Assembly: GCA_024278275.1 (NCBI GenBank)
Contig: JAJRTN010000192.1
Coordinates: forward strand, 1-40,871
Direction of reading: 5' to 3'
DNA: 40,871 nucleotides
Origin: Candidatus Hydrogenedentota bacterium
Lineage (GTDB): Bacteria > Hydrogenedentota > Hydrogenedentia > Hydrogenedentales > JAJRTN01
The notes under the pieces are model-generated. The model was not told where the DNA came from. It did no database searches and saw only the letters and a program-made list of their open reading frames with translations. This document shows positions 1 to 40,871 of this stretch, one piece after another (position 1 is the first letter of the stretch; every line of letters starts with the position of its first letter). A program made the translations under genes and the position numbers.

Positions 1-32
1 CGTTGTGCTTCCAATTGTTGGAGCCGGGTCAT
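1..32 (-). CDS. 5' end of a divergent gene, probably a transcription regulator (partial)
   Basis: An ATG on the minus strand (32..30) opens a frame reading MTRLQQLEAQ before the window ends. It is preceded by AGGAGG seven bases upstream (minus-strand order AGGAGG-ATTGAGT-ATG), an excellent ribosome binding site. Only ten codons are visible, so the product cannot be identified. Its divergent position beside an importer operon, with a perfect palindrome between the two, is the usual arrangement of a local regulator (GntR- or LacI-type), but that is inference from context alone. Confidence 0.55.
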   Translation of the reverse strand, partial: MTRLQQLEAQ

Positions 33-63
33 ACTCAATCCTCCTGTGGTTGTAATCAACGGC

Positions 64-85
64 CATGTAGTATATATACTACATG
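64..85. promoter_or_regulatory. 22-bp perfect palindrome, probable operator
   Basis: Bases 64-85 form an uninterrupted perfect palindrome with core GTAGTATATATACTAC. It lies between the divergent start at 32 and the importer start at 227. The GT..TA....TA..AC shape resembles operators of GntR-family (YtrA-like) regulators. On the minus strand TTGGGC (96-91) and TATACT (74-69) are 16 bases apart, so the palindrome would cover the -10 region of the divergent gene, consistent with autoregulation. The promoter assignment is inference. Confidence 0.6.
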
Positions 86-226
86 CTACTGCCCAAAAAC
101 AAAAGAAAAATCGAAAAACTCACTTTGGTGACGCAGGCCCCGGGTTCCCGGACCATTTGACGAAGCCCCCTCTCTTTTTGCACCATAAAGAGACAACTCG
201 ATCATCGGGGAAGGAAGACGACACGC

Positions 227-1639
227 ATGCGGAGTGGAAAGAACGACCGAATCGCCATCATCGCTTTCCTGGCCCCCAACTTTCTTGGTTTCGCGTGCTT
301 TCTCCTGTTTCCGGTGGTGCTGTCCTTTTTCATGGCCTTCACGAATTGGAGCCTCAAGCCCGCCCTGGGTCTGAAGTTCGTGGGACTGCGCAATTTTTCC
401 GACCTGCTGTGGGTTCGCGGCACGGAGGGCAGTCCGCTTGTACTCTGGGCCTATGTGGCCTCGGTCGTCGCGCTGGTGACAGGCATGATTGGCTCCTTCT
501 GGTGTGTCCTGGTCCGCGTGCCGGGTTTCCGGCCGGCCAGCCTTCTCCTGGCCGTCACGGGCCTGGTTTCCACCGTGGCGGTGGTGGTGCTGCACGCGCC
601 GCCGGGTGTCGCCGGGGCGAGCGTGGTTCTCGTGGTATGCGCCGGCCTGGCCCTGTTGCGGGATGACGGCGATTGGCGGGTCGGCCGGGCGCTGGTACCC
701 GCCGTCTTTCTGAGCGGGGCCGTGCTGGCGTTGTGGTTGCTTCATGGCGCCATGTGGTCCGGCTACACCCTGCGCGACTTTCGTTTCTGGCAGTATTTCT
801 ATAACACCGTGTTCCTTATGATGGGCATTCCTTTCGCCGTGTTGGGTTCGCTGGGCCTGGCATTGCTGCTCAACCATGACCTGCCCACGGGACCGAAAAA
901 GGTCCGCGTGACGGGCGCCCTGCTCTGCCTGGCCTGCGGCGTGGTGACACTGGCGGTGCTCTGGCATTTGGGCAGCCGGGACGCGGGCGCGCTGGGCGCG
1001 ACCTTTTGGCTGATAGCCGCCGTGGGGATTGCCTTCAACGTGGTCGCTTTTCGCACGGTGTTCTACCTTCCCACCTTCACGGCGGGCGTGGCGCTCATGA
1101 TTTTGTGGAAGGCCCTGTACAACCCGGAAACCGGTCCCATCAACCAGGCCATCGAAGGGTTGGGCCAGGTCCTCAATCTTTCGCTGGAAGGCCCCGACTG
1201 GCTGCAAAGCGTGGCCTGGGCCAAGCCCGCCCTGATCATCATGGGCGTCTGGACGGGTATCGGGGGGATGAACATGCTGCTTTATCTCGCGGCCCTCTCC
1301 AACCTGCCCCAACACCTCATTGATGCCGCGGAAGTGGATGGCGCGGGACGCTGGGCGCGGTTGCGGCACGTCATCTGGCCGCAACTGGCGCCGACGACCT
1401 TCTTCATCGTCATCATGTCGGTTATCGGCGGGTTGCAAGGCGGTTTTGAACAGGCCCGTGTAATGACCCAGGGCGGTCCGGCGGGGGCCACGACCACGCT
1501 GAGCTACTACATCTACAACAAGGCGTTCATTGAATTGGATCTTGGCTACGCGGCCGCCATCTCGTGGATTCTCTTCGCCATCATCTTCGTGGCCACGGCC
1601 ATCAACTGGCAATTCGGCAAGGACCTGGAGGTGGAGTGA
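227..1639 (+). CDS. ABC sugar-type transporter permease (MalF-like), enlarged
   Basis: Inner-membrane permease of 470 aa in a CUT1-type (oligosaccharide/glycerol-phosphate) importer. The N-terminus has the family hallmark TM1 followed by FVGLRNFSDL (residues 51-60). The coupling (EAA) loop is clear near residues 366-388, with the core AAEVDGAGRWARLRHVIWP. Usual family length is about 290-320 aa. The excess sits in two insertions: about residues 64-184 (four predicted TM helices) and 219-272 (two helices), each interrupting the normal fold between recognisable family segments. The start is chosen because GGAAG lies about nine bases upstream. The stop is one base before the next permease start, so the two are probably translationally coupled. 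Substrate cannot be inferred. The ATPase must be encoded elsewhere, as is common for shared MsmK/UgpC-type ATPases. Confidence 0.9.
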   Translation: MRSGKNDRIAIIAFLAPNFLGFACFLLFPVVLSFFMAFTNWSLKPALGLKFVGLRNFSDLLWVRGTEGSPLVLWAYVASVVALVTGMIGSFWCVLVRVPGFRPASLLLAVTGLVSTVAVVVLHAPPGVAGASVVLVVCAGLALLRDDGDWRVGRALVPAVFLSGAVLALWLLHGAMWSGYTLRDFRFWQYFYNTVFLMMGIPFAVLGSLGLALLLNHDLPTGPKKVRVTGALLCLACGVVTLAVLWHLGSRDAGALGATFWLIAAVGIAFNVVAFRTVFYLPTFTAGVALMILWKALYNPETGPINQAIEGLGQVLNLSLEGPDWLQSVAWAKPALIIMGVWTGIGGMNMLLYLAALSNLPQHLIDAAEVDGAGRWARLRHVIWPQLAPTTFFIVIMSVIGGLQGGFEQARVMTQGGPAGATTTLSYYIYNKAFIELDLGYAAAISWILFAIIFVATAINWQFGKDLEVE

Positions 1640-1640
1640 A

Positions 1641-2483
1641 ATGCGTGCTTTCCCCTGGATACGATTCATTTCCCTCTGTTGCCTGGGCCTGTGCATGGCG
1701 GTGCCGTTCATCTGGATGGTGAGCGCGTCGTTCAAGCCCCGGCGGGAGGCGGAGGAAGCGCATATTGTTCCTCACGAGCCCACGGCACGGAACTACCCCA
1801 TCGTGCTGGACATGGTGCCCGATCCCGTGACGGGCAAGAAGCTGGACATGCGCTTCGGCCGGTGGTACTTCAACAGTCTTTTCATGGCCTTCGGCATCAC
1901 CTTTCTGCAGGTGCTCACGAGCGCCATGGCGGCCTACGCCTTCGCGCGTATTCAGTGGCGATGGCGCGACCGGGTGTTCCTGCTCTACCTGGCCACCATC
2001 ATGGTGCCGGGGATTGTGACCATGATCCCGAACTACCAGATCATGGTGGGCCTCGGTTTTCTCAACACCTATCACGGGCTCATCATCCCGGCGGCTTTCA
2101 GCGCCTTCGGCACCTTCCTGCTGCGCCAATTCATGCTCTCCATCCCCCGGTCGCTGGACGAGGCGGCCACCATTGACGGGGCGAGCCATTGGTGCATCTT
2201 CTGGGACGTGATTCTCCCCCTGGCGCGGCCGGGCATGGTGGCCCTGGGCATCATTACCTTTCTCGGGGCCTACCAGTCTTTTTTCTGGCCTCTCGTGCTG
2301 CTCAATGACGACCAGTATTTCCCCCTGTCGGTGGGCATGCTGGCGCTGGATACGACCTATGGCCGGCAAACCGAGCTGATCATGGCGGCCACGGTCATGA
2401 ACATCATCCCCCTGGTTATCGTGTTCATCATGTTCCAGAAATTCCTGATCAAGGGCATCCAACTTGGCGCGGTGAAAGGGTAG
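1641..2483 (+). CDS. ABC sugar-type transporter permease (MalG-like)
   Basis: Second integral-membrane subunit of the importer, 280 aa, the normal length for a MalG-type CUT1 permease. TM1 is at the N-terminus (SLCCLGLCMAVPFIWMVSA), followed by the typical SFKPRREAE segment. The coupling loop carries DEAATIDGASHWCIFWDVILP, the EAA motif that docks on the ATPase. I start at 1641 rather than the longer open frame from 1530, because 1641 has GGAG just upstream, lies one base after the stop of the first permease, and gives the expected N-terminus. It forms a heterodimeric pore with the preceding gene product. Its length is ordinary, unlike its enlarged partner. Confidence 0.93.
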   Translation: MRAFPWIRFISLCCLGLCMAVPFIWMVSASFKPRREAEEAHIVPHEPTARNYPIVLDMVPDPVTGKKLDMRFGRWYFNSLFMAFGITFLQVLTSAMAAYAFARIQWRWRDRVFLLYLATIMVPGIVTMIPNYQIMVGLGFLNTYHGLIIPAAFSAFGTFLLRQFMLSIPRSLDEAATIDGASHWCIFWDVILPLARPGMVALGIITFLGAYQSFFWPLVLLNDDQYFPLSVGMLALDTTYGRQTELIMAATVMNIIPLVIVFIMFQKFLIKGIQLGAVKG

Positions 2484-2487
2484 TCCC

Positions 2488-3924
2488 ATGCGGTGGTTCT
2501 TTTTCGGCGCGCTGACATTGTTCCTGGTCCTCTACCTGGTGGCGCAGGGCACGGTGAACCGGGACCGGGATCCGAACAAGGTTTATCTGCGGTGGATGAC
2601 CGACGACAATCCCTCGCGCAAGATGCAGATTGCCGGGTTCACGAAGCTCCACCCAAACTATGATCTGCGCGTGGATTGGGGCCTGGGCGCGGATTCCAGC
2701 AAACTGCTGGTGCAGTGTGCCTCGGGCGTGGGGCCGGATATTATCGACCTCTATAACATGGACCAGATGCTGGTGATGAAGGAGGCGGGTATCCTGTTGG
2801 ATCTGACGCCCTACGCGGAAAAGATGGGCTTCGGACCGGAAAGCACCTACCCCGCCATCCGTCCCCGCCTCATGAGCGATGGCAAACAATACCGCTATCC
2901 CTGCAACGTGGCCGCCAACTGTGTCGTTTTCAACAAGGCCGTCTTCGATGACCACGGCGTACCCTACCCCACCTCGGACTGGACCTGGGAGGACTTCATC
3001 GAAACGGGACGGCAGTTGCTGGAGAATCCCTCGAAGAGCGGAAAAAAACACATCGTTCTGGCGCAAAGTTATTCGGAAGGACTCTGTCTCGACCTTCTCA
3101 TCGGTCATGGTGGCCGCCTTTTCACGGAGAATGGATTGTGTTCCCGCCTGAACGCTCCGGAAGCCATCGCATCGGTACAACTGTTCGACGACTTAATGCA
3201 CAAATACCATATCCTGCCGACCCCGACGGAAACGGCGTCCCTGGCGGCACAGGGCGGATGGGGAACGGGGGACATCAACATTTTTTCCAGCGGAAGAGCC
3301 GCCATGATGATGATTGGCCGCTGGTACATCATCCAGGTGCCCAACTTCCCTGAAATCGCCCAAACCCTGGGGGCGGTGCAGTTTCCCCATTTTCCCGGCC
3401 GCATCTCCCGGGTTTCATGTGCCGCCCGTGCCGCCGGTATAAACGTGTTCAGTCCCCACCGCGAAGAAGCCCTGAAGTTTCTGCAATACCTGGCTTCGCC
3501 CGAGTACGGGAAAATCATCGTGGACGGCGGCGACAGCCTGCCCCCCAACCCGGCGTTGGCGCAAGATGGTGAAACGTTGGCCAACGAGATTGTACCCGAC
3601 CCTGCGTTCCACCAGCCTTTCGTGGACGCCATCAATACGGCCCGCGCCCTGGACGTGAGCGATTTCATCGACATGGGGCTGATGAAACGGTGGTTCTCGG
3701 AACGGATTCAGAAAGTAGCCAACCAGATTCAATCTCCCCGGGACGCCTGCGAAGACATGGCGCGCGAGATCAACTTGCAGATCCGTCAGAACCTGGAACG
3801 GCGCGAAGATTTGCGGGAACGCTTCGAGCGCGTCACCGGGGAACCCTACACCCCGGACTGGTGGAAGAAGTATCAGTCCGGCACCTCGTCCCCCAGCCCG
3901 AACAAGGGACCCATGAGCGAATAG
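2488..3924 (+). CDS. extracellular solute-binding protein, family 1-like
   Basis: Substrate-binding component of the importer, 478 aa, starting four bases after the MalG-like gene. Features of the family-1 fold visible in the sequence are GVGPDIIDLYN (domain-1 strand and hinge), an NVAANCVVFNKAVF strand, TSDWTWEDFIETGRQL, and the late KFLQYLASPEYGKIIV segment. The N-terminus is a single hydrophobic stretch (residues about 4-20) with no lipobox cysteine and no convincing signal peptidase I site, so the protein may stay membrane-anchored. A charged C-terminal tail of about 60 residues (ERREDLRERFERV) follows the binding fold. The gene order permease-permease-binding protein is reversed from the common one. 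Its 3' end overlaps the convergent gene at 3873-4493 by 52 bases. Confidence 0.88.
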   Translation: MRWFFFGALTLFLVLYLVAQGTVNRDRDPNKVYLRWMTDDNPSRKMQIAGFTKLHPNYDLRVDWGLGADSSKLLVQCASGVGPDIIDLYNMDQMLVMKEAGILLDLTPYAEKMGFGPESTYPAIRPRLMSDGKQYRYPCNVAANCVVFNKAVFDDHGVPYPTSDWTWEDFIETGRQLLENPSKSGKKHIVLAQSYSEGLCLDLLIGHGGRLFTENGLCSRLNAPEAIASVQLFDDLMHKYHILPTPTETASLAAQGGWGTGDINIFSSGRAAMMMIGRWYIIQVPNFPEIAQTLGAVQFPHFPGRISRVSCAARAAGINVFSPHREEALKFLQYLASPEYGKIIVDGGDSLPPNPALAQDGETLANEIVPDPAFHQPFVDAINTARALDVSDFIDMGLMKRWFSERIQKVANQIQSPRDACEDMAREINLQIRQNLERREDLRERFERVTGEPYTPDWWKKYQSGTSSPSPNKGPMSE

Positions 3925-4493
3925 GGAACACCAATGACCATGTGTTGGCTGCCGATGACGCCGGCATCGCGCGCGGTGGGGCAACCCAGAGAAACGTAGA
4001 TCCGCTGGTCCGCATAGGTCGCCGCCACCACGTTTCCGCAGACCCCCATGAGCGTGGACATGTGCAAGGCGGGGCCGCCCCCATGGCTGGCCTGCCAATG
4101 ACGAACCAGATTCATGGCCCGCTCGGGTTCCGTGTAGGACACGGCCACATCCCACGAAGCGATATGCCCCATGGCAATGGCGTCAACGCCACCGGGAATC
4201 TGTGGGGTCGCCTCGATCCCTTCCCTGATAGGCTCCGGGGCGATGCCTTCTTTGCGCGCAATCCCCATGGCAAGCCCCTCATCGTCCCGGTTGACACCGC
4301 AGGCCCGGGCGGCCCCGGGGCAGCCAAGTTCCGTAACCGGAAGAACGATGGTTTCCTCGGCGGCACGCGCAATGGCCTCGCAAATGCGCATGCCGGACAC
4401 CTTACGCGCCCTCGGTGGGATGTTTCCGGAGCAAAAGCGAATTCCAATCCAAACGCCCCCAATCTCCCGTTCCAGCATTTCAAGGTGTTGCAT
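3873..4493 (-). CDS. DUF169-like (COG2043-type) conserved protein
   Basis: A 206-aa cysteine-rich protein of unknown function. The segment ICEAIARAAEETIVLPVTE, followed by LGCPGAARACG, resembles DUF169 proteins, which share a Cys-Glu-Ala helix and a C-x-G-A motif; the later VIGVPYSLM also fits. No signal peptide is seen, so it is probably cytoplasmic. I place the start at the ATG at 4493 because minus-strand AGGAAGGAGG lies ten bases upstream; the frame stays open to 4556. Its last 52 bases overlap the 3' end of the convergent binding-protein gene, and both frames look genuine. Family assignment is from remembered motifs and should be treated as moderate. Confidence 0.72.
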   Translation of the reverse strand: MQHLEMLEREIGGVWIGIRFCSGNIPPRARKVSGMRICEAIARAAEETIVLPVTELGCPGAARACGVNRDDEGLAMGIARKEGIAPEPIREGIEATPQIPGGVDAIAMGHIASWDVAVSYTEPERAMNLVRHWQASHGGGPALHMSTLMGVCGNVVAATYADQRIYVSLGCPTARDAGVIGSQHMVIGVPYSLMGPLFGLGDEVPD

Positions 4494-4798
4494 GGAACCC
4501 GTGCCTCCTTCCTGATGCCAACCCGCGCTTCCTCCGGAGCCCGAAAGCATTATCACAGATCCCGGGGCGCGATTGCCTGTTTTTCGCCGGGTACGACCGA
4601 TTGTTCTCCAACCGCACCGGGTATTATGCTACATTCTTCGCCATGGACAAGATACCCGCCAACGGTCAAGCGGTGAAGTCCAATGCTTGCCGAGGGAGAA
4701 CCCCGGCAAAGCATCGCTCCGGGAGCCGCACACGCAAGTTCCCGCCGCGTCGGGGAATACGCTTGACCACGGGACAAAACCACGAGGGAGATCGCGTG
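4494..4798. other. intergenic region, possible promoter for the 4799 gene
   Basis: No convincing gene. The frame of the downstream gene is open through here, but its codons are atypical and it lacks family similarity. TTGTTC (4601-4606) lies 18 bases from TATGCT (4625-4630), a weak sigma-70-like promoter candidate for the AhpD-like gene. Divergent transcription of the 3873-4493 gene must also start here. Confidence 0.35.
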
Positions 4799-5209
4799 AT
4801 GAGTAAACTGGTTAGCGAAGAGGAAGCGCGGGGCAAGGTCGCGGAGGTCTACGAAGATATCAGGGCGCACTTCGGCATGGTTCCGAATTTTTTCAAGGCC
4901 CAAGCAGCGGTTGATCCCGATTGGCTCGATCTCAACTGGCGGAGAACCAGGCACATCATGCTGTCCGCCGATGGACTGGATCGCAAAACACGGGAATTGA
5001 TCGCGTTGGCGGTATCGGAAGTCAATCACTGCGCCTATTGCACGGCCGCCCACGAAACCATGGCCCGTATGAACGGGGCCACGGACCAAGAAGTGAATCA
5101 GACCAGGCAAATCATCGAACTGTTCTGCAGCTTCAATTCCATCGCCGACACGCTGCGCGTACCGTCCGACGTGACCCCGGAAATGCTCAAGAATAAGGCG
5201 CGAACATAA
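4799..5209 (+). CDS. carboxymuconolactone decarboxylase / AhpD-like protein
   Basis: A 136-aa single-domain protein of the CMD/AhpD family. The diagnostic segment is ELIALAVSEVNHCAYCTAAH, which holds the redox CxxC pair followed by a histidine three residues later, as in AhpD-type alkylhydroperoxidases. The N-terminal VYEDIRAHFGMVPNFFKA is the usual uncharacterised peroxidase-related opening. Such proteins act as peroxidase partners or gamma-carboxymuconolactone decarboxylases; the CxxC supports a redox role here. Start chosen at 4799 because GGGAG sits eight bases upstream; longer upstream starts give non-family sequence. It appears to be a single-gene unit. Confidence 0.9.
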   Translation: MSKLVSEEEARGKVAEVYEDIRAHFGMVPNFFKAQAAVDPDWLDLNWRRTRHIMLSADGLDRKTRELIALAVSEVNHCAYCTAAHETMARMNGATDQEVNQTRQIIELFCSFNSIADTLRVPSDVTPEMLKNKART

Positions 5210-5384
5210 GGGAGGCAGAAATTGAAGATTGTTTCACACGCCATCCGTCGGACCGCGTCCTCCCCCCTGTCCTGCATGTTGCGGCCAAAAGATCTGAAAT
5301 ATACAGGGGCATGGGGTGGCACGGATGAGCCTGGGACAGGGACATGAACCTTGACCACGGTATGCCGGCAGGGGGAGCTTTCAC

Positions 5385-5945
5385 GTGAATGTGCTCATTG
5401 AGGCGGCAAAGGAAGTCTGTGCGTTCATGGCGGAGCGCAAATGGCGGTTCTGCCTTATCGGCGGATTGGCCGTACAGCGTTGGGGTGAACCCCGCACCAC
5501 GCTGGACGTGGACATGACCCTGCTGACCGGTTGGGGAGCGGAAGAACCATACGTGTCCGCCCTGCTGGCCCGCTTCGATTCACGGATTGCCGACGGCCAT
5601 AACTTTGCACTGTCGCGGCGGATTCTGTTGCTGCGTGCATCGAACGGCAAGGATGTGGACATCGCGTTGGGGGCGTTACCCTTTGAAAATGATATGATGC
5701 GGCGCGCCGTGGAAGTGGAGTTCGTCCCCGGACTGGCCCTGCCCTGCTGCACCGCGGAAGACTTGTTCATCATGAAGGCTTTTGCCGGCCGACCACGGGA
5801 TTGGGTGGACGCGGAGAGTATCGTTTGCCGTCAACCCAGCCTCGATAGCGATTACATACTTACGCACTTGACCGAGTTATGCCAACTACAGGAATCCCCG
5901 GAAAAACTGGAGCGCGCCACTCGCCTCCTTCAGGAATCGTCATGA
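5385..5945 (+). CDS. nucleotidyltransferase fold protein (AbiEii / DUF6036-like)
   Basis: A 186-aa protein with a minimal nucleotidyltransferase core. CLIGGLAVQRWGEPRTTLDVDM supplies the Gly-Gly pair and the D-x-D metal-binding aspartates (near residues 25-46), and DVDIAL further on is the third acidic position. The later EDLFIMKAFAGRPRDWVDAESI is typical of AbiEii/MenT-like and DUF6036 proteins, some of which are toxins modifying tRNA or protein. The start is a GTG with GGGGGAG seven bases upstream. The stop TGA (5943-5945) overlaps the ATG of the next small gene (ATGA), suggesting a coupled two-gene unit. A toxin role is possible but not shown. Confidence 0.85.
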   Translation: MNVLIEAAKEVCAFMAERKWRFCLIGGLAVQRWGEPRTTLDVDMTLLTGWGAEEPYVSALLARFDSRIADGHNFALSRRILLLRASNGKDVDIALGALPFENDMMRRAVEVEFVPGLALPCCTAEDLFIMKAFAGRPRDWVDAESIVCRQPSLDSDYILTHLTELCQLQESPEKLERATRLLQESS

Positions 5946-6041
5946 TGTTTCCGAGTCGCGAGGTGGTGGGAGAAATAGGACGGGATGGGACAGATGGGAC
6001 GGAGGCCTTCGGAATGGTCATGAAGTTTCCGAATCGCGAGG
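5928..6041 (+). repeat. two direct copies of a ~36-bp start region flanking GGGAC nonamers
   Basis: Bases 5928-5963 and 6006-6041 align with one indel and about four mismatches; both carry TCATGAWGTTTCCGARTCGC. Between the copies lies a run of ATGGGACNN nonamers (ATGGGACAG 5985-5993, ATGGGACGG 5994-6002, and a degenerate copy before them). Copy spacing is 78 bases, so the reading frame is kept. Confidence 0.75.
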
Positions 6042-6253
6042 AGCAACAAAAACTGGTACGGCAACGGGAAACGACGGGCCGGGAAGTGGATTCCTTTCGC
6101 CGGGAGGCATTGCGGGGCATGCCCTACAACTGGGAGGATGTGGATGCCCTTCTCTCGCTTGGGGACGATATCCCCTCCAACGAACACAACGGTGAAGGCC
6201 TCATCGAGATGCAGCGTATCTTCATGAAAGCCGATCCACGGAAACGGCGGTGA
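5942..6253 (+). CDS. small hypothetical protein coupled to the nucleotidyltransferase
   Basis: A small charged protein, 103 aa from the ATG at 5942 (ATGA overlap with the upstream stop) or about 77 aa from the ATG at 6020. The C-terminal half (SFRREALRGMPYNWEDVDALL) is the most protein-like part and is probably the conserved core. The N-terminal 26 codons come from a local duplication: MMFPSREV at 5942 and VMKFPNREE at 6017 are two copies of one start region, separated by GGGAC nonamers. I do not recognise a family. By context it could be the antitoxin-like partner of the nucleotidyltransferase, which is inference. Confidence 0.6.
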   Translation: MMFPSREVVGEIGRDGTDGTEAFGMVMKFPNREEQQKLVRQRETTGREVDSFRREALRGMPYNWEDVDALLSLGDDIPSNEHNGEGLIEMQRIFMKADPRKRR

Positions 6254-6316
6254 CCGGACAAACGCACCCCCTGTTTGTTTACGAAAAACACGACACCGCC
6301 GGATTTCCGTAAATGG

Positions 6317-7309
6317 TTACGGGGCTTCCCCGTTTCTCAGGGCTGCACCGTGCCAGGCGCGCAAAGCGTCCAGGGCCGTCTGAAAGTCCGGGGGCGGCGG
6401 GGTGGTGAAAGTAAGGCGTTCGCCCGTGGCGGGGTGGGTGATGCCCAGGTGTTCGGCATGCAGGGCCTGACCGGTCAGGCCCCGAAGCGCCTCAATAACC
6501 TCCGGGGGAAACACCCGGGCGCTGTACTCGGTAACGCCGTAGACGGGATCGCCGAGAACGGGTCTTCCGGCGAAACGCATATGTACGCGAATCTGGTGGG
6601 TACGGCCCGTTTCCAGCTTGAGTTCCACCAGCGAAGCCGCGCCGAAACGTTCCCGACTGCTGAAATTGGTCACCGCCTCCTTGGCATGCACACCGGTAAC
6701 GGCCATGCGGCTTCGGTCACTCAAGCTTCGGCCGATGCCCGCGTTGATGCGACCGTGCTCTTCCTTGAACTCCCCCCGCACCAGGGCCACGTAACGCCGG
6801 TCGAAGCTGTGCTCCGAAGCCTGACGCGCGAGGTGGGTGAAGGCCGCGGGCCGTTTCGCCACCACCATCACCCCCGAGGTGTCGCGGTCGAGACGGTGGA
6901 CGATGCCCGGGCGCTGCCCGTCTTCGCCGCTGGGTTCAAAGCCTTTGCAGTGAAACAACACGGCATTCACCAGGGTGCCCGTCCAATGTCCCGGCGCGGG
7001 ATGAACCACCATGCCCGAGGCCTTGTTGACGATGACAAGATCGTCGTCCTCGTAGAGAATGTCGAGGGGAATTTCCTCCGCTTCGGGCAGGAAAGGCGGC
7101 GGGGGCGGCATGACAACCCTCACCGTGTCCCCCTCGACGACCGTGTGACTCGGCTTGCGGCAGATGCCGCCATTCACCATGACCCGGTTGCCCTTGATGA
7201 GTTTTTTGAGAAAGGAGCGGGTGCCGTCCTTAATACCCTCGGCCAGAAAAACATCAAGCCGCAACCCGTCGTGTTCCCCGCCCGCGTGAATTTCAAGCGG
7301 CTCACTCAT
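6317..7309 (-). CDS. rluD: 23S rRNA pseudouridine synthase, RluD family
   Basis: Converts uridines of 23S rRNA (helix 69 in E. coli RluD) to pseudouridine. The 330-aa protein has an N-terminal S4 RNA-binding domain (residues about 14-75, with LRLDVFLAEG and VMVNGGICRKPSHTV), then the RluA-type catalytic domain. The catalytic motif HRLDRDTSG spans residues 138-146, so Asp141 is the nucleophile. Further family motifs are KLETGRTHQIRVHM and GDPVYG. Length is normal. The start ATG overlaps the stop of the upstream CdiI-like gene in a 4-base ATGA, so the two are cotranscribed. RluD, RluC and RluA are hard to separate by eye; RluD is favoured by the S4 domain and length. Confidence 0.93.
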   Translation of the reverse strand: MSEPLEIHAGGEHDGLRLDVFLAEGIKDGTRSFLKKLIKGNRVMVNGGICRKPSHTVVEGDTVRVVMPPPPPFLPEAEEIPLDILYEDDDLVIVNKASGMVVHPAPGHWTGTLVNAVLFHCKGFEPSGEDGQRPGIVHRLDRDTSGVMVVAKRPAAFTHLARQASEHSFDRRYVALVRGEFKEEHGRINAGIGRSLSDRSRMAVTGVHAKEAVTNFSSRERFGAASLVELKLETGRTHQIRVHMRFAGRPVLGDPVYGVTEYSARVFPPEVIEALRGLTGQALHAEHLGITHPATGERLTFTTPPPPDFQTALDALRAWHGAALRNGEAP

Positions 7310-7773
7310 TTCAATGCTCCATGGATGTCGCGGAAATGGAGCAGGGCCGTCATGAAATCATCGCCCACGTAGGGAGGAAGATAGTCTCCCAGCCCCTCTT
7401 CCGCCATGCGCTCACTCATGGCGGTCACCGCGTTGGCCGCGAGGATCAGGGTGAACTCCCACAATGCGCGGTGTTTCTCCCAGAAACCCGGCGGGGTCTG
7501 GAGGATCGCCGTCATGAGATCGCCCGGGTGTTCAGCCGCCTGAACGAACGGATCGTCTTCGAGACGGGCAAGCGCCAACGGCACCGTGTGGAGGAGCGAC
7601 ACGTTCTCCCGTGTAAGCGCCAGCAACTCCGCCGGCCCCAGCTTGCGTGTGGGGACGGTACACAGCTTGTACAGCATGCCGGCCTGATGATCGGCGAATT
7701 CATCCGGTTCGGGCGTCGCCACGCCCAGTTCAACCAGCGACCGGTTGGTATCGAATCTCACTTCCAGGCCCAT
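7306..7773 (-). CDS. CdiI-like contact-dependent inhibition immunity family protein
   Basis: A 155-aa cytoplasmic protein. The middle segment, LTRENVSLLHTVPLALARLE then DDPF and HPGDLMTAIL ending in GFW, matches what I recall of the CdiI immunity family (hydrophobic PLAL, then a GDLL..VL segment and FW). Members protect cells from CdiA toxins in known systems, but many occur as orphans. No CdiA/CdiB gene is nearby. The start has AAAGGAG five bases upstream. Its stop overlaps the rluD start (ATGA), an odd partner for an immunity gene, so a housekeeping role cannot be excluded. Family call is from recognition only. Confidence 0.6.
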   Translation of the reverse strand: MGLEVRFDTNRSLVELGVATPEPDEFADHQAGMLYKLCTVPTRKLGPAELLALTRENVSLLHTVPLALARLEDDPFVQAAEHPGDLMTAILQTPPGFWEKHRALWEFTLILAANAVTAMSERMAEEGLGDYLPPYVGDDFMTALLHFRDIHGALK

Positions 7774-8343
7774 GGGAACTCCTTTGGGAGAGTTAAGAAC
7801 CGTAACGAATCATTTATATTGCAGGCATGGCACCCCTGTCGTTCATGGTGATGACAGCCCGCGTCGTCATAGGCATAGCTTAACACGGAATCATCCTGAT
7901 CCGTAATAGACGTCACCCGCCCACCCGCCCCGCGTCATCGTCTATCCAGTCCCGGACTTGGCTTGCTTCTCTTGGAATCGGACTACCGGGAAACGGGTAT
8001 AAGAGACAAAGTTCGATCCAGGAGAAGATGGAAAGATGGGAGACGAGAAGCGAATACGGAAACCGTTTAGGGCCCATTTATAACGGGTAATGCAGCGACT
8101 TGAATCGCGGGCGGATAGGAGCACCTTCCTGAAGAATCGCTGATTGACTCTTGTTTTTACGACAGGTTTCCTGGCCGTTTTTCCGGGATACGCTGCTCGC
8201 AAAAAGGCGGTTCGGCCGCAGGTGACCTTTGGTCGCATCGCAAATCCAGGGATGGAAGGTTTGGACCACGCCGGGGGTTTCGTGTATAAATGAGGAAGAT
8301 ACGGATTCCTAGGGAAGATGAACCTTGACAGGGAGAGCGTGGT
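7774..8343. other. 570-bp intergenic region
   Basis: I see no gene here. The only long open frame is a minus-strand shadow that runs on through the DinB-like gene and has low-complexity, non-protein-like sequence. The right end holds a promoter (8261-8290) for that gene, and the left end must hold the promoter of the CdiI-like/rluD pair, where ATATAAAT on the minus strand near 7815-7822 is a possible -10. Confidence 0.4.
8261..8290 (+). promoter_or_regulatory. sigma-70-like promoter of the DinB-like gene
   Basis: TTGGAC (8261-8266) and TATAAA (8285-8290) are 18 bases apart. The start codon follows about 54 bases downstream of the -10. Confidence 0.45.
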
Positions 8344-8847
8344 ATGGCTGGCGGCGTAACCGGGATCTATGCGCGGATGTTGGAGAAGGCACGGCGGGAA
8401 ACTTTGGCGGCGGCGGACCAGGTGCCCGAGGCACGGCGCTTGTTCCAGCTTGCGGAAGGGCGCGCCACGCCCCTGTGGCTGGTGGGTCACCTCGCCAACA
8501 CGTACAACAACATCATCCTCCAGTGGATGTTCGAGTCCGGAAGTGCCATGGTGGGTGATTTGTCGCGCAGGTTCTCCCCCGATTTCGTTGGCGGAATCGC
8601 CCCCACGAACAACCCCGATGATTATCCCGCGTGGGATGAAGTAATGAGCCTTTACGACGAAGCCATGAAGCGCGTGGTGGAAAAGGTTTCGGCGTTGGAT
8701 GACACCATGCTCGGGCAGCCGTTGCCGGGGGAATTGCCCGCACGGCTGCGGGGTTTTTTCACCGATCACGGGGTAACGCTGGATCAGATGATCAGTCACG
8801 ATGCCTACCATCGCGGTCAGATCGTTTTGCTGGGGAAATGTTCTTGA
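8344..8847 (+). CDS. DinB-superfamily metal-dependent protein
   Basis: A 167-aa four-helix-bundle protein of the DinB/YfiT type. The metal triad is visible as His49 (LVGHLANTY) and the pair His152 and His156 in ISHDAYHRGQIVLL, the C-terminal signature of the family. Members include bacillithiol or mycothiol S-transferases and damage-inducible proteins; the specific substrate cannot be told. A GGGAG lies about eight bases before the ATG. It stands alone between a promoter and the symporter operon. Confidence 0.85.
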   Translation: MAGGVTGIYARMLEKARRETLAAADQVPEARRLFQLAEGRATPLWLVGHLANTYNNIILQWMFESGSAMVGDLSRRFSPDFVGGIAPTNNPDDYPAWDEVMSLYDEAMKRVVEKVSALDDTMLGQPLPGELPARLRGFFTDHGVTLDQMISHDAYHRGQIVLLGKCS

Positions 8848-8884
8848 AGTTGAGCCGCGGGGTTCCGCATCGAGGGAGGAGCGC

Positions 8885-9838
8885 ATGCCGGGAATAGCCG
8901 AGGAAGCCGCCAGTTCACTGACGGGCGTGGATGTTTCCATTGTTGTTATCTACATGATTGGCGTGCTCGTTTTAGGCACGTTTTTCGGACGTTACGTCAA
9001 GTCCGCGGGTGATTTCTTCGTGGCGGGCCGTGCGCTGCCTTTCTGGGCCATTGGCACGTCGGTGGTGGTGAGTGACATTGGCGCGACTGATTTCATCGCC
9101 ACGGCGGGGGCGGGCTATACCTACGGTATCGCGGCGGCGAACTTCGACTGGATGGGCTCCATGCCCGCCATGGTGATTGCGGCCTTCATTTTCGTACCCT
9201 ATTACTGGCGTGCGGGCGTGTTCACCATTCCGGAGTTTCTCGGGCGGCGTTATAACGCCGCCGTTCAGATGATTCATGCGGCCATCTGGGGCATCGTGCT
9301 GCTTACCATGCTTTCCGTCATGCTTTGGCTCACGGCACAGATGCTGAACACGATCCTCGGTTGGGATGTGTACCTTTGTATCTGGCTCATCGTGGTGATA
9401 ACCGGCATTTACACGCTCTCCGGCGGGCTCTCGGCGGTGGTGATGACCGACGTGGTGCAGCTTGTGGTCATGTTCGTGGGGGGGGCGGCCCTGCTGCTGC
9501 TGAGTCTCCACGCCACGGGGGGCTGGGGCAACTTGCAGGATCAGGTCGCGAAAAGACCTTCCGAGGCCATCGTTTTCTACACCTTCAAGGATAGGGAAGC
9601 CGCCAAAGCGTTCGAGGGGGCGAAACACCTGGAGAAAGCGCTGGCGGGCAGTGGGGTGGATGTGCTGGAGATCGCCCCGGCGGCGGGCCGCATCGAGCCG
9701 CACCGCCGGGCCTACCGCGTCAGCCTGAACGGCCTGTTACCGGCAACCGACAGCCTTGACGCGGGGGGGGAGACCAAACGGGTAATCTTCGACCGGCTCA
9801 CGGCGGCCGCTCCGGCGGGGGTTGGTGTGGATGGGTAA
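8885..9838 (+). CDS. sodium:solute symporter, N-terminal part, ended by an in-frame stop
   Basis: First 317 codons of a solute:sodium symporter (SSS/SGLT-type). DVSIVVIYMIGVLVLGTFFG is TM1, SAGDFFVAGRALPFW is the family's hallmark N-terminal loop, and FTIPEFLGRRYN and YTLSGGLSAVVMTDVVQ are further SSS motifs. GGAGGAG precedes the ATG at 8885. The frame ends at a TAA (9836-9838), but the same frame continues at once with transporter sequence (from IRLFGSFFKLLLP) to 10735. Before the stop lies an unusual polar stretch of about 90 residues (KDREAAKAFEGAKHLEKALA onward) which I do not recognise and which appears to be a loop insertion. One base change would restore a 616-aa protein; CAA to TAA is an easy route. 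Confidence 0.85.
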   Translation: MPGIAEEAASSLTGVDVSIVVIYMIGVLVLGTFFGRYVKSAGDFFVAGRALPFWAIGTSVVVSDIGATDFIATAGAGYTYGIAAANFDWMGSMPAMVIAAFIFVPYYWRAGVFTIPEFLGRRYNAAVQMIHAAIWGIVLLTMLSVMLWLTAQMLNTILGWDVYLCIWLIVVITGIYTLSGGLSAVVMTDVVQLVVMFVGGAALLLLSLHATGGWGNLQDQVAKRPSEAIVFYTFKDREAAKAFEGAKHLEKALAGSGVDVLEIAPAAGRIEPHRRAYRVSLNGLLPATDSLDAGGETKRVIFDRLTAAAPAGVGVDG

Positions 9839-9913
9839 ATCCGCCTGTTCGGCAGTTTCTTCAAGCTTCTCCTTCCCCACGATACGTCAACGCCCTACCC
9901 GTGGACCGGGATC

Positions 9914-10735
9914 GTGTTTGGGTTGGGCATCGTCATGGCCACGGGCTACATGGCGGGCAATCAATCCGTGGTCCAGCGTACTTTAGGCGCGCGGTCCGAG
10001 TGGGACGCCAAGGGCGGCATGCTCTTCGCCGGTTTCCTCAAGGTCTTTATCCCGCTCCTGGTCATTGTGCCGGGACTGGCCGCCGTGGTGGTGGAGCCTG
10101 GCCTGGCCAAGGGCGACATGGCGGTGCCGAGCATGATCCGCGATATTCTTCCGCCGGGGTTGCGGGGGCTCATGTTCGCGGCGCTCTTCGCGGCGCTCAT
10201 GTCAAGCGTGGACTCCAGCCTGAACTCCTGCGCCACCATCTGGACCACCGACCTCTACGGCCGGGTGCATCAGTGGGTCACGGGAGCCGAACTCAACGCG
10301 AAAAAGGCGCTCTTCCTGGGCCGCGCCTGCACGCTGGTATTTATTCTTCTGGCGGGCTTCGGGGCGCCCCTCCTCGAAGGCGAGGAGACCATGTACAATT
10401 TCATTCAGACCGCCCTATCCATGTTCCAGGGGCCGGTTTTCGCCATCCTCCTGCTCGGTATCATGTGGCGTCGCACCACCCAGTGGGGCGGCCTGGCGGG
10501 GCTGGTTCTGGGGGTGACGTTCACCACCATCCTCCACAACATTGACAACCTCTTTCCTTCCGACGACCCTTTCCTTTTCGTGGCGTGGTGGTCTTTCGTC
10601 TTTTCCATCGTAGCGACCGTGGTGGTGAGCCTGCTCACGCCCAGGGATCCCGATGAGAAAGTGCGGGGCCTGGTGTTTGGACAAATCGTGACCGACGGCG
10701 AGATACAACGCGTACTGCGGGAAAGGTCCTCCTGA
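9914..10735 (+). CDS. sodium:solute symporter, C-terminal part
   Basis: Continuation in the same frame of the symporter begun at 8885; the frame is open from 9839 and the first plausible internal start is the GTG at 9914. It has the SSS core GYMAGNQSVVQRTLGA, FAALFAALMSSVDSSLNS (the conserved serine-rich sodium-site helix) and several TM helices after it. It lacks the first six or so helices, so it could not work alone. No ribosome binding site is visible before 9914, which favours a split or interrupted gene rather than an independent one. The terminal TGA overlaps the ATG of the next gene (TGATG). Confidence 0.8.
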   Translation: MFGLGIVMATGYMAGNQSVVQRTLGARSEWDAKGGMLFAGFLKVFIPLLVIVPGLAAVVVEPGLAKGDMAVPSMIRDILPPGLRGLMFAALFAALMSSVDSSLNSCATIWTTDLYGRVHQWVTGAELNAKKALFLGRACTLVFILLAGFGAPLLEGEETMYNFIQTALSMFQGPVFAILLLGIMWRRTTQWGGLAGLVLGVTFTTILHNIDNLFPSDDPFLFVAWWSFVFSIVATVVVSLLTPRDPDEKVRGLVFGQIVTDGEIQRVLRERSS

Positions 10736-11016
10736 TGGATACCCTGCTTGCGGCATTTTCGGACGGCATCGACCGCGTTTTCGGCCCTCCTTTGCGGGCA
10801 TTCTTTCACCCCATCGACCGTTTATTCATTCCCATAAGCGCTCCTTGGTGGAAAGCGTGCGCGGTGGCGCTTTTTCTCTGCGCCATTTTGTGGGTCTTTT
10901 CCCTGAGAAAGGAATACGTCAACCTGGATGCGCCCCGAAAGAATCTTTGGTGCGACCTGCGGCTGTGGACCGTGTTGGCCCTGTCCCCCCACATCACCAT
11001 TTACCTCTGGTTTTAA
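10735..11016 (+). CDS. small membrane protein of the symporter operon
   Basis: A 93-aa protein starting in a TGATG overlap with the symporter stop, so it is translationally coupled. One clear TM helix lies at about residues 41-57 (ACAVALFLCAILWVFSL), with a second weak hydrophobic end (LWTVLALSPHITIYLWF). I know no named family. Tight coupling to the transporter suggests an accessory subunit, which is inference. Confidence 0.75.
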   Translation: MDTLLAAFSDGIDRVFGPPLRAFFHPIDRLFIPISAPWWKACAVALFLCAILWVFSLRKEYVNLDAPRKNLWCDLRLWTVLALSPHITIYLWF

Positions 11017-11026
11017 GGAGAGGAAC

Positions 11027-11251
11027 GTGACCGAAAAACCCCAAGCGCCGTCCCCATTCGCGCGGCGCGATGCTGAAACCCTGATCATGCTCGGTGGCTT
11101 CATGGCTATTCTGGGACTGCCCGTGCTGGTTGCGACCTTCTGGGCCGGATCCGGTTTTGCCATGGGCGTAAACGCCCTCAGCGGGCTGGTGTTGCTGGGC
11201 ATCGGCCTGGCGGTTTTGCTTCGGGGCGTCAGTCGCTTCCGGAAGCTATAG
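11027..11251 (+). CDS. small two-TM membrane protein
   Basis: A 74-aa protein with a GTG start at 11027; AAGGAG six bases upstream fixes it and excludes the longer open frame from 10928. Two hydrophobic helices are visible: residues about 20-41 (MLGGFMAILGLPVLVATFWA) and 46-66 (VNALSGLVLLGIGLAVLLRG), with a basic C-terminus. Function unknown. It lies ten bases after the previous gene in the symporter operon. Confidence 0.75.
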   Translation: MTEKPQAPSPFARRDAETLIMLGGFMAILGLPVLVATFWAGSGFAMGVNALSGLVLLGIGLAVLLRGVSRFRKL

Positions 11252-11265
11252 GGACCTGCCCCACC

Positions 11266-11814
11266 GTGCGCCGCCTGCCCGTGTGCCTCTCCGGCGATGA
11301 GGCACGGTCCCGTCTTCGACGTCGTTCCCGGCTGGACTGGATCCTTCGCCGCCACGGCGGGGAACGGGAAGGGCGTGTCGAGCTCATCTGGGTGCCCCAC
11401 TGCCTTTTCACCTTCGAGATGGAAACCGCGCGGGACTTTGGGGAGACCACCGTCTCCGTGGATGCCTGTTCCGGCGCCTTCGCCATTTTCCAAATGGAGG
11501 AGGATTTACTGGATGCCCCGGCCGGGGACGGTGAAGTACTTTCATCCCTGCTGCTCCCCGAGGAGGCCGAAAAAAGAGGGCGGGACAAACTTCTCCAGGC
11601 CATCATGCGCCGCCGGGGCAGCCAGGGTCCCAAGCCCGCGCCGGGACGCCTTCTAAGAAGTGAGACGGTGCTGTTCCCCTTTTGGGTGAAATATGTCCAC
11701 CGTGGAAAAGACCGCCTCGACATCCGTCTCCTGAACGCGGCTACCGGGGAAGCCGGTGGAAACCAGACCCGCGTGGGCGTGCTCCACGCTTTCGTGGCCA
11801 CGAGCAGGCGCTGA
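11266..11814 (+). CDS. hypothetical protein, last gene of the symporter operon
   Basis: A 182-aa soluble protein with a GTG start 14 bases after the preceding stop; AGGGA upstream is a weak ribosome binding site. Visible features are VELIWVPHCLFTFEME early on, VSVDACSGAFAIF mid-protein and FPFWVKYVHRGKDRLDIRLLNAATG near the end. The last segment resembles the C-terminal YPFWVxYYRR...xDAVTG strands seen in uncharacterised zinc-ribbon-containing proteins, but no zinc-binding cysteines are present. No membrane segments. Cotranscription with the symporter is likely from spacing. Confidence 0.65.
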   Translation: MRRLPVCLSGDEARSRLRRRSRLDWILRRHGGEREGRVELIWVPHCLFTFEMETARDFGETTVSVDACSGAFAIFQMEEDLLDAPAGDGEVLSSLLLPEEAEKRGRDKLLQAIMRRRGSQGPKPAPGRLLRSETVLFPFWVKYVHRGKDRLDIRLLNAATGEAGGNQTRVGVLHAFVATSRR

Positions 11815-12179
11815 CCCCTTTTCCATCAGTATCCTTCTGTTTTTCCTTTTTCGCGTCAAAATGGCGTGGTCGGCCCCCACGAAGGCCCCCCATCGTCGTT
11901 CGGATTTCCGCATGTCCGGGTGTCAAAAATCGGGCGGATAACTCTTGACATTCCGCTCAGATTATTCTAAACTATTAGCAAGCATACTTGAGACGCTTCA
12001 GGGCAAGTGTTAAGCACCTCGCGGACCAACTTGGGTTTTGGTCTCCGCGGAAGCGGGATTTCGGCGCAGTCCCGGCATCATCTATTTCCTGCATTTCATC
12101 CGTGAACCCGCCGAAGTGCCCGCCAGAATAACGGATCACACCCGAGGTGCGGGGTGTGGCCAGTATGGGCTGTGGAATT
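11815..12179. other. 365-bp intergenic region before the recombinase fragment
   Basis: No gene seen. It contains a strong promoter (11945-11973) and, at 12019-12050, an imperfect hairpin with CGCGGACCA against TGGTCTCCGCG (two-base bulge). No resolvase catalytic domain sequence is recognisable in any frame, which matters for the truncated recombinase downstream. Confidence 0.5.
11945..11973 (+). promoter_or_regulatory. sigma-70-like promoter upstream of the recombinase fragment
   Basis: TTGACA (11945-11950), a 17-base spacer and TAAACT (11968-11973). The -35 is a perfect consensus. It would give a long leader of about 200 bases before the open frame, containing the hairpin at 12019-12050. 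Confidence 0.55.
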
Positions 12180-12671
12180 ATGGTGAATCTGGCGAAACCA
12201 ATGGTCAAATCAACAGAGAACAGTACCCGGCTGACCCATGGCGCAAAGGTCAAGCGAGGTCAGCTCACGTCGGTTCAGCAAGGCCGTTATGGCACCGGAC
12301 CGGCGCCCTACGGATACCGCCGTGGCATGGAGGGCGAAAAGCCGCTCGTCGTGGATGACCGCGAAGCCGAGGTGGTGCGCACCATCTTCCGGGAGTACCT
12401 GAACACGCGCAGTACGGGCAAAGTGGTGCAGTATCTCCATTCGAAGAACATTCGCACCCGGAAAGGCAATCGCTGGTCCCGCCAGGCGATCTCCATTATC
12501 CTTTCCAACCGTACCTATCGCGGGCGGGTGAGTTATGGCGACGTGGAGACGGAAGGGCTGCACCAACCCATCATCGAGCCGGCGTTGTTTTACAAGGCGA
12601 ACGCCTTGAAAGAGCGCAAACGGCGCCGAGGCGGCATGGACGTGGGAGACGGGCTCTACAGCCTCCGTTAG
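12180..12671 (+). CDS. orphan serine-recombinase domain (catalytic domain missing)
   Basis: A protein of 163 aa from the ATG at 12180 (the frame is open from 12147). GRYGTGPAPYGYRR, then the V-V-R-T-I-F-R-E-Y helix, IRTRKGNRWSRQAISIILSN and RTYRGRVSYG are the hallmarks of the Pfam Recombinase domain of large serine recombinases, which binds DNA after the catalytic resolvase domain. That N-terminal domain (about 150 aa with the nucleophilic serine) is absent, and so are the zinc ribbon and coiled coil that normally follow. It is therefore either a remnant of a mobile element or a stand-alone DNA-binding protein. No good ribosome binding site is visible, so the start is uncertain. Confidence 0.7.
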   Translation: MVNLAKPMVKSTENSTRLTHGAKVKRGQLTSVQQGRYGTGPAPYGYRRGMEGEKPLVVDDREAEVVRTIFREYLNTRSTGKVVQYLHSKNIRTRKGNRWSRQAISIILSNRTYRGRVSYGDVETEGLHQPIIEPALFYKANALKERKRRRGGMDVGDGLYSLR

Positions 12672-12749
12672 CGCCGCGCGATCTGTATATTCCCCCCCCC
12701 CAGCCAGGCAAACGGAGGAATTGTTGCCGCTGTCCGTGTCACGGCACCC

Positions 12750-12825
12750 GTCATCCCCGCGAATTCGGGGAGCCATGGTACGGGGCGACGCCTTTCCCGT
12801 GGGTTCCCGCGTTCGCGGGAATGAC
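12750..12825. repeat. MITE-like imperfect inverted repeat (76 bp), copy A
   Basis: Two arms of 26 bases (12750-12775 and 12800-12825) are inverted relative to each other with five or six mismatches. The outer ends read GTCATCCCCGCGAA and TTCGCGGGAATGAC, a sequence type common in dispersed bacterial hairpin repeats. A related copy lies at 27156-27237. The rest of the gap 12672-12988 contains a run of C at about 12694-12702 and no recognisable gene. Confidence 0.7.
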
Positions 12826-12988
12826 GAGCGGGGTGCCGGAGGCTTTGCTCTGTCGTTGCGAAGCGGCAAAAGAGCATCTCATCGACTGCGTCGTTCCCCG
12901 TGGCGCCATGGCAACCCGTGATTATGAACCCCTTCATCCGTTGCCCCGCTGCTGAGAAGGCTGAATAAGAGGCCACGGGGAAATGTAT

Positions 12989-13507
12989 TCAGTCGATACG
13001 CTCGGGGGGAGACACGTCGAAGGCTATGTCCTCGTCCTTCTCCGGCGACGCCTTGGCCGTGTCCGGGCCGGTCTCCCCGCTGGATGGCGAGTCACCGTCT
13101 TTCCCATCCGTCGACGTGTCATCGGTTTCCACCACCGTGTCGCCCGGCACCTCCTCGGGATTGTAGTCCTGGTACTCGTGTCCGTAATCACCGTTAAAGG
13201 CATAGGGGTCGTCGTCGTTGGGATCCGCCGTGCCGCCGACATCGTCTTCCGGACCAGAGGCATCCCTGTCGGCATCCGTCAGGGCATCGATGTATTGCCC
13301 GGCATCAAATCGGGAAAGCTGATTCATTTCCCGTTTGATGGGCTTGAGTTCCTCCGCCATCTCATGCTTTACATCATCCACGTAGCCCCGGATATCGCGA
13401 ATGGTTTTCACCACGATCTTGGCGAAGTCGGGAAACTTTTCCGGCCCGATCACCACGAGTGCGATCCCCGCGATCAGGGCCATTTCCCCAAAGCCGATAC
13501 CCATCAT
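12989..13507 (-). CDS. tatB: Sec-independent translocase TatA/TatB-family protein with acidic tail
   Basis: Component of the twin-arginine translocase, which exports folded proteins. The N-terminal GIGFGEMALIAGIALVVIGP is the single TM helix with the Tat glutamate, followed by EKFPDFAK and an amphipathic helix (IVVKTIRDIRGYVDDVKHEM). GP-x-x-F/LP after the TM and the early E favour TatB over TatA. The remaining ~100 residues are highly acidic and disordered-looking, rich in Asp, Pro, Ser and Gly. Start set at the ATG at 13507 (172 aa); a GTG at 13540 would add 11 unlikely residues. It lies 74 bases after tatC; a short perfect hairpin (13532-13548, 7-bp stem) occupies the gap. A separate TatA is not in the window. 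Confidence 0.85.
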   Translation of the reverse strand: MMGIGFGEMALIAGIALVVIGPEKFPDFAKIVVKTIRDIRGYVDDVKHEMAEELKPIKREMNQLSRFDAGQYIDALTDADRDASGPEDDVGGTADPNDDDPYAFNGDYGHEYQDYNPEEVPGDTVVETDDTSTDGKDGDSPSSGETGPDTAKASPEKDEDIAFDVSPPERID

Positions 13508-13581
13508 GGTTTGCGTTTTCCCGTATTCATGCCCGCGCACGGCGCGGGATTAAACTTATCCATAGTATAGCGCACGCGTCG

Positions 13582-14478
13582 CTACGCGGGCGTTTCGGGC
13601 CGTTTCTTCTTGGCTCGCACCACCAGGTACGAGGCCAGGATGCTTCCCTCATAGAGCACGACCAGCGGGGCCAGCATGATGCACATGGACAGGGGATCGG
13701 GCGGGGTCAAAAGGGCCGCCGCGACGGCCATGCCCACGATGGCCACCCGCCGGTATTTCTTGAGTGTTGTCGGACTGAGCAGGCCCATGTATACCAGCAC
13801 CAGCACAATCATGGGAAACTGAAAGGCAATGCCAAATCCCACCAGTCCCTTGATGATAAGGGAAAGGTTCTCGTTCAGTCTCAGTTGCAGACTGATGCCT
13901 TCGGGCACCCAGGTGTTCATCAGGTAGGGAACGATAAGGGGGAAAATCCCCCAATACGCCACCGCGATACCGGCGCAGGCCAGCAGACCGCAGCCGATGA
14001 TGACGATCTTGGCCGCATGCTTCTCATTGGGCCGCAGGCCGGGGAAAACGAAAGCGCAGACCTGGTAGAGGATGAAAGGGAAGGCGAGCAGCGCGCCACC
14101 ATAGCCCGCGAGCTTGATCTTCACCAGGACAATTTCAAGGAAGTTCATCACCGTCCAGGTAATGCGTCGGCCCTGGGCGCTTTCGCCGGTTCGCACGCGC
14201 GTGATGGCACGGGTGTCCCGCGGTCCGTCGGTCACGTCTTGCGCGGTCCGGGCCTCGTTGCCCAGGGTGGCGAGATTGAGGGGCGCGATGGGGTAGGCGA
14301 GCACTTCAATAAGGGTGTTGGAGAAGACATAGCACCCGACGGCGGCCACGAGGAGCGCAATGCCTGATCGGATGATGCGTGTGCGTAACTCCCCCAGATG
14401 CTGGGTGAAGCTCATGCGCGACTCATCAATGGGGTCGCTTTGGGTTTGCTGTTCTTCGGCCGTCATCGCGTTTGTCAT
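13582..14478 (-). CDS. tatC: Sec-independent protein translocase TatC
   Basis: The multi-spanning receptor of the twin-arginine translocase. The 298-aa protein contains the family motifs SFTQHLGELRTRII at the N-terminus, NFLEIVLVKIKL before TM2, FPFILYQVCAFVFPGLRPNE with the conserved proline-rich turn, and the late TPPDPLSMCIMLAPL. Six TM helices can be traced. The first periplasmic loop is about 45 residues longer than usual (residues about 70-112, charged and Thr/Arg-rich), accounting for the larger size against about 250 aa. The order is tatC then tatB, reversed from E. coli. An extended -10-like TATACT (minus strand, 14540-14535) may provide a promoter between the HU gene and tatC. Confidence 0.93.
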   Translation of the reverse strand: MTNAMTAEEQQTQSDPIDESRMSFTQHLGELRTRIIRSGIALLVAAVGCYVFSNTLIEVLAYPIAPLNLATLGNEARTAQDVTDGPRDTRAITRVRTGESAQGRRITWTVMNFLEIVLVKIKLAGYGGALLAFPFILYQVCAFVFPGLRPNEKHAAKIVIIGCGLLACAGIAVAYWGIFPLIVPYLMNTWVPEGISLQLRLNENLSLIIKGLVGFGIAFQFPMIVLVLVYMGLLSPTTLKKYRRVAIVGMAVAAALLTPPDPLSMCIMLAPLVVLYEGSILASYLVVRAKKKRPETPA

Positions 14479-14576
14479 GCCTTAATGGATGGTGCGGAAA
14501 TCGGGACAACGCCCGAAGGGTGCTGCCGGGGGTGAGTATACACGATGCATGGACGGCGCGGGAAGGCCGAAGCGTT

Positions 14577-14906
14577 TCATCCACCGTTGGACGGGATGGG
14601 GGAAACCGCCTCCATGACCTTGGCGTGATGGCGTTGCCCGATTCGCTCCTTGAGGGACTTACCCGGTTTGAAAACCGCCACGCGCTTTCTCGCAATGGGG
14701 ACGGAAGCCCCCGTACGCGGATTCCGTCCGATACGGGCGTCGCGGGTTTTCACCTCGAAGACGCCAAAATTACGGATCTCAATCCGTTCCCCATCGGCCA
14801 ATGCCTGAACGACGGTGTCGAGGGTCTTCTGTATGACATCGGACACCTCGTTCTGGGTGAACCCCAGCCGTTCGGAGACCTCTATCACCAGATCCCGTTT
14901 GGTCAC
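14577..14906 (-). CDS. HU/IHF-family nucleoid DNA-binding protein
   Basis: A 109-aa histone-like protein. TKRDLVIEVSERLGFTQNEV is the N-terminal dimerisation helix pair, ERIEIRNFGVFEVKTRDAR leads into the DNA-binding arm, and GRNPRTG with IARKRVAVFKPGKSLKERI completes the fold. The arm carries the Arg-Asn-Pro-x-Thr-Gly motif with the intercalating proline. A short tail of about 20 residues follows the normal end. The GTG start at 14906 is chosen because AAGGA lies about six bases upstream; the longer open frame to 15203 is not protein-like. HU, IHF-alpha and IHF-beta cannot be separated here; the RNFG sequence is IHF-like. Probably cotranscribed with the upstream membrane protein. Confidence 0.92.
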   Translation of the reverse strand: MTKRDLVIEVSERLGFTQNEVSDVIQKTLDTVVQALADGERIEIRNFGVFEVKTRDARIGRNPRTGASVPIARKRVAVFKPGKSLKERIGQRHHAKVMEAVSPIPSNGG

Positions 14907-14953
14907 GGTCGGTCCTTTCCCGCGGAGAAGCGTTTCTCTGGAGGGCGGAGGTG

Positions 14954-15523
14954 TTAAGGGCCAAAAAGCGGGTCGTGCCACATGGAAAGCACACCACCGG
15001 GATTGAGGTAAATCAGGCCGATCAGCAAGCCCAGCACGGCAAAGAGACCGACGACAATCATGAGGTTCTTGGTGGCGGGAGAGGCGGCCGCACGTGTCTT
15101 CATCAACTCGGGAACAATCACCTTCTCCCCGGCCTGAACGCGGCGGAGTTTGTCTTGAAGCATGCCGAGGCACTCGTTGATGGTGATGAAGGAGCGGTGC
15201 CATTCGTTTTGCAGCTTCTTTACCGCCACCTCGGATTGCGCATAGATCGCCTCCAGGTTGGTGGCCCCGGAAACGATGTTCATCGTGTTGGGATCGAGGC
15301 TGTAATCGGACTGGAGGGTTTCCTTTAATACCCGGTGTTCCCGCGCGAGCTTGCTCTTGATCTTCAGGAATTCGTTCTCAAGCTGCGCCTTATTGGCGCC
15401 GGGACTTGGGTAGGAAGACATGATGTTGTTGAACAGGAGCCAATCGTTGAGAAATTCGTGGCAGAGCTCTACGCGGCGAGCGAAGAGATCCATCATCTGT
15501 TGCTGTTTCTTACTTGGTGCCAT
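14954..15523 (-). CDS. hypothetical protein, coiled coil with C-terminal membrane anchor
   Basis: A 189-aa protein of unknown family. The first ~140 residues are predominantly helical and charged (LLFNNIMSSYPSPGANKAQL, then ENEFLKIKSKLAREHRVLKE), consistent with a soluble helical domain. A single TM helix lies at about residues 153-173 (LMIVVGLFAVLGLLIGLIYL), leaving a short C-terminal tail, so it is a tail-anchored protein with the bulk in the cytoplasm. Start at 15523 has GGAG about 12 bases upstream; a longer frame to 15556 exists. A strong promoter lies just upstream. The HU-family gene follows 47 bases downstream. Confidence 0.7.
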   Translation of the reverse strand: MAPSKKQQQMMDLFARRVELCHEFLNDWLLFNNIMSSYPSPGANKAQLENEFLKIKSKLAREHRVLKETLQSDYSLDPNTMNIVSGATNLEAIYAQSEVAVKKLQNEWHRSFITINECLGMLQDKLRRVQAGEKVIVPELMKTRAAASPATKNLMIVVGLFAVLGLLIGLIYLNPGGVLSMWHDPLFGP

Positions 15524-15570
15524 GGTGTGCAATGCTCCTATTCGGGCTGTTCCCACCGGGTGATGGCCTT

Positions 15571-15599
15571 AATCTAGCACAGCGAAGAACGTGTGTCAA
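15571..15599 (-). promoter_or_regulatory. near-consensus sigma-70 promoter for the 15523 gene and HU
   Basis: On the minus strand TTGACA (15599-15594), a 17-base spacer and TAGATT (15576-15571). The -35 is perfect and the -10 matches four of six. The start codon is about 48 bases downstream of the -10. Confidence 0.7.
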
Positions 15600-15967
15600 A
15601 CTTGTTCGCCCTGTATAAGTTAAAGCTGCTAAAGCTGTTAGAACGTAAACGGCCGCCCCCCATCCGACTGAACGCAAACCGATCATCCGTCACACGGGTA
15701 CGGGAACATGTCCAGCCAAGGTTCGAATTGACAAGGGTGAGAAGCCATCACTTCTTTCGGTTTTAAACTCCGCCTACGTACCGTCAGCCGACCCGAGCAG
15801 CGGCTCGCCATCCTGCTCTGGAAACTCAACCTGCCCTGCCCAACAAACCAAAGTTGATCTGAATTAGTAGTGGAGAGAATCGACCAAAATCCCCAAGTTT
15901 CCTAGAAAAAAACGACGCTCACATGGCGTAACTGCGGAAAATGGGTTAGAAAGCGAGACTGCGCCTC
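15600..15967. other. intergenic region, possible transposase remnant
   Basis: No intact gene. A short plus-strand frame at about 15769-15830 reads LRLRTVSRPEQRLAILLWKL, which faintly resembles the N-terminal segment of some DDE transposases (EQRLAI.LW.L). It is followed by a stop within about 10 codons. This is a weak trace and may be chance. Confidence 0.25.
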
Positions 15968-16612
15968 CTATCGGCTGGCCCAAAGCATGCCACGCTTCAT
16001 GATCTCGAAGACCTCGGGAACATCGAAATCAGCGGCGACGTGGCCGAGGGCGGAGTAGAAGACACGCCCCTCCCCCCACGGGCGTTTCCAAATGACCGGC
16101 ATGACGCAGCCCTCGACCCAGGGAATGTGTTCGCCCGATACGGTGGTGGTGGCGAGCACTTCGTTGGAGGGGTCGACGTGCATGTAGTACTGTTCGGAGG
16201 TGACGGAGAAATCGTTCAGACCGGCGACGATGGGATCGTCTTTTTTAACGATATTCACATCATAATCAATAATACCCCCCGGGTGATCGACGAACTGTCC
16301 GCCCGTCATGAATTGATAGGCGCAATTCATGCGGAAGGAATCGCACATGCCGCCGTGCCACCCGGCGATGCCGACACCGCTCTTGACGGCTTCGAGCAGC
16401 CCGGCCTCCTGTTCCGGGGTGATCTCGCCCATGGTCACGCAGAGGACGACGAGATCCTGGCGCATCATCTTGGCTTCGTCCGTGTATACGTGCATGGTGT
16501 CGGACACCTCAACCTCGTAACCTTCGTGCTCCAGGAAAGGCACGAAGCGTTCGATACACGCTTTCGGTTCGTGACCGTCCCAGCCGCCCCAAACGAGCAA
16601 TGCTGATTTCAT
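15968..16612 (-). CDS. ThuA-like domain protein (class I glutamine amidotransferase fold)
   Basis: A 214-aa single-domain protein of the ThuA family, associated with trehalose or other sugar use, and frequent in Planctomycetes-like genomes. Diagnostic segments are [13 protein letters not shown] at the N-terminus, the [15 protein letters not shown] motif, the VDHPGG segment and [13 protein letters not shown] near the C-terminus. No catalytic Cys-His-Glu triad is expected in this family. The ATG at 16612 has AAAGGAG five bases upstream, which excludes the longer frame to 16756. It is the last of the minus-strand genes, about 89 bases after the methyltransferase. Confidence 0.9.
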
Positions 16613-16701
16613 GATGGCTCCTTTCGTGCGTCTCGGGGGCACCTGTTCGATGCTGCTTACAGGAGTGGGCCTTTGAAAGCCGTCCTTTCGCAAATGGCAC
16701 C

Positions 16702-17292
16702 CTACCGAGAGTCCTTGTCCGCGGCGTAGACCGTGCAGGGTGGAAAATTGGCCCACACGATGCGCGTCTCGGTAACCTTGCCAAACTTGGCGGGGAGTTT
16801 GTGCTTGAGAAAACGCCGTCCCCCCGGCACGAGGGGGCTGAAAAGGTAGGCGAAGGTGACAAAGCGCCCCCCCGGCGCAAGGGCGTCGTAGGTAGCATTG
16901 AGGATTTCATCCTGCAATGCCTCGTCAAAGTTGGTCCAGGGAAGACCGGACACAATGGTGTCGCAGTGTTCATGGCCGGCCTCGCGCAGGTACTTGATCG
17001 CATTCTGGGCGCCGTCATGGATCACCGTCGCCTCGGGGCACCGGGCACGGGTGGCCTGAACGAAACCCGGATTCACTTCCAGGGCGATGAAGTGGGCGTC
17101 GGCCGGTTTCTTACGGAGAATGGCCTCGGTGAACACGCCGGTACCGGGGCCGTATTCAACGATGACCCTGCCTTGGGGCACCCCGGCCATGTCGGTCACG
17201 GCGTCGGCCAGAAGGCGGGAACTGGGGGCAATGGCTCCCGTGCTTCGATTGGCCACGACGGCCTCCTTGAGGAACCTCAGCGTACTCAACAC
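16702..17292 (-). CDS. SAM-dependent methyltransferase, phospholipid N-methyltransferase (PmtA)-like
   Basis: A 196-aa class I methyltransferase. [20 protein letters not shown] is the characteristic N-terminus of PmtA-type enzymes, which convert phosphatidylethanolamine to phosphatidylcholine at the membrane. Motif I is [16 protein letters not shown], followed by the acidic end of strand 2 (LEVNPGF) and SGLPWTNF in the position of motif IV. RNA adenine dimethylases share parts of this core, so that alternative is not excluded. The GTG at 17292 is favoured by AGGAG about 11 bases upstream; the frame extends to 17415 without similarity. It follows cheB by 156 bases. Confidence 0.8.
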
Positions 17293-17448
17293 GGGCGACT
17301 CTTCTCCTGTCGATTTTACCGGCCTTTCGCGTGTTGCGAAACGCGGAATCCATGAACGGCGGTCATTTTGCCACAGGGGCGCGAAAAGGCACAAATCAGC
17401 GGCGCAAAGGGGCATGAAATACCTATTTTCCCATGATGCCCGAACCTG

Positions 17449-19001
<1,553 letters not shown>

Positions 19002-19002
19002 T

Positions 19003-19380
19003 TCACCCTCCCAGAAGGTCTTCGATGACCTCTTTCAGTTTCTCGGGCGTAAAGGGTTTACGCAGATATGCACGCACCCCCTTGGCCTTAAGCTCCTCGA
19101 TTCGCGTGGTGCTGCCCTCCGTGGAAATCACGACCACGGGCAGCGCGGCCAAGTCATCGTCGGCCCGCATCCGTTCGATCATTTCCACGCCGTTCATGAC
19201 GGGCATGTTGATGTCGGTCAGCACCAGGTCCACCCACTGTTCACGAAGGACATCCAATCCCTCCTGGCCGTTCGCGGCGGTATGCAATTCCCCCAAGTCC
19301 AGGCCGGACATCTTCAGGGTCTTGGAAATCACCGCGCGAACCGTGTCTGAATCATCCACAATCAGGATGTTATAGGCCAT
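19003..19380 (-). CDS. cheY: CheY-like response regulator (first copy)
   Basis: A 125-aa stand-alone receiver domain. The acidic pair is Asp9-Asp10 (ILIVDDSD), the phosphoacceptor Asp56 lies in LVLTDINMPVMNG, and the conserved Thr/Ser and Lys appear in PVVVISTEGS and LRKPFTPEKL. No output domain. AAAGGAG precedes the ATG by six bases. It is followed with a one-base gap by a CheX-like phosphatase. The second CheY at 22409-22780 is diverged from it. Confidence 0.95.
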   Translation of the reverse strand: MAYNILIVDDSDTVRAVISKTLKMSGLDLGELHTAANGQEGLDVLREQWVDLVLTDINMPVMNGVEMIERMRADDDLAALPVVVISTEGSTTRIEELKAKGVRAYLRKPFTPEKLKEVIEDLLGG

Positions 19381-19400
19381 CCCTGTCTCCTTTATGCGCC

Positions 19401-19509
19401 ATTTACGAAAAGACGGTTTTCAACGGGACCGCCACGGGTACCCCACCGGGACCAAGAGCAGCCCCACGGATGTCCCGTGAATAATCCATTTCTTTTCTCT
19501 TTCGCAAAT
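19401..19509. repeat. degenerate relative of the TIR element, between cheY and HDOD
   Basis: The ends ATTTACGAAAAG (19401-19412) and CTTTCGCAAAT (19499-19509) are inverted copies with one mismatch and one gap, and nearly match the termini of the 138-bp element at 32370-32507. Inside lies another inverted pair, ACGGGAC near 19433 and GTCCCGT near 19472. It fills most of a 148-bp intergenic gap. Confidence 0.5.
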
Positions 19510-19515
19510 GCCTTT

Positions 19516-20367
19516 TCAGGGGGTACGGGAAAACTGGGGAGCCATATCCTCCAGGTCCGCCAGCATCCCGCACGTTACCTGCTCCGCGATTTTATTGTTT
19601 AGCCCAAGACGATCCACAACATCCTGGGAAGGCCGATAGTTAAGTCCGTCCACGCCGACGCCCAGACCGCACTCGATGCTCAGAATGTCCACGATATGAA
19701 CCAGATCCGTCGCCAACGTATCGTCGTCGGCCTCATCGGGCTGGTGATGCCACCGGGTAACATGGACCACCTCGGCCGGTATCCCCCATTCGGTGAGGAG
19801 GGCCGCGCCGACTTCGGCGTGGTCGATGCCCAACACTTCACACTCGGCCCGTTCAAAAGATACCCGCTTTTCCCGCGCCACGTTGACAATGGCATCGCCA
19901 TCGATTTCAAGGAAAGTTCCGAGGACAATCTTGCCGATGTCATGAAGCAGCCCCGCAGTAAAGACACATTGGGGCACCTCTCGTTTCAGCGTTTTGGCCA
20001 AACGTTCCGCACCCATGGCCACGGCAGCCAAATGCTGCAACAGTTGGCCGGCGGAGAGATCATAGCCGCGTATGGGTTGTTTCGCGTAAGGATATATCGC
20101 CGAGGTAAGTACGAGCTGAAGCAACCGTTGTGTTCCAAACAGCACGCCCGCGTCACGGAGGGACACCACCTTGCGCGGCCCCGCGAAGTAGGCGGAATTG
20201 GCCATGCGAAGCACCTCGGCAGTGAGGCCGGGATCGAGTTCCACGGCGGCCATGATCTCCCCCACGCCCATGTCCGGGTCCTGCACGAGCCGCAGCACTT
20301 TCATAACGGCCGCCGGCAGACCGGGGACGGTGGGCACCTTGGCCAAAATCTCTTCTCGCATTGTCAC
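19516..20367 (-). CDS. HDOD-domain protein
   Basis: A 283-aa protein made of an HDOD domain, a catalytically degenerate HD-type fold used in signalling. The opening ILAKVPTVPGLPAAVMKVLR is the standard start, DLDPGLTAEV-like (ELDPGLTAEVLRMANSAYF) follows, and AGLLHDIGKIVLG carries the HD pair. HDOD proteins are often encoded in chemosensory clusters and coupled to CheA or CheY. The GTG at 20367 has GGGAG seven bases upstream; the ATG at 20361 is two codons later and 15 bases from it. The longer frame to 20472 overlaps cheD and is rejected. Confidence 0.9.
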   Translation of the reverse strand: MTMREEILAKVPTVPGLPAAVMKVLRLVQDPDMGVGEIMAAVELDPGLTAEVLRMANSAYFAGPRKVVSLRDAGVLFGTQRLLQLVLTSAIYPYAKQPIRGYDLSAGQLLQHLAAVAMGAERLAKTLKREVPQCVFTAGLLHDIGKIVLGTFLEIDGDAIVNVAREKRVSFERAECEVLGIDHAEVGAALLTEWGIPAEVVHVTRWHHQPDEADDDTLATDLVHIVDILSIECGLGVGVDGLNYRPSQDVVDRLGLNNKIAEQVTCGMLADLEDMAPQFSRTP

Positions 20368-20383
20368 GATGGATCTCCCTGCA

Positions 20384-20863
20384 CTATTCGAGGTCGCGCT
20401 CCACGCCCTTGGATTTGATGACGGTCCGGCCCGTATCCATGTAAAGAAGCATGGTCCGGGCAACGGACCCACCCGTATCCTCGGCGGAAATCAGAATGTC
20501 ATTTTTCCATAGTACCTTGCGTAAGACAACCTTGTTGCGGTCACCAATGCGAAACGTGTTGCTGTCGTCAAGAAGTTTCGCGGCACCTGCCAGCTTAGCC
20601 ACCAATCGTGATTTCTGGGCACCCATATTCAACAACTCCTGAATCAGCAGGGGCACCCCCGTATCGGTGAACATGCAGGGCGCTTTTTTCGCCCGTTCCT
20701 TGTCAATCTTGGACAGGGGCAACATGCAATGTATCAGGCCGCCCACCTGTGCCACGGGGTCATGGAGCGTAAGTCCCACACAAGACCCCAGCGAGTAGGT
20801 GATCAAAATGTCCGACGGATTATTGGACACCTTCATGTCTGAAATGCCCACGGTTATTTGCAC
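20384..20863 (-). CDS. cheD: chemoreceptor glutamine deamidase CheD (first copy)
   Basis: Deamidates receptor glutamines and, in Gram-positives, assists CheC. The 159-aa protein has the catalytic triad in ITYSLGSCVGLTLHDP and GGLIHCMLP: Thr22, Cys28 and His45. GRNKV-like (RIGDRNKVVLRKVLWKNDI) and DTGGSVARTM are the other family signatures. GTG start at 20863 chosen for GGAAGGGA about seven bases upstream and for giving the standard CheD N-terminus; the open frame runs on to 20908. CheR precedes it after a 145-base gap with no gene. Confidence 0.93.
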   Translation of the reverse strand: MQITVGISDMKVSNNPSDILITYSLGSCVGLTLHDPVAQVGGLIHCMLPLSKIDKERAKKAPCMFTDTGVPLLIQELLNMGAQKSRLVAKLAGAAKLLDDSNTFRIGDRNKVVLRKVLWKNDILISAEDTGGSVARTMLLYMDTGRTVIKSKGVERDLE

Positions 20864-21008
20864 ATCATGTCCCTTCCCCGCACCGCGGCCTGATGAATAT
20901 GGACCCACAAACCTGGTCTCTCGCGTTCACTAGAAATAACTTGGTACCATTTACGGGAATTCGTCAGGGGCGCGTCCTTCATATGCGGCACAAAAACATA
21001 ACGCTGTA

Positions 21009-21812
21009 TTACGCTTTCTTGTATACGGCAGGTTGCATGGACTTGAACGGAGCGTTCAGGCCCGTAAGACTCTCGGAATGGCCCACCATGAGGTAACCCC
21101 CGGGGCGCAGAAGCCGGTGAATTTCCATCACCAGCCGGGTGCGGACAACATGGTCGAAATAGATCATCACGTTTCGGCAGAACACCACATCCATGGGCCC
21201 CTTCATGGGGAATGGCGGCGTGGACAGGTTGATCCGGTTGAAGGAGATAAGCCTTCGTAACTCGGGCTTGACGGTATACACGGCTTCGCCGCCCCGCGCG
21301 GGAGGGTGAAAGTACTTGACGAGCAAGCGCTCCGGTATACGCTCCGTTTTGTTGGCCGGGTAGGCACCCTTCCGCGCGATGTCGAGCACTCGGGTGGAAA
21401 TATCGGTGGCGAGAATTTTCAGGTCCACATTGCCCCCCTGGAATGCCTCCAGGGCGGTCATGGCGAGGCAATAGGGTTCTTCGCCGGTTGAACTGGCGGC
21501 GCACCAGATACGAAAGCGCGACTGTCCCTGCTTGCGCCATTCCGCCAACAAATCGGCCAAGAGATCAAAATGGGCGGCCTCGCGGTAAAAGCTGGTCACG
21601 TTGGTCGAGATGGCGTCCAGCAATTGCACCAACTCATTGCCTTTCTCATCCTGTTTCACAAAGGCGAGATAGGCTTCATAATCTTCTATGTTCAACGCGC
21701 GCATGCGTTTACCGACACGTGCCGCAACCAAGGCGACTTTCTGGGGGCCCAGTGAGATACCGCTCTTTTCGTAGACCAGCTTTTGAAACTGTTCAAACGT
21801 TCTCTGGTCCAT
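21009..21812 (-). CDS. cheR: chemotaxis protein methyltransferase CheR
   Basis: Transfers methyl groups from SAM to receptor glutamates. The 267-aa protein has the N-terminal helical domain (FEQFQKLVYEKSGISLG), then STNVTSFYRE, the SAM-binding CAASSTGEEPYCLAMTA, ATDISTRVLDIARKG, and CRNVMIYFDHVVRTRLV, all CheR hallmarks. Length is normal. ATG at 21812 is used rather than the TTG one codon upstream; GGGAG lies nine bases before the ATG. It lies between the two CheD genes. Confidence 0.97.
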   Translation of the reverse strand: MDQRTFEQFQKLVYEKSGISLGPQKVALVAARVGKRMRALNIEDYEAYLAFVKQDEKGNELVQLLDAISTNVTSFYREAAHFDLLADLLAEWRKQGQSRFRIWCAASSTGEEPYCLAMTALEAFQGGNVDLKILATDISTRVLDIARKGAYPANKTERIPERLLVKYFHPPARGGEAVYTVKPELRRLISFNRINLSTPPFPMKGPMDVVFCRNVMIYFDHVVRTRLVMEIHRLLRPGGYLMVGHSESLTGLNAPFKSMQPAVYKKA

Positions 21813-21875
21813 CAATGAGGACTCCCGCGGACGCGCCCGGTGCCGTTCGCCATGTCATGTTGGCACCACAGGGTG

Positions 21876-22379
21876 CTATGCATGCTCCGATAAAACCCAA
21901 TCACCGGCCCGAAGTTTATGTACTTTCAACACCATAAGATGCCCGGTGCCCGTGTCAAAAGCCACCTTTCTGCCCACGGAGCCGCCCGTATCCCATGACG
22001 CGACATGGATGTTCCTCCGTTCAAGCACTTCCAGGGCCACGGCGACGTTCTCCGCGCCCATGTCGGGTCCGACCGCGTCTCTCGGGCGTCCGCCACCCAG
22101 TACCTGCGCGACAAGATCCCGCCGCCGCGAACCGGCCTTCTCCATCATGTTGATCAATTCGATGGTCGCCACATTGCCATACTTGGGTGTCGCCCTGGCC
22201 GGGTCGCTTACCCTCGGAAAGAGGAAATGGTTCATGGCACCGATGCGGCGCTCCGAGTCCCACAGGCTCACGGCGACACATACGCCCACCACGGTGCTGA
22301 CCGTAGACCGCGCCTTGGAACAGTAGATGTACCCCGGTTGCAGATAGTACTGAATGGGTTGTGCAACTTCATGGCTCAT
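21876..22379 (-). CDS. cheD: chemoreceptor glutamine deamidase CheD (second copy)
   Basis: A second, diverged CheD of 167 aa. The catalytic cysteine (Cys34) lies in VSTVVGVCVAVSLWDSE, with GVC in place of the usual GSC, and His51 in GAMNHFLFPR. Ser28 is where the usual threonine sits. It keeps RNIHVASWDTGGSVGRKV in place of the late DTGG signature. The ATG at 22379 opens after a weak AGGG. Having two CheD copies in one operon suggests two receptor classes or different partners, since CheD also binds CheC-type phosphatases. Confidence 0.88.
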   Translation of the reverse strand: MSHEVAQPIQYYLQPGYIYCSKARSTVSTVVGVCVAVSLWDSERRIGAMNHFLFPRVSDPARATPKYGNVATIELINMMEKAGSRRRDLVAQVLGGGRPRDAVGPDMGAENVAVALEVLERRNIHVASWDTGGSVGRKVAFDTGTGHLMVLKVHKLRAGDWVLSEHA

Positions 22380-22408
22380 GGCGGACGCCCTATGGGGATT
22401 TCGGCGCC

Positions 22409-22780
22409 TCAGCCACCGCCGGCCTTGGCAATCATCTCCTGGATCTTGCTCACAATGGCGTTGGGCTCAAAGGGTTTGATGATGTAGTTCTGGGCGCCCG
22501 CTTTAAGCGCTTCAATGACCCGGCCCTTTTCCGCCTCGGTGGTGACCATGATAATCGGCATGGTTTTGCCGTTTGCCCGGATGGCGCGCACGGCGTCGAT
22601 GCCAAGCATGTTCGGCATGTTCCAATCCATCAGGACCACGTCATAGTCGGTACCGGACGTGGCTTCAACGGCTTCCTTGCCATCCGCCGCCTGATCGACA
22701 TCCGTTATGCCGGCGCGGCCCAAAGCACCGATAAGAACCTTGCGCATCACCGCGGAGTCATCGACCACAAGTGCTTTCAT
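22409..22780 (-). CDS. cheY: CheY-like response regulator (second copy)
   Basis: A 123-aa stand-alone receiver. The acidic pair is Asp7-Asp8 (LVVDDSA), the phosphoacceptor Asp52 in LMDWNMP, with IIMVTTEAEKG and IIKPFEP supplying Thr and Lys. AAAGGA precedes the ATG. It sits after cheX and before the second cheD. Compared with the copy at 19003-19380 it has the motility-type DWNMP motif, so it is the more CheY-like of the two. Confidence 0.95.
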   Translation of the reverse strand: MKALVVDDSAVMRKVLIGALGRAGITDVDQAADGKEAVEATSGTDYDVVLMDWNMPNMLGIDAVRAIRANGKTMPIIMVTTEAEKGRVIEALKAGAQNYIIKPFEPNAIVSKIQEMIAKAGGG

Positions 22781-22851
22781 ACTGATTCCTTTCCTATCAT
22801 TTCACAAACCCATGATTGCTTCGGCGTGCGGTCAATTCAACAACCCGCGCC

Positions 22852-23334
22852 TCAGCCATCGCCCTCGGGGGTTTTTTCAAAGGTTACCCGAAGTGAGAAT
22901 GAGCCCAAATCACTGTCAAAGGGTACTTCGAGCCAAATCGAACCCGAAGGATAATCGATATTGTAACTGTTCCCCCGGACCACGGTAGGCAAACTCAGAT
23001 CGATGGGTTCCTCGTCGCCCGTGTTCAGCTTGGCCTTGGCGCCGCCCGCCACAATGTTCACCATTTCCGCAATGGCGTCCGACACAGTGTCATCCAGCAC
23101 CTTGATGTCCGTCCCCAGGAGTTGGTTGACCATGTTCAACGCGGTATCGAGGGGGAAAGACAGGGCCACCATGCCCCGCGCCATGCCGCTGAGCCCTATG
23201 AGTGCCATGATGTGACGTGGATTGGCCTGATCCTTGGCAAGCCCCACATCGCCCCGGGTTGCCCTGGCACCGAGCATGGTGGTGAAGAGGTCATAGGTAG
23301 CCTCAATAAACGGATTGATGTACTCCACTTTCAT
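22852..23334 (-). CDS. cheX: CheX-family chemotaxis phosphatase
   Basis: A 160-aa CheX-type CheY-P phosphatase. The opening VEYINPFIEATYDLFTTML matches the classic CheX N-terminus, and the catalytic Glu-x-x-Asn pair lies in DAIAEMVNIVAGGAKAKL. It resembles T. maritima CheX more closely than the 18537-19001 protein does. The ATG at 23334 is used; a TTG three codons upstream is also possible. The gap to cheW (168 bases) contains a poor promoter candidate, TTGTCA with TAAGAA 17 bases away on the minus strand. It probably acts on the neighbouring CheY. Confidence 0.92.
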   Translation of the reverse strand: MKVEYINPFIEATYDLFTTMLGARATRGDVGLAKDQANPRHIMALIGLSGMARGMVALSFPLDTALNMVNQLLGTDIKVLDDTVSDAIAEMVNIVAGGAKAKLNTGDEEPIDLSLPTVVRGNSYNIDYPSGSIWLEVPFDSDLGSFSLRVTFEKTPEGDG

Positions 23335-23502
23335 CAGACACAATCGCCTTCCATGTTATGCCATTGGCAACAAAACCCGGCTCAACAAGACCGCCCTTTC
23401 CCCCTCTATGTTGCGGTTTTCTTAAGCGGAAGCAGAAAACATGACAAAATTATTGACGTCTTGATTTCGTGCCGGCAACCTTCATGACCTATCCAGGCAC
23501 CC

Positions 23503-24033
23503 TTACCACGCCTGATTGGCCTCGCTCTCCTTCAACAAGTGCAACTCACCCGCGGTCAGGATCTGGTTCACATCGAGGAGAATCACCACCGCCTCGTCCA
23601 CCTTGGCCATGGCGAGAATAAAAGCGGTATCCACCGAGGCGCCAAAGGCCGGAGCAGGCTCGATCTGGCTTTCCGCAATGTCCAAGACCTCGGAGACTTC
23701 GTCCACCAGTACACCCATGGTAAGGGGACCTTCGGGGCCCTCAACCCGCACCACGATGATACAGGTGCGATCCGTATCCTCTCGTGCTTCCATCTGGAGT
23801 TTCCGGCGCAGATCGACCACGGGAATCACTTTGCCCCGCAGGTTGATCACACCGCGCACAAAGGCGGGAGTCCTGGGCACGGGAGTGATGCTCATGAGGC
23901 CGATAATCTCCTGCACCTTGAGTATCTCGATACTGTAGGTTTCACCACGAAGGCGGAAAGTTAGGTATTTGCCGGCCAGCCCCGCCAAGTTCCCGTGCGT
24001 CCGGCCGTCGGTGTTTTCCCGGTTCTCACGCAT
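23503..24033 (-). CDS. cheW: chemotaxis coupling protein CheW
   Basis: Scaffold that links receptors to CheA. The 176-aa protein has the CheW fold: YLTFRLRGETYSIEILKVQE, the receptor-contact MSITPVPRTPAFVRGVINLR, GKVIPVVDLRRKL and MGVLVDEVSEVLDI. About 20 polar residues precede the domain. GAAGGG lies upstream of the ATG. It follows cheA by 42 bases. It is the only CheW in the window, besides the CheW-like domain at the end of CheA. Confidence 0.96.
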   Translation of the reverse strand: MRENRENTDGRTHGNLAGLAGKYLTFRLRGETYSIEILKVQEIIGLMSITPVPRTPAFVRGVINLRGKVIPVVDLRRKLQMEAREDTDRTCIIVVRVEGPEGPLTMGVLVDEVSEVLDIAESQIEPAPAFGASVDTAFILAMAKVDEAVVILLDVNQILTAGELHLLKESEANQAW

Positions 24034-24075
24034 TAAGTTCCCTTCTTTCGGGTTCCCCTGCCCAAGGTGGTTTGC

Positions 24076-26874
24076 CTAGTTCTCGCCAGCGATACGAAGA
24101 AGCCCCACAATATCCAGTATCAACCCCACGCGGCCGTCGGGCATGATTGCGCCACCGGCGATGCCCGGCAGATCCCGGAGGGCTTCACCCAGGGGCTTAA
24201 TGACGATCTGCTGCTGACCGAGGATCTCGTCGATCAACAAGGCCACTCGTTTGCCGTCACTCTCCACGACGACCACGGTACCCTCGGTTGGATTCTCCCG
24301 TGCGCCGTCAATATGAAACATCTCATGCAGGTGGAACAAAGGCAATAGCTTGCCCTGAAGTTTCACCATTTCCGCGCGCCCTGTCACGGTGCTCAGATCC
24401 TGCTCGGTGGGCCGGAGCGATACCACGATGGACAGCGTGGGCAGGATGAACCGTTCCGTCCCCACGCGGACCACCATACCGTCGATAATGGCCAGCGTAA
24501 GGGGCAGGCGGATGGTGAATACCGTGCCCTTGCCCGTTTCGGACTGGATATCAACCTGCCCCCGCAATGATTCGATATTACGCTTCACCACGTCCATGCC
24601 GACACCACGACCGGACACTTCGGTGACTTTGCTCGCGGTGGAAAACCCCGCCTCAAAAATCAGGTTCCACACTTCGCGGTCGCTGAGCTGCTCCGATTCG
24701 CTGACCAGTCCGCGCTCCACGGCTTTCTTGAGGATGGCATCACGGTTGAGTCCCCGACCGTCATCCTCAATTTCAATGTGGATATTGCCACCTTGGTGGT
24801 AGGCGCTCAGGTGAACCTTACCCGCTTCGGGTTTTCCCGCTTTCACGCGATCCTCGGGGCTGTCTTCCAGCCCGTGATCCACGGCGTTTCGGATCATGTG
24901 AACCAGCGGATCGCCGATCTTGTCCACCACGCTTTTGTCCAATTCAGTATCTTCACCGCTCATGCTGAAGGCCACGGACTTTCCGGATTTCTTCGACAGG
25001 TCCCGGGCAAGACGGGCCATTTTCTGAAACGTGGCGCGCACGGGAACCATGCGAAGCGAGGTGGCCATCTCCTGTAATTCACGGGTGATCTTGTCCAACT
25101 GGCTGATGTGACGCCCAAGATCACTAGCCGTATCCTGAAGCAGTTCGGGGGACTGGGTCACCATGGTTTCCGCGATGACCAACTCTCCCACCGCGTCCAC
25201 CAGTTGGTCCAGGCGGGCGGCGTCCACCTTCACCGCCTCCCGCACCTTGACGACCGCTCCAGGTCCTCTGCCCCGCTGTTTGCGGAGGGCTGCGGCCACT
25301 TCCCGGGGAGCCACGGCGCCGTTCCGCACCAGGACTTCACCCAAGCGGGGTTTCTGCGGTGGTTCCTGTTGCTTTTCAAGGGCGCGGGCCACTTCTTCCT
25401 CCGTGACCAGCCCCATGGATACGAGCACTTCGCCCAGCTTGCGTTTTCCGCCCTCTTTCTTCTGCGCCTCCAGCGCGGCCACGAGTTGCCGGGTGGAAAT
25501 GATGGACTGCTCCACCAGCACGGCACCCAGCCGGGACAGTTCCAAGGGCTGCTGTTGCTCGGCAAGCGCCGCTTCCACAGCTTCCGCCGTGGTGATCCCG
25601 TCCGCCACCAGGATATCGCCAAGCTTCTCGGGTTCGCTGGCCGGCGCGGGGCTCGGAGACTTGTCAGTGATGGCCGCCTTCAATTCAGCCACCAGTTCCG
25701 GAAGGCCTTCCGTGGGGACCAGGTCGCTGTTGTTGTCCAATGCCGTGCGCACGTTTTCGATGCACTGTTTGAGGGAATCAACGGCACTGAAAACCAGGTC
25801 GATCCGATGCCCTTCCAGGGAGACCGCGCCCTTACGCACCTGATCCAACAGGCTTTCGGCTTCGTGAGCCAAAGCTTTGATCTCGTCGAGAGCAATGAAA
25901 CCCGCGACACCCTTGATGGTGTGGAAGGCGCGGAACACGGCGTTGACCGCTTCCTCGTTGCCGGGATCGGTTTCCAGCGTGAGCAGTTGAACATCCGAAT
26001 TGTCCAAATGCTCCATGGCTTCCGTGATAAAATCCGCGATGAGTTCTTTATCGCCCGTGAGGGGGCCCGGCTCGAAATGAAGCCGCCCTTCCGCCGGTAC
26101 ATTGGGGGCGACTTGGGGCACCTCCTTTTCCCCGGCCTCGGCGGTTTCCCCCTGGCCGCGAAGCGACTGGAATTGCGCCAACAGGGCTTCCGGTCCCTCC
26201 GGCGCCCCGCCACGACCCGCGTAGGCATCGAAGGCCCGGCGCAGCCAATCCCTCAGCGCCAACAGGGGATCCACCAACCGGCTATGTTCCACCTCCAGCA
26301 TGGCGTCCTCAGCGGCATGGCAGAGTTTCTCGACCTGCTCAAGTCCCAACATGGCCGATTCACCCTTGAGGGTGTGCAGGTAACGTTTCAGCGCGGCGAA
26401 CTCCTCTTCACTCGCCCCGCCCTCCAAGGCCAGAACCATACTTTCCATCTCGTCCAGACCGCTATCCTGACGGCTCAGAAAGTCCGAGAAAATGGCCTCG
26501 TCAACATAGGCGGGCAAGGTAACCGAAGCACCGGATTCCGCGCCCCCTTCATCCGCACCCAATTCGGCCGGATAGTCAATCTCATCATCCGTGTAGTCCC
26601 CCGAGGTGGCTCGCTGCATCGCCGACACCGCCCGCCCTGCGATCTCCAACGCCGCGTGGGAGTCCCCCGCCTCGTCCAGAATCACGGATTCGACCAACGC
26701 GGCGGCGGCCTTTGCGCACGAGGCGGCCCGCTTCATGCCCGCCTCCTCACCCCATGCCACAAGCGCTTCAAACAGGCCATGCATCTCCGCCAACATGGGC
26801 AGGTCGACGGGATCCGCCAAAACAGCGCATTCTGAGAGTTTCTCCACCAGCGCCGTCACGTCCGTGCTAGCCAT
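24076..26874 (-). CDS. cheA: chemotaxis histidine kinase CheA with two Hpt domains and four GspE-N/MshEN-like motifs
   Basis: A 932-aa sensor kinase, larger than the usual 600-700. Domains in order: an Hpt with phosphoacceptor His167 (YLHTLKGESAM); a second Hpt with His318 (FHTIKGVAGF); four 24-residue motifs at 417-440, 448-471, 479-502 and 510-533; the P3 dimerisation helices (RLDQLVDAVGELVIAETM, about 554-571); the ATPase with N box DPLVHMIRNAVDHGLE (about 655-670), G1 DDGRGL and G2 GRGVGMDV; and the C-terminal CheW-like P5 domain (from about 795). The four motifs read K/R-L-G-x-x-L-V...L/V-x-x-A-L-x-x-Q, with seven-residue linkers throughout. They occupy the place where P2 normally binds CheY, and no P2 domain is recognised. 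The start at 26874 has GGGGA upstream; the frame extends 15 codons further. Confidence 0.97.
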   Translation of the reverse strand: MASTDVTALVEKLSECAVLADPVDLPMLAEMHGLFEALVAWGEEAGMKRAASCAKAAAALVESVILDEAGDSHAALEIAGRAVSAMQRATSGDYTDDEIDYPAELGADEGGAESGASVTLPAYVDEAIFSDFLSRQDSGLDEMESMVLALEGGASEEEFAALKRYLHTLKGESAMLGLEQVEKLCHAAEDAMLEVEHSRLVDPLLALRDWLRRAFDAYAGRGGAPEGPEALLAQFQSLRGQGETAEAGEKEVPQVAPNVPAEGRLHFEPGPLTGDKELIADFITEAMEHLDNSDVQLLTLETDPGNEEAVNAVFRAFHTIKGVAGFIALDEIKALAHEAESLLDQVRKGAVSLEGHRIDLVFSAVDSLKQCIENVRTALDNNSDLVPTEGLPELVAELKAAITDKSPSPAPASEPEKLGDILVADGITTAEAVEAALAEQQQPLELSRLGAVLVEQSIISTRQLVAALEAQKKEGGKRKLGEVLVSMGLVTEEEVARALEKQQEPPQKPRLGEVLVRNGAVAPREVAAALRKQRGRGPGAVVKVREAVKVDAARLDQLVDAVGELVIAETMVTQSPELLQDTASDLGRHISQLDKITRELQEMATSLRMVPVRATFQKMARLARDLSKKSGKSVAFSMSGEDTELDKSVVDKIGDPLVHMIRNAVDHGLEDSPEDRVKAGKPEAGKVHLSAYHQGGNIHIEIEDDGRGLNRDAILKKAVERGLVSESEQLSDREVWNLIFEAGFSTASKVTEVSGRGVGMDVVKRNIESLRGQVDIQSETGKGTVFTIRLPLTLAIIDGMVVRVGTERFILPTLSIVVSLRPTEQDLSTVTGRAEMVKLQGKLLPLFHLHEMFHIDGARENPTEGTVVVVESDGKRVALLIDEILGQQQIVIKPLGEALRDLPGIAGGAIMPDGRVGLILDIVGLLRIAGEN

Positions 26875-26985
26875 GCCAAATCCCCTGTCCAAGCGGCCCC
26901 CGCCCTTAACAATCCGCATTTCTTCAGTAAGGGCATATGCTTATCCTTTGCAGCAAGGTCCTGTGAAGTTCACTGTATAAGGCGC

Positions 26986-27014
26986 ATTATAGCGCTAAAC
27001 AAACCAATTGTAAA
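26986..27014 (-). promoter_or_regulatory. near-consensus sigma-70 promoter of the che operon
   Basis: On the minus strand TTTACA (27014-27009), a 17-base spacer and TATAAT (26991-26986), a perfect -10. The leader to the cheA start is about 105 bases. It uses a housekeeping-type promoter rather than a sigma-28-type flagellar one. Confidence 0.8.
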
Positions 27015-27396
27015 CAGGGAAATGCGGGATATGAGTGATTTAACATACTAATTATTCGTTTCTTTCTACATGGGATCAACCCCAAAAATCAAGTACTCCT
27101 TGGGAACCCGCCGATACCCATGCCCTTGAGAATTTCGCATTGGTGCCCCCCGCCCGTCAACCCCGCGAAGGTGGGAATACACGGGAAAGGTCAGGGTGTT
27201 GCGCGTGTCATGGAGCCCTGCGTTCGCGGGGATAGCGGTAAGGTAGAAGCTTTGAAGAGGCTGGAAACCTCTTCTACTTTGCTTCGAAACCACGGGGCTC
27301 CATGGAGACGAAACCCAGTTCCGGCCTGGCCGGCTCAGGACCCTGGGATGGCCCGAGATACGTGCGCGCAAGAGGAGGGCTGGTGAAATATCCGGG
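27015..27396. other. intergenic region with repeat copy and a hairpin
   Basis: No gene seen. After an AT-rich stretch (about 27030-27065) there is a MITE-like repeat (27156-27237, listed separately) and a hairpin with stem GAAGAGG (27254-27260) and CCTCTTC (27268-27274) around a 7-base loop. No T-run follows on either strand, so I do not call it a terminator. Confidence 0.45.
27156..27237. repeat. MITE-like imperfect inverted repeat, copy B
   Basis: Arms at 27156-27181 (GTCAACCCCGCGAAGG...) and 27211-27237 (TGGAGCCC...TTCGCGGGGAT) pair in inverted orientation. The outer GTCAACCCCGCGAA and TTCGCGGGGAT ends match copy A at 12750-12825 in order and spacing (82 against 76 bp). It is more degenerate than copy A. 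Confidence 0.55.
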
Positions 27397-30300
27397 TTAG
27401 GGAATCCGTGGCACCACTTTAACCCTGGTCCGGGCGTTCAACCCCGTGAGGAGATCGCGCGCCGTAACGGTGTAGTTCCCCCCGGGTTCGTTGAGGGACA
27501 AGGGGATATAAAGGTCACCCAGGCCCTTTTCACAAGGCAGCACACGCGTATAGTGGCGGAGTACCCGGCCGTCGGGCCGGACCAGGGACACGCGCACCAG
27601 GAAACGTCCCGTCATTTCCTTTTGCGCCGCAAGGTCCACCACGACGGGCAGGCGTTTGCCCGCCATCACCGTATCGGGAACGAGAAGGGACAGGGTGGAC
27701 GGTGCCTTGGGGAGGGCCGAGAAGATACGCACCTCGCCCGGCGCGAGCTTGAATCGAACATGGGTGCCACGGGAAACCGGCGCGCCGGCAAGCAGATCGT
27801 ACACGTCGTATTGCCTGGGAAAGGACAAGCGGATATTCTGTCGGCCCGAGGCCCGGGGAGAGGCGAGACAGGCGAGGATTTCGGCCTCGCCGAATTGGAA
27901 GCGCCGGAGGATGCCGTCGAGCCTGGCGGGCTCTCCCTTGGGCGTACGCGCCACCGGTTCGCACCCGGCCTCTTCCAGCCATCGGCGCATGTCCGAATTC
28001 GCGGAATCCTCTTGAAGACCGATGATCCACCCCGCTTTGCCCTCTCCAAAGAGGTCCGTGAGGGGGGATTGGGGTCGCTTCTCGCCTTGTTCGTCCGAAA
28101 TGCCCGGCAGGGCATCGGCCAAGAGCCGTCCGCCTCGCTCCACGAATCCCTGGATGCTCTTCAATTCCCCGGCGGAGAGCCTAGGCAAGCGGGGGAGCAC
28201 CAGGACGGGATGCGCCGCGGGCTCCATGGATGCCAGGTTTTTGCGGTCAACCCATTGGTACGCATAGCCCAGGGCGCTTACCCGTTCCGGCAGGCCCTGT
28301 TTCGGGAGAGTGACGGCTGCGGAAAGATGGTTGATGGGGCTGTCATAAATCAGTATGCGGGGTTTCGCCGGTTCCGCCCGCAACAGCAAGGCGCCCAATT
28401 CCTCCCACCGCGCCCGCTCCGCCCCCAGCAATGCTTCGAGCGCCGGCGAAACACGGCCGTCGGGCAATAAGAGGGTGCGGACCTGCGCGGTATCCGCCGT
28501 TCCCATGGGATCGGGCAACCACAGCGTCGGGGCCTGGTGGAGCAAAGCGAACCAGGGCAGCCACGCCCGGTAGGCGTCATCCTCACCCGCTCGCCAGAGG
28601 TCGGCGATAACACCGGGCGAAGCACCGAAATCGCGCAGCTTGTCCAAGACTGTTCCCGACGGGGGCGCTGCCACGTAGTCGAGGGTCCGGGCCAGGCCTG
28701 CCCAATCGCAGCCGGGAAGGGCCTGATCCGGCCGGGCCACGAAACCCACGCGGCCCGCCGGGTCCAGGCGCCGGATTTCCCGGCACGCGAGACCATGAGC
28801 GCCGGTGAAAATGTCTTGCATGAAACGGGCAAAGCGGGGCCAATTCGGGTCACCCCGTTGGGGGCAGCCGCCGCGGAGATCCGCGTCGGGATAGGCCTTG
28901 ACATAAGCGGTCCGGCAGGTGGGTGACCAGCACACGGTTTCCTCCGTATCGGAAAGACAATTGCCCCGCCCCAGGGAATAGCACCCCGAACCGCCGGCCC
29001 AATGGCGCAACACCCCTTCCTGAATCTTCGCGGCCACCTGCCGGTGATAGACGGGGTCGGTGAGGCAAGGTTGCCTCTCGTGCCCGTTAAGAATAGCCGT
29101 CGGCGTCATGGAGATCACCTGGGGAACGAGAGAGAGGCCCGACCGTGCCGCCTCCATGATGGCGGGCACCCCGCCCGGCGTCCATACCATGTCCACCCCT
29201 TGTCTCGCGAGTTGGCGAAGGTAGAAGCGTTCGTTGTATTCCCCCAGCCGGTCGGTCATGACCACCAGCCGTGGTCGATCCGTGATATCAATGGGTCGGC
29301 GCACGGGCAGCCAAACCGACTCCCGAAAGGCGGCCCTCAAGCGGCGTTCATCCAGTCCGCGGTCCCCGCCTTCCACGGCATGAACTTCTATGCGAACCAA
29401 CGGTGCGAGGAGATCGGCGAAACCAAGCCGGAGCGTCACCACGCCCCCCCCGCTGCTCACGGTTCGCGTGCTCCGGGCAACCTCCCGGCCCAGGGAGTCC
29501 ACGCCCCGCGCCAGGATGGTGCAGGTGGGGTTGGCGCGAAAGATGGCCGGCACGGTGCAATACACTTCCAGGGCGTCATGGGGCAAAAGGTAGTTTTTCG
29601 AGAGTTTCAGCTTGCTGAACGTGGGCCACCCTTCGATACGCACGGGCGCCGTGTACCAATCCACCACTCCCTTCCGATCCATGAGCCACACATCCACCCA
29701 GTATTCGCCCGGCCCCATGAAGAGATCCAGCCAGTGCCAGCGACTTCCCCTGGGCAGGAGTTCGGGATCTTCGAAACGCTCGCGTTGCCGGTCACCGGGT
29801 CGGCGCACCTCGGTGATAACGCGATAATCGGCCTCGGCCGGGCGATCCAATTCAAGCACGAAAGGGTGTAACAGGCCGTGCGTGGCGGGGGTGCTGGCGG
29901 CTTCCACGAACTCCTTGGGCAGCCAGGGCGGGATTTCATCCTGGTTCGGTCCCGTGTTGGCGGCATCATGGAGACCCGCGATATACACCGGCCCATCCCG
30001 GCCCGCGGCCCAGCGAATCGCGCGGGCCGCAAGGGAATAGGCGTTTTCAAGATAGGCCTGCTCCGCATGGAGAAGATCCGAAGGACGGGGCACGGCAAAA
30101 TGGGTTCGTGGCGGATCACCGGGAAAACGAAGCTGAACGACACGGCCCCCGCCCAGCGTGCCGGTAGTGACAAGGTCCGCCACGTCGCCCGGATTGCCCG
30201 GTTGCGACGGGCCCATCCCGTGGGCGATAAGATACCGCTGATCATTTCGCGCCATGCCCTTCAGGCGCTTTTCCAGGTGGGTATCGCCATCCCGCAGGCA

Positions 30301-30765
30301 CGCGGTCAGCAGCCCCGTGCCCTCCTCCACTTTGTCAAGGATCTTTTGTTGAAGACTTTCCGGTACCGCCGCCAGGCTGAGATTGCCCAGCACAATGACA
30401 TGGAAGTCCTTCTTGAGCAATTCGGCCCATCGGGCCAGCACGGCATCCCTCGTGGCATCTTCGGGCAGAAGGTCCTGTTGGCGGGGATCGCATCCGGGGA
30501 AGCGGCTGTCCCAAAAGGCCACCACCTCATAGTCGATATCGATCCGTTGCGCCAACTCGACCACATCCCGAAGGGTGGCCCGCGGCGCGACGAAAAGCAC
30601 GCGAATGGGTCCCGACGCCAAAGGTTTCGCCCAGGGAATATGGGACGAGGCCACCTCCGGGCTGACATGGTGATACCCTGAGGCGTTCCGGCGCGCATTC
30701 GCATTCCCGCACAGGAGCGGAAGGGCCACAACACAGGCAAGAACCGCCACACGGGGCATCAACAT
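27397..30765 (-). CDS. secreted large glycosidase-like protein (GH42-like architecture)
   Basis: An 1122-aa protein with a signal peptide (MLMPRVAVLACVVALPLLCG). An N-terminal domain (PIRVLFVAPRATLRDVVELA) looks like a flavodoxin/GATase fold; a beta-sandwich-type region follows (EYWVDVWLMDRKGVVDWYT). In the middle, PRLVVMTDRLGEYNERFYLR and SDTEETVCWSPTCRTAYVKA resemble the TIM barrel of GH42-type beta-galactosidases, the latter with an acidic pair. The later PVLVLPRLPRLSAGELKSIQ and FVERGGRLLADALPGI is the GATase-like trimerisation domain typical of that family. A C-terminal sandwich ends it. The exact GH family and substrate are not decided. ATG at 30765 lies seven bases after the upstream gene; the frame extends 80 codons further without similarity. 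Confidence 0.8.
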   Translation of the reverse strand: MLMPRVAVLACVVALPLLCGNANARRNASGYHHVSPEVASSHIPWAKPLASGPIRVLFVAPRATLRDVVELAQRIDIDYEVVAFWDSRFPGCDPRQQDLLPEDATRDAVLARWAELLKKDFHVIVLGNLSLAAVPESLQQKILDKVEEGTGLLTACLRDGDTHLEKRLKGMARNDQRYLIAHGMGPSQPGNPGDVADLVTTGTLGGGRVVQLRFPGDPPRTHFAVPRPSDLLHAEQAYLENAYSLAARAIRWAAGRDGPVYIAGLHDAANTGPNQDEIPPWLPKEFVEAASTPATHGLLHPFVLELDRPAEADYRVITEVRRPGDRQRERFEDPELLPRGSRWHWLDLFMGPGEYWVDVWLMDRKGVVDWYTAPVRIEGWPTFSKLKLSKNYLLPHDALEVYCTVPAIFRANPTCTILARGVDSLGREVARSTRTVSSGGGVVTLRLGFADLLAPLVRIEVHAVEGGDRGLDERRLRAAFRESVWLPVRRPIDITDRPRLVVMTDRLGEYNERFYLRQLARQGVDMVWTPGGVPAIMEAARSGLSLVPQVISMTPTAILNGHERQPCLTDPVYHRQVAAKIQEGVLRHWAGGSGCYSLGRGNCLSDTEETVCWSPTCRTAYVKAYPDADLRGGCPQRGDPNWPRFARFMQDIFTGAHGLACREIRRLDPAGRVGFVARPDQALPGCDWAGLARTLDYVAAPPSGTVLDKLRDFGASPGVIADLWRAGEDDAYRAWLPWFALLHQAPTLWLPDPMGTADTAQVRTLLLPDGRVSPALEALLGAERARWEELGALLLRAEPAKPRILIYDSPINHLSAAVTLPKQGLPERVSALGYAYQWVDRKNLASMEPAAHPVLVLPRLPRLSAGELKSIQGFVERGGRLLADALPGISDEQGEKRPQSPLTDLFGEGKAGWIIGLQEDSANSDMRRWLEEAGCEPVARTPKGEPARLDGILRRFQFGEAEILACLASPRASGRQNIRLSFPRQYDVYDLLAGAPVSRGTHVRFKLAPGEVRIFSALPKAPSTLSLLVPDTVMAGKRLPVVVDLAAQKEMTGRFLVRVSLVRPDGRVLRHYTRVLPCEKGLGDLYIPLSLNEPGGNYTVTARDLLTGLNARTRVKVVPRIP

Positions 30766-30772
30766 CTTTGGC

Positions 30773-32191
30773 CTATTGTTCCGCAAGCACCTGGACCTCG
30801 TAGTCCGCCAGCGAAACCTGGAGCTTGCCGTCTTGAACGGTTTGCGGCGTTCCACGGGTAATCTCAATGAATGTTTTCCCTTCCATACCGTCCAGCCCGG
30901 ACAGGGAACCCTTGAGCGGAGAGGTCCACTCGTTGACCACAATGATCCACAGCTTTCCGTCCACATCCTTCGCCAGCATACGGATGCCGACATCCACGGA
31001 GCCAAAGGTCTCCTCCATGGCGCAGGTGATGTTCACTTGGGCATCGGGCGCGGAAAGCACCGGCCGCAAGCCATGCAGTTCATGGATAAGCGCCAATAGG
31101 TCATCCCAAAACGGGGTGGTACGATCCAGGTAGGCGGTCCCCCAATAGAGGATGCCCCGTGCGCCGTGGACGATGGCGTCGTAGGCCATGAAACGGGATT
31201 CTCTGGCGGTGGGCTGGCGCAGTTCTTTGCGCACCTCCTCGGGACGTTCCGGCAGGATCTCCCCCCAGCCAAATCCCTGGAGTACCATCCACACCGGCTT
31301 GCCCGGGGCCGCAGCCTGCATACGGTCGGTGAAGGCACCCACCGCGGAAAGCCGCCGGTCCCCCAGGTCGCTGTGCCTGACGGTACCCGTGTCCGGGACC
31401 GGGTAGATGTCGCAGCCCACGATGTCGGCGGCCTGGTTGAATCGGGCCAACTGGGCAATCTGGTTGCGGGGCGCGTGGTTCATCCACACCGGATGCCCGG
31501 GGTCGGTGGAACGCAGCAACTCGTACCCCACGCGCATCCCGAAAGCCATCTTGCGGCTTCGTTCCGGGGCGGTCGAAACGCGCACCTCGGGACGGGGAGA
31601 CGTTTCCCCCAGTTCCTTCCAAATGCGGTCCGCGAGATCCTCCGAAGCGCCATAGTCCCCCGCAAGACGCAGGGCATTGCTCCGTCCCAGCATTTTCCTC
31701 AGCCGGGCCTGCCTGGCCGCGTCCCCGAGGGCCTTTATTTTCTCCGTAAGCATGGCGGGTTCCCGGTCCCAGCGCCACCCCTGCGGGATGTACCAACAGT
31801 TCCACAGCGCTTCATCCGGCACCTCCCACACCAAGAGGGCGGGATGGGGGCCAAACTGTTGGGCCATTTCTTTCAGCCTGGCGGTGCGAGCGGAGGAATC
31901 CTCGCTGAAGTCGATGGCCATCCCCGTGTTGATCCAGGCCCACAGACCCCGGGCATCCAGACGATCCAGCGATGCCCGGTCCGCCGAAGCGCGCACAAGA
32001 TTGAAGCCCGCCTCCGCAACCCGCTTCAACACCGCGTCCTCCTTGGGGTTCTCATACAGGCCGAGGATGAAGGTTCGCGTTCCATCGACCACGGCCATGC
32101 CGTCGGGTGCAATGACACACTCGACCGCGCTTGCCTGCACACAACATCCGATGGCCAAAACAATCGTCAGTACCACGACGCAAGTATCCAT
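30773..32191 (-). CDS. secreted TIM-barrel glycoside hydrolase-like protein
   Basis: A 472-aa protein with a signal peptide (VVVLTIVLAIGCCVQASA). The opening FILGLYENPKEDAVLKRVAE, then LLVWEVPDEALWN, VGCDIYPVPDTGTV and KPVWMVLQGFGWGE are the strand ends of a (beta/alpha)8 barrel, as in GH5/GH42-type or alpha-glycosidase-like proteins. GARGILYWGTAY follows near the end. A beta-sandwich tail closes it (DVGIRMLAKDVDGKLWIIVV). GAGGGAG lies seven bases before the ATG. The large GH42-like gene follows directly, so both probably act on the same extracellular glycan. I cannot assign a catalytic pair with confidence. Confidence 0.75.
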   Translation of the reverse strand: MDTCVVVLTIVLAIGCCVQASAVECVIAPDGMAVVDGTRTFILGLYENPKEDAVLKRVAEAGFNLVRASADRASLDRLDARGLWAWINTGMAIDFSEDSSARTARLKEMAQQFGPHPALLVWEVPDEALWNCWYIPQGWRWDREPAMLTEKIKALGDAARQARLRKMLGRSNALRLAGDYGASEDLADRIWKELGETSPRPEVRVSTAPERSRKMAFGMRVGYELLRSTDPGHPVWMNHAPRNQIAQLARFNQAADIVGCDIYPVPDTGTVRHSDLGDRRLSAVGAFTDRMQAAAPGKPVWMVLQGFGWGEILPERPEEVRKELRQPTARESRFMAYDAIVHGARGILYWGTAYLDRTTPFWDDLLALIHELHGLRPVLSAPDAQVNITCAMEETFGSVDVGIRMLAKDVDGKLWIIVVNEWTSPLKGSLSGLDGMEGKTFIEITRGTPQTVQDGKLQVSLADYEVQVLAEQ

Positions 32192-32369
32192 GTGGTGACT
32201 CCCTCACGGTTTTTCCAAGGTCACCTGCCTATCGTAAACCAAGCGCGCCCCACACACAAGGGCTCGATTGGAAATCCCAGGCCGCGGGGGGACTCGTTTT
32301 CCGGTGCTTTGAGCGCGGGCCACATGCTATGCTGGGTGGCACGTTATACGACACCGTGCCTGTGAGTGT

Positions 32370-32507
32370 ATTTGCGAAAAGATGATTTTCAGTACGACCG
32401 TCACATATTCCCGTATCTTGTGGTTCACCAGGCCACAAGATACAAAAAAAACGGGATCGAACACGGTCCTTGCGGATGGCACGTAATAGGATCCCCTTTT
32501 CGCAAAT
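32370..32507. repeat. 138-bp element with 12-bp perfect TIRs and nested hairpin
   Basis: The ends are perfect inverted copies: ATTTGCGAAAAG (32370-32381) and CTTTTCGCAAAT (32496-32507). Inside is a perfect 11-bp stem, GTATCTTGTGG (32413-32423) and CCACAAGATAC (32433-32443), with a 9-base loop and followed by eight A residues. It occupies the divergent gap between two secreted-protein genes (32192-32548). No ORF is inside, so it is MITE-like rather than a full insertion sequence. A degenerate relative is at 19401-19509. Confidence 0.7.
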
Positions 32508-32548
32508 GCCTCCGTGGTATTTCCCTTTGTACTGTCGAGGAGGTTTTC

Positions 32549-34036
32549 ATGATGCGGTTTTTCTTGTGTCTTATGGGTATCGCGTGTGTCGCCATGGGCG
32601 GCACGAGCCGTGGGGAGGAAGTCTCGATGACGTGGCCCGATTCCATCCAGGTGGTGTTGGAACAAACGAAACCACTCCAATTCGACCGGGGGAAACGTTT
32701 ACCGCTTTATCTTTGGCCCGCCATGAACGCGGGAAAAATGAGCGATGAAAAAGCCGAAACCCTGGTTAAACTGCTTGATGAACGGGGCGTGGGGCTGGTG
32801 TGTTCCTGGAATGCCGGGGATGTGAAGGACAGCCTGGCGGAATGCCTTCCGGTGGCACGGGCGCAGAAGAAGCTGGGGCTTCGGGTGAACATCAATGCCA
32901 CGGGTCCCCTGCACCGTTTTTTTGACGGATCGGAGGCGACGGCTCACCTGGATGATGCGGGAAAGCCCTTCTTCGACGATACCTTCGGGGTGAAGACCAT
33001 GGGCTGTCCTTTCCGCCTGGAACAGCGCATCGCCCCCATGCGCACGCGTATCGAGGCCTTTACCCGGGCCTATGCCGAGGCCGGGCTGGACCCGGACTTT
33101 GTATTCGCCGATTGGGAGATTGACGGTCCGCTGGAATGGAACCGTGCGTGGGCGGCCAGCAAGCGATGCACCGTGTGCCGGGAGAACATTCCGGACTTGG
33201 AAAACTTCCTGGCCTACCAGGACGCCCTGCGCCGTATCCGGTCGCGGGTGCAGCGCCTGGCCTACGCGGAACCGGTGCTTGAGGCGTCGCCAAAAGCACT
33301 CGTGGGCAATTACGCGGTCTATCCCCACGATGGCTGGCGCTACTGGTATGACTATTTCGAGCGCTACGAAGCGGGACAGCCGGCCCGGCGCGACCAAAAG
33401 GCGCTTTACCGGCACTGGGCCAACGACTTCGCGGGCACGGGGTATACCTTCGCCATGCCGGTGGTGTACCCGTGGTCGTGGATGTGGAACTGGTATGACT
33501 TCGAGCCCGGGGATTACCGCTGGTTCTACAACGGCCTGCTTGTCGCGAGCAACGCCGGCGAGCACACACCCGCCGGCGTGCCCATCATCGCGTTCGTCCA
33601 TTGGCACACGGTGGACGTGGGAAAGACCTGCCGGTATGGCGAGGACGATTCGGCCCTGGAATCCGCGGAGCAGATGAGCGAGAAGACCTACCAGGAATTA
33701 CTCTGGCATATGCTTCTCCGGGGTACGGACACCTTCTTCTTGTGGTGTACAAAGGAAGAGCAGCCGAAGGAAGTGGCCCTGCTGCACCCGGTGTGGGCCG
33801 CGGCCCAGGCCTATGGCGCGTTCCTAGAGGCGGGCACGCCGGTTACCTTCGACACGCCCACCACACCGGGGCCGGTGGTGTCGGGGTTGCGCCTGGGGAA
33901 TCGCGTGCTGGTGCGGCGGACGGACTTCACGGACACCACGGCGCCGGTGCGGCTGACCGTGGATGGCCGGGAACTCGAGGTGCCACGCAAAGAGGGGGCG
34001 TGCCAGGTGATCGATCTATCGGAGGCAACGCCGTAG
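32549..34036 (+). CDS. secreted protein of unknown family, glycosidase-like
   Basis: A 495-aa protein with a signal peptide (MMRFFLCLMGIACVAMGG). The segments YLWPAMNAGKMSDEKAETLV, LVCSWNAGDV, RVNINATGPLH, DFVFADWEIDGPLEWN and FAMPVVYPWSWMWNWYD follow a TIM-barrel pattern with an acidic residue pair in ADWEID, a plausible catalytic site. VVSGLRLGNRVLVRRTDF leads to a short beta-sandwich end. I do not recognise a named family; the DWEI motif is faintly hyaluronidase-like but that is not a claim. AGGAGG lies six bases before the ATG; the longer frame from 32366 is excluded. It is divergent from the two other secreted glycosidase-like genes. Confidence 0.7.
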   Translation: MMRFFLCLMGIACVAMGGTSRGEEVSMTWPDSIQVVLEQTKPLQFDRGKRLPLYLWPAMNAGKMSDEKAETLVKLLDERGVGLVCSWNAGDVKDSLAECLPVARAQKKLGLRVNINATGPLHRFFDGSEATAHLDDAGKPFFDDTFGVKTMGCPFRLEQRIAPMRTRIEAFTRAYAEAGLDPDFVFADWEIDGPLEWNRAWAASKRCTVCRENIPDLENFLAYQDALRRIRSRVQRLAYAEPVLEASPKALVGNYAVYPHDGWRYWYDYFERYEAGQPARRDQKALYRHWANDFAGTGYTFAMPVVYPWSWMWNWYDFEPGDYRWFYNGLLVASNAGEHTPAGVPIIAFVHWHTVDVGKTCRYGEDDSALESAEQMSEKTYQELLWHMLLRGTDTFFLWCTKEEQPKEVALLHPVWAAAQAYGAFLEAGTPVTFDTPTTPGPVVSGLRLGNRVLVRRTDFTDTTAPVRLTVDGRELEVPRKEGACQVIDLSEATP

Positions 34037-34061
34037 CGGAGCGGTATGGCGCCGGGTTTTT

Positions 34062-34117
34062 ATGGGACTAATGGGACCAATGGGACCTATGAGTCCAATG
34101 AGTCCCATAAGTCCCAT
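34062..34117. repeat. nonamer repeat (ATGGGACNN) arranged as an imperfect palindrome
   Basis: Three direct nonamers ATGGGACTA, ATGGGACCA, ATGGGACCT are followed at once by three nonamers carrying the complement (ATGAGTCCA, ATGAGTCCC, ATAAGTCCC). The two halves pair as a 29-bp imperfect hairpin (about 23 matches) with no loop. It sits between two convergent genes, where it could end transcription. The same nonamer occurs at 5985-6002. Confidence 0.75.
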
Positions 34118-34145
34118 CGGGCCGCCGTTCCCCTGGTGGCCCCCA

Positions 34146-35039
34146 TCACCCTTTCCCCGCGGGCTCGATATGGATGAGAACATCCTGCACGACGGGTACC
34201 TGTTTGCGAATGGCATCTTTTACACGGTGGGCGATTTGGTGTCCCTCGCGGACGCTCATATCGCCATCGACGCAAACATGGAGATCCACGAAATAGACCA
34301 GGCCCATTTTCCGCACGAGACAGACATCCAGGTCTTCCACGTTGGCGGTACCCATGGCGGCCAGGCGCACGCGGTCCTCAATCTCGGGATCAGGCGCGGC
34401 ATCCATGAGCTCCCAAATGGCGCCGCGAAGGAGCCTGATACCGTTAAAAGCAATAATTCCACAGGCGAAGAGGGCGGCCCAGTCGTCGGCGGCTTCATAG
34501 CCTTCGCCGCCGACGAGGGCGACCGAGATGCCCACGAAAGCGGCGGCGGAAGTGATGGCATCGCTTCGGTGATGCCAGGCGTCCGTTTGAATGGCCGTAC
34601 TGCCCACATCGCGGCCGCCGCGGTGCAGGAATCGGAACATGCCTTCCTTGAAAAACACAACGCCCAACAGCACCACCAGGGTGAAGGGGGCGGGCGCCAG
34701 GCCGGGGTCGGCGATCTCACCAACGCTTTTCACGGCAATCCCGATCGCGGCAAGTACCAGTGACATGGCCACGACCACGGCGGCCAGTGACTCCGCCCTG
34801 CCGTGCCCATAGGGATGTTCCTCGTCGGGGGGGGCGGCCGCGATGCGCAACCCGCCCCAGACGACGAGAGAACTGAAGACATCCATGGTCGACTCAACGG
34901 CATCGGCGATGAGGGCGTAGGAATTGCCCAACACCCCCGCCACGCCTTTGATCCCGGCCAGCAGAACGTTCGAGGTAACGCTGAACAGGGAGAGGTGAGC
35001 GGCTTTTTGCTGATTGGTACTGGTCTTAGAACGGGGCAC
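34146..35039 (-). CDS. cation diffusion facilitator (CDF) metal exporter
   Basis: A 297-aa inner-membrane divalent-metal efflux protein. Metal-site motifs are ALIADAVESTMDVFSSLVVW in TM2 (Glu49-x3-Asp53 in place of the usual His/Asp-x3-Asp), EHPYGHGRAES in the loop, and DAWHHRSDA in TM5. The C-terminal cytoplasmic domain (DLDVCLVRKMGLVYFVDLHV) follows. The Glu-bearing TM2 site occurs in a common CDF subgroup, so it should not be over-read. The GTG start at 35039 has AAAGG about 11 bases upstream. Zn, Fe or Mn cannot be chosen from sequence. Confidence 0.93.
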   Translation of the reverse strand: MPRSKTSTNQQKAAHLSLFSVTSNVLLAGIKGVAGVLGNSYALIADAVESTMDVFSSLVVWGGLRIAAAPPDEEHPYGHGRAESLAAVVVAMSLVLAAIGIAVKSVGEIADPGLAPAPFTLVVLLGVVFFKEGMFRFLHRGGRDVGSTAIQTDAWHHRSDAITSAAAFVGISVALVGGEGYEAADDWAALFACGIIAFNGIRLLRGAIWELMDAAPDPEIEDRVRLAAMGTANVEDLDVCLVRKMGLVYFVDLHVCVDGDMSVREGHQIAHRVKDAIRKQVPVVQDVLIHIEPAGKG

Positions 35040-35134
35040 GGGAAAACGGCCTTTCAGGGATCCATGAAAAAACAGACGATTGGGAAAGCGGCGGCAATAT
35101 CCGGATCATACACGAATATGCGTATTCTCAAGAG

Positions 35135-36547
35135 TTACGGCCCGACTCCGGACGAAAAAGCGTAGATATGGCCCTGGTCAGTACTGACCAGGAGCCTGCC
35201 ATGGGCCACGGCCAGCCCATGGGCCGCGCCGTTCACGGCCGCCTGCCAGCGTTGTTCGCCCGTGGCCGCGTCGAAGAGGGCCACGCCGTCCCTTCCCCCG
35301 GCCACAAGCGACTCGCCCGCCAGGATCAAGGCGTAGGGCAGGGGGCAGGCCGAGCGCCAAAGATAGCAATCCCGCGCTTCTTTCCGGATCGATGAAGCGC
35401 GCTCCTGGAGTTGTTTCATTTCCGCGTTCAAGGCCGCCTGCTTCAAGGCCTTGTCCTCGTCCCTGGAATCTTTCAGGGCCTTCAATTCCTTGTTCACCGC
35501 GTCGCGCCGCCTGTTGGCCGCGAGCAGGTCGGCCTGAAGCCCCAGGTATCGCGTCCGGTCGAAAGCCTTTAATTGACCCTCGGCCTGAAGGTAGGCAATC
35601 CCCCGGGCTATCACCAGGCGGTTGGCGTTCTCATAGAAGGCGAGCTGATCGCCCGTGTTCCCGCCCGCCGTCTCGGAAAAGCGGTCTTCCTTCTGGCTGG
35701 GTGAACCGGCGATAAAGGTATCCTCGTCCGTGATCAGGGCCACCACGCCCCCACTGTTCCCCACGGTCCCCAGCATTTTCCCCGCGTCCCGCGAGAAGAC
35801 CACCGGCGCGCTGCGGCCCTGCAAAACGTAGAGGTTGTCCCGGGACATGAGCATGGCGCCCTGGAAAACAACTCCCGTGTGTTGGGAGGCATAGCCAAAA
35901 CTGCCGTCGAAAGTGCCCGTCTCCGCGCTGACGGCACAGAGATAGGAAGGACGCCAGGGCAGCAGGGATGCCGCGAAATACGCGGTTCCGCCGTCAATGA
36001 GCACCCCCGTCCGCACGGGGGAGAGGGAAATGAGCTTGCCGTTCACCGGGACACTGCGTTCCCTGCCCGCCGGTGCGTACTTCCACACCAGCGTGCCGGT
36101 CTCCGCATCGACACAATAGGCGTAGCCGTCATCGGAACCAAAATAAACCCGGCCGTTGTAAAAAGTCGGGGCAAAGCGCACGGGGCCGTCCGTGTAGTAA
36201 GACCACCGCTCCTTGCCCGTGGCCGCGTCCAGGCAATGGACGGCATCCGTCACGGAAGATCCGAAGAAAACTTTTCCCGAGGCCGCGGTGACGTGAAAAA
36301 CCGGGTCGAAATTGCGCATGGATTTCAAATCCTTGCGACCGGAATAGGCGTCCCACTTTGCGGGCCCCTCCCACGCCGGCCGCGGAGGGGCTTCGTGAAT
36401 GTAATGCCAGGTTTCCTCCAGGGGCACCGCCAGGTTTTCCGCGGTGACACCACTGCGGCGGTTGTCATGCTGAAAAGTGGGCCAATCTTCCGCACAGGAT
36501 CCGAATCCGACCGTGATAAAGGATAAAGCAAGCACAATGAACCGCAT
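35135..36547 (-). CDS. secreted PQQ-like beta-propeller protein
   Basis: A 470-aa protein with a signal peptide (MRFIVLALSFITVGFGS) and an early DWPTFQHDNRRSGVT, the standard start of outer PQQ_2 propellers. Blade motifs recur: AVHCLDAATGKERWSYYTDG, AYCVDAETGTLVWKYAP, GVALFDAATGEQRWQAAV. Between blades lies a charged helix (about residues 365-420, RRRDAVNKELKALKDSRDED) that is probably a coiled coil. No PQQ-binding enzyme signature is present, so it is likely structural or a binding protein. GGAG lies seven bases upstream. It begins two bases after the methyltransferase-propeller gene stop, so the pair is an operon. Confidence 0.85.
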   Translation of the reverse strand: MRFIVLALSFITVGFGSCAEDWPTFQHDNRRSGVTAENLAVPLEETWHYIHEAPPRPAWEGPAKWDAYSGRKDLKSMRNFDPVFHVTAASGKVFFGSSVTDAVHCLDAATGKERWSYYTDGPVRFAPTFYNGRVYFGSDDGYAYCVDAETGTLVWKYAPAGRERSVPVNGKLISLSPVRTGVLIDGGTAYFAASLLPWRPSYLCAVSAETGTFDGSFGYASQHTGVVFQGAMLMSRDNLYVLQGRSAPVVFSRDAGKMLGTVGNSGGVVALITDEDTFIAGSPSQKEDRFSETAGGNTGDQLAFYENANRLVIARGIAYLQAEGQLKAFDRTRYLGLQADLLAANRRRDAVNKELKALKDSRDEDKALKQAALNAEMKQLQERASSIRKEARDCYLWRSACPLPYALILAGESLVAGGRDGVALFDAATGEQRWQAAVNGAAHGLAVAHGRLLVSTDQGHIYAFSSGVGP

Positions 36548-36549
36548 AA

Positions 36550-38793
36550 CTATTCTCCAGTCGACCGGGCGGAACCCAGCAGGAAACGCTCGGGTACGAA
36601 ACCCAAGGAAGTCTCGATCCAGCCACCGCAACTGCAACCCGCGCCACCCTCGGGCGCGAGAATCATCCCGCCGGAGGGAATGACGCTCAGCCAGCAACTG
36701 GACCGCAGACTCGCCCAGGAGCTTACCTCGGCGGTGGCCACGTCCCACATGGCAACGCGCCGGTTCTCGCCGCGGTAAATGAGCGCGTTTTGCGTGCCCA
36801 CGTAGGTGGCGCAACCTTCACGCCGCCCCATCCTGGACGTCACCAGCTTGCCCGTCGCCACGTCGTAGCCGTTGGGCTCCAGGTAAATGTGATCTCCCAC
36901 GACAACGGGATGCATCATGTGTCCGCTGTGGTTGTTTCCCATCCAGGGATGACCCGCGCTCCAAACATGAGCGCCCTCCTTCGTGTCATACCCATTGATG
37001 TGGTATTGCCCGTCGAGAGAGGACTCCAGGAGATAACGGCCCTTTGAATAGAGGGCGAAAAACACCACGATGCCATCGGGTGTATCAATGGGAGTCTCCC
37101 ACTTTTTCTCCCCCGTAACCGCGTCTAGGGCAACCAGGTATTGGTCGAGCCATATTTCCGGCGCCTTGATGCGATCCGTTTTCCGGTCTTTCAAACTGGG
37201 ATGACGACTCTCAACGAAGAGCACCTGCCCGTCGCCGATACAGATGGTCGTGTTGATAATGGGACCGCCGGCGTATTGCCAGACCACTTCCCCGGAAGAT
37301 GGCGCGTAGGCATAAAGCGCGTCGCTGCATACTTTGTAGGTGCCTTCCCCTTCGGTGCCATCGTACCAGGCGAATTTACCGAAATACTCCCGGTAACTGG
37401 ACCCCTCGATGGTACTGCTTCCATAGAGCAAATCCCCCGCGCGCGCCACATAGCTCCATTCCCTGGGCGAATCCGCACGTTGGTCCGGCAGGGCGTAGGT
37501 ACGCACCACCTTCCCCGTCGCGGCGTCCACCTGCCAACAGCGGTCCAGCACGGCCATGTAAAGATAATCGTCGTCGGCACACCAGTTACTTGCATCGCGG
37601 GGCAGATTTACCCGCCGCAATCCCGGCACCTCCGCAAGCCACACCATGGCGCCATTATACGCATCCAGGGCAATGAGACGGTTGAGCCCCTGGTGAAAGA
37701 GCCTGCCGTTGCCATAAAGCGGCGCGGGCATACGCGGATTACGGTCCACGCCAAAATCGCCACCGGGCTTGCCCAACCACTGTACCGTCATCTCCGAGGT
37801 CGCCCCCGCGCCGGACAGGGTATCACCGCTGTTGGCACAATTCGAGGGGTCGCCATACTGGTGCGTCCACGAGCCCGCCCCCGGAAAAGGAACCCCCTCC
37901 ACCACGGCCCAAAGGCCGCCATTCCGCCGCATCATGGTGCCATGAACAACTTTCGCCAATTCAGTCTCCGTGAAGGGCGCCTTCCCGGCATCGGGATGAC
38001 CGAAAACCAGTTTCCCCTGGGGATGCAGCAACCGTGTGGCCCCCGTGGCATACACCGCATCCATTCCATCCGTGAGAAGACGCTCACTCACCACGAGATT
38101 CGCGAAGTACGGTGTCAGTCCCGTGTTACTCAGGTCATCGGCATGGCGAAGGGTGATTCTTTCGCCATAGGCCCCGGCCGCGCGCAGTAGACGACGTCCT
38201 TCCGCAATGGCCGAGGCGTCCGTATCCACGCCCACCACGTGAAGCTGCGTCCGCCGCGCCAGCGCCAGGGCCAGGCGGCCCGTCCCACAACCATACACCA
38301 CGCAATAACCGTGGGTGATCCCCGCAACATCGATGATGTCATCGGCCGCTTCCGCGCAGATACGGGCCTCGGGACCCGGACCAAATACGTCCGCCACGGC
38401 CGGGACCGCGGGCAAGGTGTAATTGAACGTGGTATCAAAAGAGAAAGACTCGCTCGCTCGCTCCTTCCCACCCGCCACCGTCCGCACGGTATACTCGTAA
38501 ACGGTCTTGGGTTCCAGCCCCGTCAGCACCACGGCATGGTTCCGGGTGGGCGGCAGCAAGGCTGTCTGCCTGGCGGTTTCATCGGCAACACCATAGACAA
38601 CCCGTGCCGACACCGGCTCGGACGATTCCCAGTAAACCGTCGCCGTCGAGGGAGTCTCATACAAGACGTAAGGTCCCCACACCGTCCCCGGCACCGCCTT
38701 CGGAACCGGCGCGTGTGGATCGGGCAGCCCCGCCGTGAAACCGCGGGCCATGCAAGAACCCGCCACCAGCACAACCAATAACCACCTTCGCAT
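36550..38793 (-). CDS. secreted fusion: fibronectin III-like, methyltransferase fold, PQQ-like propeller
   Basis: A 747-aa protein with a signal peptide (RRWLLVVLVAGSCMARG). Residues about 35-122 are a fibronectin III/purple-acid-phosphatase-N-like domain (SARVVYGVAD, NHAVVLTGLEPKTVYEYTV). Residues about 140-265 are a Rossmann methyltransferase fold: motif I YCVVYGCGTGRLALALA (about 163-179), acidic strand-2 end VVGVDTDASAIAEG, then HADDL and NLVVSERLL. The rest (about 305-745) is a PQQ-type propeller with AYNGAMVWLAEVPG, WQVDAATGKVVRTY and YLVALDAVTGEKKWET blades. A methyltransferase fold in an exported protein is odd, since SAM is not available there; it may be a binding or structural relic. 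GGAGG lies ten bases before the ATG. Confidence 0.85.
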   Translation of the reverse strand: MRRWLLVVLVAGSCMARGFTAGLPDPHAPVPKAVPGTVWGPYVLYETPSTATVYWESSEPVSARVVYGVADETARQTALLPPTRNHAVVLTGLEPKTVYEYTVRTVAGGKERASESFSFDTTFNYTLPAVPAVADVFGPGPEARICAEAADDIIDVAGITHGYCVVYGCGTGRLALALARRTQLHVVGVDTDASAIAEGRRLLRAAGAYGERITLRHADDLSNTGLTPYFANLVVSERLLTDGMDAVYATGATRLLHPQGKLVFGHPDAGKAPFTETELAKVVHGTMMRRNGGLWAVVEGVPFPGAGSWTHQYGDPSNCANSGDTLSGAGATSEMTVQWLGKPGGDFGVDRNPRMPAPLYGNGRLFHQGLNRLIALDAYNGAMVWLAEVPGLRRVNLPRDASNWCADDDYLYMAVLDRCWQVDAATGKVVRTYALPDQRADSPREWSYVARAGDLLYGSSTIEGSSYREYFGKFAWYDGTEGEGTYKVCSDALYAYAPSSGEVVWQYAGGPIINTTICIGDGQVLFVESRHPSLKDRKTDRIKAPEIWLDQYLVALDAVTGEKKWETPIDTPDGIVVFFALYSKGRYLLESSLDGQYHINGYDTKEGAHVWSAGHPWMGNNHSGHMMHPVVVGDHIYLEPNGYDVATGKLVTSRMGRREGCATYVGTQNALIYRGENRRVAMWDVATAEVSSWASLRSSCWLSVIPSGGMILAPEGGAGCSCGGWIETSLGFVPERFLLGSARSTGE

Positions 38794-38968
38794 ATTGCCC
38801 GCACCTCCCTGGAAACCCAAAACACGATACCACGGCCTACACACGCCATGTGGGGCAATATATCATGTCTTCCCATCCGGCGAAAACCACGGGGCAGATC
38901 CATCAGGATCTCATCATATGCGCAGGAAAACCATTGCTTTGCCGTTGTGAACCTGGCATAAGCGAACA

Positions 38969-40369
38969 TCATCTGGAGTGCATGCCGGCCAACCGACCGC
39001 GGCGCCCACAACTATTCGCGGAAAAAAGCAGGACGCCAACTAAGGCGATCAGTAACACGTCCCCTTGTGGGTTCCCCTCGGTAAACGTGTTAGACATTGT
39101 TCCACCGAAGCACCCCATGGCCAGGGACTCACCTTCACCTTCACCTTCGCCTTCGCCTTCGCCTTCGCCTTCGCCTTCGCCTTCGCCTTCGCCCTCGCCC
39201 TCGCCCTCGCCCTCACCCTCACCCTCACCCTCACCTTCACCTTCGCCTTCTGCCATTTGCCAGAAGAGGATAACAGAGTTGTCGTTGTATGCGGTGACAA
39301 CAGCGTCTTCCAGACCGTCGTCGTTCAGGTCGTGCATGACAAGGGCGATAGGCGTAACGCCCGTACCATGCGTCTCAGAAAGGGTAAATTCCTCCAAGAT
39401 TATTTCATATATCTGGAAGGTGTTGTCATTCGTTGTCAGGAGTAATTCATCCACGCCATCACCGGTAATATCCGAGGCAATCATGGCGATGACTGGCCGA
39501 CCCGGAGACAGACGATCGACCACCTCAAAGGTGCCATCGCCGTGTCCGCGCAAGATAAGAACGCTTTCTCCCAGGAAACTGCCGACCGCCAAATCGAGGT
39601 TGGGATCATCGTCAAAGAACCCCGTAACAATTGACCAGGGCACTTCGCCAACCTCGATTTCGTCCCGCCTTGAAAAGCGGCCATCTTCATCCCCAAAGAG
39701 AAGAGAAACTGTGTTTCCCAGATTGTTCGCCACGGTGATATCCAAGTGGCCATCACCATCGAGGTCGGCCACACAGAGATCACCCGGAGCCGAACCCACG
39801 GCATGGTTTTGCGCCGTGGCAAAGCTCCCGTCGCCATTGCCCATGAGCACCGAAACATCGTCACTGCCATTATTTGCCGTGACCATATCCGGCAACGCAT
39901 CTCCGTTGAAATCCGCCACGACGATCTTGACGGGAATCGCGCCCACGGAATGGGCTTCGCCCCGCACAAATTCCGAGCCATTGTTCAGGAACACGGTGAT
40001 CCCCCGCTCCGCCGTGACCACGAGCATGTCCAGCCACATATCACCGTTGACATCGGCAACCGCCACGGCCTCCGGGGTATCAGCGAGTTCCATGGCCAGG
40101 TACTCCGAAAAAACACCCAATCCGTCATTTTCGAAAACGGATATCCCCCGCCCAATGAATCCCCGGTCCGGCACCGAATACTCGCCCACATTCACGGTCA
40201 CCAAGTCCGGTGCGCCATTCCCCGTAACATCTCCAACGGCCAGGGATATGGGCCGCGAACCCATATCCCCGACCGTACCACGGTCGAAACGCTGCGCCCC
40301 ACCATACGGCGTTCCAAGAATAACCACGGAAACACCAACGAACAACAACCGCAATGTCCTGCTCAACAT
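38969..40369 (-). CDS. secreted FG-GAP/VCBS-repeat protein with Glu-Gly stalk and C-terminal anchor
   Basis: A 466-aa surface protein. After a signal peptide (LLFVGVSVVILGTPYGGA), seven or eight FG-GAP/VCBS repeats follow, each with a D-x-N/D-G-D calcium-binding loop (AVGDVTGNGAPDLV, VADFNGDALPDMV, VADLDGDGHLDITV), forming a beta-propeller. An EG dipeptide stalk of about 20 copies follows (DNA repeat 39128-39251), then MGCFGGTMSNTF, a hydrophobic helix (VLLIALVGVLLFSA) and a basic end (RRGR). The Cys-Gly/TM/Arg tail has the look of a CTERM sorting signal (MYXO/GlyGly type). The nearby kelch and propeller genes suggest a cell-surface module. GGAGG precedes the ATG by six bases. Confidence 0.9.
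   Translation of the reverse strand: MLSRTLRLLFVGVSVVILGTPYGGAQRFDRGTVGDMGSRPISLAVGDVTGNGAPDLVTVNVGEYSVPDRGFIGRGISVFENDGLGVFSEYLAMELADTPEAVAVADVNGDMWLDMLVVTAERGITVFLNNGSEFVRGEAHSVGAIPVKIVVADFNGDALPDMVTANNGSDDVSVLMGNGDGSFATAQNHAVGSAPGDLCVADLDGDGHLDITVANNLGNTVSLLFGDEDGRFSRRDEIEVGEVPWSIVTGFFDDDPNLDLAVGSFLGESVLILRGHGDGTFEVVDRLSPGRPVIAMIASDITGDGVDELLLTTNDNTFQIYEIILEEFTLSETHGTGVTPIALVMHDLNDDGLEDAVVTAYNDNSVILFWQMAEGEGEGEGEGEGEGEGEGEGEGEGEGEGEGEGEGEGEGEGESLAMGCFGGTMSNTFTEGNPQGDVLLIALVGVLLFSANSCGRRGRLAGMHSR
39128..39251 (-). repeat. hexanucleotide repeat coding for (Glu-Gly)n
   Basis: About 20 copies of a six-base unit (CTTCGC and variants on the plus strand). Synonymous variants occur in blocks: CTTCAC, then a run of CTTCGC, then CCTCGC, CCTCAC, and back to CTTCAC and CTTCGC. 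Block structure shows that the array has grown by slippage or unequal exchange of adjacent units, with point changes copied along. Confidence 0.9.
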
Positions 40370-40509
40370 GGTTATCCTCCAACGACGTAGCAGACAAGGC
40401 GCATTCACACGCGGAAGAGGCTTCCAGCCTTTTTCAGAACGGGGCAGGATACCGCATTTACGGCAGACAAGCAGGATACCTCCTGGAATAGTCGAAACCT
40501 ATCCTCTTG

Positions 40510-40590
40510 TCGTTATTGCGAATGCGGCATTCTCCTGTTCTACAAGTACCTGGATTGCCACGTCACTTCGCTCGATTCTCGCAATGACGA
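40510..40590. repeat. dispersed inverted repeat of the TCGTCATTGCGA type
   Basis: TCGTTATTGCGA (40510-40521) and TCGCAATGACGA (40579-40590) are inverted copies with one mismatch (81 bp in all). The inner GGATTGCCACGTCACTTCGC belongs to a sequence type found as dispersed repeats in many bacteria. Apart from this element, I see nothing in the gap 40370-40681. Confidence 0.65.
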
Positions 40591-40681
40591 TCTCGGTTGG
40601 GCATGAATGGTTACGATTCCACTGCTCGGGGTAACCTCCGTGACCAAGTATGCCGCAGAATACACCTTCACCAAAGCTACC

Positions 40682-40871
40682 TCATTGGGTTGAAAATGCA
40701 TAGACCGCGACAGAACTGGTTTCCGTGCCATCGGCTTCAACGTCGCCCCCTCCAAAGTAATAGATCGTGTTGGCAACCGACTGCGCGCTGCCCATCCTTC
40801 TTGGCGCTGGCAGGCTTGCCATGCTTCGCCACGTGTTGCTCTGCGGGTCGTATTCCTCCACAGAGGCCGTA
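40682..40871 (-). CDS. Kelch-repeat protein, C-terminal end (partial)
   Basis: Minus-strand frame open from the window edge (first full codon at 40870) to a TGA at 40684-40682, 62 codons. It reads SVEEYDPQSNTWRSMASLPA, then PRRMGSAQSVANTIYYFGGG, the classic Kelch blade pattern (YDP..N.W..M..LP..R......V....IY..GG). The protein ends 16 residues after the last blade. Upstream of the FG-GAP gene in the same orientation, it is probably another secreted propeller. The start and full domain count lie outside the window. Confidence 0.85.
   Translation of the reverse strand, partial: TASVEEYDPQSNTWRSMASLPAPRRMGSAQSVANTIYYFGGGDVEADGTETSSVAVYAFSTQ

Follow-up and report, generated by a model that had tools for sequence, protein, structure and literature searches.

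A CheA-like kinase of Candidatus Hydrogenedentota with four MshEN-type motifs at the P2 position, a putative c-di-GMP-binding connector

A CheA-like kinase, P0001, encoded by a Candidatus Hydrogenedentota bacterium carries an array of four MshEN-type motifs between its phosphorylatable Hpt domains and its dimerisation and kinase core. By sequence and predicted fold, the array is MshEN_N. The literature portrays CheA as a kinase that has no input domain itself and depends on chemoreceptors (PMC10782961). We consider it likely that the array of P0001 binds c-di-GMP, and we hold it reasonably probable that P0001 as a whole is a P2-less CheA in which a c-di-GMP-binding double MshEN_N connector controls the kinase. 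If the c-di-GMP sites are real, this CheA would connect the messenger of the sessile/motile transition directly to the chemotaxis kinase.

Domain layout of P0001 and the motif array

The gene lies on the minus strand of the window (the whole stretch of DNA analysed, 40,871 nucleotides) and encodes the following features.

24076-26874, minus strand: cheA-like kinase P0001, 932 aa (translation; Pfam Hpt twice, H-kinase_dim, HATPase_c, CheW)
26236-26457, minus strand: Hpt (P1) copy 1, residues 140-213, HTLKG phosphorylation motif (PF01627, 49.0 bits on the segment)
25744-26046, minus strand: Hpt (P1) copy 2, residues 277-377, FHTIKG (PF01627; alignment)
25555-25626, minus strand: MshEN motif 1, residues 417-440, KLGDILVADGITTAEAVEAALAEQ (half-profile NF053729 match, 25549-25626)
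25462-25533, minus strand: MshEN motif 2, residues 448-471, RLGAVLVEQSIISTRQLVAALEAQ (first half of the best NF053729 match, 25369-25533)
25369-25440, minus strand: MshEN motif 3, residues 479-502, KLGEVLVSMGLVTEEEVARALEKQ (second half of the best NF053729 match, 25369-25533)
25276-25347, minus strand: MshEN motif 4, residues 510-533, RLGEVLVRNGAVAPREVAAALRKQ (half-profile NF053729 match, 25267-25347)
25057-25239, minus strand: P3 dimerisation domain, residues 546-606 (PF02895)
24496-24912, minus strand: P4 kinase domain (HATPase_c), residues 655-793 (PF02518)
24094-24480, minus strand: P5 CheW-like domain, residues 799-927 (PF01584)

Pfam matches and motif positions give the domain order Hpt-Hpt-array-P3-P4-P5, with the CheA core set of P1 (Hpt), P3, P4 and P5 all present. 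The NCBIfam CheA model NF007835 matches P0001 with an E-value of 3e-143, yet under the equivalog cut-off of that model. An in-frame ATG upstream, at 26919, provides an alternative start and a product of 947 aa. H318, in the FHTIKG motif of the second Hpt, is nearly invariant in the orthologue alignment. Residues 1-100 (about 26575-26874) form a further N-terminal four-helix domain of high AF2 confidence and without a Pfam match, possibly a degenerate Hpt.

The first-pass annotation had described four regularly spaced motifs where a P2 domain should be, and both parts of that description hold. The motifs are 24 residues each, start at residues 417, 448, 479 and 510 with a period of exactly 31, and are joined by linkers (QQPLELS, KKEGGKR and QEPPQKP) that are every one seven residues long. 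A small deviation is found in motif 2, where the turn Gly (position 10) is replaced by Ser; motif 4 is the best conserved among orthologues. The best motif score in 500 shuffled versions of P0001 was 16 bits, as compared with the 39-56 bits observed; this position weight matrix was built with P0001 included, and the independent test is NCBIfam NF053729 (below). For P2, the Pfam scan returned no match to a P2/CheY-binding domain at E<=10. There is also no room for one, since the gaps measure only ~36 residues from the second Hpt to motif 1, 12 from motif 4 to P3, and ~57 between the two Hpt domains, the last mostly of low confidence in the AF2 model. P0001 shares Hpt, P3, P4 and P5 with canonical CheA (E. 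coli, T. maritima) but differs from it in its two Hpt domains, its lack of P2 and the MshEN array at the P2 position.

Family assignment, predicted fold and pairing of the motifs

NF053729, the NCBIfam 'cyclic di-GMP-binding domain, MshE-related' (53 positions, curated cut-off 38 bits), matches the full protein over its positions 1-53 with 89.5 bits (E 8.8e-26); the MshE control scores 86.5 bits. The best match covers motifs 2 and 3 (residues 448-502), with more matches in motifs 1 and 4, and as isolated adjacent pairs motifs 1+2, 2+3 and 3+4 score 46.1, 66.0 and 55.2 bits, all above the cut-off. The same profile matches 22/22 orthologous CheA regions, and in a ranking of the genome the CheA is its second-best match (64.4 bits). 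Sequence searches of the PDB with P0001 (phmmer) retrieved PilF (2.9e-15), PilB (4.7e-11) and MshE (1.3e-6).

The first-pass annotation had suggested a profile search against T2SSE_N/MshEN, and here the two models part. NF053729 supports the assignment as above, whereas Pfam PF05157 (T2SSE_N/MshEN) matches neither P0001 nor any of 22 orthologues. PF05157 likewise misses the motif pairs of MshE and PilB used as controls, and its matches in the genome lie directly downstream of NF053729 matches; for these reasons we take it to model the C-terminal MshEN subdomain, which by this sequence evidence is absent from the P0001 CheA. Because it misses the controls, PF05157 cannot decide the identity of the array. 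The sole Pfam family over its cut-off on the isolated region is DUF4388 (27.9 bits vs 25). We rejected it as a separate identity, as the MshE, PilB and PilF controls score 20.7-24 bits over the same short stretch; the match reflects a helical segment common to these proteins. SMC_ScpB and other Pfam candidates for the array fell under their cut-offs.

Structure prediction, also proposed at first pass, points to the same fold. The AF2 model of residues 400-562 has a mean pLDDT of 84.6 (~95 over most of the motifs) and contains four helix pairs, with helix lengths alternating 11, 13, 11 and 13; the four-helix bundle of MshEN_N is found in this predicted array. The best Foldseek match in the PDB is c-di-GMP-bound MshE (5htl_B; 0.8 A over 56 columns, probability 1.00), and the top eleven matches are all c-di-GMP-bound MshE or PilF GSPII-B; the best of the eleven superpose at 0.8-1.2 A over 56-59 columns, and the probability is 1.00 for most. 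The Foldseek E-values are weak (0.02 and above) because just ~56 residues align. The MshEN-type assignment made at first pass thus stands, on the 89.5 bits of NF053729 and on a predicted fold closest to c-di-GMP-bound MshE.

Within the model, a canonical, discrete MshEN bundle seems to be made up of motifs 2 and 3. The 45% Foldseek identity to 5htl_B over 56 columns fits the 2+3 pair only (43% identity to MshE, 26/60 columns), with 30% for 3+4 and ~36% for 1+2, a figure counted by hand as the automatic 1+2 alignment had collapsed onto motif 2. The sequence-profile matches in the PDB align mostly to motifs 2+3. Linker 2 (KKEGGKR) is similar to those found within the bundles of PilB (RTSGGQQ) and MshE (KNTGR), whereas linkers 1 and 3 are distinguished by Pro (21/28 and 27/28); Pro is also present in linker 2 (17/28), and Gly is the clearer difference (15/28 for linker 2 vs 3/28). 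In CheAs with two motifs only, motif A is most often nearest motif 1 (8/15) and motif B nearest motif 4 (8/15). This likeness suggests a 1+4 pair into which a 2+3 bundle was inserted, and motifs 1 and 4 most likely form a second site that encloses 2+3.

These observations weigh against the alternative that motifs 1+2 and 3+4 are two side-by-side bundles, derived by tandem duplication of one MshEN_N. Such an arrangement would be consistent with the alternating helix lengths in the AF2 model and with the passing NF053729 score of every adjacent pair, and the similarity of 1 to 3 and 2 to 4 narrowly exceeds that of the other two pairings (highest in 10/20 organisms, vs 8 and 2). It concerns architecture alone, being compatible with c-di-GMP binding and not exclusive of the main explanation. 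We regard side-by-side pairing as rather doubtful and favour the nested pairing, leaving a small remainder to an array with no second bundle. The 'superhelical array' raised at first pass is less likely, because the ligand face of a motif pairs with one partner only and motifs 2 and 3 appear as a discrete bundle in the AF2 model.

Ligand-contact residues and candidate functions

MshEN domains contact c-di-GMP through motif positions 1, 2, 3, 17, 21 and 24 (Wang et al. 2016, PMC5013675), with position 1 since widened to R/K/L (Neissner et al., PMC11731258). All four motifs of P0001 keep L2, G3, L21 and Q24 and have an accepted K or R at position 1; position 17 reads V, L, V and V in motifs 1-4, a conservative change from L17. 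All 24 contact positions are therefore filled by an accepted or conservative residue. Val or Ile is far commoner than Leu at position 17 throughout the four-motif clade and could weaken binding. Motif II of T. thermophilus PilF GSPII-C, a three-motif module assigned sub-micromolar c-di-GMP binding, has V17 (PMC11731258).

Of all columns of the array, G3 and Q24 vary least among orthologues (entropy 0-0.44 bits, vs 0.8-1.3 for core and 1.6-2.3 for other positions). Both residues are kept together in 23/23, 19/22, 23/25 and 23/23 clade sequences for motifs 1 to 4, counts that are not fully independent as the orthologues are mutually related. CheAs with two motifs and a linker of at most 4 residues (Desulfobacterota, planctomycetes, Zixiibacteriota, Gemmatimonadota and others) provide a contrast group, which keeps the overall pattern but has L21 in only 38% and Q24 in only 48% of its A motifs; three of these score 18-31 bits against NF053729, under the cut-off of 38. 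Arrays in CheA can thus persist while their contacts decay, a loss not seen in the four-motif clade. Two MshEN-like motifs joined by a linker of 3 residues, their contacts often lost, characterise a large class of CheAs (L051, L053, L057, L102 and similar) from Desulfobacterota, planctomycetes, Armatimonadota, Gemmatimonadota and Zixiibacteriota; the members of this class are probably non-binding descendants.

We propose that in P0001 the P1-to-P3 connector of a P2-less CheA was exchanged for a double MshEN_N module able to hold at most two c-di-GMP molecules per protomer, one in a canonical four-helix site formed by motifs 2+3 and another in the enclosing site of motifs 1+4. Given the place of the array, with the phosphorylatable Hpt on one side and the dimerisation/kinase core on the other, bound c-di-GMP would stiffen the connector or alter its orientation and thereby change the access of Hpt to the P4 active site and to CheY/CheB, coupling the biofilm messenger to chemosensory output with no separate adaptor. 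In line with this, a ligand bound to an MshEN-type domain can cause a turn of helix to unwind and the subdomains to change their orientation (PMC11731258). We lean towards two c-di-GMP sites per chain, and with similar confidence towards regulation of the kinase by c-di-GMP. The lack of an MshEN_C subdomain counts against the proposal, though the isolated MshEN_N of MshE binds c-di-GMP at 0.35 uM (PMC5013675). Diguanylate cyclases, which the first-pass annotation had suggested looking for, are represented by 10 GGDEF matches in the genome; with the 8 PilZ matches, these make the presence of c-di-GMP plausible. No diguanylate cyclase gene adjoins cheA in the window or in the flanking sequence examined.

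An unlikely alternative is that the array serves protein docking in place of P2, recruiting CheY, CheB or some other partner; c-di-GMP would then be absent, play a purely structural part or modulate the docking. The array does occupy the P2 position in a protein where P2 was not found, motif 4 beside P3 has extra conserved residues beyond the contacts (R22 invariant, A14, A18), and bound c-di-GMP has been suggested to be a structural part of a composite surface (authors of PMC11731258). However, P2 is auxiliary and dispensable, missing from more than half of CheAs with nothing substituting for it (PMC10782961), so a substitute is not required and the array may, but need not, stand in for CheY docking. 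In addition, the contact residues are conserved beyond the needs of a helical scaffold. That the array is a vestigial or passive helical spacer, an MshEN fold without ligand binding, is very unlikely given the retention of G3 and Q24 in all four motifs, although MshEN modules do decay, as in XpsE, where binding was lost (PMC5013675), and in the short-linker two-motif CheAs.

Related systems, distribution and genomic context

P0001 shares with the MshEN_N of V. cholerae MshE (5HTL; PMC5013675) the 24-residue motif, the contacts, the predicted four-helix bundle and the NF053729 match. It differs in having four motifs rather than two, in lacking MshEN_C, and in that its host protein is a histidine kinase and not a pilus ATPase. 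Its linkers are of 7 residues vs 5 in MshE, a difference that is not disqualifying, as the pilus ATPase PilB (5zfr) also has 7. PilF, the best PDB sequence match, is similar in that its GSPII-C (PMC11731258) has more than two motifs in a row and a 7-residue first linker; unlike P0001, GSPII-C has three motifs, plus a C-terminal subdomain and ATPase.

Tlp1 is a chemoreceptor that senses c-di-GMP through PilZ. Cbp1 is likewise described as a c-di-GMP-sensing chemoreceptor with PilZ (PMC6454048), and c-di-GMP is known to enter chemosensory pathways via PilZ at the receptor or, through the MapZ adaptor, at CheR (PMC12564702). In contrast to Tlp1, Cbp1 and MapZ, the putative input of P0001 is in the kinase itself. 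The occurrence of MshEN in CheA is already known from one main-text sentence of Wang et al. 2016 (PMC5013675, section 12), which names CheA among MshEN-bearing proteins; that CheA is, like P0001, a proposed point of c-di-GMP input. Our literature search found no experimental test of c-di-GMP binding by an MshEN-CheA. 'MshEN' and 'c-di-GMP' are both absent from the main text of a 2023 survey of 13,673 CheAs (PMC10782961), an omission that probably stems from PF05157 missing the array; Pfam-reliant surveys would miss this architecture. What is new here is the four-motif form, its spread, and the evidence for a canonical 2+3 bundle, perhaps nested in 1+4.

A full or partial orthologue was found in 32/68 genomes of the phylum, with four motifs in at least 24 and two in 3, the remainder being truncated, masked or uncounted. 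The P3-P4 sequences of two orthologues are identical to records named as Candidatus Hydrogenedentes/Hydrogenedentota, in line with membership of this phylum. Two-motif CheAs occur in several other phyla; those of the longer-linker type include one from the cultivated Desulfosarcina cetonica (L090). All these loci stem from a pattern scan biased towards relatives, and the counts are no unbiased frequencies. In a quick P3-P4 tree with many open forks, four-motif CheAs largely group with one another, and relatives with two motifs or none are scattered among them; its 21 state changes point to frequent gains and losses of motifs. As the MshEN-CheA architecture recurs across several phyla, a domain of ~130 aa offers a concrete test object. 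We suggest more tentatively that CheA here has its own intracellular input, in which two nested-bundle sites per protomer set autokinase or phosphotransfer activity and bypass receptors and PilZ adaptors, and that the two-motif form does likewise in other phyla.

Downstream of cheA lies a chemosensory cluster.

17449-24033, minus strand: cheW, cheX, cheY, cheD, cheR, cheD, HDOD, cheY, cheX, cheB (ten ORFs, Pfam)

The cluster holds two copies each of CheX (18537-19001 and 22852-23343), CheD (20384-20908 and 21876-22379) and CheY (19003-19380 and 22409-22780) together with HDOD, and the CheX copies are divergent (43 and 78 bits, Pfam). Whole-genome searches gave no MCP or GGDEF match on the contig of the cheA window. 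A single confident MCP was found in the genome; it lies on a different contig, which also carries a second CheA without the motifs. This sole confident chemoreceptor is a protoglobin-MCP (G000:C43; L111:444-5160) and probably senses haem/oxygen as a soluble protein. Its neighbouring CheA is divided between two overlapping frames, one holding Hpt and the other P3-P4-P5 (two CheW matches), which may reflect a frameshift, a misassembly or a CheA in two parts. A general claim of a 'receptor-less' chemosensory system was rejected, with MCPs present in 21/23 relatives' genomes searched; relatives have up to 14 MCPs, sometimes adjoining their counterpart of this cheA (e.g. G006:C88).

The Hpt-plus-array part of P0001 is matched three times in a 1076-aa frame (G033:C129:24032-26545) and twice in a 907-aa frame (G018:C173:8683-10446), with no kinase segment in the matches. 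Besides P0001, its own genome contains 16 full-length NF053729 matches over the cut-off; it also has one FliG. A 626-aa open frame in this genome (G000:C144:2651-3232) has two complete tandem NF053729 modules with a PF05157 domain behind them, a further case of a doubled c-di-GMP motif array.
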